A DNA stretch of 64,000 nt from Isosphaera pallida ATCC 43644 (GTDB taxonomy: Bacteria; Planctomycetota; Planctomycetia; Isosphaerales; Isosphaeraceae): positions 1,116,001-1,180,000 of the forward strand of contig NC_014962.1 in NCBI RefSeq assembly GCF_000186345.1, written 5' to 3'. Of this stretch, positions 1 through 64,000 are shown piece after piece (the first letter of the stretch is position 1; each line of letters opens with the position of its first letter). The translations under genes and the position numbers were made by a program. Below the pieces are notes generated by a model, which was not told the origin of the DNA, ran no database searches, and worked only from the letters and a program-made list of their open reading frames with translations.

Positions 1-161
1 GGTTAATCCAGACTCAACATCACCCATCATAATGATCATAAAAGGATAGCTGGTTGGCTTGGGTTGCTCGCCACCCCTGGCCGGATTGGGCTTGGTCGTC
101 CTCTTTGCTCGGCCGACGGACGGGGGGATGCCTCCATCACACGCGGGGAGAATTGCGTGAC

Positions 162-190
162 CCGCCCGAATTGTCAAGGCGGGCGGTTTT
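162..190 (+). terminator. possible intrinsic terminator of an upstream gene
   Basis: CCGCCC at 162-167 can pair with GGGCGG at 181-186, and four T follow at 187-190. It would end a plus-strand gene lying left of the window. The stem is short and the T tract weak. Nothing else recognisable lies in bases 1-257. Confidence 0.35.
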
Positions 191-257
191 CAACCGCGTG
201 GCGACTAGCCAAAATGAATCAACGATGGAGTTCGTTCCCTCTCTGGAGGTTGACCCG

Positions 258-1256
258 ATGCCCGCCAACCTGACCCCCCAATACCACAAGGCCGAGGAGG
301 AATACAAGCGCGCGACCCAGCCCCGTGAAAAACTGGAGAAGCTGCGTGAGATGTTCCGTTTATTGCCCAAGCACAAGGGGACGGAAAAGATTCAGGCGGA
401 GCTCAAACGAAAGATCAGTCAGTTGATGGATGATCTCGAGTCGGGGGGTGGCAAGCCGGGGACGGGCAAAGGCAAGGCGGTACACAAAATCCCCCACGAG
501 GGGGCGGGGCGGGTCGTGTTGGTGGGGGCACCCAACGCGGGCAAAAGCGCCTTGCTGGCGGCGCTGACGGCAGCCAAGCCCGAGATCGCTCCCTATCCCT
601 TCACCACGCGGATTCCGATTCCAGGCATGATGGCCACGCGCGGGGTCAAAATTCAGCTCATCGATACGCCGGCCATTTCCCGCGACGTGATGGAGCCGTG
701 GTTGCCCGGCCTCGTGCGTCAGGCCGATGTCGTGTTGCTGGTGGCTAGTCTGGCCGATGACGACCTGATCGACGGGGTGGAGGTCACTTTGGAGCGGCTC
801 GCCGCCTCCAAGGTTCATCTGGTCGCCCAACCTCCGGTGGACGACGAGGACGAAACCACTCACTATCTACCCACCCTTCTGGCGGCCACCCAGTGCGACG
901 CGCCCGACGCTGAGGACCGCCTGGCCCTTTTGAAGGAATGGTTGAGCGAACGCCTGCCGATCTTGGTCGTTTCGGCCACCAGGGGCGATGGTCTTGAATT
1001 GCTCAAAGAAACCATTTACAACGCTTTGGGGATCATCCGGGTTTACACCAAAACGCCCGGTAAACCGGTTGACATGACCGACCCCTTCACACTGCCCATC
1101 GGCGGGACAGTCCACGACCTGGCGGAACGCATTCACCGCGACCTTGCTAACTCCCTCAAGTACGCCAAGGTCTGGGGAACCGGCGTCTTCGACGGGCAAA
1201 CCGTCAAACGCGACCACCAACTGCACGATTGCGACATCGTCGAACTTCATACATGA
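258..1256 (+). CDS. OBG/DRG-like GTPase with C-terminal TGS domain
   Basis: Predicted cytoplasmic P-loop GTPase of 332 aa in the OBG-HflX superfamily, closest in layout to DRG/YchF proteins that act around ribosomes. A charged helical N-terminus (about 1-60) precedes the G domain, with G1 GAPNAGKS at residues 90-97 and G3 as DTPA. The last 75 residues form a TGS domain (IRVYTKTPGKP through GQTVKRDHQLHDCDIVEL). The reading frame stays open back to position 54, but I chose ATG 258 because GGAGG sits eight bases before it and homology-like sequence begins there. The family is clear, while the specific substrate or ribosomal role is unknown. It stands alone, with 81 bases to the next gene. Confidence 0.88.
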   Translation: MPANLTPQYHKAEEEYKRATQPREKLEKLREMFRLLPKHKGTEKIQAELKRKISQLMDDLESGGGKPGTGKGKAVHKIPHEGAGRVVLVGAPNAGKSALLAALTAAKPEIAPYPFTTRIPIPGMMATRGVKIQLIDTPAISRDVMEPWLPGLVRQADVVLLVASLADDDLIDGVEVTLERLAASKVHLVAQPPVDDEDETTHYLPTLLAATQCDAPDAEDRLALLKEWLSERLPILVVSATRGDGLELLKETIYNALGIIRVYTKTPGKPVDMTDPFTLPIGGTVHDLAERIHRDLANSLKYAKVWGTGVFDGQTVKRDHQLHDCDIVELHT

Positions 1257-1337
1257 CGAACCTCTCCGACACGACAGATCGCTTGTCCAGATCCACAAAT
1301 CCTTCATCCTTCTTACGTCTTCCGGGAATATGGTTTG

Positions 1338-2426
1338 ATGAGTGGAATCCCACCCTCTCCGAGTCGATCCCCCCACTCGACTCTCTCGGAAGCGACGAAT
1401 GTGGAGTCGAATCGGTGGCACGACCGCGTCGGAATCATCGGACTGATCTACGACGACGATAACGAAACCGCCCGGCTGGACAACGTGTTGGTCCGGCGAG
1501 GCTTGGTGGTGAGGATCGACCAGGACGACTTGGAACGCGAGGCGGTTATTAGGGGGGGGGCCTCCACCGGCGAACCCCCGAGCTTCGACCCAGACAGCCC
1601 GCCTCGGATTCTGCGGTTGGATCCCCAACCATTCGCGGGGTCCCGCTCCAAGCTCGGAGATTTGTTCGAGTGGCGCGTCGATCCCCGATTCCTCGCCATT
1701 CCTCTCGTTCGGATTGTCCGACGCGATCAGGTTCTCAACCCACCCTGGCCCACCGCCGAGCCGATTCCACCGGTTCGAATCCGATCCGACGTGGACGCCT
1801 TGTTGTCCCAGGACGCTTGCCTCGCGCGGCCCGATCTCCTGATGGAGGTTCTCCGCGAAACGCTGCGACGATTGGAACAACGACGACGCGATGGCCTGAT
1901 CGCCCGGGTCTCCCTGGAGTTTCAAAGCGACCTCAATGTGCTGCGCTGGGTGGCAGAGGGAGTTTTAAGGCTTCAAAGCGGCGTTCCACTCTCCTCGACC
2001 CAGTCCCGCCACCTTCATTTGGCGTTATTAGAGATTGGCGGCAACGCCGTAGAATGGGGCAATCGCTTTCGCAAAGAATGTCCGGTCGATCTAGTCTGGA
2101 GTTGGTGGCGCGATCGTTTGGAGATCGAGATCAGCGACCAAGGCGAGGGGTTCGACCCCTCCTGTCTGCCTCACGCCGCCCACGCCGATGATCCGTTTCT
2201 CCACTTGGAGATTCGCCAACGTCTGGGCTTACGCGACGGCGGGTTCGGTTTGATGATGGCCCGGGGACTCGTGGACGAGTTTCGAATCGAACAGGGAGGA
2301 CGACGCATTGTGATGATCAAACGTCTCGATCATCATATGACCTCCGCTTCCCCATCTTCTCCAAGATCCCCAGTCTGTTGCGACCGGCCACGCTCTGGAG
2401 CCGTTCACGACCCCAGAATGAGTTGA
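1338..2426 (+). CDS. RsbW-like ATP-binding regulator (anti-sigma factor/serine kinase type)
   Basis: A 362-aa protein whose last third (about 215-330) is a GHKL ATPase of the HATPase_c_2/RsbW type. The N box is [16 protein letters not shown]1 is [11 protein letters not shown], and the G2-like part is [17 protein letters not shown]. Such proteins bind and phosphorylate anti-anti-sigma factors in partner-switching pathways. The N-terminal 200 residues start with a strand pattern ([12 protein letters not shown]) resembling a degenerate receiver domain, which is inference only. ATG 1338 follows an in-frame TTG at 1335. A run of nine G at 1552-1560 lies in frame within the N-terminal part and is a slippage risk. 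The 3' end overlaps the convergent regulator gene by 22 bases. Confidence 0.75.
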
Positions 2427-2860
2427 ATCAGGTCGGCCACCCGGCGATGGGACTCAACCGGATGGCGGAGTGGCAATTCAGCGTGAATGCGATAACGATT
2501 GCGTCGCCCGTGGCGCTCCCGTTCAATGTAGTGGCCCTCCTCGAGATCCGCGATGATCCGTTGCACCGCGCGTTCGGTGATGCCGACCCGTTGGGCCACC
2601 TCGCGGACCCGGATATCCGGGTCGCGGGACAAGACCAAAAGCACATGGGCATGGTTGCTCAAAAACGTCCAGGACGCGCTGGACCCCGTCTCCCCCCGCG
2701 CCTGTTGAACCGGGGACGCGGGGGAAGCGGATTGAACTGGAGACTGCGATGCGGGTGGGGTCAAGGTCGGTTGGACGCAGTCGGTTTGGTCGGCGGAAGA
2801 GATCATCTGCTGGTGGAATCTGGAGAGAACGCGGGTCGAGCTTGTGCCGGATCCTGACAT
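2405..2860 (-). CDS. winged-helix (MarR/ArsR-like) transcriptional regulator
   Basis: A 151-aa protein with about 55 low-complexity residues (Ser, Pro, Gln) before a winged-helix domain. [20 protein letters not shown] and [18 protein letters not shown] form the helix-turn-helix, and [16 protein letters not shown] forms the wing. It is probably a DNA-binding repressor or activator. It is the last gene of the dabB-dabA run, starting inside the 3' end of dabA (58-base overlap from ATG 2860), so it is probably cotranscribed and may control that operon (inference). An in-frame ATG at 2875 would add five residues. No metal- or ligand-binding domain is visible. Confidence 0.75.
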
Positions 2861-5241
2861 CGCCAAGCCTCCCATCCCCGTTCCGGGACGTACAACGCCA
2901 GTTGGTCCGAGTTGGGATCGAGGGCGAATAAACGCACCCAGCCCCCACGCACCAGGTCGTAAACCGAAGGATGGGCGGCCAGAACTCGCTCGATCTTCTC
3001 ACGAGGAGCTTCCACCACCACCTGAAGCCGCAGGGGCTCGTGGAACCAGCGTCCCTGAGCGTCATGGACCGACTGGACCGCCAACCCTCCCCGCAGATCG
3101 CCGCCGTTGCCCAGCACGACGCCTAGACCGCCCACTCGATTATGGAGCGCCTTATCGCCGCAGCCAAACGTGGCCTGATCAATCGTAGAGGCGAAGTATT
3201 GAAGGTTGATCCAAGAGGCCACCACCATCGGCGCGGTTAGGATCAAGGTGAGAACAGACTGCTCCGGATCGCGTGCCGCGTCGTATTCGTGAAGGAACGC
3301 GCGTCCCTCCAGATTGACGCCCCGGGTGCGTTCGCGTCGCGCGGCGATGAAGGCGCAGTTGCGTGCCAGTCCCCACTCGGGACGAACCTCGGACCAATCC
3401 GCAGCGCGTCGCTTGAATCGACGATCCAGCAACGACAAGGGACGGTTCGCCAAACCGAGATCAGCCGCGCGTTCCTGACGAACCCGCCGACCCGCCTCCT
3501 TCAGGTCGGCCGCCAGCCGTTCCAGGTCGTCCCGATGACTTTGGGGCAGCCGTTCCAGATCGAGCAATCTCACCTCGTCGGTCGTGGTGTCGTGCACGCC
3601 AGGCAGGAAGTGGGTGTCCGACGGCAACGACCAACCGCGTTGGACCAGCCCTGTGCGAATGGCGGGGTCGTTGAGCAAAGCCGCGGCCACCCGCGCGTTG
3701 ATCGCCCCGCCGTGACCGCCGCAGGCTCCGCAATCCAGACCTGCGGCGTGAGGATTGTTGGCGCTGTGGCTTTCATGGCCGCACAACAGGATCAGACGGG
3801 CGAACCGGTCGGCAAACCCCATGTTCTGGAGAATACCCACGGCCAGATCGAGCTGAGCCTGGCGGGAAAGTTCAGCGTGATCCAGTTGAAATCCACCGGT
3901 ATGCTCGCCACAGCATGAAGAACCGGCGTCACCCAACGCCAAAGCGTCCCGGGTGAGTTTCAGACCATACGCCGGACCCAGAATCTCGACGAACGAGAAG
4001 GCGGAAGCCGGCGCGTTCTGAAGTTGAGCGGCGACCGCCCCGGCGCGGGGACGGTTCGACAATTCACTGGTCGCTACCCGATGCTCAACGGTCACCCCCG
4101 GCTTGAGCAACACTGGACAGCGCGCGTCAGTCTTCCCTTCGGAACGCCAAGCCAAAGCCACGCCGAAGAAGCCCGCGAACCCGCGGGTCTCAATGTCGGA
4201 GGCGACTGCTTCCAAGTGACGCCGCAATGGTTCGGATCGCACATCGATGCAGAAGACCGCTTGAACCCGGGGACGGTTCGGCTTGGCCTCGGTTCGTGAC
4301 GGCGGCGCTACAAGGCGTCCTAAAAGACGACGCGCGACCCCGTCCTCCCAGGCGTCCTGCAGGAGAACTCGAATCGCTTCGTCCTCGACCATTCGGGGTG
4401 TGAGATGATGAGCGTCTGAGTCTGAGGAGATTGTGTTGATTCCGCAGCACTCGGCCACGGCGACATCCAACGCCAGCAGGATTGCCAGCAGGTCCAGAAC
4501 GTCGCCGGGATCGTTGGGGTCGCGTTCCCAAGCGTAGCGACGCAGGAAGGAGGCCCAGCCGAATAGGCCGCCGAGCAAACGGTGAAACCGCGCGAGACGT
4601 TCAGGGCCATCGAGGCCGTGACGTTGGCTCAACTCGACCAGGGCCGCCTCGGCGGTCTCGGGCAGGGTGCCAACCCAGCGACGGAACCCGCGCAATCCTC
4701 CAATCTCCAGACTGCGGTCGGTTTGGGCGAATTCGCGCCAGCTAGGGTAAAGGCGTTGCCGCGCGACTCCGACGAACCGTCCGCCGTCGCTAGCATAGAC
4801 AGCGCACCAGCGGGCCGCGGCGCGGGTGGTTTGGTCTCGCCAGTCAGTCCCCCGCGCTTGGTCAATCCGCTCGGCTAGAGTGAGAGGGGTCAACGAGGGA
4901 CGCAGGGGCATCCTCTCGCGGCCTTCGAGGATCGCTTCCAGTCGCGTGGGGTCGAAGCCAGCACGCGCTGCGGCCGAGGCCAGATCCTCCGGCCCAAATT
5001 CTCCCATTCGCCAGCGGGCTTGATAGTCGGCCAAAACAGGCAGGGATTGGGCGTCGAGCCGGTCGGTCAAAACCCGCGCGGCCTGGGAAAAGGGTTGCGA
5101 GGCGAATCCCAGAAACGGGTTGACGGCCACGAAGTTGCGCAAATCCCAGAGTGGGGGGATGAGCAGGCAAGTTTGAATTGCGTCGTTCAAAATGGTCTCG
5201 GCCGACTGACGCGCGCCGATGGATTCAACGAAATGATGCAC
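2803..5241 (-). CDS. dabA: probable inorganic carbon transporter subunit DabA (DUF2309)
   Basis: An 812-aa protein of the DUF2309/DabA family, the zinc protein that with membrane subunit DabB drives energy-coupled uptake of CO2/bicarbonate. It carries the beta-carbonic-anhydrase-like zinc-site residues known for the family: Cys and Asp in VFCIDVRSE (about C331, D333), and His and Cys in [10 protein letters not shown] / [12 protein letters not shown] (about H489, C504). The full family length is kept. The frame is open to 5370, but GTG 5241 is preferred because GGAGG lies six bases upstream and family-like sequence starts there (HHFVESIG). It then overlaps the end of dabB by 17 bases, indicating translational coupling. 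Confidence 0.9.
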
Positions 5242-6802
5242 GGCGAGCCTCCGACGTGATGGAAGGAATGGGCGAGGATGGAGGGGAGGAACAACGGGGA
5301 GAGCCGCAAAGGGCGTCCACCACGCGGTCGGCCACCGCACCCCAGTAGAAACCGTTGAGGGCATGAACATGGAACGCGCGACCCAACGAGGCCCGACCGA
5401 TGACCGGCAACAGGGCGTGGATCACCGTCAACGCGACCATCGCGGCCACCGGCAATCCGGCGGCGATCCAGGCTAGGGGTCCCGTGGCAGGCGCGATCGG
5501 ACCGAGGGTCGGCGTCAAGTACAGGGTCGCGCCTCGGTAGAGTCCCAACGCGCAGACGCAAAGCGCTAGCGTCAAACCCATCGTTGTGAACACCTCTCGA
5601 ACCATGAGGAGCCGGCTTCGGTTGAACCCCGCTGTCGTGCCCCCCAGCCAAGAGACCCAAAGCTGCCCGCAGGACAACGCCACGATCATCCCTAAAGCCA
5701 GTTCACCTGGCGCGTCCCACCATGAAAACGCGATCAACCAGGAGGCGAACGTCAACCCCGGCAGAGCCGCCAGCGTCCCCAAGCTCACCAGCGCCAACGC
5801 CCGACCCGGCGCGATCGTCCCAATGCCGTTGGACGACGTGGACCGCGGAACCTCGCCGCAACGCAGGAAGCTCCACGCCTTGTAGCAGCCGTGGCCGACG
5901 ATGTGCAACGCTGCAGCGGGAAACGCCCCCAAGCCGCACTGGATCATCATGAATCCCATCTGGCTCACCGTGGACCACGCGAGGATTCGTTTGATCTTCA
6001 CCTGCGCCCACATGGTGAGCATTCCCAAGGTCAACGTGAGGGTGCCCACCACGCTCAGGAGCAGCAACGCCTCAGGAACTCGTGCGATCAACGGCGCAAA
6101 CCGAATGACCAACGCGCCCCCAGCATTGATGATCCCCGCATGCATCAACGCCGAAACTGGAGTCGGGGCCTCCATCGTTTCGGGTAGCCAGCTGTGGAAG
6201 GGAAACTGCGCCGACTTGGTCAGCGCTGCGATCGCCACCAACATGGCGATTGGTCCCATCTCCGACGCAGGGATCGTCCCGACATGAGCCAGTACCTGAT
6301 TCAGGTCGAACGTGCCCGCGCTTTGGTAAATCAGCGCGATCGCTCCAACCAACGCCAGATCCCCCAGGCGACTAATCAGGAACTTCTTACGCGCCGGACG
6401 AATCGCCTCACGCCGTCGAGGGTCAATGGTCAGCAGGCCATGCAGCCCCAGACTGGTCGCTGCCCAGGCTACAAAGAGCAACACAAGGTGAGTAGAACAC
6501 ATCAAGATGTAAGCGGAAACAACTGTGAAGGTCAACAACCGCAGGAACCGCCGACGCGCCGGGTGCCCCTCCAAATAACGCACGGAGTACACCAAGGTCA
6601 CCGTGCCAATTCCGGATACGAGCAGAGTCAGCATCGCCGAAAGTGGGTCCAGCGTGATCCCAAACCCCGACCACGCCCCCGGCGTGATCAGTTGCCCAAC
6701 CAACGCCGCGGCGGAAACCAACGTCAGTCCCACCAGCAACGCCAGTCGCGGACCATGATCCCAGCCCAAACTTGCTCTGTCCCCATCCTCCCAATCGCTC
6801 AT
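5225..6802 (-). CDS. dabB: DabB-type proton-conducting membrane subunit (NuoL/MrpA-like)
   Basis: A 525-aa polytopic membrane protein of the proton-translocating transporter family (PF00361) shared by NuoL, MrpA and DabB. The hallmark stretch FPFHSWLPETMEAPTPVSAL and the following MHAGIINAGGALVIR are intact. A Lys (ALTKSAQFPF) and a His-rich loop match the proton path of the family. It sits directly upstream of dabA and overlaps it, which is the known dabB-dabA arrangement, so I assign DabB rather than a lone NuoL. ATG 6802 follows GGGAG at a normal distance. Confidence 0.88.
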   Translation of the reverse strand: MSDWEDGDRASLGWDHGPRLALLVGLTLVSAAALVGQLITPGAWSGFGITLDPLSAMLTLLVSGIGTVTLVYSVRYLEGHPARRRFLRLLTFTVVSAYILMCSTHLVLLFVAWAATSLGLHGLLTIDPRRREAIRPARKKFLISRLGDLALVGAIALIYQSAGTFDLNQVLAHVGTIPASEMGPIAMLVAIAALTKSAQFPFHSWLPETMEAPTPVSALMHAGIINAGGALVIRFAPLIARVPEALLLLSVVGTLTLTLGMLTMWAQVKIKRILAWSTVSQMGFMMIQCGLGAFPAAALHIVGHGCYKAWSFLRCGEVPRSTSSNGIGTIAPGRALALVSLGTLAALPGLTFASWLIAFSWWDAPGELALGMIVALSCGQLWVSWLGGTTAGFNRSRLLMVREVFTTMGLTLALCVCALGLYRGATLYLTPTLGPIAPATGPLAWIAAGLPVAAMVALTVIHALLPVIGRASLGRAFHVHALNGFYWGAVADRVVDALCGSPRCSSPPSSPIPSITSEARRASFR

Positions 6803-6845
6803 GAACGACTCCCGAAAAAGAACTCACGAAAAAACTGTCGTGTCT

Positions 6846-6873
6846 TTGATATCGTATTTCGGCTGGGAGTCAA
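6846..6873 (-). promoter_or_regulatory. candidate sigma-70-like promoter of dabB
   Basis: On the minus strand TTGACT (6873-6868) is followed after 16 bases by TATCAA (6851-6846), about 45 bases before the dabB start codon. The position fits a promoter for the dabB-dabA-regulator unit. Planctomycete promoter consensus is poorly known, so this rests on sequence resemblance only. Confidence 0.4.
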
Positions 6874-6999
6874 GAGAGGATGAGCCGAAACGCGGGGAAT
6901 GATCGGTCACGGGTCGGGAGTTGCGGTGGTTGTGTGGGCTGGGTGGGTTGGAAGCGCGCGGCAAGGGTGGGTCCACCGATTGGAGAGAAGCCAAGCGGT

Positions 7000-7036
7000 G
7001 GGATTGGGAGGAGATGAGGGGGATGGGGGTTGGGGG
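7000..7036 (+). other. G-run cluster, possible G-quadruplex
   Basis: Between the glcF stop and the dabB promoter the plus strand carries G runs at 7000-7002, 7006-7008, 7018-7022, 7025-7029 and 7032-7036, the last three with two-base loops. This matches a quadruplex pattern. It lies just beyond the glcF stop codon, so it would be C-rich in the glcF transcript. Confidence 0.45.
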
Positions 7037-7043
7037 TGTTGGT

Positions 7044-8549
7044 TCAGGAGGTTGCAGAACGTTTGGGGGGCGCGGGCAGGGAGTGGCCGGTGTAGGAGGC
7101 ATCGAGTAGATCGATGGGGTGAACGCAACGCATCGGCGCACCGGTTTCTTTGATCTTGCGGGCGATTTGGAGGATGCAACCGACGTTGCCGGTGGCGACG
7201 TAATCGGCTTGGGTAGCGGCGATGTGGCTCATCTTGCGGCGTCCCAGGGTCTCCGACATTTCGGGCTGAGTGAGGTTGTAGGTGCCTGCTGCGCCGCAGC
7301 AGAGTTCCGACTCTTCGAGGGGCACGAGGGTAAGGCCGGGGATCATCGCTAGCAGTTGCCGGGGCTGGCGTTCGATCTGTTGGCCGTGACGCAGGTGGCA
7401 GGCGTCATGGTAAGTGACGGTGGCGTTGACGGGGTGGGTGGGGGGAATCGGCCCGAGCTCGACCAGAAATTCGGCGATGTCGCGGACCTTGGCCACGAAG
7501 GCGCGGGCGGCCTCGCGGTCGCTCTCAGGGAGGATGTGGGCATAGTCCTTGAACATCGCGCCGCAACCGGCGGCGTTGACGATGATGGCGTCGTAACGGT
7601 TGGGGGCGAACGCCCGGAGGTTGGCCCGCGCCTGGGCCAACGCGGGTTGGTCAGCTCCCGAGTGGTAATGGATCGCACCGCAGCAGGTTTGACCCTTGGG
7701 CACGTGGACCTCGCACCCGTTGTGTTGCAGCACGCGGATGGTCGCGGCATTGGTGCCAGGATACATGGCGTCAGCCACGCAGCCGGTCAGGAAGGCGACG
7801 GTGGCTCGCTTGGGACCGATCGGCGGCGCGACTTCGGGGAAGCGTTGCGGGGCTTCCAAGCCATCGGGCACCATCGCGGCCATGCGTCGCAAGGTGGGGG
7901 GGAGGAGTTTGGTCACGCCGACCTTCTCGGCCAGGTCGAGCAGACCGAGTTTCTGCATGATCCGAGCCGGAATCATCGCCAGCTTGACACGGTTGGCATA
8001 AGGGAACAAGTGTCGCAGCATCAGCGCACGCAACCAACTGGGTTGATGCGTAGGCGGGGCCGAGCGGTGCATGGCAATGTGGAACGGCTCGATCAAGTGG
8101 GCATATTGCACGCCGGAAGGACATGCGGTTTCACAGGCGCGACAATCCAAACACAAGTCGAGGTGATGACGCACCGGGTCGGACAATGCCAATCGGCCAT
8201 CAACGATCGAACGCATCAAATGGATGCGGCCGCGGGGCGAGTCGTTTTCGTCGCCAGTGACGACGTAGGTGGGACAACTCGCCGTACAAAGGCCGCAATG
8301 GACGCATTCCTGGAAGCGGCGGTAGTCAATCTTTTGGTTGAGCCAATCGAGGTCGATTCCTGGTTCGGTGACCGAGCCCCGCGCCGGCGCGTTGGGGTTG
8401 GGCAACGAGTGACCCAACTCGAACCGAGGCATGGCGTTGGCCGCGCTGGTGTTTGGGGTGTCTGCGTTGGCGGGGGGGAGGAGAGAAGAAGGGCTGAGTT
8501 CCACAGGGAGCGGTGATTGGGGATGAGGGGTGGTGGGGGCCTGGCTCAT
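7044..8549 (-). CDS. glcF: glycolate oxidase iron-sulfur subunit GlcF
   Basis: A 501-aa protein with two [4Fe-4S] ferredoxin motifs, CVHCGLCTASCP (C82-C92) and CLDCRACETACP (C133-C143), followed by two CCG domains ending in CCGAIHYH and CCGAAGTYN. This is the GlcF layout: the electron-transfer subunit of membrane-associated glycolate dehydrogenase that oxidises glycolate to glyoxylate. The first 60 residues are Pro/Ser-rich and not part of the family core. It lies 101 bases downstream of glcE on the same strand, so they probably form one operon. No GlcD catalytic subunit lies in the window. Confidence 0.9.
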   Translation of the reverse strand: MSQAPTTPHPQSPLPVELSPSSLLPPANADTPNTSAANAMPRFELGHSLPNPNAPARGSVTEPGIDLDWLNQKIDYRRFQECVHCGLCTASCPTYVVTGDENDSPRGRIHLMRSIVDGRLALSDPVRHHLDLCLDCRACETACPSGVQYAHLIEPFHIAMHRSAPPTHQPSWLRALMLRHLFPYANRVKLAMIPARIMQKLGLLDLAEKVGVTKLLPPTLRRMAAMVPDGLEAPQRFPEVAPPIGPKRATVAFLTGCVADAMYPGTNAATIRVLQHNGCEVHVPKGQTCCGAIHYHSGADQPALAQARANLRAFAPNRYDAIIVNAAGCGAMFKDYAHILPESDREAARAFVAKVRDIAEFLVELGPIPPTHPVNATVTYHDACHLRHGQQIERQPRQLLAMIPGLTLVPLEESELCCGAAGTYNLTQPEMSETLGRRKMSHIAATQADYVATGNVGCILQIARKIKETGAPMRCVHPIDLLDASYTGHSLPAPPKRSATS

Positions 8550-8650
8550 GGGAGTGTCTCCCTCGAAGGGGGATGGAGTTTGGAACCGCGTTGACTGATG
8601 GGGGGGGAGAGGAGCCGGGGCGAATCAGACGCCACGATCCCAAGTCAACT

Positions 8651-10021
8651 TCAAATCTGGTCGATGAAGCGGCCGGGGTTGAGCAGGTGGTGGGGATCGA
8701 GGGCTTGTTTGATTTGGCGGGCGATGGCCCAATCGGGTCGCGGCGCGCCCCAGACGTTGAGCGTCGGCTTCCAGGCGGTGGGGCAGCGGGGCAGGATCAG
8801 GTTACCTTTGGCCTCGACCGCGAATCGCCGGGCCTGCTCGACGTCGTGTTGGACCACCTCCAGAGGCTCGGGGGCGATCAGGTGGGCCCGCACCAGGCCG
8901 TCGCCGGCGTGGGCTTGAACCATCCAACGTCGGGGATCGAACCTGCTGACCAGTTCGGCGACTCGGGAGGGCACCAGGTTGGCGGCCAACGATACCGCGG
9001 GCGTTTCAGGGAGGGGGGCTCCCTCGTTCAAACCGGGTGCGGGCGCGAGGGGCGCGGCGGTCAGTTCGGTCAGGATCGACCAAAGCGGCCCGGCTCGGTC
9101 GTCGCGTAGGGTCGCCACGTCGGGCCGTTGGTTGGTGGCGGACTCGCTGTCGGTACGGCTGAGCTCGTCGACCAGGCGATCGAGTTGCCAGGTCACCGAG
9201 TCGGCGTTGTCCTCGACGCCCACCACCAAAGCCAGGGCTTGGGGGTCGTCCTGAGCTGGGGCGGGCAGGTCGAGGAGAAGGGCGATTTGGCGGGCGGCGG
9301 AGGCGTTGAGCAGTTCGATGGCGGTGGGTCGGGCTTGCGAGAGGTTCAACTCGGTCAGACGCCGTTCGGCGGTGGCGGCGTTGGGCAAGACCACCCAGAC
9401 TAAAGCGTTCGACTCGGGACGGGGACGGAGCTTGAGGGTGATTTGGGCGAGAATCCCCAAAGTGCCAACCGCGCCGGTCATAAGTTTGGGGAAGTCGTAG
9501 CCCGCCACGTTTTTGACGACCCGGCCCCCGCCCTGGATGAATTGTCCCCGGGTGTTGACGAAGCCGACGCCGATGATCGCGTCGCGGGGCCGTCCCCAGC
9601 CGTAGCGTCGCGGTCCGTAAAAGTTGGTGGCGTACAGACCGCCCACCGTAGCGCGGTCGGCCTCGGGCACGTCCAGGGGCAGCCACTGGTTTTCGGCGGC
9701 CAGCACTCGGGCCAGGGCGTGCAGGGTCAGCCCGGCTTCGACGGTGATGGTCAAATCGGCCGCGGGGTAGTCGATGACCCGGTGGAGTCCGGTCAGGTCG
9801 AACGCCGCGCCCGAGCGGGCGGGCGGGTTGCCGTAATCCAGCGCCGTCGCGCCGCCTTGGGGAAAGATCGGCGTTTCGGCCTCGGCACAACGCCGCGCGG
9901 CCTCCTTGAGGGCGTCGAGGTCGTGGGGACGCTCGCAATGGAAGGCTCGCAGGCCGTCGCCTAAGATCGGCAAATCCAGATCATCCTGGCGGGGGAGGAA
10001 CGATTGGTCCGGCTCGCTCAC
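8651..10021 (-). CDS. glcE: glycolate oxidase FAD-binding subunit GlcE
   Basis: A 456-aa FAD-linked oxidase of the PCMH/VAO type. The FAD-binding half shows PQGGATALDYG, a GGLYATNFYGPRRYGWG region, and GGRVVKNVAGYDFPKLMTG, a segment typical of GlcE. The C-terminal half has the DPHHLLNPGRF motif shared with GlcD/GlcE. It forms the glycolate dehydrogenase complex with GlcF and a GlcD subunit encoded elsewhere. The start is GTG 10021 with GGGAG nine bases upstream. About 70 residues in the middle (SDSESATNQRP through LNEGAPLPE) look variable and may be an insertion. Confidence 0.88.
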   Translation of the reverse strand: MSEPDQSFLPRQDDLDLPILGDGLRAFHCERPHDLDALKEAARRCAEAETPIFPQGGATALDYGNPPARSGAAFDLTGLHRVIDYPAADLTITVEAGLTLHALARVLAAENQWLPLDVPEADRATVGGLYATNFYGPRRYGWGRPRDAIIGVGFVNTRGQFIQGGGRVVKNVAGYDFPKLMTGAVGTLGILAQITLKLRPRPESNALVWVVLPNAATAERRLTELNLSQARPTAIELLNASAARQIALLLDLPAPAQDDPQALALVVGVEDNADSVTWQLDRLVDELSRTDSESATNQRPDVATLRDDRAGPLWSILTELTAAPLAPAPGLNEGAPLPETPAVSLAANLVPSRVAELVSRFDPRRWMVQAHAGDGLVRAHLIAPEPLEVVQHDVEQARRFAVEAKGNLILPRCPTAWKPTLNVWGAPRPDWAIARQIKQALDPHHLLNPGRFIDQI

Positions 10022-10181
10022 CGTGGGCGCTCCCGGAGAGGAAGGAGAAGAGGGCGAGTTGGCGGCAATGAAATAGGGACGGGCAGGGTGGACAAGTCGT
10101 CCGACGCAACCGTTCCCTCCGGCAAAAGGGGAACGCGCCCGACCCTTGCGATTGTCCCCGGCGGTGGTGGGGAATCGACAC

Positions 10182-11591
10182 TCAGTCCGCTTGATAATAC
10201 CGGATATCCTGGCCAGAGATCACCCGGTCCACCGCTTCCTGAACCATTCTCAGAAACTCGACAACCTCGGTTTCGACCCCTCCACGCCAGTGGTCGGCGT
10301 CGGTGAGCAGGATTTGGCCCTCGAACGCGAGGCGATGAAGGGCAAAGGCGAGGCGGCGTTCGAGAACGGTTTGCCCGGCCAAGGCGTGTTCTAGATCGCG
10401 AAGGGCGTCGAGCAGGTCGCGGGCCGCCTGGGGCGGGATCATGTCCCCGCGCCGCAGCGCCGGGAGCAAGGCCAGAGGGTCGCGCGCTCCGGGGCCCGCG
10501 TGACGCAATACCAGCTCGATCGCGCGGAGCGTGCCCCGGTCGAACGGTGGGTCGGAGGTGTTCGAGAGGTGACCGGTTAGAGGGGAACCAGGGTTGGCGG
10601 ACCGTTCCAGCTCGTCGCCGGGGGGCGTCATGGGAGCCTCGTCAAACTCGATCGGCGGAGGGGAGGGGGAGGTCGATTCCGACGCAAGATCGTCGGCCGG
10701 ATCGCCGTCGTCTGAATCCTCGGGTGTCAGGATGACCCGGATGGACAAGTTGGAGCCGGCTCGCTCGGGGTGGGGATCCCGTGCCCAGGTCGAGCCGGTC
10801 GGCACGGTCTGGTTTTCCTCGATTTCGCCTGGTTCATCCTCGCCAGGAAGTCGCCAGGTGATCGGAGGTGGATCGGAACGTCGCACCGAGGGAGGCGTTG
10901 GCGGAGCCTGAGGCACGTGAATCAGCGGCGGCGAGCCGATCCAGGCCGGGGGCGCGATCGGCTCGGCCGCCTCAGGTGGCAACGGGGAGGAGTTCGGTAC
11001 GTCGCCCGAATCAGGATGCTCTGGCTCGTCGTCGAGTGAGGTGGCTGCGGTCTCCCGATCGGCTTCGAGTCGCGGCGTCTCGGTGGTTCCCTTGTCGGCG
11101 GGATCGGCGGGAGCTGGCATCGACTCGAAACATTTGATCGCGCCAGGTTGATCCCAAATCGGCAGGGAAGCCGCGGGTGGGGCCAATTGTTCGGAAAACG
11201 CCCTCGCAGCGAGCTCATGTTCGCCATCACCACCAGCACCATGAGACACGTGAGCCTCAGCCGAGGGCGGGATGGGATCGTCGTTGTCCCTCGCCGTCAG
11301 CGCCTCGACGACCAAGCGTTCGCACAAAGCAGCGATCGTGAGGTGAGATTGCTCGGCCAATCGCCGGGCGGTTTCGTAAACCGCGCTGGGCAGCGCCAGG
11401 GTGACCAAGCGGTTTTCGCCGGCCTCGGCTGACCCCGCGCTCGTGGATCCCCCCGGCGGGTTGAGGGAACCCAGCCCACCCGAAGCCGATCGAGAGCGGA
11501 ACGAGCGAGTCCGCGGATCCACGGGGTCGATTCTCCGTTCGAGACGTTCGCCTTGACTTGATGGCGATCTTGCGTGTTCGTTCCGTTGCAT
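10182..11591 (-). CDS. acidic low-complexity protein with conserved ends, function unknown
   Basis: A 469-aa protein not recognised as a known family. Residues about 55-90 (RLVTLALPSAVYETARRLAE, then SHLTIAALCERLVVEALT) look like a short helical, possibly ribbon-helix-helix-like segment. About 230 acidic Pro/Ser/Glu-rich residues follow and are probably disordered. The last 120 residues form a compact helical domain ending RVISGQDIRYYQAD. It has no signal peptide or membrane segment, so it is probably cytoplasmic. ATG 11591 is chosen, and an in-frame TTG at 11627 would add 12 residues. Neither has a clear ribosome site. It is divergent to the PEP-CTERM gene. Confidence 0.6.
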   Translation of the reverse strand: MQRNEHARSPSSQGERLERRIDPVDPRTRSFRSRSASGGLGSLNPPGGSTSAGSAEAGENRLVTLALPSAVYETARRLAEQSHLTIAALCERLVVEALTARDNDDPIPPSAEAHVSHGAGGDGEHELAARAFSEQLAPPAASLPIWDQPGAIKCFESMPAPADPADKGTTETPRLEADRETAATSLDDEPEHPDSGDVPNSSPLPPEAAEPIAPPAWIGSPPLIHVPQAPPTPPSVRRSDPPPITWRLPGEDEPGEIEENQTVPTGSTWARDPHPERAGSNLSIRVILTPEDSDDGDPADDLASESTSPSPPPIEFDEAPMTPPGDELERSANPGSPLTGHLSNTSDPPFDRGTLRAIELVLRHAGPGARDPLALLPALRRGDMIPPQAARDLLDALRDLEHALAGQTVLERRLAFALHRLAFEGQILLTDADHWRGGVETEVVEFLRMVQEAVDRVISGQDIRYYQAD

Positions 11592-11735
11592 TTCGTTCGT
11601 TGGTGGAGAAATCCAATCCAACCGCAACGATTTTCTTTTCCCTGCAGAATGTTGAGTCTATTTCCGAAACAACGCGGTGGCGAGAGATTCTTTTCCTGCC
11701 CTCCTCCAATTTTTCGGGCTCGTTCCCGTTTTCGC

Positions 11736-11765
11736 TTGACATCCTCGACTGTCCCGGCGCAGAAT
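11736..11765 (+). promoter_or_regulatory. candidate promoter of the PEP-CTERM gene
   Basis: TTGACA at 11736-11741 is followed after 18 bases by CAGAAT at 11760-11765, about 210 bases before the start codon. The 5' leader begins with an inverted repeat, GACAGG (11785-11790) and CCTGTC (11796-11801), with a five-base loop. The remaining leader to 11973 shows no gene. Confidence 0.45.
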
Positions 11766-11973
11766 CACTTGCGTAGGTTCTTCTGACAGGTTCCTCCTGT
11801 CGAACCAACGTTGGACTTGGATGTTCCCCCGGTCCAGTCTCAACGTGGCACGCGAGGCGATGTCCTCACCAAACCATCCCAATTGATTGGGTTGAGAGAC
11901 CATCCAGACCCCCCGATGGATCGGACTCCTCCCGGCTACCCTCCACGGATCCTTCCTGCGGAGTACTCTATCC

Positions 11974-12699
11974 ATGATCCAACGACTTTTTGTTGTCTTC
12001 TCAGCCGTGGCTGTGATGCTTTGCAGCTCATCGGTTGCTTGGGCCGCTCCGATTCCCATTACCAACCCGAGCTTCGAGTCTCCAGTTGTTGGAACGGACG
12101 GTAACTTTGGTGGGGTTCCAACTGGCTGGGCAGCGGGCCCTGGAACTCAGCGAGTTTACGACTTCTTTGCTGCTGACTTCTCCTCCGGCGTATTTGGGAA
12201 TCAAGTGCTTGCTCTCGGGAATACACCCAACCCATCAAGCATCCTCTCACAAAACACAAGCGTTACAGTGGCGCCTGGCATTGGCTATCAGATGACGGTC
12301 TATGTCGGCCGTATTGCGGGACAAGCGCCCTACGTTGGTGGCCAGTTGGATCTCGAAATCCTAGGTGGTTCGGCGACCATGGGGACTGCCCAAACTGTGA
12401 CGCACACCTTCCTCAACAGCTTGACTCCTGGACAACTCGTTCCCATCACATTCACAAGAGGTTTTCTCCCGACAACTGACCCACTGATCGGGACGTCCGT
12501 TGGGATTCGATTTACTTCGACGCTTGTCCAGAGTGTTACTACAGATCCCTTCTCAATTCAATATGGTATTGTCTACCTGGACAACGTAGCTCTCGACACG
12601 ATCCTCCCCGAACCTGGCACTTGGGCGCTGATGGCCGTGGCGAGCGTGTTCGGTACTGGCTACCTGGTCAAGCGTCGTCGCAGGTCGTTGGCCGCCTGA
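11974..12699 (+). CDS. PEP-CTERM surface protein
   Basis: A 241-aa exported protein. The N-terminus is a classical signal peptide (MIQRLFVVFSAVAVMLCSSS, cleaved near AWA-AP). The mature part begins NPSFESP and resembles beta-sandwich domains of PEP-CTERM proteins. The C-terminus is a complete sorting signal: LPEPGTW, a hydrophobic helix, then KRRRRS. Such proteins are processed by exosortase/EpsH and displayed at the surface or in exopolysaccharide. No exosortase is in the window. ATG is preceded by CGGAG. It is monocistronic, with its own candidate promoter and a strong terminator. By eye its codon use is less GC-biased than its neighbours. Confidence 0.88.
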   Translation: MIQRLFVVFSAVAVMLCSSSVAWAAPIPITNPSFESPVVGTDGNFGGVPTGWAAGPGTQRVYDFFAADFSSGVFGNQVLALGNTPNPSSILSQNTSVTVAPGIGYQMTVYVGRIAGQAPYVGGQLDLEILGGSATMGTAQTVTHTFLNSLTPGQLVPITFTRGFLPTTDPLIGTSVGIRFTSTLVQSVTTDPFSIQYGIVYLDNVALDTILPEPGTWALMAVASVFGTGYLVKRRRRSLAA

Positions 12700-12780
12700 G
12701 GAAGCTGTGAGTCACGCCGGTTGGTCTCCGATAAGCTGATCGCATTCGAGGACCGGGGATTTCATGGACGAATCAATTTA

Positions 12781-12816
12781 CCCCCTCGTCATTGCCTTAT
12801 AGGCATGACGAGGGGG
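12781..12816 (+). terminator. strong hairpin terminator after the PEP-CTERM gene
   Basis: CCCCCTCGTCAT (12781-12792) pairs with ATGACGAGGGGG (12805-12816), and inner bases extend the stem with one bulge. TTGTTCGTT follows on the plus strand. It lies between convergent genes, so it may stop transcription from both sides. Confidence 0.75.
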
Positions 12817-12886
12817 TTGTTCGTTGATCGGGGACGGCTGTTTTTGCTCACTTTTCAGGGACGAGCGCAAGTCGAGACGTGACTTG

Positions 12887-14617
12887 TCATGTGATGAACG
12901 CCGATTGATACCGGGCGACGATCGCCCGCGCGGTGCGGAGTCCATCAACGGCGGCGGAGACAATGCCGCCGGCGTAACCGGCTCCTTCGCCGCAGGGATA
13001 GAGTCCAGCGATGGTGGGAGACTCGCGGAGGTCGTCGTCGCGGGGAATGCGTACCGGGGAACTGCCGCGGGCTTCGGGACCAACAAGGGTGGCGTCGGGC
13101 AGGAACCAGCCGCGAAGGTGGCGGTCCATGATCGGTAACCCGTGTTGAAGCGCCTCCAGCACCGAGGGGGGCAGGAAGTCGGCGAGCGAAGCGTTGAAAA
13201 CGCCGCGGGGATAGCTGGACGCGGGAGGCGCGGCGGCGGCGGGGCGAACCCGACCAGCGAGGAAGTCGTGAGCAGTTTGAATGGGAGCGCGATAACTGCC
13301 ACGTCCCAGTTGGTAGGCGAGGCGTTCGGCGACCCGTTGGAACTCGACTCCGGCCAGCGGGTGAACCCGACCGTCGGCATGGGGCTGGAACCCTGCGCCG
13401 TAACGCTCGGCCCAAGCGAGGTCGGACGCCTCAATGGTGATCACTAGGCCGCTGTTGGCGTAGGGCGAGTCGTGGTCGCTCTCGCTCATGCCATTCGTGC
13501 AAAAGTGGCCGGCCTCGCTCACGCTGGGCATCACATAACCGCCGGCGCACATACAAAAGGTGAACAAGTCGCGCGCGCCCTTGGCCCGCAGCGCGTAATC
13601 GGCCGCGGTGAGATGGTCGTGGTGCTCGACTCCGTAACGGGCGCGGTTGATCTGGTTCTGAGGCTGTTCGATGCGGACGCCGAATTGGAACGGTTTGAAC
13701 TCCATCGGCACGCCGCGGTCGTAAAGCATGGCGTAGGTGTCGCGGGCGGAGTGGCCGATGGCCAGAATCACCAGGTCGGTTTCGATTCGTCCGGCGGAGG
13801 TGGCCAGGGCGCGGATGCGGCCGTCGGCGAGTTCGATATCCTCGACCCGACATCCGAACTGGACGTCGCCGCCGAGGGTTTCGACGAGTTTGCGTAACGT
13901 GCGGACCACCAGCGGCAGGCGGTTGGAGCCGAGGTGGGGGCGTTGTTCGTAAACGATCGAGGGTTTAGCGTGGCATTCGACCAGCAATTCCAGCACCCGT
14001 TGGGTGTCGGGTCCGGTGTTGCGGCAGGTGAGTTTGCCGTCGGAAAAGGTGCCCGCGCCGCCTTCGCCGAAGAGGTAGTTGCTCTCCTCGTCGTGGTCGC
14101 CGCCGGAGTCGAAGCGTCGCACGTCGGCGACCCGTTCCTTGACCGGCTTGCCGCGCTCCAGCACGAGGGGGCGGAAGCCGTCGCGGGCTAAAAAGTAAGC
14201 GGCGGTCAAGCCGGCGGGACCGGCCCCAACGATGACCGGGCGACGCGCCAACGGAGCGCGGCCACGGTGGTCGGTTGGGTCGGGCCATTGAAACCTCTCA
14301 GCGCGATGGGGTTCGACACCGGGTCTGCGGGTCAAGCGCTCCAGCAAAGGGGAGTTGGCACCGATGGCGGGGAGTTCGACCTCGGTGGTGTAAAGATACT
14401 TCAGATCGTCGTGATGGCGCGCGTCGAGGCTCTTGCGGAGGATGCGCAGCCGTCCCAGATCGTGTGGGGGAAGTCCCAGACGTTCGGCAACCCGCGCGGC
14501 GAGGAGTTCCTCGGGTTCGCCAACCCGGAGCTTGAGGTTGTGAACCTTGAGAAGAACGGGAGGCGGCGAACCCGTGGGTGGCGTGGAGGAGGTGGTAGCC
14601 GTGGCGGTGGCGGACAT
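12887..14617 (-). CDS. FAD-dependent dehydrogenase (COG2509-like)
   Basis: A 576-aa flavoprotein. An N-terminal domain of about 100 residues (LLKVHNLKLRVGEPEELLAA through LTRRPGVEPHR) precedes a Rossmann FAD-binding motif, VIVGAGPAGLTAAYFLARDG. Further FAD/NAD(P) motifs are GEGGAGTFSDGKLTCR, VILAIGHSARDTY and, near the end, GLYPCGEGAGYAGGIVSAAVDG. This is the layout of COG2509 proteins, widespread predicted dehydrogenases whose substrate is not established. It is probably cytoplasmic. The first 20 residues are a Thr/Pro-rich low-complexity leader. The nearest same-strand upstream gene is 99 bases away. Confidence 0.85.
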   Translation of the reverse strand: MSATATATTSSTPPTGSPPPVLLKVHNLKLRVGEPEELLAARVAERLGLPPHDLGRLRILRKSLDARHHDDLKYLYTTEVELPAIGANSPLLERLTRRPGVEPHRAERFQWPDPTDHRGRAPLARRPVIVGAGPAGLTAAYFLARDGFRPLVLERGKPVKERVADVRRFDSGGDHDEESNYLFGEGGAGTFSDGKLTCRNTGPDTQRVLELLVECHAKPSIVYEQRPHLGSNRLPLVVRTLRKLVETLGGDVQFGCRVEDIELADGRIRALATSAGRIETDLVILAIGHSARDTYAMLYDRGVPMEFKPFQFGVRIEQPQNQINRARYGVEHHDHLTAADYALRAKGARDLFTFCMCAGGYVMPSVSEAGHFCTNGMSESDHDSPYANSGLVITIEASDLAWAERYGAGFQPHADGRVHPLAGVEFQRVAERLAYQLGRGSYRAPIQTAHDFLAGRVRPAAAAPPASSYPRGVFNASLADFLPPSVLEALQHGLPIMDRHLRGWFLPDATLVGPEARGSSPVRIPRDDDLRESPTIAGLYPCGEGAGYAGGIVSAAVDGLRTARAIVARYQSAFIT

Positions 14618-14716
14618 TGTGGAAGCAGTTCGGTTGGTTGAAACGGGGAAGGTGAGCGTGGGGAGGAATCCAGGGAGTGAAGCGGCCCACCCAGGGATGA
14701 TTCATCTTATGTTATG

Positions 14717-16483
14717 CTAGAGCTTCGGCCGAGTGGCGTCGGCGGGAGCGATGCCAGCCAGGTCGGAGGCGGACAAACTGGTGGAGGGCGGGACTTCGGG
14801 GCCGAAGCAAACCAGGGTCATATCGTCAAAGGGGAGTTGGCCGCTCATGAACTCACGGACATCCTGAAGCAGCCCCACCCCCACGTCGCGGGCGTTGCCG
14901 CCGAGTTCGCCGACGCGGCGGACGAGTCGGCGGTTTTTGTGGCTGTCGTAGGCTTCGTCCTGAAGGTTGCGAGCATCGGTAATGCCGTCGGAGTAGAGGA
15001 TCACAACGTCGCCGGGTTCCAGGACCGTCTCAAGGACGTAGTATTCGGCCTCCTCGTCCACACCGATGGGAAGTCCGCGGAGGTGGCCGCCTAGTTCCTC
15101 CACCCGGCCGTCGTAACGGCGGACCAAAAGCGGGAAGTGGCCGGCGGAGGAAAATTTGAGGGTGCGTTCCTTCAGGTGGTAAAGGCAGACCGACAAGGTG
15201 ATGAACTTGCCTTCGATGCCAGCCTGGCAAAAGCTGCGGTTGAGTTCGCCCAGAGCCCGGGCAGGGTCGCGCTGGGTGGAGATCAGGAAGCGATTCTCAC
15301 CTGAGTATTTGGCCATCACCATTGCGGCAGCGATTCCTTTGCCGGCCACGTCGCCCAACGCCACGGCAATGACATCCTGATCCAGCTGGATGAAGTCGTA
15401 GAAGTCGCCGCCGATCCGGTAGTTGGCCTGGTAGAAGGAATAGAACCGATGACCCGGAAGGTCGGGGGTTTTGGTGGGCAGGAACAGCCGTTGCACATCG
15501 GCGGCGGCGTTGAGTTGACTGGTCAACACCTCGTTTTGGATCTGACGCGCTGAGAGGTTCGCAGTTTCGATGGTGATCGCCGCCTGCGAGGCCACCGCGG
15601 CCAGCACTTCCAGGTCTTCAGGTCGGAAGGGGTCGCGGCTGGTGGTGTCCACCTGGATGATGCCTAACACCTCGCCTGAGGGAGTGATGAGCGGGACGCA
15701 CATGATCGACCGCAATTTCAATTCGACCATACTCTCGGACGTAGGCAGGTTGCGGTCGGCGTCGCTTAGGAGGACCGCTTTACGGTTGGCGATCACGTCG
15801 TTGACCACGTTGCGGCTAAGCCGCATCGGCGGCTCCTCCGCGGTGGTAGAACTCAGGCTGTTAGAGAGGGACCGTCCTGGGGGTTGGCGATACTTGAAGG
15901 CTTTGCGAACCAGGCGTTCCCTCTTGGGGTCGTCGGGGTCGATCAGCACAAGAAACCCACGTTCGGCCTGGGGGAAAATCTTTAATAACGAATCGACTAC
16001 CTTCGGCGCGACCACGTCGATCTTCAATTCGCTGGACAGGTTGCGGGTGATTTCCAGAACGGCCTTGAGTTTGGTTTCTGGGTGGACGATGGAACAGACC
16101 GCCCCGCCGTGCTGGGTGGCGTCGAGGCTTTGGAGTTGGTTGTCGGCTTCGGTGTCGATCAAGACAACGGCCGATTGGGTGTTGAGCGGGGGCCGTTCGT
16201 AGAAGATCAATTCGACGTCGCAGACACCGATGCGGTCGCCGTCTTTGAGCGGGCAATCGATTCCAGGCTCGATCTCTTGGCGGTTGAGCAGGGTTTTGTT
16301 GCGCGAGTGCAGGTCGTGGAGGAAATAGCGGTCATGCACGCGCCGCACTTGGAAGTGGGACCGACTGACGCCGTTGGCTGTCAGGTGCAAATCGCTTTCG
16401 GGGTTGCGTCCCACGACGTGAATCGGTTCGCGGATGGGGTAGTACACGCCTTCGGGATCGCCGACCCGCCTCAAGACCGCCAT
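14717..16483 (-). CDS. FHA-GAF-SpoIIE (PP2C) signalling phosphatase
   Basis: A 588-aa cytoplasmic signalling protein with three domains. An FHA phosphothreonine-binding domain (about 20-95: VVGRNPESDLHL, NGVSRSHFQV, HSRNKTLLN) is followed by GAF (about 140-320) and a SpoIIE/PP2C phosphatase (about 350-565). Phosphatase motifs include GGDFYDFI, ALGDVAGKGIAAAMVMA, FSSAGHFPLLVRR and VILYSDGITDARN. Such proteins typically dephosphorylate anti-anti-sigma factors, so a link to RsbW-type ATPases such as the one at 1338 is plausible but not shown. The frame stays open to 16912, but ATG 16483, with AGGGG upstream, opens directly on the FHA domain. Confidence 0.9.
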   Translation of the reverse strand: MAVLRRVGDPEGVYYPIREPIHVVGRNPESDLHLTANGVSRSHFQVRRVHDRYFLHDLHSRNKTLLNRQEIEPGIDCPLKDGDRIGVCDVELIFYERPPLNTQSAVVLIDTEADNQLQSLDATQHGGAVCSIVHPETKLKAVLEITRNLSSELKIDVVAPKVVDSLLKIFPQAERGFLVLIDPDDPKRERLVRKAFKYRQPPGRSLSNSLSSTTAEEPPMRLSRNVVNDVIANRKAVLLSDADRNLPTSESMVELKLRSIMCVPLITPSGEVLGIIQVDTTSRDPFRPEDLEVLAAVASQAAITIETANLSARQIQNEVLTSQLNAAADVQRLFLPTKTPDLPGHRFYSFYQANYRIGGDFYDFIQLDQDVIAVALGDVAGKGIAAAMVMAKYSGENRFLISTQRDPARALGELNRSFCQAGIEGKFITLSVCLYHLKERTLKFSSAGHFPLLVRRYDGRVEELGGHLRGLPIGVDEEAEYYVLETVLEPGDVVILYSDGITDARNLQDEAYDSHKNRRLVRRVGELGGNARDVGVGLLQDVREFMSGQLPFDDMTLVCFGPEVPPSTSLSASDLAGIAPADATRPKL

Positions 16484-16945
16484 GACGAGCACCCCTGTGA
16501 ATCGCACGATCGTTGCGCTGCCTGATTCCCAACCCTTCCCGAGCGGGCCGCATGGTCCAATCCGCTGAGCGTCGCGTCGGTTCGCGTTGAGAGACGCTCG
16601 CCACGAAACAAGATTCGGCGATCCAGGCGACCCGCCACGATGATCGCCTTGAGAACCGTCTTCTTCAAGAGTCCTTCGTTGTACGTCATCCGATCTTTTC
16701 TGGGTTTGGTTTGAACGCTCACGTTGATTCGAGCGACACACCGCGCCCTTGGCAACCCAGGTTGGTCTGGCCAGATTTAACGAAAGGTCAAGGGACAGCA
16801 AATTCAAGGTGGCGATCTTGGCGTCGAGCCGGATGGAAACAGTCATGAATGGACCGTTTCCTGGAAGCGCGGCGAGCCGCTGGAAAATGGGAGGTGAGCC
16901 AGGGAAAGCCAACGGGAGAACGGACGAACCTCTTTGATTGGGATA
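16484..16945. other. gene-free interval
   Basis: The region upstream of the phosphatase gene holds no ORF with a recognisable product and no clear hairpin. It probably carries the promoter of the phosphatase gene, but I cannot pick one with confidence. Confidence 0.5.
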
Positions 16946-17629
16946 TCAGCCCCGAGGGGATGATCCCACGAAGGCCGTCTCGGGAATTGGAAACAGACTT
17001 CGGAGCTCGGTTTGAAGGCGGAGCAATTGGCCCCGGGTGACAGGGTCGGCGGAGGTCTCGGCGCGATGGGCGATTTCCAGAGCGAGGCGGGCCAGGGTCA
17101 GGTCGGTGAGGGTGGCGTTGACGGTGGCGAGGCGTTCCAGGCTTTCCCCGGCGCGACGGGCGTGGACTGCTTCGGCGGCCAGGGCGAGTTGAGCCAGGTG
17201 ATGGATTCGAGGATCGCGGGAGCGGCTCCAGCCTCGCTCCAGATCGCGCGCGAGGCTTCGATTGGACTCGGCGTCTCCCACCGCGAGCCAGAACGTGACC
17301 ACCTGGGCGTAGGCTCGAATGACCCAATCTTGGTTGGATTCCGTGGGGGGGCCGCTGTCGTTGGCGTTAGGTTGGGTCGCGCCGAAGTATCCCGCCACGG
17401 CCAACCAAGCGGCTGGATCATTGGGACGGTTCCACAGGGCCAAGCGAATGGTTTTGAGCGTCACGGGACGCCCTAGTGACAACTGAGTGGCGAGGAAAAC
17501 CTCTCCCATCCCTCCCCGACCCAGTCGCGCTTCGATTCGGTAATCGCCTTGGATCGTTCCAATCAGGTCCAGACCTAACCCTAATTCCCGAGTGGGGTCT
17601 GAGGAAGGCGAGGGACACGACGCACTCAT
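16946..17629 (-). pseudogene. Pkn-type kinase lacking its catalytic core (internal deletion or novel fusion)
   Basis: A 227-aa ORF. Residues about 28-60 are the start of a Hanks-type Ser/Thr kinase: the glycine-rich loop LGRGGMGEVFLATQ and the beta-3 strand VTLKTIR with its ATP-binding lysine. Right after LALW the kinase stops. There is no C-helix Glu, HRD or DFG motif. The remaining 165 residues are Ala/Leu-rich helices resembling the C-terminal TPR-like tails of planctomycete kinases (WLAVAGYFGATQ, AEAVHARRAGESLERLATV). The simplest reading is an in-frame deletion of the catalytic core from a larger kinase, but the frame is intact and the gene may be expressed as a small fusion. It could not act as a kinase. 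Confidence 0.7.
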
Positions 17630-17841
17630 CGCCTGAGAGGCTCTCTTCTCGGCCGATCAGCTGAACTCTACCATGACCCAATTGCGCCTTGACTCCTCTC
17701 CGCCCAACTTCAACCTGATCTGTTGCTTAAGGGACGGATGAGGGTAGCTTGGGGGGAGATACGAGGCGTGGTTGGCCGATCCAATCACCCAATCGCCCTT
17801 TTCGGTTTGGTGATGCGATTCCGATCCAACGCCCAGTTGGT

Positions 17842-18123
17842 TCAAGGTTGGAGGGGGCGGACTTCGATTTCGTTACGCAACCGCGCCACCGGGGCGGCTT
17901 TGAGCACCGCCTCCTGAGCCAATTGTTTGGCGTGGTAACTGCGGGACAATCCTCTGATGATTACGCTGGAGTCCTCATCGAGCTCCACGCTGAGGTCGCG
18001 GATTTGACCCCGAACCTTCTGATCCACCACGACCCGCAACTCATCGGTCGAGGGGTGTTCGTCGAGCCATCCACTGTCATCGTCCGAGACCGACAGTCCC
18101 GCAGATTTGGGGGTGTTGTTCAT
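17842..18123 (-). CDS. small BON-domain-like protein
   Basis: A 93-aa protein. After 25 acidic residues, ELRVVVDQKVRGQIRDLSV, EDSSVIIRGLSRSYHAKQLA and APVARLRNEIEV follow the BON pattern: amphipathic helix, strand, G-x-S/V turn, K-x-x-A helix, then N-x-I-x-V strand. No signal peptide is visible, so it is probably cytoplasmic rather than periplasmic. The role is unknown. It is isolated between the kinase remnant and a long gene-poor stretch. Confidence 0.65.
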   Translation of the reverse strand: MNNTPKSAGLSVSDDDSGWLDEHPSTDELRVVVDQKVRGQIRDLSVELDEDSSVIIRGLSRSYHAKQLAQEAVLKAAPVARLRNEIEVRPLQP

Positions 18124-18739
18124 CGCTCAGGACTCCCGATGGGATTCGGACCCATTGCGACTGAATGAAGCGGACGCCTCGTCCCTCCTTGGCGTCTCCG
18201 ATCACGTCCTCGTCTTCGGAAGACAATAGGTCAATCCAATCGGAGAGGCGACCGCACGGCGACTCGATCGGGCGATTTCGGCCGATCTCAACCAACCCAC
18301 ATGACATGGTGAATCACGTACACGCGAGGTGACCCTCAGACGAAGGCATCCCGCGAGGTTGATCCCTCAATCCATTTCGACCCAGTTCGCAATCGATAAG
18401 GCGGCCTTGAGGCGACCTCGAATCCGTCGGCGACCTTGGGCGAACCAATTCTAACGGGGGTCGAGCGAGCGCGTCAAACCTCTGGTTCCGATTCCTTGGA
18501 TTTCGATTTGTTGGTTTGTTTCGACATCTTCGGCCAGATTAGACGGGCTGAAAACCGAGGGAGTTGTTCCGCGTTTGGCTTGTGGGTAGAGGGGGGGGCT
18601 GGGAGGATGGAGTAGGGATTGCTGCCGAGTTGGGTGACGGGATAGTTTTGGCGGAGGACGAGGGGGAGGTTTGGGTTGCTCGGCTGTTTTTGAGATAAGA
18701 GATAAGACAAGACGAGGAGGCGGCGCGAGCCGGGAGGCG
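18124..18739. other. gene-poor interval
   Basis: About 600 bases separate the BON-like gene from the divergent MaoC gene. Small minus-strand ORFs at 18077-18307 (76 codons, overlapping the BON gene) and 18474-18710 (78 codons) show no recognisable domain and I do not call them. No convincing hairpin is seen. Confidence 0.4.
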
Positions 18740-19243
18740 ATGGGGCGTAAACGGATGGTGGCGACCCTGGGTTACGAGGAGTTGGAGCCGGGCGACGAGT
18801 GGGAGAGTCCCGGACGGACGATCACCGAGGCCGACGTGGTTCAATTCGCTGGGGTTTCGGGCGACTTCAACCCACTGCATTTGGATCACGACTTCGCGCG
18901 GGCGGGGGCGTTCGGTCGCCCGGTGGCGCATGGGTTGCTGGGCTTGGCAGTGGCCTCGGGCTTGGCGGCTCACGCTCCCAAAGTGGCGACCCAAGCGTTT
19001 CTGGCGATCGAATCCTGGCGGTTCGTCAAACCGATCCCCTTTGGACAGACGGTGCGTCTGCTCAACCGGGTTCAGGAGGTGCAACCCCAGGCGCGGGGGC
19101 GTCGCGCTCGGGTGGTTTGGTCGCGTCGTTTGGTCGGACCCGACGGCGAGCTGTTTCAGGAGGGAATGGTGGCGACTCTGGTCGCCTCTTGTGCCTCGTT
19201 GACGGCGAGCGGTTCCGAGGGGCGAGACTCGGACAAGAGTTGA
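18740..19243 (+). CDS. MaoC-like (hot-dog fold) dehydratase
   Basis: A 167-aa enzyme with the hydratase-2 signature VSGDFNPLHLDHDFARAG followed by GRPVAHGLLGLAVASGL. The Asp and His of D-x-N-P-x-H are the catalytic pair of (R)-specific enoyl-CoA hydratases. It probably acts on acyl-CoA substrates in the cytoplasm. The chosen ATG has GGGAGG only two bases upstream, and the next ATG at 18755 is an alternative that loses five residues. The last 88 bases overlap the convergent small gene at 19156. Both frames look coding, so the overlap appears real. Confidence 0.82.
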   Translation: MGRKRMVATLGYEELEPGDEWESPGRTITEADVVQFAGVSGDFNPLHLDHDFARAGAFGRPVAHGLLGLAVASGLAAHAPKVATQAFLAIESWRFVKPIPFGQTVRLLNRVQEVQPQARGRRARVVWSRRLVGPDGELFQEGMVATLVASCASLTASGSEGRDSDKS

Positions 19244-19488
19244 ATTTCGGTGCGTTCGTCGATCGCCACGGTGGAGAGTTCGCCGTCCTCGCCCCGCAGG
19301 GTCAGGGTGGGTTGAGAGGAAGCAGCCGCTTTGGTGCCCATCTCCATCCCGCCGATCGGCCGTAACCCTTCCGAGACCACCCGTCCCACGATTTCGGTGG
19401 TCCAGGAGGTCTTGCCGACCCGCACGTGTTGGATCACCCGGACGAGGGTGCCGGGTTCGAATCGCCTGGTTTTCGATGTGGGGATCAT
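19156..19488 (-). CDS. conserved small protein, function unknown
   Basis: A 110-aa protein that I do not recognise as a named family. FEPGTLVRVIQHVRVGKTSWTT and EIVGRVVSEGLRPIGGMEMG suggest a small beta-barrel. A second strand-rich part (TLTLRGEDGELSTVAIDE) follows. Charged residues are spread normally and there is no signal peptide. Its 3' end lies antisense to the end of the MaoC gene for 88 bases. The compositional regularity of the first 85 residues supports a real gene, while the last 25 could be a random extension. Confidence 0.6.
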   Translation of the reverse strand: MIPTSKTRRFEPGTLVRVIQHVRVGKTSWTTEIVGRVVSEGLRPIGGMEMGTKAAASSQPTLTLRGEDGELSTVAIDERTEIQLLSESRPSEPLAVNEAQEATRVATIPS

Positions 19489-19639
19489 GGTCGTCTACAA
19501 TCTCCCAGTGGGTTGGTTGTCGCGTTGTGGGTCACGCCGGCGGGATTGCGGCGCGACGGGCGAGCTTACCAACCAAAGCTACCCTTCCTTCCGCCATTCG
19601 CTGTCGTTGGCCATTCACTTCTTGGGCGGTCATTGAACC

Positions 19640-19942
19640 ATGAAACCCTCCGCGCCGCAAATCACCCTGATGACCTGGTTGGGATTGACCGCCTGGGTCG
19701 CGGTGACGATTTGGCTCTTTCGTCAAAGCGCTCTTTGGGGCATTATCGGCCTGAGCGTCTTCAAACACGTGGCGATTGCCCAGTTGTGTCAAGCCCTGGG
19801 TGTGGATCGCCGACCCGGTCCGCCCGATGCCATCGCGGGGAGAGGGGAGTCGAACACCGCTCCAGGGTCCCGTCAGGGTGACGCGCAGGGCCATAACCGC
19901 GTCGCACCAACTGGTCGCGTCGTGGGCAAAATGCTATGCTGA
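19640..19942 (+). CDS. small membrane protein, function unknown
   Basis: A 100-aa protein. Residues about 7-50 contain one or two hydrophobic segments (LMTWLGLTAWVAVTIWLF and WGIIGLSVFKHVAIAQL). The C-terminal half is polar and Gly/Arg-rich, probably unstructured, and may overrun the conserved part. No family is recognised. It lies 150 bases upstream of the Lys/Ala-rich protein on the same strand. Confidence 0.5.
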   Translation: MKPSAPQITLMTWLGLTAWVAVTIWLFRQSALWGIIGLSVFKHVAIAQLCQALGVDRRPGPPDAIAGRGESNTAPGSRQGDAQGHNRVAPTGRVVGKMLC

Positions 19943-20093
19943 GCGATCCGATCCGATTGGACCGCCGACGGGTTGTGGCGTTGCACCTACCTTGTCGCGG
20001 TTCGTCGCCGCTTTGGCGCGTCGGCCCTGTCGCGTGGTTGACTGAGTCCGACATCGTTTTCTTTTTCGTCCCGCCTTCGGAGAGTGTTCCACG

Positions 20094-20609
20094 ATGGCCC
20101 GCAGACCGCTCAATCGTCTTGAGAAACGCCGCGAGTACGAAGCCGCCGAAGCGCTCGATCCGGTGGAGGCCGAGGTCGGGGATCTGACGCTCGACGAACT
20201 GGACGACGAGACGCCCCGTACCAAGCGCAAGGCGTCCAAAGCCGCCAAACCACGCGCTAAAGCCGTCGCCAAGGCTCGCCCCGCCAAGGCCGCGAAACCA
20301 GCTGCACGCCTCCAAGTGGTATGGAATGTCGTCAATGACGCCTTCAAGGTTGTTGAAACCTTCGCCTATCCCAAGAAAGAGGAGGCCGAAGCCCGAGTCA
20401 AAGAACTCAACGAGAAGGGCAAGGGGATCTACTTCCTTCAACGCGCCAAGGTGGAAATGCCCGATGACGCCCCGGGTCTAGGCGCGATCATTCCCCGCCC
20501 TGAGCCCGCCGTTACCCTTGAGCGCGACGAGGAGGAGGAATTGGCCGCCATCGGCGAGGACGACGACGAAGAACTGGAGGAGGATGAAGAGGATTCCGAC
20601 GACGAGTGA
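20094..20609 (+). CDS. Lys/Ala-rich protein with acidic tail, function unknown
   Basis: A 171-aa protein in three compositional blocks. Residues 1-45 are charged. Residues about 45-75 are a histone-H1-like run of Lys, Ala and Pro (KRKASKAAKPRAKAVAKA and similar). Residues about 75-130 form a small folded unit (RLQVVWNVVNDAFKVVETFA, KKEEAEARVKELNEKGKGIY). The last 45 are almost all Glu and Asp. The basic block could bind nucleic acid and the acidic tail could mask it (inference). GGAGAG precedes the ATG. No family name is assigned. Confidence 0.72.
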   Translation: MARRPLNRLEKRREYEAAEALDPVEAEVGDLTLDELDDETPRTKRKASKAAKPRAKAVAKARPAKAAKPAARLQVVWNVVNDAFKVVETFAYPKKEEAEARVKELNEKGKGIYFLQRAKVEMPDDAPGLGAIIPRPEPAVTLERDEEEELAAIGEDDDEELEEDEEDSDDE

Positions 20610-20890
20610 TCGGATCGGACCTTGTCGGTTTTCCTCCGATTCGAGTTCAAGATGAGAATGGAAATCTCGGTTGGTTGATCGTCGAGTCAACCCAATAAAT
20701 CCTTCGACGCTCGGCGACCGGATCCCACCACGGCATGTCGAACATCGAACACGGTTGGTCGGTGGCCTCTGGCTTGCCAAATGCGTCAGCCTTGGCCACC
20801 GGTTAGGCACGACGGGTTTCGACTCGAAACATCATCGACTTTGGACGTGCTCCCGAGAACACATGCGAAGCTGATGGCTGCTCGAGCAAG
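20610..20890. other. gene-free interval before tRNA-Ile
   Basis: I see no protein gene or strong hairpin between the acidic-tail protein and the tRNA gene. Confidence 0.5.
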
Positions 20891-20964
20891 TGGGCGCACG
20901 AAGATTCGAACTTCGGACCTCACCCTTATCAGGGGTGCGCTCTAGCCGACTGAGCTATGCGCCC
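20891..20964 (-). tRNA. tRNA-Ile (GAU)
   Basis: Reading the minus strand, a seven-base acceptor stem GGGCGCA/TGCGCCC encloses a D arm with AGCTCAGTCGGC, anticodon stem-loop CACCCCTGATAAGGGTG with anticodon GAT (bases 20940-20938), and a T arm with GTTCGAATC. The discriminator base is A and CCA is not encoded. It is 74 nt. It lies upstream of and antisense to the isocitrate dehydrogenase-like gene, which shows that the long open frame before 21203 is not coding. Confidence 0.96.
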
Positions 20965-21202
20965 GTCTCACAAAAGAGATTGTACCGTTGCGATTCACCG
21001 CGTCAAGCGTCCGCCGCGGATGGGTCGATCCCGTCTGGAGAGAAGGGGCGGAGCCTGGAAAAATGGAACGCGAGGGCTGGTCGTGGTGATCTGGCGCGAC
21101 GCGATGTCGCTTGGGTTCGCGCGGCCTAAACAAGGATGGTGTCGAACGACTGCCTCCTCCTCCTTTTCACCCTACTACCATCGACGACGAGACCCAACCG
21201 CG

Positions 21203-22282
21203 ATGATGCGACCCTGCTATCCCGTCGCCGAGTTGCTGGGCGACGGCATCGGACCGGAACTCTCCCGCGCCGTGCGTGGCTTAGCCGACGCGCTGCCGAT
21301 CCGTCTGGAGTTCCGCCCGGTTGATCTTAGTTTGGAAGGCCGTCGCAGTCGGGGAGCGGCGATCTACGACGAGGCGGTGGAGGTCATCGAGAGCTGTCGT
21401 GTGGCGCTCAAGCATCCCACCGTCACCGCCGAGGAGAGTCCCAACGCGGTGCTGAGGCGTCGTCTCAACCTTTCGGTGATCCATCGCCCAGTCTCGACGA
21501 TCCCTGGCGTTCCCACCAACTTCACCCGTCCTCTGGACCTCGACATTGTGCGCATCGCCACTGGTGGTACCTATGACGACCCTGGACGACCCATCGGCGA
21601 GGATGGAGCCGTGAGCCTGCGGATCGTCGAACGCCAGCCGGTACGCGAGGCGGCCCGCTACGCCTTCAACTTCGCCCGTAAGACCGGACGGCGGGTCACC
21701 TCTTCCTCCAAGTACACCATCCAACGCGCTACCGACGGGTTGTTCGAACGCGTGGTCAAGGAGGTCGCCCAACTCGCTCCCGAAGTCCCCCACAACGTCG
21801 AATTGTTCGACGCGCTGCTGGCGAAAATCATTTTGACTCCCGAACGTTATCAGATCATCCTGGTCCTCAACGAATACGGCGACTTCCTCTCCGACATGGC
21901 GTGCGGACTTGCCGGCAGCCTGGGCATTGGGGCCAGCGCCAACCTCGGGTTCGACTCACAAGCGGTGGTGAGGGTCGCGCTGTTCGACGCCGCCCACGGC
22001 ACCGCGCCGGACATCGCGGGCCAGAACAAGGCCAACCCCACCGCGATTTTCCTGGCCCTAGCGATGCTGCTCAACCAGTTGGGCGAACTGACCATTGGCG
22101 AAGCCCTCAAGCAAACTACCCTCGACCTTCTGCTTGAGGGAGTCCGCACCAGGGACCTCGGCGGCTCGGAAACCACCGAAACGTTCACGCGGGCGGTGGC
22201 CGACGAACTCCGCCGCCGCCTCAACGTCAATTCACCAGCCCCCACCGCTTCCCCCCCGCCGCCGTCCCACCCGCAACCATGA
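21203..22282 (+). CDS. isocitrate/isopropylmalate dehydrogenase-family enzyme, probably isocitrate dehydrogenase
   Basis: A 359-aa enzyme of PF00180. It opens AELLGDGIGPELSRAV and has the metal-binding NEYGDFLSDMACGLAGSLG and the cofactor-side HGTAPDIAGQNKANPTA. LKHPTVTAEESPNAVLRRRL and NLSVIHRPVSTIPGVPTN resemble an atypical isocitrate dehydrogenase group rather than classical Icd or LeuB. In place of the usual R-x-x-T-E-G/D substrate segment it reads RIATGGTYDDPG. The enzyme would oxidise a 2-hydroxy-dicarboxylic acid with NAD(P) in the cytoplasm. ATG 21203 is used because the longer frame crosses tRNA-Ile. The stop overlaps tadA by four bases. Confidence 0.82.
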   Translation: MMRPCYPVAELLGDGIGPELSRAVRGLADALPIRLEFRPVDLSLEGRRSRGAAIYDEAVEVIESCRVALKHPTVTAEESPNAVLRRRLNLSVIHRPVSTIPGVPTNFTRPLDLDIVRIATGGTYDDPGRPIGEDGAVSLRIVERQPVREAARYAFNFARKTGRRVTSSSKYTIQRATDGLFERVVKEVAQLAPEVPHNVELFDALLAKIILTPERYQIILVLNEYGDFLSDMACGLAGSLGIGASANLGFDSQAVVRVALFDAAHGTAPDIAGQNKANPTAIFLALAMLLNQLGELTIGEALKQTTLDLLLEGVRTRDLGGSETTETFTRAVADELRRRLNVNSPAPTASPPPPSHPQP

Positions 22283-22836
22283 GTCCTGACCCCTCTTCCG
22301 ATCCCTCGTCATCTTCCCCCGTTTGGACCCCGACCGATTACTGGGCGATGACCCGCGCGTTGGATCTGGCCCGCGCGGCGGTCGATCTGGGCGAGGTGCC
22401 GGTTGGAGCCGTGGTTTTAGACCCCTTGGGGCGGTTGTTGGCCCAGGCCCACAACCTTCGGGAAACCCTCGAAGACCCTACCGCCCATGCCGAACGCCTC
22501 GTCCTGACCTGGGCCGCCCGCGGCCTCGGCACCTGGCGTCTGGAAGGCTGCACCCTTTACGTCACGCTCGAACCGTGCGTGATGTGCGCCGGGGCGATCG
22601 TCCTGGCGCGGGTGGCCCGCGTCGTGTACGCCACCAACGATCCCAAAGCCGGCGCGTGTTCAAGCCTCTATCGGATTCTGGACGACTCCCGACTCAACCA
22701 TCGTCCCCAGGTCGAATACGGCCTGTTCGCCAGGGAAGCGGGCGATCTCCTCCGCGCCTTCTTCCGCGCTCGCCGCCGACCCCGCGCCGACGTTCCGGTG
22801 GACACCTCCCCATCCGGTTCGGTCCCTTTTTGGTAA
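22279..22836 (+). CDS. tadA: tRNA-specific adenosine deaminase TadA
   Basis: A 185-aa zinc deaminase that converts A34 to inosine in tRNA-Arg. It carries the HAE motif (H70, E72 in PTAHAERL) and PCVMC zinc ligands (C100, C103). The stretch ALDLARAAVDLGEVPVGAVV is typical of TadA. The first 15 and last 20 residues are Ser/Pro-rich additions. It starts at an ATGA overlap with the dehydrogenase gene, so the two are translationally coupled though functionally unrelated. Confidence 0.92.
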   Translation: MSPDPSSDPSSSSPVWTPTDYWAMTRALDLARAAVDLGEVPVGAVVLDPLGRLLAQAHNLRETLEDPTAHAERLVLTWAARGLGTWRLEGCTLYVTLEPCVMCAGAIVLARVARVVYATNDPKAGACSSLYRILDDSRLNHRPQVEYGLFAREAGDLLRAFFRARRRPRADVPVDTSPSGSVPFW

Positions 22837-22897
22837 GAACCCAGTTGCCCTGCCCAAAACCTACCGTTATAGTTTCACGTCGGCAGCGACAACCCCC

Positions 22898-22984
22898 GGA
22901 GGGGTGCCTGAGTGGTTGAAAGGGCCGGTCTCGAAAACCGGTGTGCCCGCAAGGGTACCGTGGGTTCGAATCCCACCTCCTCCG
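22898..22984 (+). tRNA. tRNA-Ser (CGA)
   Basis: The 87-nt class II tRNA has acceptor stem GGAGGGG/CTCCTCC (one G-T pair) and a D arm with GCCTGAGTGGTTGAAAGG. The anticodon stem-loop is CCGGTCTCGAAAACCGG with anticodon CGA at 22932-22934. It has a long variable arm (TGTGCCCGCAAGGGTACC) and a T arm GTGGGTTCGAATCCCAC. The discriminator is G and CCA is not encoded. Confidence 0.96.
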
Positions 22985-23090
22985 CTGATAGCTCACAATA
23001 TCAGAGCAGACTAATCTCTAGAGCTGCACCGATGAACATTGGCAATAATGTTGAAGTCCCATCTTGAATCCTTTGTCATCGGTTCAACAA

Positions 23091-23543
23091 CATGTTGTCT
23101 TGTATCGTGGCGGCGACATCTTCGCCAAGCAATTAGGGCCGGTGTAGGGTATCAAGGAGGGCGATACACCGTCGTTCCTGGCGCTTTTGCCCAATGGGTT
23201 GACCGACCTGGAGCGGCCCGTTCTGGGCGGATGGGGCGGGCGTTTTGGTCGCGCAAAACCAAATGACCCCAACGATCGTGGATAGGTCGATATCATCGAC
23301 CCTATGCCCGAACTGGACACCCGGCACGATCCCGATCCCCGCATGGCGGCGGTCTACCGTTGGCGTGCCGACTTCCAAAACGATTTTCAAGCGCGCATGG
23401 ATTGGACCATCCACTCCTTTGCCGATCATCGACTCGACCCCAGTGATCCCCCCGCCGCGTCGATCGTTTTCGACCCACCTGACCAGCCCCGAACCCGCCT
23501 CACCATCGGCCACGCCGTCGCGGGTCGAGAAATTTCGGTGTGA
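23091..23543 (+). pseudogene. decayed DUF1593 (nucleoside-hydrolase-like) gene, C-terminal remnant
   Basis: One continuous frame, interrupted by two TAG codons at 23145-23147 and 23283-23285, encodes hallmark DUF1593 pieces. [15 protein letters not shown] and GGWGGRF come first, then after the second stop YRWRADFQNDFQARMDW. The intact family has about 450-500 residues, and only the last third or less is recognisable here with no start codon. The DUF1593 family is secreted and related to inosine-uridine nucleoside hydrolases. I read this as a pseudogene. The sequence before 23091 back to tRNA-Ser shows nothing coding. Confidence 0.78.
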
Positions 23544-23650
23544 CTGACCGTCCGAGACCGGGGGATGCCGCTACGGGTTCGTTTTCTGCGGGTGTGGCTC
23601 ACGGTTCGATCCGACGAGTGAGCGGCGGGGATCCGGTGGGCCGTCGTAGT

Positions 23651-24340
23651 TCAACCCAGCGAGGCCATCCAGGCGTCGAAGTCGAACTGATCGAGCGAAT
23701 CAACCACGACATCGGCCCCCGCTTCGCGGAGCGCTTCGGCGGGATGGGAACTGGTGACGCCTACGGCGGTCATGCCGGCGGCCTTAGCCGCTTGAATGCC
23801 GAAAACGGCGTCTTCGAAGACCACCGCGCGTTGAGGGGGAACGCCGCAGCGGGACGCCGCGGTGAGGAACACCTCGGGATCGGGCTTGCCGCGGGTGATG
23901 TCCTCCAGGCCGACGATCGCCTGGAAGTGATCCATCAGACCGCATTCCTCCACGGTCAGGAGCAGGTTGGCGCGAGGGCCGCTGGAACCGATGGCCAGAA
24001 GGACGCCGCGCTGCCTCAGACCCTCCAACAGGGCACGCACTCCAGGCATCAGGTCCAGACGACCGCGGGCCAACTCGCGGTAACAGGCTTCCTTAAGATC
24101 GCCTAGTTCGATCGCCCGCTCGCGGGTGTACTCGTCGCCCAGCAGCCGCTCGACGATCGAAAAATTGGTGAGGCCGAAGGTCGCATGAACGAAGTCAGGC
24201 GTCACTGGCAGCCCAGCGCGTCGTCCCATCTCGAGCCAGGCTTGGGTGTGGTTGTCCAGCGAATCCACCAAAACCCCATCGTGGTCGAAGATCGCCAACA
24301 AAGGGGCCGCGGGTGGCGTCTGCGGGCGGGATAACATCAT
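23651..24340 (-). CDS. HAD-superfamily phosphatase/beta-phosphoglucomutase-like
   Basis: A 229-aa HAD subfamily IA protein. Motif I is FDHDGVLVDS (both Asp present), motif II is LAIGSSGPR, the Lys region is GLEDITRGKPDPEVFL, and motif IV is VFEDAVFGIQAAKAAGM. The cap region between about 25 and 95 is helical, as in beta-phosphoglucomutase and sugar-phosphate phosphatases. The EDAVFGIQAA form favours the mutase/phosphatase branch, but the substrate cannot be told. A very strong AAGGAGG lies 13 bases before ATG 24340 and ten before any alternative to the left. Confidence 0.85.
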   Translation of the reverse strand: MMLSRPQTPPAAPLLAIFDHDGVLVDSLDNHTQAWLEMGRRAGLPVTPDFVHATFGLTNFSIVERLLGDEYTRERAIELGDLKEACYRELARGRLDLMPGVRALLEGLRQRGVLLAIGSSGPRANLLLTVEECGLMDHFQAIVGLEDITRGKPDPEVFLTAASRCGVPPQRAVVFEDAVFGIQAAKAAGMTAVGVTSSHPAEALREAGADVVVDSLDQFDFDAWMASLG

Positions 24341-24462
24341 CGGCGCGGCAAAACCTCCTTATAAATGGCGCGTCATTCGATGCGGTGGGATGCGATGCGC
24401 TCGAACGACTCAGCGAGCGTCTGACACGTCACGAATCCAAAGCGATTTAACTTAGCAACCTG

Positions 24463-25689
24463 TCAGCCATTTCTCAAGCTGAGGACCACGCGGACGACTT
24501 CGTCGGCAGCGCGGTCGATTTCTTCCTCCGTGGTAAACCGGCTGAGTCCAAACCTTAAACCAGCGCGAATCAGACGTTCCTCAACTCCCATAGCCTTAAG
24601 AACGTGACTGGGTGCCGCTGAGGTCGTCGAGCAGGCCGCGCCTGCGCTGACGGCGACCCCGTTGAGCCGCGTCAAAAGACCCTCGCCCTCGATTCCCTCG
24701 AAGCTCAAATGGAGGTTGTGGGGCAGGCGGTTGGCCGGGTCGGGATCGCCGTTGAGGAGGACACCTTGGTTGTCGAGTCCCCGGCGGATGCGGTCGTGCA
24801 AACGATCGCGTAACGCTCGAATCGTCGGAGCTTGGGCAAGTCCCTCCGTGAGAGCCAACCGCGCCGCTTCGCCCAGCCCTACGATCAAAGGGACCGGCGC
24901 GGTGCCCGCCCTGAGACCGCGTTCCTGTCCACCGCCCTCGAAGAGAGGAGCCAACCGGGGAGGCGGTCCTTGATCGTCGCAGCGGCGGACGCGCCGGGCC
25001 ACCAGCGCGCCGATCCCTTTAGGCCCATGAAACTTGTGGGCCGACAAACTGACCAGATCGGCACCGGTTTGGCCCAAATCGAAGGGCAGGTGGCCAATCC
25101 ATTGAACCGCGTCGGTGTGGAACGGCACTCCACGTGTCCGGCAGACCGCCGCGATCGGCTCCAGGGGAGCCAGTGTGCCAACCTCGTTGTTGGCCGCCAA
25201 GATCGACACCAACGCGGTGTCGGGACCGATCGCTTCGGCAACCGCCTCGGGAGCGATCCGTCCGAGACGGTCGGGCGGAACCTGGGTAACGCGCCAACCC
25301 TGGCGTGCTAGGCGTCGCGCTGGGTCGAGCGTCGCGCGGTGTTCGACTGCCGAAATCACCAGGTGGCGGCGATTCGGCGGCGCGACCTGGGCGATGCCAA
25401 GTAAAGCGAGGTGGTTTGATTCGGTTGCGCCGGAGGTGAAGACGATCTCCTCGGGTTGCGCCCCCACTAAAGCGGCCAGGTGCTCCCGAGCGGTCTCGAC
25501 CGCCCGACGGGCCGCTTGACCGAAAGCGTGGGCTGAGGCGGCGTTGCCATAATCTTCCAGCATCCAAGGCAGCATCGCCTCGACAACGCGGGGATCAACT
25601 CGGGTGGTCGCGTGATTGTCCAGATAAATGGGACGGCTCTCCCCGCGCGGGGGCGCGACTGCTCTCGTAGGCTTCTCGTCGCCGCTCAT
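24463..25689 (-). CDS. cysteine desulfurase (IscS/NifS family)
   Basis: A 408-aa PLP enzyme that takes sulfur from cysteine for Fe-S clusters and tRNA thiolation. Evidence is YLDNHATTRVDP at the start, FTSGATESNHLAL, SAVEHRATLDP, the PLP lysine K219 in SLSAHKFHGPKG, and the catalytic cysteine C353 in SAGAACSTTSAAPSHVL. The loop around the Cys matches the IscS/NifS group rather than SufS. ATG 25689 has AGGGAGAGG directly upstream, so the longer frame to 25770 is not used. No iscU or other Fe-S assembly gene adjoins it. Confidence 0.92.
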   Translation of the reverse strand: MSGDEKPTRAVAPPRGESRPIYLDNHATTRVDPRVVEAMLPWMLEDYGNAASAHAFGQAARRAVETAREHLAALVGAQPEEIVFTSGATESNHLALLGIAQVAPPNRRHLVISAVEHRATLDPARRLARQGWRVTQVPPDRLGRIAPEAVAEAIGPDTALVSILAANNEVGTLAPLEPIAAVCRTRGVPFHTDAVQWIGHLPFDLGQTGADLVSLSAHKFHGPKGIGALVARRVRRCDDQGPPPRLAPLFEGGGQERGLRAGTAPVPLIVGLGEAARLALTEGLAQAPTIRALRDRLHDRIRRGLDNQGVLLNGDPDPANRLPHNLHLSFEGIEGEGLLTRLNGVAVSAGAACSTTSAAPSHVLKAMGVEERLIRAGLRFGLSRFTTEEEIDRAADEVVRVVLSLRNG

Positions 25690-26137
25690 CACCTCTCCCT
25701 GCCTCCGTTTCCTCCAGGTCACCGCCAACGCGGACATGGACATGATGTCGATGGCTCGACCCAAAACCATTCACCTTGATCAATCATGGACATGGGCGAT
25801 CCCAATTCCCGCACCCTCTTGGTCCGAACGGATTGTCCCGAATGCTTCCCAAGGGGTACAATGCGGTATGAGGAAATGTCGCGCGGGTTGCCTCAAATCC
25901 CCATGCGTTCATCTCCACGTACTCTCCATCCCGCTGTTTGACGCGATTCGCGGTTGGATCGTTTCGCTTCGTCTTTTCGTGGAGGAGGTTGGATTTTGTC
26001 GCTCAGAGCGGTGTCGCGTCCGCCAACGAGGGGCCCGACTTCACCGCCACGCGACCCTTCCCCGCACACTCCCCCTCGCCCCGTCCCGTCCGCTTCGCCC
26101 CCGCCCCGTTGTACCGCCGGAATGGATCACGAAACCC
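25690..26137. other. gene-free divergent interval
   Basis: An open frame reaches upstream of the next gene but its translation (Pro/Arg-rich, several Cys) looks random. Promoters for both flanking genes must lie here, but I cannot place them. Confidence 0.45.
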
Positions 26138-26887
26138 ATGGGAAACTTCGGCTACGAACCGTTCGCCGATGATTATTACATCAACCTTCACCTCAACACC
26201 GAGATGGAGTTGCCCGACAACCGGGAAACCGTCCTGCATTTTTGCGAGCAGATGAAAAAACGGTTCCCGGACTTGACCAAGTTTTCCGTGCGCGACAACG
26301 GCGACATGGTGTTGGAAGGGGACAAGGAACGGGATTCCTATCGCTGGGTGGCGATTGAGCAACTCAGGCTCTGCTCGGGTTACGTCAACCCCGACTCGCC
26401 CGAGGACGCCTACGACCAGCACGAGATCGTTCTCGACCTGGCTCCTCATCTGCTGTCAATCAGCCTGCTGGATTGCGAAGCGCTCGATTTGATGTACGGC
26501 TTTGACTTCACCTTTGAAGGCAACCATGACGAGGCGGTCTCTGAAGCCCTCGGGATGCCCACGGCGCTCGAAGGGTTGATCGACGACGCGCGGATCCAAC
26601 TGGTCAACTACGAGCCGACCATCACCTTCGCGCTGGACGAGGCTCGCAAACTCCAGTGCCGGTTCTCCATCGAGACCCGCTCCAACCCCAACCCCTCGCG
26701 GACCAGCAGCCAACCCGAGGACCAGCTGAGCGTTTATTTCACCGTCAGGCGTTACTGGGGCCTCGGAAGCGAAAAATCATTCCTGCACGCCTTCCACGAG
26801 TTGCGACGCCACGGCGAGGAACTTTTGGCCGAACGGATCATCCCCAAGATCATCCGCCCGCTCGCCCAGGTGATCCGCTCCAAGTGA
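26138..26887 (+). CDS. conserved protein of unknown function
   Basis: A 249-aa soluble protein starting MGNFGYEPFADDYYINLHLN. It has mixed alpha/beta composition with many acidic and aromatic residues, no signal peptide and no membrane segment. Regions such as FPDLTKFSVRDNGDMVLEGD and SVYFTVRRYWGLGSEKSF look well folded, but I do not recognise the family. It may be planctomycete-specific (inference). The start was chosen because the sequence upstream is low-complexity. It is monocistronic and followed by a hairpin terminator. Confidence 0.7.
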   Translation: MGNFGYEPFADDYYINLHLNTEMELPDNRETVLHFCEQMKKRFPDLTKFSVRDNGDMVLEGDKERDSYRWVAIEQLRLCSGYVNPDSPEDAYDQHEIVLDLAPHLLSISLLDCEALDLMYGFDFTFEGNHDEAVSEALGMPTALEGLIDDARIQLVNYEPTITFALDEARKLQCRFSIETRSNPNPSRTSSQPEDQLSVYFTVRRYWGLGSEKSFLHAFHELRRHGEELLAERIIPKIIRPLAQVIRSK

Positions 26888-26941
26888 TCCCCCCGAAACC
26901 CCTCCACGACTGCTCAAACCAACCACTCTAAGTTGGTCCAG

Positions 26942-26969
26942 GGCACGAAGTTCCTCCCGGCTTCGTGCC
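26942..26969 (+). terminator. hairpin terminator
   Basis: GGCACGAAG (26942-26950) and CTTCGTGCC (26961-26969) form a perfect nine-base stem with a ten-base loop, 54 bases after the stop codon of the unknown gene. TTGTCCC follows, so the T tract is weak. Confidence 0.65.
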
Positions 26970-27140
26970 TTGTCCCACCTGCCCCTTGTCGCTGGTTGTT
27001 AAACAAAAGTCTTGCTTTTGGCCAAGAGGGGGCTTATGCTGAAGCAATGACCGCGTCCGCTCTGGTTCATGGATGGTGATCAAACGGGCGCGGAGTCATT
27101 GGACCAAGCAAGCAACGCGGCGATCCGGGAGGATCCGTCC

Positions 27141-29690
27141 ATGATGACGAGTCGTCGTGACCATTGGGGTGTTCAAGGCAGTTGGAACCGGAGTCTGCTT
27201 GGCGGATTGATCGGATTCTGGGGGCTGCTGGGGATCCTGAGCGTCAGTTTCAGTTCATGGGCAGGGGAAACGCGGGTTGTGCCAGCGATCGAAGCTGACG
27301 GCCTGCGAATCGCTCCCGGTCTGGTCGATCTCTACGGCCCCGACGCCACTGCCCAATTGGTTTGCGAGCGGATTGAACCCGGCGGCGTTCACCGCGACGC
27401 GACCCGAAGCGTCCGTTGGACCAGCGGCGATGAGACAATCGCCGCCGTGGACGCCACTGGCTTGGTGACAGCCCGCGGCGACGGGGCGACCGAGATTCGG
27501 GCTGAACTCGAAGGCGTCGGCGCGATCCGGGTGCCGGTCCAGGTGCGCGGATTTGCCGAGGGACGCCCGATCAACTTCGCCAATGACATCGTGCCGATCT
27601 TCACCAAACTCGGTTGCAACGGCGGCGGTTGTCACGGCAAGTCAGGCGGGCAGAACGGCTTCCGCCTGGGTTTACTCGGCTTTGAACCTCAGATTGACTA
27701 TGAAACCCTGGTTAAGGAGGGCAGGGGACGTCGGCTCTTCCCCGCCGCCGCCGCTCAGTCGCTACTGGTTCGCAAAGCGACCGCCGAGGTGCCCCACGGC
27801 GGGGGACGCAAGATGGAGCCAGGTTCGCCCGAACATCGTCTGTTGATTCGTTGGATTGAGAATGGAATGCCCTGGGGCAAGGAGTCGGACCCCAAAGTGG
27901 TGGGCATCGTTATCGAACCGCAATTGCGGACTCTCAAGGCCGGTTGGACCCAGCAACTCCGGGTGGACGCGATCTACTCTGACGGCGGGCGCGAGGATGT
28001 GACCCGTCGGGTTCAGTACCAGTCCAATGACACCGAGGTGGCCGACGTGGACGAGACCGGGCTGGTTTCGGCCCGCAACCTCGCCGGGCAAGCCGCGATA
28101 ATGGCCCGCTACCAGGGTCAGGTGGCCGTGTTCACCGTGCAGGTGCCGCTTGACGCCACCCCCAATTACGAGGGGTTCACCCCGCGCAACCGAATCGACG
28201 AACTGGCCCTCAAGCAATGGCGGGCCTTGAACATCTCGCCTTCGCCTCGCTGCGAAGATCATGAGTTCATTCGTCGCGCTCGGTTGGACATCACCGGCAC
28301 CCTGCCCACCGCTGAGGAGGTCCGAGCTTTTGTCGCCGACCCCGACCCCGACAAGCGGGCCAAGCTGGTCGATCGACTGCTGGATACTCCGGAGTACGCC
28401 TCCTTTTTCGCTCTCAAGTGGGCTGACTTGCTCAAGAACAAGCGGTCGGGCCAGCCCGAGCGTCAGAAATCGACCTTCCAGTTTCACGCCTGGTTGTGCG
28501 ACGCACTGCGCCGCAACGTTCCTTACGACCGTCTGGTCGGAGAGATCGTCGCCGCCACCGGCACGCCGTCCACCAACCCGGCCACCATTTGGACCCGCAC
28601 GGTTCGCTCCCCTCAGGTCTTCGTGGACGACACTGCCCAGGTCTTTCTAGGCATGAGGCTCCAGTGTGCCCAGTGCCATCATCATCCCTTCGAGGTCTGG
28701 AGCCAGGACGACTACTACGGCTTCGCTTCCTTCTTCAGCCGGATCGGTTTCAAGCCCGCCATCGACGGTCGCCGCGCCGGTCGCCCCAATGAGGAGGCGG
28801 TGGTGGTCAACCGTGACGGTTGGGCGACCAACCCTGCTACCGGCAAGCCCCTGCCGCCCCGTGGGCTCGGAGCCAAGGAACCGGTGAGCGTCGCGCCCGG
28901 CGACGACCCCCGAATCAAATTGGTTGAATGGCTGGCCGACCCCTCCAACCCCTTCTTTGCCCCCGCGTTGGTCAACCGCTACTGGGCCCACTTCTTTGCG
29001 CGGGGCCTCGTCGAACCAATCGACGACATGAGGGCGACCAACCCCGCCTCCAACCCTGAATTGCTCGCGGCCCTCTCCAACGAGTTCATCGCCTCGGGCT
29101 TCGACCTCAAGGGGTTGATTCGTCAAATCTGCACCAGCGAACTTTATGGTCTGTCCAGCCTTCCCGTCGAGGGCAACGCACGGGACCGTCAGAGTTTCGC
29201 TCGTCGCTACCCCCGGCGGATGCAGGCCGAAGTGTTGCTCGACGCCATCTCGATGATGACCGCCGCCCCAACCGCCTTTGGCGGTCTGCCGGCTCAAACC
29301 CGAGCCATCGACTTGCCCGACGAGTCGGTCGGCTCCTCGTTCCTGGATGTCTTCGGTCGTCCCAGCCGGGACACTGCTTGCGAGTGCGAACGGGTGGACG
29401 ACGCCACGTTGGGCCAGAGCCTCATGTTGCTCAACTCGCCCGAAATCCAGGCCAAGCTCGCCGCTCCCGGCGGGCGCGCTGAACGCCTGGCCGGTGGAGG
29501 AAGCGGAGCCGAATACGATGCCGCTCAACTCGACCAGCTCTTCCTTGAGGCCTTCGCGCGTTTCCCGCTCGACGAGGAGCGTCAAGCCGCCCTTGCTCAC
29601 CTCGCCAAGAACGCCGACCGTCGCAAGGAAGCGTGGCAGGACATCCTTTGGGCGTTGATCAACGCCAAGGAGTTTCAGTTCAACGACTAA
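27141..29690 (+). CDS. DUF1549/DUF1553 secreted protein with Ig-like and cytochrome-like motifs
   Basis: An 849-aa protein of the planctomycete PSCyt/PSD group. An N-terminal membrane anchor or signal (LLGGLIGFWGLLGILSVSFS) is followed by a Big_2-like Ig domain (about 70-145) and a cytochrome-like segment with CNGGGCHGKSGG. A second Ig-like domain (about 280-345) comes next, then DUF1549 (EFIRRARLDITGTLPTAEEV, CAQCHHHPFEVW) and DUF1553 (NRYWAHFFARGLVEPIDDMR to the end). CAQCHH is a CxxCH motif that could hold haem c. Such proteins are exported, and their activity is unproven although they are often linked to polysaccharide breakdown. ATG 27141 has GGGAGG eight bases upstream, and 27069 is an in-frame alternative. 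It pairs with the DUF1501 gene. Confidence 0.9.
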   Translation: MMTSRRDHWGVQGSWNRSLLGGLIGFWGLLGILSVSFSSWAGETRVVPAIEADGLRIAPGLVDLYGPDATAQLVCERIEPGGVHRDATRSVRWTSGDETIAAVDATGLVTARGDGATEIRAELEGVGAIRVPVQVRGFAEGRPINFANDIVPIFTKLGCNGGGCHGKSGGQNGFRLGLLGFEPQIDYETLVKEGRGRRLFPAAAAQSLLVRKATAEVPHGGGRKMEPGSPEHRLLIRWIENGMPWGKESDPKVVGIVIEPQLRTLKAGWTQQLRVDAIYSDGGREDVTRRVQYQSNDTEVADVDETGLVSARNLAGQAAIMARYQGQVAVFTVQVPLDATPNYEGFTPRNRIDELALKQWRALNISPSPRCEDHEFIRRARLDITGTLPTAEEVRAFVADPDPDKRAKLVDRLLDTPEYASFFALKWADLLKNKRSGQPERQKSTFQFHAWLCDALRRNVPYDRLVGEIVAATGTPSTNPATIWTRTVRSPQVFVDDTAQVFLGMRLQCAQCHHHPFEVWSQDDYYGFASFFSRIGFKPAIDGRRAGRPNEEAVVVNRDGWATNPATGKPLPPRGLGAKEPVSVAPGDDPRIKLVEWLADPSNPFFAPALVNRYWAHFFARGLVEPIDDMRATNPASNPELLAALSNEFIASGFDLKGLIRQICTSELYGLSSLPVEGNARDRQSFARRYPRRMQAEVLLDAISMMTAAPTAFGGLPAQTRAIDLPDESVGSSFLDVFGRPSRDTACECERVDDATLGQSLMLLNSPEIQAKLAAPGGRAERLAGGGSGAEYDAAQLDQLFLEAFARFPLDEERQAALAHLAKNADRRKEAWQDILWALINAKEFQFND

Positions 29691-29951
29691 CGGCGGCGAA
29701 CCAGCGGACGTGAAGTGAACCCCCCCTCGCGGCTCGACCGATTGGTGTTCAGCAAAGCCGGTAGGGCCGCGGGGAAATGGAACGACTGCTCTCGGTCAAG
29801 ACGTTCGGCGTCGCCACACGGGCTTGGGTGATCATCATCCCGCGACTGACGAGGCGGACTTCAAACCCGCCGCGGTTCCACCCGCCGCCGACCGTTCCTC
29901 ATTCGAGGTTGCATCATTTCAGACGTTCTCACCGGCAATGGAGGCTTGACC

Positions 29952-31301
29952 ATGTTGGACATGGGGGGTCGGCTGTTCAAAACGTGTGCGGGCGTGACCC
30001 GTCGTTCGATGCTCAAGGCCGGCGCGGTGGCGATGGCCGGGTTGACTCTTCCCGACCTGCTGCGACGACAGCACGCCGCCGCCTCGGTCACGGGGTCGGC
30101 GGTCTCCTCGGAGAAGTCGCTCATCCTGATCTGGTTGGACGGCGGCCCGCCGCAGCATGAGACCTATGACCCCAAGCCGGACGCCCCTACTGAATTTCGG
30201 GGCCCCCTGGGCTCGATCGAGACGGCGATTCCTGGCGTGAGGCTCAGCGAGCTTCTGCCGCGTCACGCCGCGATCCTCGACAAGGTGTCGCTCATCCGCA
30301 CGATGCATCACCGAAACGGCGACCACTTCGCCGCCGCGCATTGGATGCTCACTGGCTTCCTCGGCTCCAACGCCGTCAACCTGCCGCCGGTCAACCCCTC
30401 GGCCCCTTCAGTGATCGCCAAGCTCAAGGGACCTCGAACCGAAGGTCTGCCAGCCTACGTTGGTCTCCCACACACCCACTCGGTCGGTCTAGCTCCGGGT
30501 TACCACGGCGCGGCCTACCTGGGAGTGGCCTACAACCCGTTCACCGCCAATATCGACCCCAACCAGCCCGGCTATCAGGTTCCCAACCTCAACCTTCCCG
30601 ACGGAGTGACGATTGACCGTATGAGCGATCGTCGCCAACTGCTCAACGCCTTCGACCAGGTGCGCCGCGAGGCCGACGCGGCGGGCATGCTCGACGGCCT
30701 GGATGAGTTCACCCGTCGCGCCTTCGAGATGGTCACCGGGCCCCGCGCCCGCGCTGCCTTCGACATCAGCGGCGAAGACCCCAAGCTCCGCGACCGCTAT
30801 GGACGCCACCAATGGGGCCAGTGCGCTTTGGTGGCCCGCCGTTTGGTCGAAGCCGGTGTCCGCTGCGTCACCCTGACCTTCGGCGGCTGGGACTGGCACT
30901 CGACCATCAAGGAAGGGATGGAGCGACAACTGCCGATCATCGACGCAGCTATTGCCACGCTCATCACCGACCTCGACGCCCGCGGCCTGCTTGAGACCAC
31001 GATGGTGGTCGTCATGGGCGAATTCGGCCGCACCCCCCGCATCAACGCCACCGCCGGACGCGACCACTGGGGCGACGCCATGAGCGTGCTGATCGGCGGC
31101 GGCGGGGTTCGCCCCGGCGTCGTCGTCGGCTCCACCAACGTCAAAGGCGAGGTGCCCCGCGATCGCCCCGTCACCCCCGCTGACCTGATCGTGACCATCT
31201 ACCACCACATGGGGATCGACCCCGCCACCACCTTCCACAACCACGCTGGGCGTCCCATTCCCATTGGCAACAACGGTCGGGTCATCGACGAGTTGTGCTG
31301 A
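29952..31301 (+). CDS. DUF1501 protein with Tat signal
   Basis: A 449-aa protein exported folded by the Tat route: TRRSMLKAGAVAMAGLTLPD is a twin-arginine signal. The body matches DUF1501, a family structurally related to alkaline phosphatase/sulfatase: LIWLDGGPPQHETYDPKPDA at the start, GWDWHS in the middle, and VVVMGEFGRTPRIN with GRDHWGDAMSVLIGGGGV near the end. The retained Asp and His residues could bind metal. DUF1501 genes nearly always follow DUF1549/DUF1553 genes, as here (261 bases apart). ATG 29952 has GGAGG seven bases before it. The catalytic role is unknown. Confidence 0.9.
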   Translation: MLDMGGRLFKTCAGVTRRSMLKAGAVAMAGLTLPDLLRRQHAAASVTGSAVSSEKSLILIWLDGGPPQHETYDPKPDAPTEFRGPLGSIETAIPGVRLSELLPRHAAILDKVSLIRTMHHRNGDHFAAAHWMLTGFLGSNAVNLPPVNPSAPSVIAKLKGPRTEGLPAYVGLPHTHSVGLAPGYHGAAYLGVAYNPFTANIDPNQPGYQVPNLNLPDGVTIDRMSDRRQLLNAFDQVRREADAAGMLDGLDEFTRRAFEMVTGPRARAAFDISGEDPKLRDRYGRHQWGQCALVARRLVEAGVRCVTLTFGGWDWHSTIKEGMERQLPIIDAAIATLITDLDARGLLETTMVVVMGEFGRTPRINATAGRDHWGDAMSVLIGGGGVRPGVVVGSTNVKGEVPRDRPVTPADLIVTIYHHMGIDPATTFHNHAGRPIPIGNNGRVIDELC

Positions 31302-31438
31302 GTCTCGAACCAGGGTTATCATCCCTTCCGGCTCAGGCTTGGTCGGGTCTGATCGAGATAACATAAACCATCCGATCGTCCCGACCAGGCCGACTCGCCC
31401 TCCCTCCATCGACCTCCAACTCGCCGGGAGGCCCCGAC

Positions 31439-32224
31439 ATGGCCCTGCGACTCGGAATCGTCACCTACAACATCGCCAAGGATTGGGATCTCGACACCAT
31501 CCTCACCAAACTCCCCCGACTGGGTTATTCCTGCGTCGAACTGCGTACCACCCACCGACACGGCGTTGAAGTCACCCTCAACACTGCCCAACGCGCCACC
31601 GTCAAAGCCAAATTCGCGGACTCCCCTTTGACCCTTTGCAGCCTTGGCAGCGCCTTCGAATATCAGTCCTCCGACCCGGCGGTGGTCCAACGCAACATCG
31701 ACGGCACCCGGGAGTACATTCGCCTCGCGCACGACCTCGGCGTGCCCGGGATCAAAGTCCGTCCTAACGGCGTCCCCCGTGGCGAAGACCCCGAACGTGT
31801 CTTCGAGCGGATCGGCAAGGCGCTACGGATCGTCGGCCAAGACGGCCAAGATTTCGGTGTGGAAATCCGCGTTGAAGTCCACGGCGGCGTCACCCAAGAT
31901 CCCCCGAACATGGCCAAAATCCTGGCCGCCGCCGACCACCCCAACGTCTTCGTCTGTTGGAACTCCAACCCCGGCGAAGTCAAAAACGGCTCGATCCGCG
32001 CGAGCTTCGACCTCCTGGCCGACAACATCCGCATCGTCCATCTCCGCGATCTCTGCGACGACACCTACCCCTGGCGCGAACTGTTCGCCCTGCTGGTCCA
32101 ACGTGGCCTGCAGGTCGAAACCCTCGCCGAAATCGGCGACAACCCTGACCCAGACCGCATCCTCCGCTACTTCCGCGCCCTTTGGCTGGCCTACCAGCCC
32201 GACTCTGACTCCGCCCAACCTTGA
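31439..32224 (+). CDS. TIM-barrel sugar phosphate isomerase/epimerase-like protein
   Basis: A 261-aa protein of the xylose isomerase-like TIM-barrel family (AP_endonuc_2). It has the typical barrel opening LGIVTYNIAKDWDLDTIL, then GYSCVELRTTHRHGVE, GIKVRPNGVP, VEIRVEVHGGVTQDP, VFVCWNSNPGE and IRIVHLRDL. The Glu, His and Asp in these strands are the usual metal ligands. No export signal is seen, so it is probably cytoplasmic. GGGAGG precedes the ATG. It lies downstream of the DUF1501 gene on the same strand, and similar associations suggest sugar or inositol catabolism (inference). Confidence 0.78.
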   Translation: MALRLGIVTYNIAKDWDLDTILTKLPRLGYSCVELRTTHRHGVEVTLNTAQRATVKAKFADSPLTLCSLGSAFEYQSSDPAVVQRNIDGTREYIRLAHDLGVPGIKVRPNGVPRGEDPERVFERIGKALRIVGQDGQDFGVEIRVEVHGGVTQDPPNMAKILAAADHPNVFVCWNSNPGEVKNGSIRASFDLLADNIRIVHLRDLCDDTYPWRELFALLVQRGLQVETLAEIGDNPDPDRILRYFRALWLAYQPDSDSAQP

Positions 32225-32443
32225 CCTCAAACCCGAGCAGAACGTTCCTTCTTCCAAGGTGACGGTCTTCTACCACTACGTTGGTTCCATCAGCCCCTGG
32301 TGCATCACGGAGTCTTGGGCTAAACTTCAGAGCTTCTTCGCGGACGAGGCGATTCATTCGAGCCGTTTCAAGACGTCGCGCGCCTCGGATGATCCGCCTT
32401 CCCCGCCCAAGCATCCTCCCAGCCCCTGGACCTCACCTGCACC

Positions 32444-33244
32444 ATGAGCGATGACAGCGTCTCGGCCCCGACCAAGTTCGACAACGCCGGTCAATATTGT
32501 CGTCAAAGTATTCTTCGGTATGAATTTATTTTCGGCCCAGGTTACGTCAGTACCGGCGGACCGGAGACGACCGAGCGTCTTTGCGCGCTTTTGGGCAACG
32601 CGCTCCAACCGGGGGTTCGAGTGCTGGACGTGGGCAGCGGTTTAGGTGGGGCGGCCTTTCATCTGGCCGAGCGATTCGGGGCTGAGGTCACCGGCGTTGA
32701 CCTGGCCGAAGAGATGATCGCTCTCACCCGCGAACGTCTCGCTGACCGCAAGACCAGCGAGAAGGTTCGGTTCCTGCTCGGCGACGTGATGACCGCCGAC
32801 CTGCCCCTGGGCGGTTACGACGTGGTCTGGAGCCGCGACGCCTTCATGCACCTCGCGGACAAACCCGCCCTGTATCGCCGGCTGCGCGACTTGTTGGCTG
32901 ACGGCGGCCAGATTGCTGTGACCGACTACGCCCAACAAGCCGGACAAACCACCGAAGCGTTCCAAACCTACGTCCGAAACACCCACTACCATTTGATCGA
33001 CCCCGAATCCTATGCCAGCATCGTGAGGGAGGTTGGCTTCGTGAAGGTCCAGGTCCTGGACGCCACTGCCGACTTCGACGCGATCCTCGCGCGCGAGATG
33101 AACCGCTTGAGCAGAGATCGCGTCGCGTTCCTAGAACGATTTTCCCAGTCTGACTATGACTATCTGATGCGCCGCTGGGCGATGAAGCGTGAGTTCATCG
33201 CCCAAGGCGACATGAAGTGGGTGGTGGTTCACGCTGTGAAGTAA
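32444..33244 (+). CDS. SAM methyltransferase resembling phosphoethanolamine N-methyltransferase
   Basis: A 266-aa class I methyltransferase. Motif I VLDVGSGLGGAAFHLAERFG lies at about 60-79, and VTGVDLAEEMI and YDVVWSRDAFMHLADKPALY follow. The whole chain tracks the phosphobase-binding half of plant and nematode phosphoethanolamine N-methyltransferases: QSILRYEFIFGPGYVSTGG before motif I, and FSQSDYDYLMRRWAMKREF near the end. It would methylate phosphoethanolamine or a methylated intermediate toward phosphocholine, although a related small-amine substrate is possible. No choline-phosphate cytidylyltransferase is nearby. The gene is separated by about 220 bases from the TIM-barrel gene. Confidence 0.78.
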   Translation: MSDDSVSAPTKFDNAGQYCRQSILRYEFIFGPGYVSTGGPETTERLCALLGNALQPGVRVLDVGSGLGGAAFHLAERFGAEVTGVDLAEEMIALTRERLADRKTSEKVRFLLGDVMTADLPLGGYDVVWSRDAFMHLADKPALYRRLRDLLADGGQIAVTDYAQQAGQTTEAFQTYVRNTHYHLIDPESYASIVREVGFVKVQVLDATADFDAILAREMNRLSRDRVAFLERFSQSDYDYLMRRWAMKREFIAQGDMKWVVVHAVK

Positions 33245-33324
33245 GCCGATGCCACACCTTATAGGTCGCGCCGCTTCGGATCGGACACGCCCCGCCCGCT
33301 TCGTTCACGGAGGGAGTTGCGACG

Positions 33325-36216
33325 ATGGATCGACCCCACTCGTCCCCAAAGCGGTTGGCGACTAGTATCGCCTCGGTCTGGCTAGCGACGTGGCTGGCTG
33401 GGTGGGTATCGTCATGGGGAGCACCCCAGGACCAGCCGCCGCGTCCCGGCCAGTTCCGAGGCGTTTGGAAGGGCCAAACCGGGGCCGATTACGTCCGCAA
33501 CGGTCCTGGCGAAGTTCCCAACGAGATTCAAGACATCTGCATCCACGTCCAGGGGTTGCCGGTCAACCGTGTGATCACCCGGTTGGAGATTCGCGGCTTC
33601 GGCGGCGATCTTTGGGTCTTCGGTGGTCCGGAGTCGGACTGGAAGGTCAAGATCGTTCGCGCCCGCCACGCGACGACCGCCGAGCTTTACTTCGAGCCGC
33701 TGCGTGTCGAGACCGGACGCGAGTTCACCCTGGATTTTCAGTTCGACGACGGCCAAACCGCCCGATTGATAGTCCGGGGCGGCAAGGCCGACCCCAACTT
33801 GCGCGTGCCCGGCAAAGAACTGGTGGCTCGCTGGGTGGGCACGGTCGATCTCGACCGCGCCGGGGCCTGGTATGGAGTCGGTCCCGATGGCCTGCTCGAC
33901 GCGGCGATCGACCTGGAACGCCTCTCCGCCCTCCGCGCCGTTCGTGCCCTCCGGCTCGAACGCGCCACCTCCTCCCCCTCCAAGACGACCACCCCATCTT
34001 GGGCGTTTGGAGTCGGTCCCGACCTCCATGACTGTTGGCACGCCGATTTTCAAGTGGGCACCGACCCCACCACCGGCCGTTTCTTGTTCCAACCCGACGC
34101 TGTGCTCGCCGACCAACCACTCATACTGACCGTCTCCTACACCGACGGCTCCCGCCAGGTGGTCCGGTTGCAAGGCGGCCCTTGTCGGATTGACGCTCCC
34201 GCAGCGCCTCCCACGCCTCCGGTAGTCTCGGCCTGGGATACTCAACCACGCTGGCTCGAACCCGGTCCCGACGGTCGTTGTCGTGTGGAGGTGCCAAATT
34301 GGCCTACACCCACGCCCGAAATGGTGGTCCTTACCGATGGTCTCAAAGGAAGTTGGGTCTGGAAACGCTCGCCACAACCTAGCATGACACGTAGGTGGAT
34401 GCACGCCGATTCTGAATCTTTGCCCTTAGATGTTCACATACACGGTTCCAAAGCGGTACTGGCCTTTACCCCGCTGCGTGATGAATGCGACGCCAACATG
34501 ACCTTGAGGGCGGTGGAACGCTCGGGAGCCTCCCGCGTGGTCTTCTTCGACGGCGGCCGATGCGACCCCCGCGCGGTGGGGACTCGACCCGCCTCCAGTC
34601 GGACGACCGCCCGACCCGGCGACGATTTGGCGCGTTTGGCGGCCCGCTTCGGTGTGATCGAACTGGCTCCGGGAATCTATCGTCTCAACGCCCCCCTAAC
34701 ATTAGAAAAACCCGTTCATATCAAGGGTCCAGCTGACGCCATTCTCTTGTTCCGGCAACCACCTCACTCTGAACCCTGGACCGCTGCAATTCGGCTGCAC
34801 GCGGGACAGACCACTTTGGAAGGGTTCACCGTGCGTTTCGACGGCCCCATCCGTTGGAATACCGCCGTCCCCTACGGACCAGCCGTCGTGGGTTCAGTGG
34901 ATGGAACGGTCCCTCACCATGAAACCTATGAGCTCCATAATCTGGTGTTCCGTCGGTTGACCCTGACCATTCCCCCTCCCGCCAACCCCGATGCTTGGAC
35001 GGAAGCACCCAACCTCATGCGGCTGATCTCAGCGCGTGATGGCGTCATCGAGGCGAACACCCTGCGCGGCGGCCCGGTGGTCTTCAGTGGCGGTCCCTGG
35101 ATTATCACCGACAACGACTTTCAGGGAACTCCAGGCCAAACCTTCAGCACCGCCGTCTTTTCCGGCAAGCATGTCCATGACCTCGTTCTGGCCCGGAACC
35201 GAGCTGTGCGCGCGCCGGGGTCCGGTCCAGTTTGGCGGTTCCTGGTGCTGACCCAAACCGGCGTTCGCAATCGGATCGAAGGCAACATCGTTCGAGGAGT
35301 TCGCGCCTCCGCCGACGATCCCATTCCCCACCCCAACGCCCCCGAAGTCATCCTCACCGAGTCATATCGCATTCACTTCGAGGGCAAACCCCGCGGCTGG
35401 TCGCGGGATGGCCGCTTGATCCTTCTCCCTGACACACCAGGAGGGCCGCCCCGAACCGGCTCAGTGGTGGCGATCCTCGCCGGGCAACAAGCTGGACGTT
35501 GGACGCGTGTGGCGCAAGTGCTCGACCCGACAACCATCTTGCTTGCCGAACCCCTGGGACCGGTTCAAGAACCGATTCTCGTCACGACCGGATTTGTTGA
35601 CACCACAATCGAACGCAACGAGGTCGATTCGACGGGCGGCTGGCTTTCCACCAACTTGGTGCTAGCAGGCAACCATTTCGGCCTCAAGGTGCGTGACAAT
35701 CGTCTCGTGGGTGGACGCGAGTCGTTGTTTCTGACCGCGTATCCCACCGAGTCGCCTGGACCCTGGGGTTGGACCCACGCCCCGGTTTTCGATGCCCTCG
35801 TAGAAGGCAACCAGTTGGAGAAGGCGCTAGAAGGGGCCGTGATCTCCGTCAAACAGGATGCCAACATCCGCGCTGCCAAGGGTCGGGTTTATCTCACTGC
35901 GACCCTCAAAGGCAATCGAATCACACCACCCGTCGTTCTTCCCCCTGGAGGGGAACGTGTGGGACTCACCTTAGGCGATCCGGGTTCACGCGATCCCAAC
36001 GAAACCCGGATCACCTTGGATGAGTCGGTTCTTGGCCCGGTCATCCGATCCGGTTCCAGCGGTTCCCCCTTTTCGGAAACTCAACTGCGGATCCACGCCG
36101 CCTCAATTAATGGGCGAATTTCTACTCGTCAACGGTTGCGATGGGTGGATGCGGTTGGTTCAGCTACCCAGGTGCGGCGTCACGCTGAAGACGAAAACGC
36201 GACTCGCAAACGCTGA
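33325..36216 (+). CDS. large secreted beta-helix protein
   Basis: A 963-aa exported protein. Residues about 1-33 are a signal peptide ending near SSWGAPQ. The first 400 residues hold repeated strand-rich modules of about 100 residues each, with recurring GPD/WHADF/W-x-HAD elements. From about residue 455 a right-handed beta-helix (pectate-lyase-like) is indicated: FGVIELAPGIYRLNAPLTLE, TTLEGFTVRFDGPI, RDGVIEANTLRGGPVVFSGG, WIITDNDFQG, VRNRIEGNIVRGV, TTIERNEVDSTGGW. Such proteins bind or cleave polysaccharides. No catalytic site can be assigned. The C-terminal 60 residues are less regular. Confidence 0.78.
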   Translation: MDRPHSSPKRLATSIASVWLATWLAGWVSSWGAPQDQPPRPGQFRGVWKGQTGADYVRNGPGEVPNEIQDICIHVQGLPVNRVITRLEIRGFGGDLWVFGGPESDWKVKIVRARHATTAELYFEPLRVETGREFTLDFQFDDGQTARLIVRGGKADPNLRVPGKELVARWVGTVDLDRAGAWYGVGPDGLLDAAIDLERLSALRAVRALRLERATSSPSKTTTPSWAFGVGPDLHDCWHADFQVGTDPTTGRFLFQPDAVLADQPLILTVSYTDGSRQVVRLQGGPCRIDAPAAPPTPPVVSAWDTQPRWLEPGPDGRCRVEVPNWPTPTPEMVVLTDGLKGSWVWKRSPQPSMTRRWMHADSESLPLDVHIHGSKAVLAFTPLRDECDANMTLRAVERSGASRVVFFDGGRCDPRAVGTRPASSRTTARPGDDLARLAARFGVIELAPGIYRLNAPLTLEKPVHIKGPADAILLFRQPPHSEPWTAAIRLHAGQTTLEGFTVRFDGPIRWNTAVPYGPAVVGSVDGTVPHHETYELHNLVFRRLTLTIPPPANPDAWTEAPNLMRLISARDGVIEANTLRGGPVVFSGGPWIITDNDFQGTPGQTFSTAVFSGKHVHDLVLARNRAVRAPGSGPVWRFLVLTQTGVRNRIEGNIVRGVRASADDPIPHPNAPEVILTESYRIHFEGKPRGWSRDGRLILLPDTPGGPPRTGSVVAILAGQQAGRWTRVAQVLDPTTILLAEPLGPVQEPILVTTGFVDTTIERNEVDSTGGWLSTNLVLAGNHFGLKVRDNRLVGGRESLFLTAYPTESPGPWGWTHAPVFDALVEGNQLEKALEGAVISVKQDANIRAAKGRVYLTATLKGNRITPPVVLPPGGERVGLTLGDPGSRDPNETRITLDESVLGPVIRSGSSGSPFSETQLRIHAASINGRISTRQRLRWVDAVGSATQVRRHAEDENATRKR

Positions 36217-36555
36217 CCAACTCCACGAAAAATTGCAGTGGAACGATGATCCGTCGCGGCTGCGTCGTAGGATCACGGTGAAACGGGACAGTCACAAAGT
36301 GGAAGCCGCGTCGGGAGGCGACCTCCTCCATGACTTCGCTATCCCTCATGAAATCAATGTGTTTCAATGTTTGCTTCTACAACGGGACGTCCGGCGCCAT
36401 GAGCAGCATTCAGAGGAAGTTCCTGAGGAATTGTTGGGGAGGCTTGCTTGGTGCTCCCGCGTCATGGCGCGAAGAGTTCCATGCTTCTCAAAGAGACACC
36501 AGGGAAACCGAGGATCATTCACTTGGTCAAATCGGTCGCGTTGCCGTCATTACGA
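36217..36555. other. unassigned interval between convergent genes
   Basis: Overlapping short ORFs run in both directions (for example 36164-36367 minus, 36330-36581 plus), but none shows a recognisable domain. It could be decayed coding sequence. No strong terminator is visible. Confidence 0.35.
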
Positions 36556-38385
36556 TCATCGTATCGGTGATCGTCCGGTGAGCGACTCCATAAGCTTGAT
36601 CTTGGTTGAGAAGAGATGAACGCTTCCACCGGAGTAATTCGCCACCGCGAGTCGTCCGGTGTTTGGGTCAAACGCCATAAAATGAGGACGAGTTCCAGTG
36701 AGGTTGGCGAAACCGCGAACCGCCACGGTTTCATGGGTGGCCATCTTGCGAAAATCAACCAAGATGAGAGAAGAATCGTGGGGTTGAGCGATGAGACAAT
36801 GATTCGAGCCCAAACAAACCACCTGACCTTGAAGTGGGGAGGGTGGCAACTCAACGATTTGAGGTGGACAAGACCAAGCATCGACGAGAGCGAGGCGTCC
36901 TTCATAGTGGGCGGCCACCACTAACCGATGACCTGAGAATGACAATCCACCAGGTTCGAACGGCAACGTGATCGCACCCAACTCCCGTGGAGATGTCGCG
37001 TCGTGAATATCGAACCCAATGACCCGCCGACTTCGAAAACAAGCCACCGCTAGGTAAGTCACCGTTTCATCTTGGCGAACCGCCAGACTCTGAGGCTGAT
37101 CAAGAGAATTGTTCAATTCAACATAACTTCTAACGCGAGCCGGACATCCCCGCTCATCAAGTTCAATCAAGGAGATTCGAGGTGGGTCGCGGTTTGGGTC
37201 TCCTTCAGCTCGTCCCGCCGTGAGGACCGCGGCTGCGCAAAGACGAGGCAGAATGACGAGATCCTTGGGATAGTCTCCAACCTCAAAGCGGTCGCCTAAC
37301 GGATTGAGGTTGGTATCGAAGGCTTGGATCCATCCTGGTTTGAGATGCACACCTTCAAAGCCGGCCGATTGGAGAATCAAGAGCGATGGAATCGCGTCCG
37401 TTGGGTCGGTTGCGATTGCTTCAGGACGACCTTCAAGTTCGATTTCACGGCTGAAGAAGGATCGATTCTGTTCATTCCATTCATGGATGGCGATCCGGTT
37501 GAAACGCGGATGAGAGACCGCCAATCGGGAGGAGTTCTGCCACCACGCCAAATGAGTGGCACGCTGCCAACGCGCAGGGATCCGCTCGGTCGCTTGAATT
37601 GAGAGCGTGTCGTTCTCGAATCCGGTTGGTCGAGACCAATGATAGCCTGTCCCGATGACCAGAGCAAGGGCTGGGATAGCTAAAATCGGGATCACCCCAG
37701 ATGCGACGCGCCCCGTCCGCGTTGGTTGGTTGGAACCGAAAGACTTGGACTCACGGTTCCAGATTTTAGGTTCCGTGCCTTGGAGAATGCGTTTGAGGTT
37801 AGCACGATGTCTGAGAATCATCATCACATAGAGAAGTAAGAAAACGATTGTTGAGAAGGAATCTGTGCTAAAAAATGGGTTGTCAACAGAGATGAACCAA
37901 TAAACGAGGAAAATGGCCCCACCGACCAACGAGGAGAGGGAAACCCAACCAGTCAGACCCAAGCTTGCGAGGAACCCGATGACCGCCAAGCCAATGCCCA
38001 GGGGGGCCAGTCCAAAGACGGCACCCAGGCTGGTCGCCACACCTTTGCCGCCGCGAAACTTGAGATAAAGCGGAAAGTTGTGTCCCAAGATGGTCATGAC
38101 CGCGAGAGCCGGCGGGAACCAAGGGGAAGGAGGCCATCCCGCAACCGATTGCGCAAGCAAGGGAAAACCCACCACCGGGCCGTATCCTTTGAGCGCATCG
38201 AGGACGAGAACCGTGAAAAACCCAGTCCAACCCATCACTCGTCGAACATTGGTCGCGCCAATGTTGCCGGAACCAATTTGGCGGAGATCTTGTCCCTTGA
38301 GAGATTTGACAAGAAGATACCCAAAAGGAATTGATCCAATCAAATAAGCAAAAATAAGAAAAACAAGGAACACTAACATGGTCAT
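36556..38385 (-). CDS. plsY: PlsY acyl-phosphate glycerol-3-phosphate acyltransferase fused to a beta-propeller
   Basis: A 609-aa fusion. Residues 1-208 are a complete PlsY, the membrane enzyme that makes lysophosphatidate from acyl phosphate and glycerol-3-phosphate. It has SGNIGATNVRR (39-49), GHNFPLYLKFRGGKG (101-115) and the usual PlsY end RHRANLKRILQGTEPKI. PlsY normally stops here. Instead a linker and an additional membrane helix (about 228-248) lead into about 350 residues of WD/NHL-like propeller repeats (ATHLAWWQNSSRLAVSHP, PQSLAVRQDETVTYLAVA, PHFMAFDPNTGRLAVANYSG). ATG 38385 lies 10 bases after the nucleotidyltransferase stop, so the long frame to 38622 is not used. The propeller probably faces the outside (inference). 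Confidence 0.88.
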   Translation of the reverse strand: MTMLVFLVFLIFAYLIGSIPFGYLLVKSLKGQDLRQIGSGNIGATNVRRVMGWTGFFTVLVLDALKGYGPVVGFPLLAQSVAGWPPSPWFPPALAVMTILGHNFPLYLKFRGGKGVATSLGAVFGLAPLGIGLAVIGFLASLGLTGWVSLSSLVGGAIFLVYWFISVDNPFFSTDSFSTIVFLLLYVMMILRHRANLKRILQGTEPKIWNRESKSFGSNQPTRTGRVASGVIPILAIPALALVIGTGYHWSRPTGFENDTLSIQATERIPARWQRATHLAWWQNSSRLAVSHPRFNRIAIHEWNEQNRSFFSREIELEGRPEAIATDPTDAIPSLLILQSAGFEGVHLKPGWIQAFDTNLNPLGDRFEVGDYPKDLVILPRLCAAAVLTAGRAEGDPNRDPPRISLIELDERGCPARVRSYVELNNSLDQPQSLAVRQDETVTYLAVACFRSRRVIGFDIHDATSPRELGAITLPFEPGGLSFSGHRLVVAAHYEGRLALVDAWSCPPQIVELPPSPLQGQVVCLGSNHCLIAQPHDSSLILVDFRKMATHETVAVRGFANLTGTRPHFMAFDPNTGRLAVANYSGGSVHLFSTKIKLMESLTGRSPIR

Positions 38386-38395
38386 TGTCGCATCC

Positions 38396-39277
38396 TCAAT
38401 GATCAGAATCAAGTGGGGAAACCGAAGAATGATGCGGCGTGCGTGGTTCGTACCCACCCACCAGCGTGTTGGGTTTGGGAGCGCCTTGGTGGGGAAAATC
38501 CCGTCTGAGGTCCTGCGCAGCGGGAGGTGCTGATGGGAGTTGAGTTGAGGTTGGAGGCGACGCGCCAAGAAATTCGTGGCGGCGCGATTGAAACAACGCG
38601 CTGGCCTCGGCGTAGTCGTCATGCCGTCCGATGTCGAGCCATAAGCAGGGTTGTCGGTCGCAGTGGATGGAATGCCCCGCGTCCTTCATCCGCATGAGAA
38701 GGTCGGGCATTCCCAGAGGTTCGCTAGGACCAAGGAAATCCCAGGCAATCGGCTCAAGCAGATAGACGCCCATGCTGACATGGAATGAATAGGTGGGTTT
38801 CTCGACATAGCGCGCTAGCACCTGCGGATCGTCGTCAAACTCCAGCACGCCGAAGTCAATTGGCACGACCCGGGGATGAGCGGCGATCGTAGCGACCGCC
38901 CGACGCCGGCGATGGAACGAGAGCAGGTTAGCGAAACTCAAAGTGGTGAGGATATCGCCGTTGAGAACTAGGGTCGAATCATCGGGACGAGGCACCAGTC
39001 TCAACCCCCCCGCGGTGCCTAAGGGATGAGATTCCCGGATATAGCGAAGACGGGTTCCGAACCGGGATCCATCGCCGCAGAAGGTTTCAATGAACTCCGC
39101 GAAATATCCAGTGAGGATTGTCACATCATCGAATCCGTCCCGCGCCAGTTGGCGCAAGACGATTTCAATGATAGGCATCGGTTCGGGTTCGCCCAACGGC
39201 ATGAGAGGCTTGGGCAAAACGGCCGTGAAGGGACGCAACCGCGTCCCCTTGCCACCGGCAAGAAGAATTGCCTTCAT
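38396..39277 (-). CDS. sugar-1-phosphate nucleotidyltransferase
   Basis: A 293-aa enzyme that activates sugar-1-phosphates with NTP. The signature LLAGGKGTRLRPFTAVLPKPLMPLG is at the N-terminus, followed by LGTAGGLRL, the metal site LVLNGDIL, and VEKPTYSFHVSMGVYLLEP. It groups with mannose-1-phosphate guanylyltransferase-like and glucose-1-phosphate thymidylyltransferase-like proteins, and the nucleotide and sugar cannot be fixed from sequence. The last 50 residues are Pro-rich and variable. It overlaps the upstream glycosyltransferase by four bases (ATGA), so they are coupled. Confidence 0.87.
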   Translation of the reverse strand: MKAILLAGGKGTRLRPFTAVLPKPLMPLGEPEPMPIIEIVLRQLARDGFDDVTILTGYFAEFIETFCGDGSRFGTRLRYIRESHPLGTAGGLRLVPRPDDSTLVLNGDILTTLSFANLLSFHRRRRAVATIAAHPRVVPIDFGVLEFDDDPQVLARYVEKPTYSFHVSMGVYLLEPIAWDFLGPSEPLGMPDLLMRMKDAGHSIHCDRQPCLWLDIGRHDDYAEASALFQSRRHEFLGASPPTSTQLPSAPPAAQDLRRDFPHQGAPKPNTLVGGYEPRTPHHSSVSPLDSDH

Positions 39278-40563
39278 CTTTGATCCTCGCGCAAAATGAC
39301 CCGTGATTCCAAGTGAGAGACCGATCGCCGGCGACTTCGGGCAAACGATCCCGAATCGCGCCGCAGTCGAGCCGCCTCGTCGAAAACATCGAGGAGGCGG
39401 TCTACATGACGATCAAACGATTGTTCGCGTCCCAGCCTTTCCGCCGCGACCGACATCTGTCGAAGCACTTTTGGATTCAACAACTGGTCGAACGCGGCGA
39501 TCAACCCTGGCGTGTCGTAAGGCGTCTTAAGAACAAAGCCTTCCCGTCCTGGACACAGGATCTCTCCAGCTCCGTTTTGGGCGGTGGTGATGACGGGCAG
39601 GCCATGAACCAACGCCTCGAAGACCACCAGTGAGCAAGGGTCGTAAAATGTGGGGGACACGAAGAAGTCGGCGGCCAAATAAGCCTGTCGGATCTCCGGG
39701 AGAAAGCCAGCGAATTGGACCCGATCTGCGATGTTCAGTCGAACCGCCAGGTTCTGGAAGGGCTCGGGACGGCCTCCACCGCAAACCAAAAGCATGATTG
39801 GTGGAGCGAAGCCGGGATTTCGGGCGGCCCAGGTGTCGAGAAACGCTCGGAATCCTCGAAACAGCGGTTCTAAACCTTTGAGCCGAAAGTTATGTCCAAC
39901 AAAGAGACCAACATGCGTATCTAGTCCAATGCCATATCGGGATCGAAGCAACGCGCGGGCGCGCTCCCGATCAGCGCTCGTTAACCTTAGGCGATCGAGA
40001 TGAACCGCGTTGGGGATGACTCGGATCCGATCTTCCGACACGGCGTGATACCGCATCAGGTGCGACTTGACAAAGTGGCTTACAGCAACGATCAATGTCC
40101 GGGAGTGTGACGAATATTGACGCCGTTCAATCTCAAGGTCAGTCCACCATTTGGGATTGAGCCATTTTCCTATCTTGTAAAGGTGACGCCCCCACTTGGT
40201 TTGGAACCGCTGCGCGTTGTATTCCAAACTGGCTTGGCGGACGCCGCCTTGCGGAATCAAGACATCCTGTTCAATGGTGCCAATGAGTCCCACAACGCAG
40301 TCGTAGCAATCACGCTTGGCTTGAATCGCCTCCGCGCAGCGCTGGGCGAAGTGTCGAGTCCGCCAACTCCGAGGCCAGTCCGAACCCTTCAGGTCAATGC
40401 GGTGGAGCTGGACCGAATCGGGAATCTCGTCAGGCCGCCAACTTGACGCGAAGAGATCGACGCGACACCCCCGCTGGATGAGACCGCGCAACAGATCGAC
40501 GACGTAAGTCTCCGCGCCTCCACGTCGGGGGTCAACCGATTCAAAGCCGATGGCGATCTTCAT
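39274..40563 (-). CDS. GT4-family glycosyltransferase
   Basis: A 429-aa retaining glycosyltransferase with the GT-B fold. The N-terminal domain opens with FESVDPRRGGAETYVVDLLRGL. The C-terminal domain has VGLFVGHNFRLKGLEPLFRGF, MLLVCGGG, VQFAGFLPEIRQAYLAADFF and the donor-binding E-x7-E stretch DPCSLVVFEALVHGLPVITT. The pattern resembles LPS core transferases such as WaaG. It probably works at the cytoplasmic face of the membrane. It starts 22 bases after the end of the kinase gene. Confidence 0.87.
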   Translation of the reverse strand: MKIAIGFESVDPRRGGAETYVVDLLRGLIQRGCRVDLFASSWRPDEIPDSVQLHRIDLKGSDWPRSWRTRHFAQRCAEAIQAKRDCYDCVVGLIGTIEQDVLIPQGGVRQASLEYNAQRFQTKWGRHLYKIGKWLNPKWWTDLEIERRQYSSHSRTLIVAVSHFVKSHLMRYHAVSEDRIRVIPNAVHLDRLRLTSADRERARALLRSRYGIGLDTHVGLFVGHNFRLKGLEPLFRGFRAFLDTWAARNPGFAPPIMLLVCGGGRPEPFQNLAVRLNIADRVQFAGFLPEIRQAYLAADFFVSPTFYDPCSLVVFEALVHGLPVITTAQNGAGEILCPGREGFVLKTPYDTPGLIAAFDQLLNPKVLRQMSVAAERLGREQSFDRHVDRLLDVFDEAARLRRDSGSFARSRRRSVSHLESRVILREDQR

Positions 40564-40585
40564 GGTGAGGTCTCATCTCGGACGG

Positions 40586-41494
40586 TTATGATGGCAAAGT
40601 GGCTTGGTGTTTGCGATGATGACAAAGGTATCGGTGTGTTTTTACAGAAACTAGCGTTGCCGTCAGTGAGGCCGCTGGAGGTTGACAACACTCGCGATAC
40701 ACACGCCAAAATAACCGGCGGTCCCGTTCCTCAACCCCGACGACCCCTTGGGTTGAAAACCGCCACTGTGCCAAATCTTTGATTCGATATCGCCAACGGG
40801 TGATCGAAGAAGGTTGAATCATTCGTTGGAAGTCGATCAGTGTCAAGTGACCGACCGGCGAATCAAGGGAGTGAGACACGAAGAAATGGCAGAGGTAAAG
40901 GTCTTGATGAAACCACCCTGCCCGATGGAGCAGGGCGGTCATTTCCGCCATGCGTCGAACCACGTTTTGCTTCCAAACCAAGAAGGAGGCGTAGTCGAGA
41001 AGCTCAAAAGCGCGGGGGATGGCTTCGTGGACGGCCAGGGCCTCGTCGATTTCGCGAATCAGTAACAACGACTGAACGCCACCATCGGCCTTCACCCGAA
41101 CCGCGGCGGCCACCGATTCGGGAACCGTTAGACCAAGCCGGCGGGCGGACTCAAGGTGACGCCATTCCGTCGCCGCTGCCGACCGGAACACTTTTGATTC
41201 GAGGGGGAAGTTTCGGGGAACTCGTTCCCGATCATGGTGTTTGAGATAGCACACAAGTGAATTTGCGCCTTTTGTGGGTTCGAGTTGAACCCGAGCGGTC
41301 AACCGTCCCTGCTTCCGATGAATCCGATCCCAACACGATTGAGAAAGATCAGGGTCAAAGAGCGTGTCAAAACGACCAGGCGCAAACATTGTTGTCCATC
41401 GGGGTGAGATCCAATAAAAAACGTGATGGTTTTGATGAAGGGCGTGGCATTTCCACTCGGGAAGGTCGATCATTTCGGTTGCAATTGGCCGCAT
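40586..41494 (-). CDS. LPS core kinase-like protein (RfaP/InaA family)
   Basis: A 302-aa small-molecule kinase with a reduced protein-kinase fold. It has K85 in VCYLKHH, the catalytic loop WFHQDLYLCHFFV with D198, and the metal-binding DFQ (D221) in LTLIDFQRM. H-x-D-L-Y-x-x-H is diagnostic of RfaP/KdkA-type kinases, which phosphorylate heptose or Kdo in the LPS inner core. A planctomycete glycolipid sugar is the probable acceptor (inference). Its start overlaps the upstream membrane transferase gene by 25 bases. Confidence 0.83.
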   Translation of the reverse strand: MRPIATEMIDLPEWKCHALHQNHHVFYWISPRWTTMFAPGRFDTLFDPDLSQSCWDRIHRKQGRLTARVQLEPTKGANSLVCYLKHHDRERVPRNFPLESKVFRSAAATEWRHLESARRLGLTVPESVAAAVRVKADGGVQSLLLIREIDEALAVHEAIPRAFELLDYASFLVWKQNVVRRMAEMTALLHRAGWFHQDLYLCHFFVSHSLDSPVGHLTLIDFQRMIQPSSITRWRYRIKDLAQWRFSTQGVVGVEERDRRLFWRVYRECCQPPAASLTATLVSVKTHRYLCHHRKHQATLPS

Positions 41495-43107
41495 GTCGCC
41501 ACCTCCTGACCACGTGTGATCGGATCTCCGGCGAAGTTGGGCCTGCCCAGTTGGTAAATCAGGACGCTGCGGTCTTCACCTCCGCGGTGCGGTGGGGAGC
41601 CGTCGAACGCTCCCACCAAGGCCGCGTTTCGATCGCGCAGGACACGTCGGATTGCCTCCGCGCGGTTCGATTTCCCTTCGACCTCGTTCCTTTGAAAGAC
41701 CAGGTAGCGCAAATGGTGGTCCGTGAGTGCCTGGGTCAAGTGCCAAGCGTCATAGTCGCGTCGTTGTGTGACAAACAAAACAAACCCCCGCGAGTCGAAC
41801 ACACGCTCGCCATCCACAAGACGCGACTGAAGCCAGGTGGCCGCCTCGAGCTGCGCTGCTCGACTGAGATGATTTCCTCGACTCGCCAATCCGAACCCGA
41901 TCAAAAGCAAAAACCCGCAGACCAAGCTGCACCAACGTTGAATTCCAGGTCCCCTTGCAAGTCGGAGCTGCTCGAAGAGGTGGTTGGCCACCCAGGCGCA
42001 CCAGATGACTCCAAAGCATCCAATTAACCAAGCGTGACGTTCGGAGAGGTAGTGAAGACGTTCATATTGCATCGACTGGGCGAGGGTGATGATGGTGAGA
42101 CCAAAACCCGTTTGAGCAAGGATCGGGTGCGATCGACCGTGGATCCGGCTGAACCAGACACTGCCAAGGACAATAGCCAGGCTGCCGGGAACTCCGGTTG
42201 CCCTCAAACCGGTGGCGAGCGCCGCGAAGACCGTGGAGGTTAGGGCATTCTCTTGATTGGCGTCCGTTTCCTCTTTGGGCGTCCATCCTGCCAGCAGGTT
42301 AGAAGGAGAGGTGTCTTTGAGTCGGAGTTTTTCCGCCGCCATCGGACTGAGTCCGATGCTGAGTCGAACCGACAATTTCTCCGAGACGGCTCCTTTGACT
42401 AGCGCGTAACAACCACACGTTATCATCAGTCCAACCAGGAAAGTGATTGTCACCAAACCGCGTTGATACCATGTGGAACGTTCTCGAGGAGTTCCCCAGA
42501 CGCTCGCCAAAATGAGGGCGGCCATCAGGATCGCGTCGGGTTTGAAGCCGTAGCCGACCCCAATCAACCAGCCCGAGACAAATGCCAAGGCGGGGTTGAA
42601 CCAGCGTTGTGTCGCAAGGGTCGTGTTGAAAAGCCACCAGGCCCAGACGCACACCCCAACCATCCAAGAGTCAGCCAGCGTGTCGTGGCTGATCGTGTTG
42701 AACACTGGGGTCAACCCGACCCAGGCGACGATCCAAAGGGCCAACCCGCGTCCCAACCAGAGACGACTCAGCGCGATGAGCCCTGTAACGATCATCACCC
42801 ACCCTCCAATGGCAACCATTTGTCCACTGATCCGCCAGAGGGTTGAGGTAGAAGCGTCCCAGTCGAAGGCCGTGTTGAGCCGGCTTGCCAGGGGTTGCAG
42901 AAGTGCGACCAACGCGGGATAAAGGGGATGTCGATCGGTGTCCTGGACCACGTGGTACCACGGTTGGGTTTGAAAGTCGCGGGCGACCCGCAGATAAACG
43001 AGGCCGTCGGGCGCGGGCAGAGGCGTGCGGGCCAGGCCGATGAGATGGCCTCCAACCATCAGGGCCAGGATCGCCGTTGTTCTTGCCCACTCGGACCGTG
43101 ACCTCAC
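41470..43107 (-). CDS. polytopic membrane glycosyltransferase-like protein (GT39/PMT type)
   Basis: A 545-aa integral membrane protein with about 9-11 helices and a soluble C-terminal part of about 130 residues. The first loop carries DGLVYLRVARDF and DTDRHPLYPALVALLQ, matching the D-x-x-x-Y and H-P-L-Y region of GT-C enzymes that use polyprenyl-linked sugars. The acceptor is unknown. GTG 43107 is chosen because AAGGAG lies seven bases upstream, and ATG 43140 has no proper spacing. It leads the five-gene minus-strand run ending with plsY. Confidence 0.75.
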   Translation of the reverse strand: MRSRSEWARTTAILALMVGGHLIGLARTPLPAPDGLVYLRVARDFQTQPWYHVVQDTDRHPLYPALVALLQPLASRLNTAFDWDASTSTLWRISGQMVAIGGWVMIVTGLIALSRLWLGRGLALWIVAWVGLTPVFNTISHDTLADSWMVGVCVWAWWLFNTTLATQRWFNPALAFVSGWLIGVGYGFKPDAILMAALILASVWGTPRERSTWYQRGLVTITFLVGLMITCGCYALVKGAVSEKLSVRLSIGLSPMAAEKLRLKDTSPSNLLAGWTPKEETDANQENALTSTVFAALATGLRATGVPGSLAIVLGSVWFSRIHGRSHPILAQTGFGLTIITLAQSMQYERLHYLSERHAWLIGCFGVIWCAWVANHLFEQLRLARGPGIQRWCSLVCGFLLLIGFGLASRGNHLSRAAQLEAATWLQSRLVDGERVFDSRGFVLFVTQRRDYDAWHLTQALTDHHLRYLVFQRNEVEGKSNRAEAIRRVLRDRNAALVGAFDGSPPHRGGEDRSVLIYQLGRPNFAGDPITRGQEVATCGQLQPK

Positions 43108-43337
43108 GCTCGATCTCCTTTCGACCGATTCGGACCACATCCTTTGGACGCCGCGGGAGCGCTGGGACGATAGACTGGTCCTCCGCGCGTGTCAATCCAG
43201 AATCCAAGGCAACCGGCTCAACGCCTCGCTAACCGGCCGCGACGTCCCGACGCTTCTTGAGTACAATGCAACGGGTCGCGTTCCGGCGGGGCACCACCCC
43301 TCGCCGCCTGTATTCCTCCATGTGAAAGGAAGCCGCG

Positions 43338-43949
43338 ATGCTCGGCGTCCATCTGGGACTCGTCCCTTACCTTCAGAGGGTCTGCCAAGAGCTCGGCCGC
43401 CTTGAGCCCCAACCCGTTTACGATCTTTGTGATCATCTTGAACGGGCGTATCAAAGCCGCGCGATGATCTTTGTCATCGGCAACGGAGGCTCGGGAGCCA
43501 ACGCCTCGCACCTTTGCGAGGACTTAAATAAATGCACGCTCAGGGATTTTGAGAACCAATCACGACTGCGGGTCTTGAGCTTGACGGACAACACGCCCGG
43601 GATCACCGCGTGGGCCAACGACGAGGGATACGACCGGATTTTCGTGGAGCAGCTCAAAACCTACGCATCGCCGGGGGACGTGCTGATTGCCATTTCCGGG
43701 TCGGGCAACAGTCCGAACATTCTCAAGGCCGTTGAGTGGGCCAACGCCAACGGTCTGACGACCTTTGGAATGACCGGCTTTTCGGGCGGAAAGCTTAAGA
43801 CAATGGCTCATAAAACGATTCATGTGGCGATTGACGACATGGGGATCGCAGAATCCATTCATCAGGTGGTGTTTCATTGGGTTGTGGACGACATCTATCG
43901 CCGCATTTCCGGCCCGATCGCCCAAGCCTCGGCGAACTCAACCGACTGA
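43338..43949 (+). CDS. phosphoheptose isomerase-like SIS protein (GmhA type)
   Basis: A 203-aa protein with a single SIS domain. IFVIGNGGSGANASHLCEDL, DNTPGITAWANDEGYDRIF and VLIAISGSGNSPNILKAVEWA are the sugar-phosphate-binding segments. The His and Glu in ASHLCED and the Gln and His in SIHQVVFHWV occupy the metal-ligand positions of GmhA, which converts sedoheptulose-7-phosphate to heptose-7-phosphate. The ROK kinase follows after 24 bases. Another ketose-phosphate substrate is possible. Confidence 0.83.
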   Translation: MLGVHLGLVPYLQRVCQELGRLEPQPVYDLCDHLERAYQSRAMIFVIGNGGSGANASHLCEDLNKCTLRDFENQSRLRVLSLTDNTPGITAWANDEGYDRIFVEQLKTYASPGDVLIAISGSGNSPNILKAVEWANANGLTTFGMTGFSGGKLKTMAHKTIHVAIDDMGIAESIHQVVFHWVVDDIYRRISGPIAQASANSTD

Positions 43950-43973
43950 CCCCGATTTCGAGTTGAACCAGCC

Positions 43974-45020
43974 ATGATGCGATCCGACAAGACTGCGATG
44001 TCCTCCCACGCCAAAAAGCTTGCGCCTGGAGAGTGGTTGGTGGGAGTGGAGATTGGCGGGACCAAACTTCAGTTGGGCCTGGGCCGAGACACTGGAGACT
44101 TGAAGGCGATCCGCCGGGTGGGAGTCGATCCGGCCGGTGGTGCTCGGGGAATCCTCGAACAAATCGCCTTCGAGTTGGATCAATTGATTCATGGCGCGAA
44201 TTTGGACTTTGCGGCGGTTGCGGCGGTTGGCGTCGGCTTTGGTGGACCGGTTGACCGCCTCGGCGGCACGGTTCGGAATTCTTATCAAATCGAGGGCTGG
44301 ACTCAATTCGATCTGCGGTCCTGGTTCCAAGGTCGGTTTCACGGGCGTCGCGGCCAACCGCCCCCGGTCGTCCTTCTCAACGACGCCGACGCCGCCGCGC
44401 TTGGGGAGGCGCGATGGGGTTGCGGAAAAGGATGCTCACCCCTCGTCTACGTGACCGTCGGCAGTGGCGTTGGCGGTGGTTTGGTGATTGATGGGGCGTT
44501 GTGTCCAGGTTCGATTCAAGGACCGGGAGCAATGGAGTTGGGCCACCTGCGGATTGCGCGGGCCAACAATCAGGAGTTAGAGGCGGTCGCCTCGGGATGG
44601 GCTCTGGCGAGTCGAGCCAAAGCGAGGTGGCACGAAGCCGGCGCTTCGACACTTCGCGATCTGGTGGACGGTGATGTGGAGTCGGTGACCGGGGAAATCG
44701 TGGGGATCGCGGCGGGCTTGGGCGACCCCGTTTGCCGGGAGGTGGTGGAACAGGCCGTGGACGCGATGGTCGAAGCGCTAACGGCGGTGGTGGTTCTCAT
44801 CGGTCCGCAACGCATCATTCTGGGCGGTGGTGTCTCATTGATGGAGGAGGATCTTTGGATCAAGCCGATCGAACAAGGCTTGCGTCGAGAGGTTCCCGCC
44901 ATGTTTCGGGACACGATTGACCTTGTCCGCCCCAAACTTGGGGACCATGTGGTTCTTCATGGCGCGATCGCTGCCGCCCATGATGTTTGGGAACAAGTCG
45001 CGTCCTCATATCGGACCTAG
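43974..45020 (+). CDS. ROK-family sugar kinase
   Basis: A 348-aa kinase of the ROK group. The phosphate-binding loop is GVEIGGTKLQLGL, the catalytic Asp is in LLNDADAAALGEARWG, and VTVGSGVGGGLVIDG and ELGHLRI follow. The Cys-rich zinc motif of NagC/Mlc-type ROK proteins is absent, and LEAVASGWALASRAK stands in its place, so this is an enzyme without the DNA-binding part. It phosphorylates a hexose or other sugar in the cytoplasm. It is in one unit with the SIS isomerase gene. An in-frame ATG at 43998 is an alternative start. Confidence 0.85.
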   Translation: MMRSDKTAMSSHAKKLAPGEWLVGVEIGGTKLQLGLGRDTGDLKAIRRVGVDPAGGARGILEQIAFELDQLIHGANLDFAAVAAVGVGFGGPVDRLGGTVRNSYQIEGWTQFDLRSWFQGRFHGRRGQPPPVVLLNDADAAALGEARWGCGKGCSPLVYVTVGSGVGGGLVIDGALCPGSIQGPGAMELGHLRIARANNQELEAVASGWALASRAKARWHEAGASTLRDLVDGDVESVTGEIVGIAAGLGDPVCREVVEQAVDAMVEALTAVVVLIGPQRIILGGGVSLMEEDLWIKPIEQGLRREVPAMFRDTIDLVRPKLGDHVVLHGAIAAAHDVWEQVASSYRT

Positions 45021-45127
45021 GTTGAAATGACTTGAGGGAGAGTCAGCACATCCTAATCGAAGCGTCGTCGTCAACTTCGGGAGAGGTGGAGGAACATGTT
45101 TGATGTCGGGTTGACCGGAACGAGGTC

Positions 45128-48100
45128 TCACGCGGAATCGAGTTCGTGATCGACGATGGGAATGAGCGGGATCGCGGGGTCGGGGCTGAGGAAGGGGAGT
45201 CGGTTGATAGCTTGGTCGGACCCATTGGGTTCGAGTTCGTGGTAGCGGCCGAGTTTCCAGGTCAACTCACAGTAATATTGAACATCCATGATCGTAAGGG
45301 TTTGGACGGCGCGCATCACCACGATTTGGTCACTGAACAGATCAGCGCGGATGATGACGTCGTTGAGACGTTCGCGCAAGGTTTGTTCGGGATCGTCGCC
45401 TTGGCTTAACACGACATCAAGCCAGTCGGCCACGAACGTCATGTGACGGTTGAGATATCGGAGAACTTGGTCGCGTTGATAGCGGTCGCAATGCGGGAAT
45501 CCGGGGAATTCGAAGAGGCGGGGGAGGAGTTTGCGGCGTTGGCGTCGGCTGAGTCGGATTTGGTACCAGCGTCGCCGCCGTTGGCGGGAGAGGGCGGGTT
45601 GTGGCAGTCCCTCGGGCAGATCGCGGATTTGGTGGTAGGGGTCGAGGGCGTGGCGCATTAGCAGGTGGACCGCGTCGATTGAGCGGGCCAAGGTGAGGAG
45701 ATCGCGGAAGTCCACGATCAACGCGGTGATCAGCGCGCGGATAACCTCGCCGCGGCGTTCGACGAGATGGGGCGCGTGGGTTTTCAGGTGGTGATCCAAA
45801 CCCGCGCCGAGGAAGCCGTGGCGGATTAAGCGGCGTTCGATTTCGTCGAGGAGTTGGGCTTGGTCCTGACGATGGCGCTCGAACATCACTCGCTCATGGC
45901 GAGTCGCGCCGATGTAGTCGAGGTCGCGTTGTAACAGGTCAGGGTCACCGAGGGTGGGTGGGAGGCCGGGGAGTCTTAAACCGAGGTATTCCACGTCGAA
46001 CCGACTGCGCAGGGTGAGGGCTTGCATGAACACCGGGCGGCGCATTCGGAGGATTTTGCGACGGGCCACGGCATAACCGTCAGTCAATGGTCCGACGCGC
46101 GCTTCTTTTTGGGGGTCCATGACGCTACGGACCACCTGGATGAAGAGGCGCAGGACCTGTCCAGCGAGTCGGAACAGGGCGACCAGGATTTGGAGAGGGA
46201 GGAAGAGGAATTTCCCGCGGGCGATTCGCGTCTCGTAAAAGAGAAAGGGGTTGAAGGTACGTTTGGAGAGGGGAATCGACTCAAGGGGAAAGCTCTGAAA
46301 GGCCGAGCGAATGTTGAGCGCGCGGTCTCGATCTAGAGCCTGGGTGAGTTGGGGGCCGAAGGTTTCTTCGAAGTGGTGAACTCGTTCCTGGTCGCGTGTG
46401 AGGAAGTCCATCGCGGTGAACTCGATGGTTTCGAGCAGTTCGGTCGGGTTTTCCAGCACGCGGACGTCGATGGGTTTGCGGTGGATTGGGGCGTTTGTCA
46501 GGGTGGCGTGGTCGGGGGTGTGGTTGGACGGGGAAGCAGGGTTAATTTCGCCTCGTTGCGCTTCGAGTTGAGCCACGGCGGGGTCGATCGGGTCGGGTAG
46601 GGCGATCTCGTCGGGAGGAACTCCGAGGCGTCCGGCTAACCAGTGGCGGTAGTTGCGGCGTCGGTCGGCATTGAGGCAGGCCAAACGTTTCCAGGGGATG
46701 GCGTGGGTGTTGTAGTCCACGATCAGCTTGGCGGTTTCGTGAACGATGCGGCGGGTGATGTAGGTGAACCAGACGAACGGACCGCCCACAATGGGCAGAC
46801 CGCTGCGCTGGAGGTCGATGCGTTCCAGTTCCCGCAGATCTTTCTTGAGCGACTCCAGCGAGGTGTTGCGGAGGTTGGCCAACGCGGGGTTGCCCACCAG
46901 CTGGGAGACGGTGCGGGTGTCGTTGCGGTTGAGCGGCGAGCCTTCCAGGTAGTCGTTGTAGAGCAGGCGAACCACACGGATGAAGCCGTTCTCGTCCTCG
47001 CGGAGGTTCTCTACGCACAGGCGGTGGCCCTGGGTTGCCAGCGTGGGCTTGAAGTCGTCGGCCAGGCGAAGCCGGAGTTCGGGTCCGAGGACGCGCTCGT
47101 TAAGGAAGCGCTCATCCTTGAGGCGGTTCGCGCGCTTGAGCAAACGGGTTTGGGTGGCGAATTGGGAATCGACCAGTCGTTCCCGCACCTCCGACTCCTG
47201 AGCGCCAAGGCGTTGGAGCCAGCGTCCCAGTTGCCAGAGCAACAGGTAGAGGGTTCCTAGGCCGATGGCGACGTAGCCGAAGACCTTGGCCATGTTTTGA
47301 AAGACGTTCAAGACCCAACCGAAGTAGGGAACTTGATGCAATGGAATGAGATACAACACCAGCCAGAAGACGCCCAGGGTGATGCCGGTGTTGATCATGC
47401 GTCGGGCGGGATAGCGCCCGGTGTTGACGAGCGAGGTGCCTACGCGGTCCAGTAGCAACGGTGGGGAGATGGTGGCCCACAAGTCGGCGAAGTAGTAGGC
47501 GATGTTGAGCAGGCGCTGGAGGAATTCCCCCAGCATATTAGCAGCTAAGGCGGCGAGTTCGGGAGCGGAGACCTCGCCACGCAGATGGATCAGGTCGCGG
47601 ATGCCGGGAAGGTTGCGGATCAATGGCGCGTCGAACATGCGCAGGTAGCGTTCGATCGACTCGGCGAATTCCTGGCCGTAGGTTTCCACCAGGGTTTCCG
47701 GGGTCATCTCGAGCAGGTGTTCGATCACGCTTTCCAGGCGAATCTCGCGGCCCTGTCCGGTTGTGGTCCGCATTTTCATGGGAGTCGCGGGAGGGTAGGC
47801 CACGCGACGCCCGAGGTCGCCCAGACGCTGTTCCATCAGGGCGACGTGTTCCTCGGGTTTGAGATGAGCGGTCCATTGCTTCCAGCGTTCGCCTTGGCTG
47901 GTTTTGAGTCCCTGGAGGGCCGAACGATGGCGGGAGACCGCCTCTTCCCGCTCGGCAGAGGCAAACAGGACGATGTTGCAGTTGAACACGGGGGCGTAGC
48001 GTCTTACCAGACGGTCGATGAGTCGGAAGCTCAACAACAACACGCGCCCCAACCTGATGATGGGACGCGCCAACCGCAGGTAGCGCGCTAGGGTGGGAAT

Positions 48101-49798
48101 GCGTAGGAACCGCAACGTCCGCAACCAGGCGACGTCGTTGAGGCTGGCCAGACGGTCGAGTTGAAAGGAGATGAACCCGTAGGGTAGGGACGGAAACAAA
48201 TCGATCCAAAATCGCCGACGGAAGTAAAGCGCTTGATGCTCGGCATGACCGAGTTTGAAGAAGAATTCGAAGAGAAAAACCGAACAAATCAAGAGATCTG
48301 CCCAAGCAAATAATTCGAGTTGCTCTGGGGCAAGACGGGACTCCAGCCGGTTTTCCACCACCAGCAGCACGGCCAGGACAACGATCAGGACCAGCACCGT
48401 GACTTCCAAAATGCGGATCGGCCGTCGTCCGTAGCGGGTTTCCAGAGTGAAGGCCAGTTTCTTTTCCTGGCGTTCGTTACGGCAACGCTTGGCCCAACCC
48501 GTCAGTTTGCGTCGGGCTCGTTTCCGAATTGAAGGGTGGCCGGTCAAGGCAGATCCCGCCGCCAGCTCGGACGCGCTGGCATTGGCATTGGCGGTGGCGT
48601 TGAGGTTGAGATCGTTGGGGGAGGAATTGGTGGAAGATGGGAGCGGCGATTGGTCGTTGGCAGGGGGAAGGGCGGTGGCTTGGGCTAGGGTTTGAAAATC
48701 GTCTTGCGCCAGGCCGAGCAACTCGGCCGCCTCGTCGAGCCGAAGTTCCTCGATGATCGTGATAATCTCATGATATTCTTCTTGGCTGATGGTCAGTAGC
48801 GTCTCCCAGACCTGATTCTCCTGTTCGGAGCCGGGCGGCAGCGCGATCAGGTACCGCCAGGCGCGTTCGGCCAACTCGGCTCGTCGGGCGTTGAGTTTGG
48901 CGGCGATGTCCGCCGCGCGTTGGCGGCCCCGGTCACTGACGTGACCTTCGAGTTGGTCGGCCTCGTCGTCGAGACGGCCCACTAACTCGCTAAGCAGGCG
49001 CGAGTAGAGAAAACGGCGTTCCCAAAGCGTGACGGGGTTGATCTCATTGGGGAGATCCTCGGCCATTTCATCGTCGATTTGACGAGTGAAAAGCTCCCAA
49101 CTCAATTCGAGACGCTTGAGACGAGACCGCTCCAAACGCGATGGGGTGCGTTTTTCTGGCGGGGCGCTCAAGATGCGAAGCTTGGGACGCTCTTTGGCCA
49201 AGGCGGCCGACTCTAGGTTCTCCAAGGCATCCAACTCGCGCCGGGCGATCAACAGAGGATGGGGGGCGATCCGTTGATCCAGCAGAGCTGCGAGGATCTC
49301 GCGCCAGTGGAGGTCGCGTTGGAGGCGATCTAACCGCAGAACCCGCGACAGCGAGGTGGAGGTAAACGGGGTTTGGGCCTCCGACTCCGCAGCGGTCCGT
49401 GTCGCTCCATTGACCAGGGCGGCCTCGTCGTCATGCTCGATAGTCAGCCTGATCAGATCGTCGAGGGCTTGACGATCCGCTTGAATCGCTTGGTCGAGCA
49501 GGGTCTCCAGCGGTTCGCGGATTTCCTGAGTTGGCTTACCCTTGAGGGTTTCGATTTGGTCGAAGGCGATGGCTTGAAGTTGGGCGACCGCTTCATCGAC
49601 CCGTTCAGCAAGTTCGGTGAGACCGCCCGTCGTTTCCAGGACGCGTCGAAGTCGGATTCCCGTTTCGATGTGTTGGGTCAGGGTGGGAAGGTCCCAAGAT
49701 GCGGGAGAGAGGAACGTCTGGGCTTGACACAGGAACTCCTCGACCGTGTTGGGATCGAAACATGAATCCTGGTCCCTCGACTGGGAAACCGTCGCCAT
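45128..49798 (-). CDS. very large protein with a voltage-sensor-like membrane domain, function unknown
   Basis: A protein of 1556 aa. Residues about 1-420 are helical and acidic, probably coiled. About 463-606 form a four-helix membrane unit like the ion-transport/voltage-sensor domain: two hydrophobic helices, an acidic S2/S3 area (LFAWADLLICSVFLFEFFFK), then an S4-like helix with Arg every third or fourth residue (LARYLRLARPIIRLGRVLLL). No pore helix or selectivity filter follows. Two or three further helices lie near 775-880 (LGVFWLVLYLIPLHQV, VFGYVAIGLGTLYLLLWQL). The final 650 residues are soluble and rich in Arg/Leu. I know no named family of this layout. ATG 49798 is preferred over the in-frame TTG 49900. 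Confidence 0.8.
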   Translation of the reverse strand: MATVSQSRDQDSCFDPNTVEEFLCQAQTFLSPASWDLPTLTQHIETGIRLRRVLETTGGLTELAERVDEAVAQLQAIAFDQIETLKGKPTQEIREPLETLLDQAIQADRQALDDLIRLTIEHDDEAALVNGATRTAAESEAQTPFTSTSLSRVLRLDRLQRDLHWREILAALLDQRIAPHPLLIARRELDALENLESAALAKERPKLRILSAPPEKRTPSRLERSRLKRLELSWELFTRQIDDEMAEDLPNEINPVTLWERRFLYSRLLSELVGRLDDEADQLEGHVSDRGRQRAADIAAKLNARRAELAERAWRYLIALPPGSEQENQVWETLLTISQEEYHEIITIIEELRLDEAAELLGLAQDDFQTLAQATALPPANDQSPLPSSTNSSPNDLNLNATANANASASELAAGSALTGHPSIRKRARRKLTGWAKRCRNERQEKKLAFTLETRYGRRPIRILEVTVLVLIVVLAVLLVVENRLESRLAPEQLELFAWADLLICSVFLFEFFFKLGHAEHQALYFRRRFWIDLFPSLPYGFISFQLDRLASLNDVAWLRTLRFLRIPTLARYLRLARPIIRLGRVLLLSFRLIDRLVRRYAPVFNCNIVLFASAEREEAVSRHRSALQGLKTSQGERWKQWTAHLKPEEHVALMEQRLGDLGRRVAYPPATPMKMRTTTGQGREIRLESVIEHLLEMTPETLVETYGQEFAESIERYLRMFDAPLIRNLPGIRDLIHLRGEVSAPELAALAANMLGEFLQRLLNIAYYFADLWATISPPLLLDRVGTSLVNTGRYPARRMINTGITLGVFWLVLYLIPLHQVPYFGWVLNVFQNMAKVFGYVAIGLGTLYLLLWQLGRWLQRLGAQESEVRERLVDSQFATQTRLLKRANRLKDERFLNERVLGPELRLRLADDFKPTLATQGHRLCVENLREDENGFIRVVRLLYNDYLEGSPLNRNDTRTVSQLVGNPALANLRNTSLESLKKDLRELERIDLQRSGLPIVGGPFVWFTYITRRIVHETAKLIVDYNTHAIPWKRLACLNADRRRNYRHWLAGRLGVPPDEIALPDPIDPAVAQLEAQRGEINPASPSNHTPDHATLTNAPIHRKPIDVRVLENPTELLETIEFTAMDFLTRDQERVHHFEETFGPQLTQALDRDRALNIRSAFQSFPLESIPLSKRTFNPFLFYETRIARGKFLFLPLQILVALFRLAGQVLRLFIQVVRSVMDPQKEARVGPLTDGYAVARRKILRMRRPVFMQALTLRSRFDVEYLGLRLPGLPPTLGDPDLLQRDLDYIGATRHERVMFERHRQDQAQLLDEIERRLIRHGFLGAGLDHHLKTHAPHLVERRGEVIRALITALIVDFRDLLTLARSIDAVHLLMRHALDPYHQIRDLPEGLPQPALSRQRRRRWYQIRLSRRQRRKLLPRLFEFPGFPHCDRYQRDQVLRYLNRHMTFVADWLDVVLSQGDDPEQTLRERLNDVIIRADLFSDQIVVMRAVQTLTIMDVQYYCELTWKLGRYHELEPNGSDQAINRLPFLSPDPAIPLIPIVDHELDSA

Positions 49799-50124
49799 AT
49801 GCGCCGGGACTCCATGCAAGCAGCGAGACGGGAGCATCAGGGTGGGAAGCGGATTCCCCACCCGGGGAACCGAAGAGGCGTGAACCCGATCCTCGGCCAA
49901 ACAAGCCCCTGGTCACTCGGTTTGTCGCAAGGGGCGGGACCGGTTTGGCACGGGGGATGGGTGAGACACCGCGAGGTTTTCGGACTTGCGAGCAGGACTC
50001 CGACCGTAGCGATCCAGAATCGTTGCTCTCGACCTGGTTCCGCCACCTAAGATGGTATCGTGGATTTCGTCGCGCCGAAAGCGGAAACGATCGCGACCAG
50101 GTTTGAACGCATTGAGGGAAAACC
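49799..50124. other. gene-free divergent interval
   Basis: It separates the giant membrane protein gene from the PHP gene. No recognisable coding sequence, hairpin or clear promoter pair was found. Confidence 0.45.
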
Positions 50125-50775
50125 TTGAGAATCGACCATCATTTCCACACCACGCTCCACTCTCCTGACAGCGCGATGACCCCCGAAGCGATGATCGACC
50201 GGGCAGTCGAGCTGGGTTTGGATGCCTTGATCGTCACGGAACACGACCATCAATGGAGCCAGGAGGAACTCGCCGAGATCAATCAACGCTCGCGGGGGAT
50301 TCTTGTCCTCTCCGGCGTGGAAGTTTCGGCCCGCGAAGGGCATTTTCTGGTTTATGGCTTGCCCGACCTGGCCGACGTGGGGGTGGGGATCACCCTCAAA
50401 GAGCTTCTTGAGGTGGCTCGGCGGCGGGGCGCGGCGGTGGTCGCGGCCCATCCTTACCGCTGGGGCCAAGATTTCGAGCGCATTGCCCGCGAGTTTAACG
50501 ATCAGCTCGACGCGCTGGAACTCGCCAGTAAAAATGTTGATCAGCACACCCGTTTTTTGGTCGAACGCGACTTGAAGCGGTTTCCTCATCTGGGGTGCAC
50601 GGGCTCCTCCGATGCGCACCATGTCAATGAGCTTGGGTGCTACTATTCGGAACTGGATGGCACGATCCAGGACATGGCGGGCTTTGTCCAGGCGCTCAAG
50701 CAGCGGCGTCTCAAGCCCAGGCATCACCCCGCGCCCTCGATGGTGCTGACTTGTGGAACCCTGGACGAGGATTGA
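50125..50775 (+). CDS. PHP-domain metal-dependent phosphoesterase
   Basis: A 216-aa cytoplasmic protein of the PHP family (TrpH/PolX-like phosphatases). Metal ligands are in the N-terminal HHFHTTLHS motif, VTEHDHQWS, GVEVSAREGHFLVYG, VAAHPYRW and GSSDAHHVNELG. The substrate is not predictable; related proteins are 5'-3' RNA/DNA oligonucleotide or nucleotide phosphatases. The start is TTG 50125 with GAGGG six bases before it. It converges on the rhomboid gene, with 21 bases between stops. Confidence 0.84.
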   Translation: MRIDHHFHTTLHSPDSAMTPEAMIDRAVELGLDALIVTEHDHQWSQEELAEINQRSRGILVLSGVEVSAREGHFLVYGLPDLADVGVGITLKELLEVARRRGAAVVAAHPYRWGQDFERIAREFNDQLDALELASKNVDQHTRFLVERDLKRFPHLGCTGSSDAHHVNELGCYYSELDGTIQDMAGFVQALKQRRLKPRHHPAPSMVLTCGTLDED

Positions 50776-50796
50776 GTCGGGACGGGTTTGGAGGAC

Positions 50797-52122
50797 TTAG
50801 GGCTTCGTCAAGGCGTCGGGCGGTCTCGCACGTTGGGCGGGGCGTTGCCGCGGCTCGATCCGTTCGACGATCCGCACCTGATCGGTCCCCAACAGGTGGG
50901 CGAGACGCTTTTCCAACTGGGCTTGGTCGGCCCGGTCGATCTTCTGAATCAGTTCACCGACCTCCACGAGTTCCTCTGGGGTCGGGTTTTTGAACAATGC
51001 TCGGGCGATCAGTTCGCGTAACCGCCGCCGCGCCTCGGGATCGGGACCATCCCAGGGGATGCGGTCGGATTCCAGAGCGGACCGTAAAGCGTCACGCAAC
51101 GCCCGGCGCACTCGTGGAGTGAGACCGACGAATCGAAGGGTGCGTGGAAGACCGGTCGATCGTTTGATGAAGTAGAGTTGGAATTCGGTCAGCGAGTTCA
51201 ACCCTAAGTCGGGCGCGGCCAACATTTGGTGGTTACGACGGAGGGCGTCCCATTGAATGCGGTTTTGGAGGGCCGACAATTGAAGTTGGGCAAGGGTTCG
51301 AAGCAACTCAGCCCGCGTCGCCTCAGCCCGCGCGGCCTGGACCTGAACCCCGAAGGACACCGCGACCGCCAAGGCGGCGACCAGGGCGATCCCGCGGTTG
51401 ATCGTCCGCCCCGCGCGATGAAACATCCAAAGATCGCCGAGCCCCACCAGACCGCCCATCGCCGCGCCAGCGGCATGGTTAAGGTTGTCCACGCCCGGCA
51501 CCAAAAATCCAATCACGCCATTGATGAACAAGAGCAAGAACATTTGTTGGCGCAGATGCTGGCCGTAGCGGGTGTGCGTCCGCATCCCGACCACGGCGCA
51601 CAGACCAATCAGGCCGAACACCAAGGTCGAGCCGCCCACCGAGATCAGTTCGCCCCGGCCCAAAACCACCCGCACAACCGCCGAAACCGCGTTGCCACCC
51701 GTTCCAATCAGTAAAGCCACTCCCAAAAACTGACCTGCGCCATACCACTCCTCGACGATCCTTCCGAGGAAGTACAACCCCAAGAGATTCAAGCCGAGGT
51801 GAAGAACGTTGAGATGAAGATGATTCGCGGTGACGACCCGTTGGAATTGACCGGAGACAACCCGACTTGGAATCGACGCACCCATATCTTTGAGGACACT
51901 CAGGCGAATCGCCTCGCCGACGAGGACTCTGCGGATCGACCATTCGCCTCCCGATCGCGCCAATCCCCAGCCGAACAAGGTCACCCAAACCAGCATCAAA
52001 AACCAGGTAGCCGGGCACTCGCGCAGCCAATCCCAGCGACCGGGCGGTGGTTCGACGGCGGGCGTCGGGAACGGATGGGTCGAGGCGGGGGGCGTCGTTG
52101 GCGAGGGTGGGGGGGTGTTCAT
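50797..52122 (-). CDS. rhomboid-family intramembrane protease-like protein
   Basis: A 441-aa membrane protein. About 30 Pro-rich residues precede a rhomboid core of six or more helices. The HLHLNVLHLGLNLLGLYFLG segment supplies the H-x-x-x-N element. The catalytic Ser is S165 in VGGSTLVFG and the catalytic His is H216 in NLNHAAGAAMGG. The Gly normally following the Ser is Thr here, which may alter activity. A C-terminal soluble domain of about 170 charged residues follows. It would cleave transmembrane substrates. It starts within the DUF1802 stop (ATGA overlap). Confidence 0.83.
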   Translation of the reverse strand: MNTPPPSPTTPPASTHPFPTPAVEPPPGRWDWLRECPATWFLMLVWVTLFGWGLARSGGEWSIRRVLVGEAIRLSVLKDMGASIPSRVVSGQFQRVVTANHLHLNVLHLGLNLLGLYFLGRIVEEWYGAGQFLGVALLIGTGGNAVSAVVRVVLGRGELISVGGSTLVFGLIGLCAVVGMRTHTRYGQHLRQQMFLLLFINGVIGFLVPGVDNLNHAAGAAMGGLVGLGDLWMFHRAGRTINRGIALVAALAVAVSFGVQVQAARAEATRAELLRTLAQLQLSALQNRIQWDALRRNHQMLAAPDLGLNSLTEFQLYFIKRSTGLPRTLRFVGLTPRVRRALRDALRSALESDRIPWDGPDPEARRRLRELIARALFKNPTPEELVEVGELIQKIDRADQAQLEKRLAHLLGTDQVRIVERIEPRQRPAQRARPPDALTKP

Positions 52123-52754
52123 TCCGCGGGACGCTCCAAAAGGCGCGCGAGTTGGTCGAGCTGAGCTTGAAAGTGGTCGGTTGGCAACGCCGGCGCGCGG
52201 GCAAGGGCGAGAGGACCGGCCAGGGGGTCGGGCCATTCGACCCAAGAGGAGCAACCGGAGGCGTCGGTTCCTGGGGGCGGGTCCACTGGCTCGCAGCGCC
52301 AGACCCGGAGGGCCAGCAGATGAACGCCGGGACGTCGCTGAGTGAAACGCAGACGGATGGTCTCGGGGGTCCAAACATGGAGCGGGTCAAGGCGTTCCAA
52401 CAGTTCAAGCGATTCCACGCGGGTTTCCCAAGCAACCACCGCGACGATCTCCAGACGGGGCGGGGTGTTGATCGTGGTTTCGGGGCGAATCGGAGGAATG
52501 GCTTCGGGTTTGAGCCCTTGTTGATCCTGGTGAAGCCGGGTGGGCCAGAGCCAAAACGCGGGCTGTTCCACCTGGAACCGGCCCGGTCCTCGACGCTCGT
52601 GAAGACCACCGGCTCGGATTAGGATGATCTGACGGCCCGACCCCAGCGCCTCGACCACCCCCGACCATTCCTTGAGCGCCGCGGCGGGGCGCTCGGGGGG
52701 AGACCAAGGGGTGTTGGCATGGGGCGGCGAAGAGGAGGCGGAAACGGGGTTCAT
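52119..52754 (-). CDS. DUF1802 family protein
   Basis: A 211-aa soluble protein. ALKEWSGVVEALGSGRQIILIRAGGLHE, FQVEQPAFWLWPTRLHQDQQ and VHLLALRVWRCEPVD follow the DUF1802 pattern. The function is unknown. It lies between gpsA (47 bases) and the rhomboid gene (four-base overlap) on the same strand. ATG 52754 is used, while an in-frame GTG at 52817 would overlap gpsA and lacks a ribosome site. Confidence 0.75.
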   Translation of the reverse strand: MNPVSASSSPPHANTPWSPPERPAAALKEWSGVVEALGSGRQIILIRAGGLHERRGPGRFQVEQPAFWLWPTRLHQDQQGLKPEAIPPIRPETTINTPPRLEIVAVVAWETRVESLELLERLDPLHVWTPETIRLRFTQRRPGVHLLALRVWRCEPVDPPPGTDASGCSSWVEWPDPLAGPLALARAPALPTDHFQAQLDQLARLLERPAE

Positions 52755-52801
52755 CGCAGCCTGAAACGCAAAGGAAGGGGGCGACGGACAAACCGGCGTG
52801 C

Positions 52802-53833
52802 TCAGTCGCGCCACCACTCGGTGCGGGGTAACCGTTGAAGCAAGTCGGACATCGCCAGCCGGGGTGGCTTACCGTGGTGAAGGACCGCTTCCACCTCGCG
52901 GGTAATCGGCATGTCGATTCCCAGGCGTTGGGCCATCTCCACGACGACTCGACACGTGGTCACCCCTTCGGCGATGTTGAGGGAGCGGCCCGTTACGGTC
53001 TCGGGACGCTCGCCGCGACCCACCGCCAGACCCACGGCGCGATTGCGCCCATGAGGAGAGTAGCAGGTGGTCAACAGATCGCCCACGCCCGCGAGGCCGT
53101 AAAACGTGTCGCGGCGTCCACCGCAGGCGACGGCGAACCGGGCGATTTCGACCAGGCCGCGGGTGATGAGGGCGGCCTTGGCGTTGTCGCCCAGTCCTAA
53201 CCCCTCGCAAACCCCTGCCGCGATCGCCATGACGTTCTTGAGCGCGCCGGCGAGTTCCACCCCGATGGGGTCATCGTTCGTATAAATTCGCAACCGCGAG
53301 GAATTCAGCGCTTCCTGAACCTGAATCCCCAACTCCAGTTGATCGCCGGCGACCACCTGGGAGGTCGGTAATCCGCGGGCCATTTCTTCGGCGTGGCCCG
53401 GCCCCGACAAAACGGCCAAAGGCCGTTGGCCCCAGACCCGCCGCACGATCTCGGTGGGACGCGCGGAGGTGCCCGGCTCAATCCCTTTGATGACCGACAG
53501 GACTGGCACATGGGGGGCGGGGACGCCCGCGCGATGCGCTAAATCCTCCAAGGTCGCGCCGAGAAAGGCCGAAGGAACGGCCACGACAATCAGCGTCGCG
53601 CCGTCGAGCGCCCGCGCGGGATCGGCCGTCACGACGATCGCGGGATCAAGTCGAACGCCCGGCAGATGGTCCTCGTTGATCCGTTGACGGGCGATTCGTT
53701 CCACCCGCGAGGGGTCGCGTCCCCAAAGACGAACCTCACGCCCCTTGCGAGGCCAAAGCAGGGCCAGGGCCGTTCCCATGCCGCCGGTTCCCAAAATTGT
53801 CACGGCGGAGGAAGGTGCATAGGTTGTCGCCAC
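52802..53833 (-). CDS. gpsA: glycerol-3-phosphate dehydrogenase [NAD(P)+]
   Basis: A 343-aa cytoplasmic enzyme that reduces dihydroxyacetone phosphate to sn-glycerol-3-phosphate, the substrate of PlsY. It has the Rossmann motif TILGTGGMGTALALLW, then VLSVIKGIEPGT, LSGPGHAEEMARGLP, the catalytic-lysine region GVELAGALKNVMAIAAGVCEG, and GLAGVGDLLTTCYSPHGRN. GTG 53833, with GGAG eight bases upstream, is chosen over TTG 53869. It heads the gpsA-DUF1802-rhomboid run. Confidence 0.93.
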   Translation of the reverse strand: MATTYAPSSAVTILGTGGMGTALALLWPRKGREVRLWGRDPSRVERIARQRINEDHLPGVRLDPAIVVTADPARALDGATLIVVAVPSAFLGATLEDLAHRAGVPAPHVPVLSVIKGIEPGTSARPTEIVRRVWGQRPLAVLSGPGHAEEMARGLPTSQVVAGDQLELGIQVQEALNSSRLRIYTNDDPIGVELAGALKNVMAIAAGVCEGLGLGDNAKAALITRGLVEIARFAVACGGRRDTFYGLAGVGDLLTTCYSPHGRNRAVGLAVGRGERPETVTGRSLNIAEGVTTCRVVVEMAQRLGIDMPITREVEAVLHHGKPPRLAMSDLLQRLPRTEWWRD

Positions 53834-54029
53834 CGCGCGGTCTCCGATTCGCCCAGACCACAACGACAACGCATTGGGTCACTCCAAAATGCTCGCGTTT
53901 CATCTCGGCGGAATTGTACGATGGTTGAGAACCAGATTGAATCAATCACTCCGGTCGCGTCTCCAAGCACCGGCGGAAGACCGAGAGTGAAACGAGACTG
54001 AGGACGCCCCCCTGATGGGAGATTCGGTG

Positions 54030-54061
54030 TTTTCTCGCCATACCCAGTTTTTTCGCCATAC
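54030..54061 (+). repeat. two near-identical 14-base direct repeats upstream of a membrane transferase gene
   Basis: TTTTCTCGCCATAC (54030-54043) and TTTTTTCGCCATAC (54048-54061) are 18 bases apart start to start and differ at one base. The second overlaps TACAAT, a possible -10 element. They lie in the 296-base divergent interval between gpsA and the transferase and could be an operator (inference). I see nothing else in that interval. Confidence 0.45.
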
Positions 54062-54129
54062 AATCCTTCCGCTTCGTTTGGCGTGACGACGCTTCTTCCG
54101 CCTGTCGCCATTCCGGAATCCCCCGCGCC

Positions 54130-55890
54130 ATGCCTTCGACCACCGACGCCCCGACTGTCTTATGGTGGAGTCGTCCTCCCAGAGCCCGAGAATGGACGTT
54201 GTTGGGTCTGATTCTGGTGGCCACGCTTTGGTTGAGGGGGCACACCTTCGGGCCGACCGTCGCCGAATCCACTGGCTTGGCTCTTTGGCCGGTCCTCGAA
54301 GGCGGCTCCGAACCGCTTGACTGCGACGAAGCCGCCTACGCCTACATCGGCCGCGAACTCGCCGAAGGGCGGGTCATGTACCGCGACCTCACCGAGAATA
54401 AGCCGCCTCTGGGCTATTGGCTCTACGCCACCGCCGTGGCGGTTGGGGGAGCCAACGAGATGACCATCCGTCTCCTGGTGGTTCCCTTTGTGTTGGCGTC
54501 CCTGGTTTTGGTTCATCGGATCGCCCGCACGCTGGCCGGACCCCTCGCGGGGCTCTTGGCCGCGGTCGCCTTCGCCCTCATGTCCACCGATCCCCGTCTT
54601 TTTGGCAATGGGTCCAACTTTGAACATTTTATCAATTTCTTCACTCTGGTAGCGTTGGCGGGCGGAGTCCGGGCGTTGCGACCCCAACCTGAGGCGGGAG
54701 GCGAACCGGAGCAGCGGCGCGCAAGCTGGGTCTGGTGGCTGCTGGCGGGTCTGGCGGTGGGTTTGGCGGCGTTGGTCAAGCAGGTGGCAATGTTGACGTT
54801 GGCGGCGTTGGGATGGATCGCCTGGCGTGGCGAGCCGCGTCGTGGATGGGGCGGACTCGCCGCCTTGGGGATGGGGGTGGTGACACCGATGGCGTTGGCG
54901 CTGATCGTGCTAGCCGCTCAGGGAGCGCTTGAGGATGCGCGAGCCGACATTTTGGAATATGGTCGTATGTTGGCCAACGACGTGCCCGCCGAGCCGGGTC
55001 AACCGCCGGGGTGGGTTCGCTGGCTGACCGGCAACTCCGAACCCAACAAAATGTGGTCGGACAATGGGTTGCCCTGGCCGTTTGGACCCTCGACGTATCA
55101 CACTTGGTGGGGCGGCGGGTCCTGGCCGCTTTGGGCGCTGAGTGGTCCCGCGTGGGTGTGGGTGGCAATGACGCGGCGACGCTCGCCGGATGCCTCCGCG
55201 CGTCATCTGGTCGCGTTGGCCACTCTGACCGCTTGGGCTCAGGTCGTCGCGCCGGGGCTTTACTGGCAACATTATTATTTATTGGTTGTTCCTTGCGTCG
55301 CCGTGGTGGTCGGTGTTCTAGGGGGGGACTCTTGGCGGCTTCTCCGGCGAGGAACGACTTGGTTCTCCCGTCTGGCGGCGGCCTTGAGCTTGGCGGTCTG
55401 CGGGGTGGCCTTGGCGGCCACCGGTTTCATTCTTACGCGCGATTATCTGCTCGTTCCACCCGCTCAGGTGACCGCGCGTTACAAAGGGGGCAACCAGTGG
55501 ATCGTCCTGCGCGATCTGGGCCGCGAGTGGGGCGAACGTTTGCGCAGCGCTGGGATCGAGCGCCCGACCTTGTACAACTTCGGTTGGCAAAGTCCGTTGT
55601 TCATCTATGGAGACATGGACTGCCCGACTCGTCACTTCTTCGCCGATCCGGTCTTCAAGACCTTTGCGCCTAAGGGGGATCCGCGAGTGGCCGATCGGGT
55701 GGCTCGAACCCTGGCCGATCTCGAGGCGAATCCGCCCGACCTGGTGGTATTGGGTTACGTCGAGGGGTTCCCAGCGCTGCGGCCCTGGCTCGCCGCGAAG
55801 TATCTTCCAGTACCATTCGGCAAGATGCCCGCCCTGGCCCGCGTTGCCTGGTTACGCCGCGATCTGGCCGATCGCGTTCAACTTGACTGA
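54130..55890 (+). CDS. polytopic membrane glycosyltransferase (ArnT/PMT-2 type)
   Basis: A 586-aa integral membrane protein with about 11 helices. The first periplasmic loop has DCDEAAYAYIGRELAEGRVM and TENKPPLGYWLYA, the classic D-E and K-P-P-L motifs of GT39/GT83 enzymes that use polyprenyl phosphate-linked sugars. It probably adds sugar to a lipid or protein on the outer face. It is monocistronic and convergent with sat. The ribosome site is weak. Confidence 0.83.
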   Translation: MPSTTDAPTVLWWSRPPRAREWTLLGLILVATLWLRGHTFGPTVAESTGLALWPVLEGGSEPLDCDEAAYAYIGRELAEGRVMYRDLTENKPPLGYWLYATAVAVGGANEMTIRLLVVPFVLASLVLVHRIARTLAGPLAGLLAAVAFALMSTDPRLFGNGSNFEHFINFFTLVALAGGVRALRPQPEAGGEPEQRRASWVWWLLAGLAVGLAALVKQVAMLTLAALGWIAWRGEPRRGWGGLAALGMGVVTPMALALIVLAAQGALEDARADILEYGRMLANDVPAEPGQPPGWVRWLTGNSEPNKMWSDNGLPWPFGPSTYHTWWGGGSWPLWALSGPAWVWVAMTRRRSPDASARHLVALATLTAWAQVVAPGLYWQHYYLLVVPCVAVVVGVLGGDSWRLLRRGTTWFSRLAAALSLAVCGVALAATGFILTRDYLLVPPAQVTARYKGGNQWIVLRDLGREWGERLRSAGIERPTLYNFGWQSPLFIYGDMDCPTRHFFADPVFKTFAPKGDPRVADRVARTLADLEANPPDLVVLGYVEGFPALRPWLAAKYLPVPFGKMPALARVAWLRRDLADRVQLD

Positions 55891-56265
55891 GCGGATTCCT
55901 ACTGCGGGCGGATTCAACCGCGACCACCACTCAAGCGACCGTTGAGGTGAGGAGCGTTTGGTTCTCCCCGCCGGGCCGCTGCAGCTCGGTCAAACCGGAC
56001 GTGACGTGGTGTTGGGTGGGGTCCTCCTGACAACCACCAGATCGTTCCAATCAAGGACCCAGAGTTGGAAAGCGACTCTCCCCCCATCGATCCCCCGGGA
56101 ACAACACCGTGAGGATCGAGGAATCACAGGAAATGCGAGGGAGTGAGTCGCTTTCGTAACAGCAATCCTCGATGGGAACGACCTGTATGATTGTCAGCAC
56201 AGCCGAGTATCGGCGTCAGCCCATCACGCTTTGCGAGGCGGCTCGTCGAGCAGAGTCGGTTGGGT
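55891..56265. other. gene-free interval between convergent genes
   Basis: No ORF with a recognisable product and no strong hairpin lie between the membrane transferase and sat. Confidence 0.45.
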
Positions 56266-58011
56266 TTAGGCGTGACCGTGGGGTTGGATGAAGCCCATCT
56301 CGATGAGCTTGTCGATGATGATTTGGACGCAGTCGGCAATGCTGGTGGTGGAGGTGTCGAGCCGGACTTCCGGGTTTTCAGGGACTTCGTAGGGGTCGTC
56401 GATGCCGGTGAATCCTTTGATTTGGCCGGCGCGGGCCTTGGCGTAGAGGCCCTTGACGTCGCGTTGTTCGCAGACCTCAAGAGGCGTGGCGCAGTGGATT
56501 TCGACGAAGCGGCCGGGCGAGAGTTTGCGGGCGTACTCGCGGGTTTCGCGGTAGGGACTGATGACTGAGCAGATGACAGTGCCGCCGTGTTGCGAGACCA
56601 GTCCGGCGACGTAACCGACCCGCTGGATATTGGTGTCGCGGTCTTCTTTAGAGAAGCCCAGACCTTTGGAAAGGTGGGTGCGGATTTCGTCGCCGTCCAG
56701 CAGCGAGGCGTTGCGGCCGAATTCAGCAAGGCGTTCGGCCAGGGCCTGGGCGATGGTGGATTTGCCCGAGCCGGACAGCCCGGTGAACCAAAGGGTGAGA
56801 CCCTGACGGTGCTTGGGCGGGTTGGCTTCGCTGAGGATGGCGGCCACTTCGGGGCGGCTGAACCATTCGGGGAGGGGAATTCCTTTGGCGAGGTAGTCGT
56901 TGCGCACCTGGGTGCCGGAGATGTCGGCGATTTCGGCCCCGGCGGGCACGTCGTCGATCGCAACGTAACGCTTCTCGGCCGGCAGATAGACCATCTGCTT
57001 GAAGTCCACCATGCCGACCCCGAGTTCAGCCTCATGAGCGCGCATCAGGTCCTGAGCGGCGTAGGGGTCGTAAAACGGGCGTCCCTGGGAATCCTTGCCG
57101 GGTCCGGCGTGGTCGCGTCCCACGATGAAGTGAGTGCAGCCGTGGTTGCGGCGGATGATGGCGTGCAGCAGCGCTTCGCGCGGGCCGGCCATGCGCATCG
57201 CCAGTGGCAGTAGGCTCAGAACCACCGAGCCGGGCTCGTAATAGTCATCCACCAAGGCGCGGTAGCAGCGGACGCGGGTGAAGTGATCGACATCACCTGG
57301 CTTGGTCACCCCCACAACCGGATGGATCAGCAGACCTCCGCCAATCTGGGCCGCGGCGCGTTTGGTGAGTTCCTCGTGGGCGCGGTGGAGGGGGTTGCGG
57401 GTCTGGAAGGCGACCACCTTGGACCAGCCGAGTTGGGCGAACAGGGCGCGGACCTGGGCGGGGGTGTGCCGCAGTTCGACGAAGTCGTAGTGGGGCGGGA
57501 GCCGCAGAACCTCCAAAGGACCGGCAGCCAGGTAGTCGGGCTGACGCATCAAGGCGGCGACCGCCGGGTGCTTGGCGTCTTGAGTGCCGTAAGCGCCCAG
57601 AGCCTCGGCCTTCTTGTCCACGGGGAAGAGTTCTTCGACGTGCAGAAAGGCCAACAGGTTGCCGTAGACGTCGCGAAGTGCCAAGGGCTTGCCCTCCCGG
57701 ATCCCCGAATCCAGCGCGACGGGCAGGGTGATCGGCAATGGCCAGAGGGTGCCGTCAGCCAAACGCATTTCGGCGATGACCCGCTCGTAGTCGGCCCGAC
57801 CCATGAACGAGGTCAACGGGCTGAAGCCGCCGGTGGCCAGCAGTTCCAGGTCGCAGAGCGAGCGATCATCCAACGTGAGGCTGGGCAGATCCTTGGACTG
57901 GGCCTTCATCTCGGCGACCCGCTCGTCGCTCACCAGCAGATTGACCAACGACCCACCGCCATACGGGGAGATCAAACCTGATGGTTCACCATCCTTCAGC
58001 GTCGCGTTCAC
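56266..58011 (-). CDS. bifunctional sulfate adenylyltransferase/adenylylsulfate kinase
   Basis: A 581-aa cytoplasmic protein that makes APS from sulfate and ATP and then PAPS. The ATP sulfurylase part has QTRNPLHRAH (203-212) and GRDHAGPG (298-305). The kinase part has P-loop GLSGSGKS (411-418), DGDEIR and ISPYRETREYAR. The order, sulfurylase first then kinase, is that of Sat/Met3-type fusions, with an apparently active kinase domain. GTG 58011 with GGAG eight bases upstream is chosen over the long open frame to 58287. It is third in the cysH-rrf2-sat run. Confidence 0.92.
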   Translation of the reverse strand: MNATLKDGEPSGLISPYGGGSLVNLLVSDERVAEMKAQSKDLPSLTLDDRSLCDLELLATGGFSPLTSFMGRADYERVIAEMRLADGTLWPLPITLPVALDSGIREGKPLALRDVYGNLLAFLHVEELFPVDKKAEALGAYGTQDAKHPAVAALMRQPDYLAAGPLEVLRLPPHYDFVELRHTPAQVRALFAQLGWSKVVAFQTRNPLHRAHEELTKRAAAQIGGGLLIHPVVGVTKPGDVDHFTRVRCYRALVDDYYEPGSVVLSLLPLAMRMAGPREALLHAIIRRNHGCTHFIVGRDHAGPGKDSQGRPFYDPYAAQDLMRAHEAELGVGMVDFKQMVYLPAEKRYVAIDDVPAGAEIADISGTQVRNDYLAKGIPLPEWFSRPEVAAILSEANPPKHRQGLTLWFTGLSGSGKSTIAQALAERLAEFGRNASLLDGDEIRTHLSKGLGFSKEDRDTNIQRVGYVAGLVSQHGGTVICSVISPYRETREYARKLSPGRFVEIHCATPLEVCEQRDVKGLYAKARAGQIKGFTGIDDPYEVPENPEVRLDTSTTSIADCVQIIIDKLIEMGFIQPHGHA

Positions 58012-58073
58012 GTGCAAACTCCATTCGATCTCGTCAAAGAACCAACGAAAAGGACGTCGGGTCCAATCCTCAT

Positions 58074-58097
58074 CCACGCCGCCGCTATGCGGCGTGG
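58074..58097 (-). repeat. inverted repeat in the leader of sat
   Basis: CCACGCCGC (58074-58082) and GCGGCGTGG (58089-58097) form a perfect nine-base stem with a six-base loop, 63 bases before the sat start codon within the 203-base rrf2-sat gap. No T tract follows on the minus strand, so it is more likely an RNA stem or protein site than a terminator. Confidence 0.6.
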
Positions 58098-58214
58098 GGG
58101 TACGACTTCGACGCCGGGGAGGAAAGAACAAACGTAAAGCGAGGGCAACCAACGAAGAAACATCGTCAAATGTGCGCGGAGGAAACACGCTTGGTTCAGG
58201 AGGATCGGAGATGT

Positions 58215-58628
58215 TCAAATCACCCAATCGCTGGAGTCTTCCGGCGGGACGAGTTGGGCCAAGGTGGTCTGATCCAAAATCGACCACTCGGCCTGTTCAA
58301 TGGCCCGCCAGACTTGCGCCAAGGCTCGGCCCCCCGGTCCTAGGGGTTGAGGAAGGGGGGAGGCCGAACCGCCAATCGCGCGGATCACCTCGCCCAGCGT
58401 GAGACGATGGGGAGGACGGGCCAGGCGATAGCCACCCGTGGAACCCCGGACGCTTTGGACCAGACCGGCTCCTTTGAGTTGGAGCAGGATTTGAACGAGG
58501 TAGCGTTCGGGAATCCCATCTTCGGCGGCGATCTCGCGCAGAGGAATCGGCTCGTCGCGTCCGTGGCGGCGAGCCAACGCAAGAGCCGCGAGGCAGGCGT
58601 ACTCCTCCTTGGCGGATATCTTCCTCAA
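58215..58628 (-). CDS. Rrf2-family transcriptional regulator
   Basis: A 137-aa protein of the Rrf2 family. ISAKEEYACLAALALARRHG is the opening helix pair, IPLREIAAEDGIPERYLVQILLQLKGAGLV the helix-turn-helix, and SVRGSTGGYRLARPPHRLTLGEVIRAIGG the wing and dimer helix. The three-Cys cluster of IscR/NsrR is missing, as in CymR, the Rrf2 repressor of cysteine metabolism. Its place between cysH and sat makes control of sulfur assimilation the obvious guess (inference). The start is TTG 58628 with AAGGA about nine bases before it. Confidence 0.86.
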   Translation of the reverse strand: MRKISAKEEYACLAALALARRHGRDEPIPLREIAAEDGIPERYLVQILLQLKGAGLVQSVRGSTGGYRLARPPHRLTLGEVIRAIGGSASPLPQPLGPGGRALAQVWRAIEQAEWSILDQTTLAQLVPPEDSSDWVI

Positions 58629-58728
58629 CGACGTCGATCCTTCCAGTCTAGTCCGATCGCGCGAGGCCGCGCCTCCAGACCGTCCCGAACCGTCGCGTGG
58701 TTCGTGGTCCCTTGGAAGGGGATCGGCG

Positions 58729-59541
58729 TTAGAGGCGGCTGCTATCGAGCGAATGAAGGCCGCATTCGGTTTTGGCCTGACCAGCCCAACGTCCCGAGCG
58801 TTCGTCGTTGGGGTCGTGGGCGGGACGGGTGCAGGGCCAACAGCCGATCGAGGTGTAGCCCCGATCGTGAAGCGGATTGTAAGGCACCTGGTTGCTCACC
58901 ACAAATGCCCACACGTCGCGCCGGGTCCAATAGAGCAGGGGGTTGATCTTGATCAGGCCGAACTTCGGGTCCGGTCCCACCAAACGCGCTCGGGCCCGGT
59001 CGGGCGATTGGTCGGCCCGGATCGCGGTGATCCAGGCGTCGTAACCCTGAATCGCCCGCTTCAACGGCAGAATCTTGCGGTCCCGGCAGCAGCGGTCGGG
59101 GTCGGTCTCGTAAAGCGGACGAGGGTGACCCGCCTCGTATTCCTCCACACTGGTTTCGGGACGGACCCACTCCACCTCGATACCGTAACGCGCGCGAATC
59201 CGTTCTCGCATCGCCAAGGTCTCGGCGAATTGGTAGCCGGTGTCCAAGTTGAAGACCCGGGTCTTGGGTGCGACGTTGGCCAGCATATGGATCAGCACGC
59301 AGCCCTCGGGACCAAACGCGGTGGCCATCGTCAGCCGGTCGCCGAAGCGTCCAACCGCCCACTCGAGAATTTCCCAGGCGGTCCGTCCCTCCAGGCTTCG
59401 CGAGACCGCTTCCCAATCCTCCGAACCGGTCTCACCCGCTGCCTCGCCTGTCGTCCGACATGAGATGGCGACATCCTGGCCACGCACTAAATTGGCAAAA
59501 GAGGACGACCCAGTGGGCGATTCGGCTACGGTCGAGGACAT
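58729..59541 (-). CDS. cysH: assimilatory phosphoadenylyl/adenylyl-sulfate reductase
   Basis: A 270-aa cytoplasmic enzyme that reduces activated sulfate to sulfite. The PAPS/APS domain shows TMATAFGPEGCVLIHML and FNLDTGYQFAET. Both iron-sulfur Cys pairs are present, C151-C152 (DRCCRDRK) and C234/C237 (GCWPCTRP), so this is the [4Fe-4S] type that can use APS. The catalytic Cys is C260 in KTECGLH. ATG 59541 has GGAG eight bases upstream, and the frame is open to 59679. It is first in the run, about 130 bases after a candidate promoter. Confidence 0.92.
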   Translation of the reverse strand: MSSTVAESPTGSSSFANLVRGQDVAISCRTTGEAAGETGSEDWEAVSRSLEGRTAWEILEWAVGRFGDRLTMATAFGPEGCVLIHMLANVAPKTRVFNLDTGYQFAETLAMRERIRARYGIEVEWVRPETSVEEYEAGHPRPLYETDPDRCCRDRKILPLKRAIQGYDAWITAIRADQSPDRARARLVGPDPKFGLIKINPLLYWTRRDVWAFVVSNQVPYNPLHDRGYTSIGCWPCTRPAHDPNDERSGRWAGQAKTECGLHSLDSSRL

Positions 59542-59678
59542 GGGCGGGATCTCCAACACGGGAGCAATCTCTACCTCCTCCGCGACGCCAACCCCAATCC
59601 ATTTACTCTTCAGGCGCGCAGAAGGAATACAGGCGGATCGGTTCGGCAGCGGTTCTCCCAGCCGAGCGACTCCCAGCA

Positions 59679-59719
59679 ATCTTACGTTCTTGACTCAAGA
59701 TAGTCAACTTTTGAGTCAA
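59679..59719 (-). promoter_or_regulatory. candidate cysH promoter overlapped by an inverted-repeat operator
   Basis: On the minus strand TTGACT (59707-59702) is followed after 17 bases by TAAGAT (59684-59679), a near-consensus sigma-70 pair. A perfect nine-base inverted repeat, TTGACTCAA (59690-59698) and TTGAGTCAA (59711-59719), brackets the -35 region. A shorter TTGACT/AGTCAA repeat is nested inside. It is a good candidate site for the Rrf2 regulator of this operon (inference). Confidence 0.6.
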
Positions 59720-60110
59720 TCGGCATCAACGGCATGGAAAAGTTGGGGGATTGGGAAGCATTGTTCGTGGCGCGGGAGGAGATTTCCAATTGGAAGGTCC
59801 CGCGCGAGTGAACGTGACGGCGCGGTCTTGCCGATAGGAACGGTGTGGAGACGAACCGAACGGAAACGGGCGGATTCGATCGGCGGGGAAGCCGAAGAGG
59901 GTTAGGAATCGAGGGCCGTGGCCGAAGAGGTCGGGCCGTTGGTGGTTCCGCGACACTGTGGGGACGCTTGGCGACTCATTTCCGCGCCGCGATTAGAGCC
60001 GGGACGGGTTTGATGCCGCGCGTCGCACGATCACGTGAAACCATACAAACGGGTTCGGCGATCGGGTGTCGTCGGGTCGAGGTGGAACGAATCCTGGCGA
60101 GGGGGTGGCC
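59720..60110. other. gene-free divergent interval
   Basis: The stretch between the cysH control region and the histidine kinase gene holds no recognisable gene or hairpin. Confidence 0.45.
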
Positions 60111-61208
60111 ATGAGGTCGTCGGCGCCGTCGTTACAATCGGGTGCGCGGGAGGATACGGGGTCCGTCGAACCAGTCACCGGGTCAGACGAGGGCCGGGAG
60201 CAGTTGGAACGCGATCATCTTCGGCGTCAGGTACTGGAGCTGCAGAGGATCAGCAGTCTTGGGATGATCGCTGGAGGGATTTGTCACGAGTTGAACAATT
60301 TACTGACTCCGATCCTCAATTACGCCAAGCTCGGTTTGCGCAGCGACGACCCGGCCTATCGAACTCGCGCCTTTGAGAAAATCCTGGAAGCGGCCCAGCA
60401 GGCCGCTCAGATCACCGGAGGGGTTCTGGGCTTAGCGCGACCGTCAGGCGAGACCCGCGTGCCTACCGACCTGGCGGCGCTGGTGGAGCAAGTTCTCCGC
60501 TTGACCCGCAAGGATTTGATGGAGCATCGCGTGACACTCGAATACCACGCCCGCGAGCGTCCTCGGGCGCGGGTCAATCCGGCTCAGATTCAGCAGGTGC
60601 TGTTCAACCTGGTGATCAACGCCCGCCAAGCGATGCCTCAGGGTGGGCGGATGTTGGTTCAAGTGGGGTTGGACGCCACCGGACGCATGGCCGAACTTGT
60701 GGTGGCTGACTCCGGTGTTGGCATCGACCCGGCGGGTCTGCGGCGCATTTTCGATCCGTTTTTCACGACCAAGACGGGTCCCGACGAGTCGGGGTTGGGG
60801 GGAACGGGTCTGGGGCTATCGGTTTGCCGCGAGATCATCGAAGCTCACAAAGGACGGATCCGGGCCACCAGCAAAGTGGGGGTTGGCACCACCTTCTGCC
60901 TGAAACTCCCGCTGGATCGCGAGTCGGAATCCTCTGGGGAAACGCAACACGCCGCTGCGTCGCCGTCGTCCCGTTCCAACCGCAACGACGCTGAGGGGGC
61001 TGCGACGTCCCCCCCTGCTACCGTTCAGGGACGGGGACGCGATTCGTTCAACAGTTCCGCTGCCTCCGCCTCCGCTGCGGGCGAGGCGATTGGTGACGCT
61101 TCTCCGTCGCCCTCCCCCTCCAAGCGAGCCGCCACGACTGGCCGAGGGCGGAGCAAAGCAATGCTCGCGGCCCGCTCAGTCGTGGACGACTCGAGCGAGG
61201 AGCGATAA
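60111..61208 (+). CDS. sensor histidine kinase without an obvious input domain
   Basis: A 365-aa cytoplasmic kinase. The phospho-acceptor H59 lies in GMIAGGICHELNNLLTPI. The ATPase has N box LFNLVINARQAMPQGG, G1 ADSGVGIDP, F box DPFFTTK and G2 GGTGLGLSV. The form matches NtrB-like kinases. The first 45 residues are a short coiled stretch, with no PAS or membrane sensor. The last 95 residues after FCLKLPLDRE are a Ser/Ala/Arg low-complexity tail. No response regulator gene is nearby. ATG 60111 has GAGGGGG upstream. Confidence 0.88.
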   Translation: MRSSAPSLQSGAREDTGSVEPVTGSDEGREQLERDHLRRQVLELQRISSLGMIAGGICHELNNLLTPILNYAKLGLRSDDPAYRTRAFEKILEAAQQAAQITGGVLGLARPSGETRVPTDLAALVEQVLRLTRKDLMEHRVTLEYHARERPRARVNPAQIQQVLFNLVINARQAMPQGGRMLVQVGLDATGRMAELVVADSGVGIDPAGLRRIFDPFFTTKTGPDESGLGGTGLGLSVCREIIEAHKGRIRATSKVGVGTTFCLKLPLDRESESSGETQHAAASPSSRSNRNDAEGAATSPPATVQGRGRDSFNSSAASASAAGEAIGDASPSPSPSKRAATTGRGRSKAMLAARSVVDDSSEER

Positions 61209-61411
61209 AATGCAAACGTTGATCCCGGCGGAATGCGGACAGCACGCCTCCGCGCGTCCGGTTCGCATCGGGATCGCGGCGTGGCTTGCGAGTCGGTAGA
61301 CCGTTGACGCCGGCGATTCGACCCCCTTGCGGGGCCCGTCTGCGCCGCCCCTCCCGAACCGCGACCCCCGCGGTCCTCGCCCGGTCCCCCCACGCCGAAG
61401 GTGCCTTTCCC

Positions 61412-64000
61412 ATGAGCAACCGCTTCGGAACGCTGACCGATCTGACGGTCCAGGGCGTGCCGTACCGCTTTCACAACCTGAACGCCTTGACTTTGGGCGA
61501 CGGCCGACCTGTTTCGGCGTTGCCGTTCTCTCTGCGGGTTTTGCTGGAAAACCTGTTGCATCATGAGGACGGGCTGACTGTGACGCCCGACCACATCCGG
61601 GCGCTGCTCAACTGGAACCCTACCGCCGAACCGGATCAAGAAATCGCTTTTCGACCCGGTCGGGTGCTGTTGCAAGACTTCACCGGCGTGCCCGCCGTGG
61701 TGGACCTCGCCGCCATGCGTGAGGCCATGAAGCGCATGGGTGGCGACCCCGCCCGCATCAATCCGCTTCAGGCGGTCGATCTCGTCATCGACCATTCGAT
61801 TCAGGTGGACGAGGCCGGCACTCCTCGCGCCCTTCAGTTGAACACCGAAATCGAATACGCCCGCAACAAAGAACGCTACGTCTTCCTCCGCTGGGGCCAA
61901 ACCGCCTTTGCGAATTTCCGCGTCGTCCCGCCCGAAACCGGGATTTGTCACCAGGTCAACCTGGAATACCTAGCCACGGTGGCCCTGGTCGATCGCAAAC
62001 CGGCTGACGGCGGGGCGCCGATTGTCTCGCCCGATACCTTGGTGGGCACCGACAGCCACACCACCATGATCAACGGTCTGGGCGTGTTGGGCTGGGGCGT
62101 TGGTGGCATCGAGGCCGAGGCCGCCATGTTGGGCCAACCAATCTCGATGCTGGTGCCGAAGGTCGTCGGCGTTCGTCTTCATGGCCAACTGCCCCAAGGC
62201 GCGACCGCCACCGACTTGGTGCTGACCGTCACCCAGCTGCTACGTCGTCACGGTGTCGTCGGCAAGTTCGTCGAGTTCTACGGTCCCGGCCTCAACCATT
62301 TGCCGCTGGCCGACCGCGCCACCTTGGCCAACATGGCTCCCGAATACGGCGCGACCTGCGGCATGTTCCCCATCGACGCGGAAACCATCAATTATCTCCG
62401 ATTGACCGGACGCCCCGCCGAGGTCGTGACGCTGGCGGAGGCTTACGCCAAGGCGGCGGGGTTGTTCCGCGACGACTCGACCCCCGATCCCGTTTATTCC
62501 GAATACGTTGATCTTGACCTGTCCACGGTTCAACCCAGTTTGGCCGGTCCCAAGCGTCCCCAGGACCGGGTCGCTTTGAGCGAGGTCAAAAACGGGTTCC
62601 TCAAGTCCATCGAACCGATGAGGCCGGCCAGCTCTCCAGCTCCGGCGACCGACCGGCTCGATCATGGGTCAGTCGTGATCGCCGCGATCACCTCCTGCAC
62701 CAACACCTCCAACCCTTCGGTCATGATCGCCGCAGGCTTGCTGGCCCGCAAGGCTGTGGCCAAAGGGTTGACCCCCAAGCCCTGGGTCAAGGCGAGTCTG
62801 GCCCCGGGTTCGAAAGTGGTGACAGAATACCTGCGGGATTCAGGGCTGCTGGCCGACCTGGAGGCGCTACGGTTCCACGTAGTTGGTTATGGTTGCACGA
62901 CCTGCATTGGTAACTCTGGTCCGTTAGCCGAAGCGATCTCCAAGGAGATTCATGAGCGGGAATTGGTGGCCGCAGCGGTGCTGTCGGGCAACCGTAACTT
63001 CGAGGGCCGAGTCAATCCCGACGTTCGAGCCAATTACCTGGCCTCCCCGCCCTTGGTCGTGGCCTACGCCCTGGCTGGGTCGGTGGCGATCGACCTGACC
63101 ACGGAACCCCTCGGGATCGGTTCCGACGGCCAGCCGGTGTATTTGCGCGACGTGTGGCCCACCCCGGTCGAAGTTCAAGAGACGATCCACCGCTCGGTCC
63201 GGTCGGATCTGTTCCGAACCCAGTACGCCGACGTCTTCCGCGGTGATCAACGCTGGCGCGATCTGCCGGTGCCTCAAGGCGACCTTTACCAGTGGGACGA
63301 AACGTCCACCTACGTCAAACATCCTCCCTACTTTGAGGGGATGACCCTGGAACCTCCCCCCGTCGAGGACATCCGGGGGGCTCGGGTGCTGGCGGTCCTG
63401 GGCGACAGCATCACCACGGACCACATCTCGCCGGCTGGTTCGATCAAACCAACAAGTCCCGCGGGACGCTATCTCAAAGCGCGCGGCGTTGAGGTCAAGG
63501 ACTTCAATTCCTATGGAGCGCGTCGCGGCAACCACGAGGTGATGGTGCGGGGCACCTTCGCCAACATCCGCCTACGCAATAAGATGGTGTCGGTCGAAGG
63601 GGGCGTCACCCTTCACCTGCCCTCCGGCGAGGAAATGGCGATCTACGACGCCGCCGAACGTTACGCCAGCGAGGGCGTGCCGCTGGTGATCCTGGCGGGC
63701 AAGGAATACGGCAGCGGCTCGTCGCGCGACTGGGCCGCCAAGGGAACCCGGCTGTTGGGAATCAAGGCGGTGCTGGCCGAGAGCTTCGAACGCATTCATC
63801 GCTCCAACTTGGTTGGAATGGGTGTCCTGCCGTTGCAGTTCCCCGAAGGCGTCAATGTCGAGACCCTGGGACTCAATGGCCACGAGGTGTTCTCGATTGA
63901 AGGATTGGCGGAAGGGATCGCCACGGAGTTCGCCGGCGGGCGCGAGGTGCGGGTTCAGGCGATCAAGCCGGATGGTACCACCGTGAGCTTCACCGCGCGA
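61412..64000 (+). CDS. acnA: aconitate hydratase A, truncated by the window end
   Basis: The frame is open from ATG 61412 to the last base, giving 863 residues without a stop, against about 890-900 for AcnA, so roughly 30 codons lie outside. It interconverts citrate and isocitrate in the TCA cycle. The [4Fe-4S] cysteines are in [14 protein letters not shown] and [14 protein letters not shown]. Other signatures are [35 protein letters not shown] and [17 protein letters not shown]. It is probably transcribed from the 203-base gap after the histidine kinase gene. Confidence 0.95.

Follow-up and report, generated by a model that had tools for sequence, protein, structure and literature searches.

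The stretch of DNA analysed here, referred to as the window, covers 64,000 nucleotides of Isosphaera pallida ATCC 43644, whose genome is complete at 5,529,304 bases in two contigs, the larger being 5,472,964 bases. On its reverse strand lies a gene in which the acyltransferase PlsY is followed, in the same frame, by a further membrane helix and a predicted beta-propeller (Table 1). The frame runs uninterrupted for 609 codons from an ATG start; as had been noticed in a first-pass annotation made from the sequence, the motif that normally ends PlsY (RHRANLKRILQGTEPK) is intact and the frame continues past it.

Table 1. The plsY-propeller gene, its parts and the operon upstream of it (positions within the window)
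Feature	Position	Strand	Basis and remarks
plsY-propeller fusion gene	36556..38385	-	609 aa plus stop; one open frame
PlsY domain, residues 1-205	37771..38385	-	Seven membrane helices; PF02660, TIGR00023
Basic linker, residues 206-230	37696..37770	-	Expected cytoplasmic; net +4 before helix, low conservation
Eighth membrane helix, residues 231-251	37633..37695	-	Hydropathy peak 2.34; helix in AlphaFold2 model
Seven-bladed beta-propeller, residues 255-596	36598..37623	-	AlphaFold2 model, VIA-align, profile match
Sugar-phosphate nucleotidyltransferase	38396..39277	-	PF00483, 124 bits; directly upstream of plsY-propeller, same operon
GT4-type glycosyltransferase	39274..40563	-	PF00534, PF13439; position conserved
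WaaP/Kdo-type lipopolysaccharide kinase	40586..41494	-	PF06293, 72.6 bits; position conserved
PMT_2-like membrane protein, operon head	41470..43140	-	PF13231 below cut-off, E 0.004

The upstream genes share the strand of plsY-propeller and are separated by short gaps or overlap, and in 16/16 loci examined the plsY gene is the last of an LPS-type glycan operon (kinase, GT4, nucleotidyltransferase). The nucleotidyltransferase holds its place throughout these loci, at 58-69% identity, as does the PMT_2-like protein in all 15 loci of sufficient length; for the kinase, the closest NCBIfam model is RfaP, which scores below its cut-off. The earlier description of the upstream genes as glycan-building is borne out by these Pfam matches and by their conserved order, and lipid synthesis could plausibly be coupled to that of glycans. 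Scans for promoters and terminators gave matches at chance level only. Divergent from the operon, at 43338-45020 on the forward strand, are genes for a SIS-domain protein nearest to the phosphoheptose isomerase GmhA (under the cut-off) and for a sugar kinase of the ROK family, which may belong to the same envelope-sugar region; a 963-residue forward-strand frame at 33325-36216 has an N-terminal signal-like stretch, repeat-like sequence and no Pfam match.

The first 205 residues belong to a well-characterized family. PF02660 matches residues 12-200 with 163 bits against a cut-off of 24.1, and TIGR00023 scores 167.9 bits against 137.2. Family, fold and substrate residues are those of known PlsY (TIGR00023; Aquifex structures 5XJ5-5XJ9, PMC5700162), the seven-helix fold being recovered by comparison with 5xj5-5xj8 (TMt 0.80-0.83, rmsd 3.3-3.9, identity 34-35%). 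All of the substrate residues are present, namely S39, N41, GGKGVAT at 112-118, H193, N196 and E205, and they align with those of Aquifex PlsY 5xj5, an enzyme for which mutants of the substrate-binding residues have been described (PMC5700162). The GSGNxGATN, GGKGVAT, HRxN and E motifs do not vary across 31 sequences, I. pallida among them. This is also the only PF02660 gene in the I. pallida genome, which encodes PlsX, the acyl-phosphate maker, so it should be the working enzyme; judged from sequence, the PlsY half is probably an ordinary, active acyltransferase. The sole copy and the presence of PlsX would likewise support the earlier description of PlsY as essential, and PF01553 acyltransferases, also encoded in the genome, may offer a PlsB-like backup.

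Where known PlsY proteins are about 200 residues long with a cytoplasmic end, here 400 further residues cross the membrane. In the seven-helix Aquifex enzyme the active site faces the cytoplasm (PMC5700162); the last PlsY motif contributes its His and Asn to that site, which puts the C-terminus of PlsY in the cytoplasm as well. Hydropathy and the structure model agree with the annotation in placing one extra helix after it, at residues 231-251, which would leave the propeller outside. The flanking charges point the same way, with a net +4 before the eighth helix and -1 after it in I. pallida and, averaged over the sequences, +4.7 in the linker and +0.4 in the stretch past the helix; 30 of 32 sequences obey the positive-inside rule at this helix. 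The PlsY structure, the basic linker and the single further helix thus support the topology originally proposed, in which the propeller lies across the membrane from the PlsY C-terminus, and we infer an extracytoplasmic location for it. Linker and eighth helix, at 1.76 and 1.33 bits, are the least conserved parts of the protein.

Propeller-like repeats had been suspected beyond the helix, and structure prediction resolves them into seven blades. In the AlphaFold2 model of the fusion protein (14 aligned rows, pLDDT 80.6), the helix at 231-251 is followed by 28 strands in seven sets, sorted into blades by hand, with the N-terminal strand 261-269 serving as the outer strand of blade 7 and so closing the ring. 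VIA-align gives Z scores of 31.5-32.3 to WD40 propellers and E. coli YncE, so that model and alignment (Z about 32) both describe seven four-stranded sheets in a closed ring. The propeller domain of Singulisphaera acidiphila folded alone reached a pLDDT of 85.3 and a pTM of 0.81. With the isolated domain, Foldseek returned poor TM-scores and large rmsd, and for that reason the fold claim rests on VIA-align and the full model. Profile comparison with the PDB matched the S-layer propeller 1L0Q (1l0q, E 1.6e-8). No Pfam family matches the propeller at its cut-off, and the lactonase family PF10282 reaches 16-17.9 bits against 21.7 (E 0.002-0.007), which places the propeller outside the YncE/YVTN/lactonase group as defined by that profile. 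YncE/YVTN-type seven-bladed propellers (3VGZ, 7SEU) share the fold, with VIA-align Z 31.6-31.9 for YncE; they are about 13% identical to the propeller described here and, unlike it, are not attached to a membrane acyltransferase.

The fusion, sought in other planctomycetes, recurs across the order. A survey of 45 Isosphaerales genomes recovered PlsY and the C-terminal region from 43 each, and the two form one continuous frame in 37/45, several of which are finished chromosomes. This count combines 34 extracted frames, two genomes judged by frame lengths (G014, G041) and G006, where the gene is interrupted by a contig end; three further, incomplete assemblies (G003, G020, G036) lack one or both parts. 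The relatives recovered are Isosphaeraceae, and named species with the fusion include Singulisphaera acidiphila DSM 18658, Singulisphaera sp. GP187, Tautonia sociabilis and Paludisphaera soli. Among the extracted frames is that of G031 (L100), a 5-contig genome in which the first half of PlsY is split over two frames at about G031:C1:5237639-5238201; this may be either a sequencing error or a real frameshift.

In the remaining five genomes (G005, G010, G033, G034, G035), plsY and the propeller are separate genes. The start of the propeller gene overlaps the plsY stop at ATGCTTGA in G005, at GTGGATAA in G010 and at ATGA in G033 and G035, and in these four the split propeller product opens with a membrane helix of its own; G034 has its propeller gene on the opposite strand, about 15 kb from plsY. 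As separate genes occur in five genomes and one pair is unlinked, covalent attachment is not obligatory. A tree of PlsY and the neighbouring nucleotidyltransferase, with moderate support, places the splits at three points among the fused genomes, and the genes were probably, though not certainly, fused once in an ancestor and split later. No true homologue of the propeller was found in about 255 other Planctomycetia genomes, and a phylum sample of 294 gave just weak generic propeller matches, by which a recent gain of the propeller from a close relative was rejected.

Both halves are under purifying selection, dN/dS in seven pairs spanning 0.06-0.31 in the propeller and 0.10-0.32 in PlsY. Within the propeller, loops of the top face are better conserved than those of the bottom face (2.47 versus 1.45 bits; Mann-Whitney p 4e-7, sites being treated as independent), most strongly in blades 1-3 and the loop preceding blade 1. 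From the usual strand order, the bottom face would lie closer to the membrane, with the conserved top face pointing away. I. pallida itself deviates from motifs near-universal among its relatives, with HPRFNR for CPRYNR (residues 291-296) and YPKDL for YPDDL (372-376), such that H292 replaces a Cys and K374 an Asp at family-conserved propeller sites; it also sits on a long branch of the tree.

C-terminal additions to PlsY are not confined to this order. Fusions of PlsY to DegV ('DagV') are known from Bellilinea caldifistulae and Thermanaerothrix daxensis, DegV being a fatty-acid-binding protein for which a hand-over of acyl-phosphate has been proposed (PMC5700162). These share a second domain at the PlsY C-terminus with the protein described here, which instead has an extra helix and a propeller across the membrane; Pfam and NCBIfam scans gave no DegV match after PlsY, and the region folds as a propeller. 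A second kind occurs in a planctomycete family, f3 (L145-L155, L137), probably the Gemmataceae, where the part added C-terminally to PlsY is a DUF4149-like membrane domain, about 200 residues long, rather than a propeller (6 of 12 scanned above the Pfam cut-off, four more slightly below). PlsY is plain in G166 (L156). The order kinase-GT4-plsY is also seen in the f3 genomes G076 and G142, and a GT4 gene lies upstream in G115; because the first two share the order without a propeller, plsY was linked to LPS-type genes either before the propeller was added or independently of it. While C-terminal fusion of PlsY as such has thus been reported, among open-licence PMC papers we found no published PlsY-propeller or PlsY-DUF4149 fusion.

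How bacteria keep phospholipid supply in step with the growth of the outer envelope is unsettled, the best-studied case being LpxC control in E. coli. An order-wide fusion whose operon of LPS-type genes stays constant is a candidate lipid-envelope link, and this clade-wide protein may connect lipid making to cell-envelope building. A sensor or scaffold, as the annotation suggested, is a possible role for the propeller. Our most likely reading, which we put forward tentatively, is that the propeller serves envelope assembly as a docking or sensing module. PlsY would acylate glycerol 3-phosphate at the cytoplasmic face with acyl-phosphate as donor, and from its C-terminus the chain would lead through the basic linker and one more membrane crossing to the seven-bladed propeller in the periplasm. 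The conserved face (b-c and d-a loops, chiefly of blades 1-3 and 7) would bind a putative envelope partner, protein or glycan, and the propeller would dock PlsY at the assembly site of the operon's LPS-type glycan products, or else tune it to that site.

This docking or sensing role is consistent with a sole intact PlsY in a genome with PlsX, with the prevalence of the fusion and with the stop-codon overlaps in four of the five split genomes, which retain coupled expression and an own helix. It also agrees with the fold of the propeller, with a dN/dS resembling that of PlsY and better conserved top-face loops, and with the constancy of the glycan operon, including the gene order in G076 and G142. 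Poor conservation of linker and helix beside a conserved propeller face is in keeping with a tethered binding domain. Against it, cis attachment is dispensable in G034, the f3 operons associate PlsY with glycan genes independently of a propeller, and I. pallida has lost several family-conserved sites. Moreover, the top faces of propellers are often the better conserved anyway, and the loop test assumes independent sites. A more specific form is unlikely: the propeller, from the periplasm, would monitor how assembly of the outer envelope (LPS/glycan) is proceeding and accordingly adjust or position the first committed phospholipid step. It would amount to a direct physical coupling of inner-membrane lipid supply to envelope growth, with parallel C-terminal additions to PlsY in two planctomycete families.

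The main rival is a neutral fusion, in which the propeller has a periplasmic job of its own unrelated to PlsY; the two genes would have joined because they overlap in one operon, and fusing or splitting them would make no difference. The occurrence of split versions within fused groups in three separate lineages, the unlinked gene of G034 and the propeller's retention of its own membrane anchor all speak for it; the persistence of the fused state in most of the order, and of adjacency and overlap in four of the five splits, speaks against it, and we hold it less likely than the docking or sensing role. Allosteric control in cis, whereby the propeller senses an extracytoplasmic condition or ligand and alters PlsY activity through the eighth helix, would make sense of a one-helix covalent link to the only PlsY and of a single conserved face, but the low conservation of linker and helix makes a tether likelier than a signal relay and separate-gene versions exist, so we regard it as improbable. 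That the propeller works as a periplasmic enzyme, either resembling a lactonase or acting as a hydrolase that modifies glycans or lipids, is less probable again: the sub-threshold PF10282 likeness and conserved polar top-loop residues hint at it, yet there is neither a family at cut-off nor a recognized catalytic set, and some conserved polar residues are lost in I. pallida. Lastly, the artefact that the first reading had to consider, a missed stop codon or sequencing error merging two genes at 37700-37780, might be suggested by the separate genes of five relatives but is excluded for practical purposes by the same in-frame junction in 37 genomes.

The fused, overlapping and unlinked versions provide natural controls, and as the planctomycete envelope is unusual, the fusion offers a concrete protein for tagging and deletion there. 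Of 298 Planctomycetia genomes, about 100, from family f5 and other families, have no PF02660 PlsY match and must acylate glycerol 3-phosphate by some other route.
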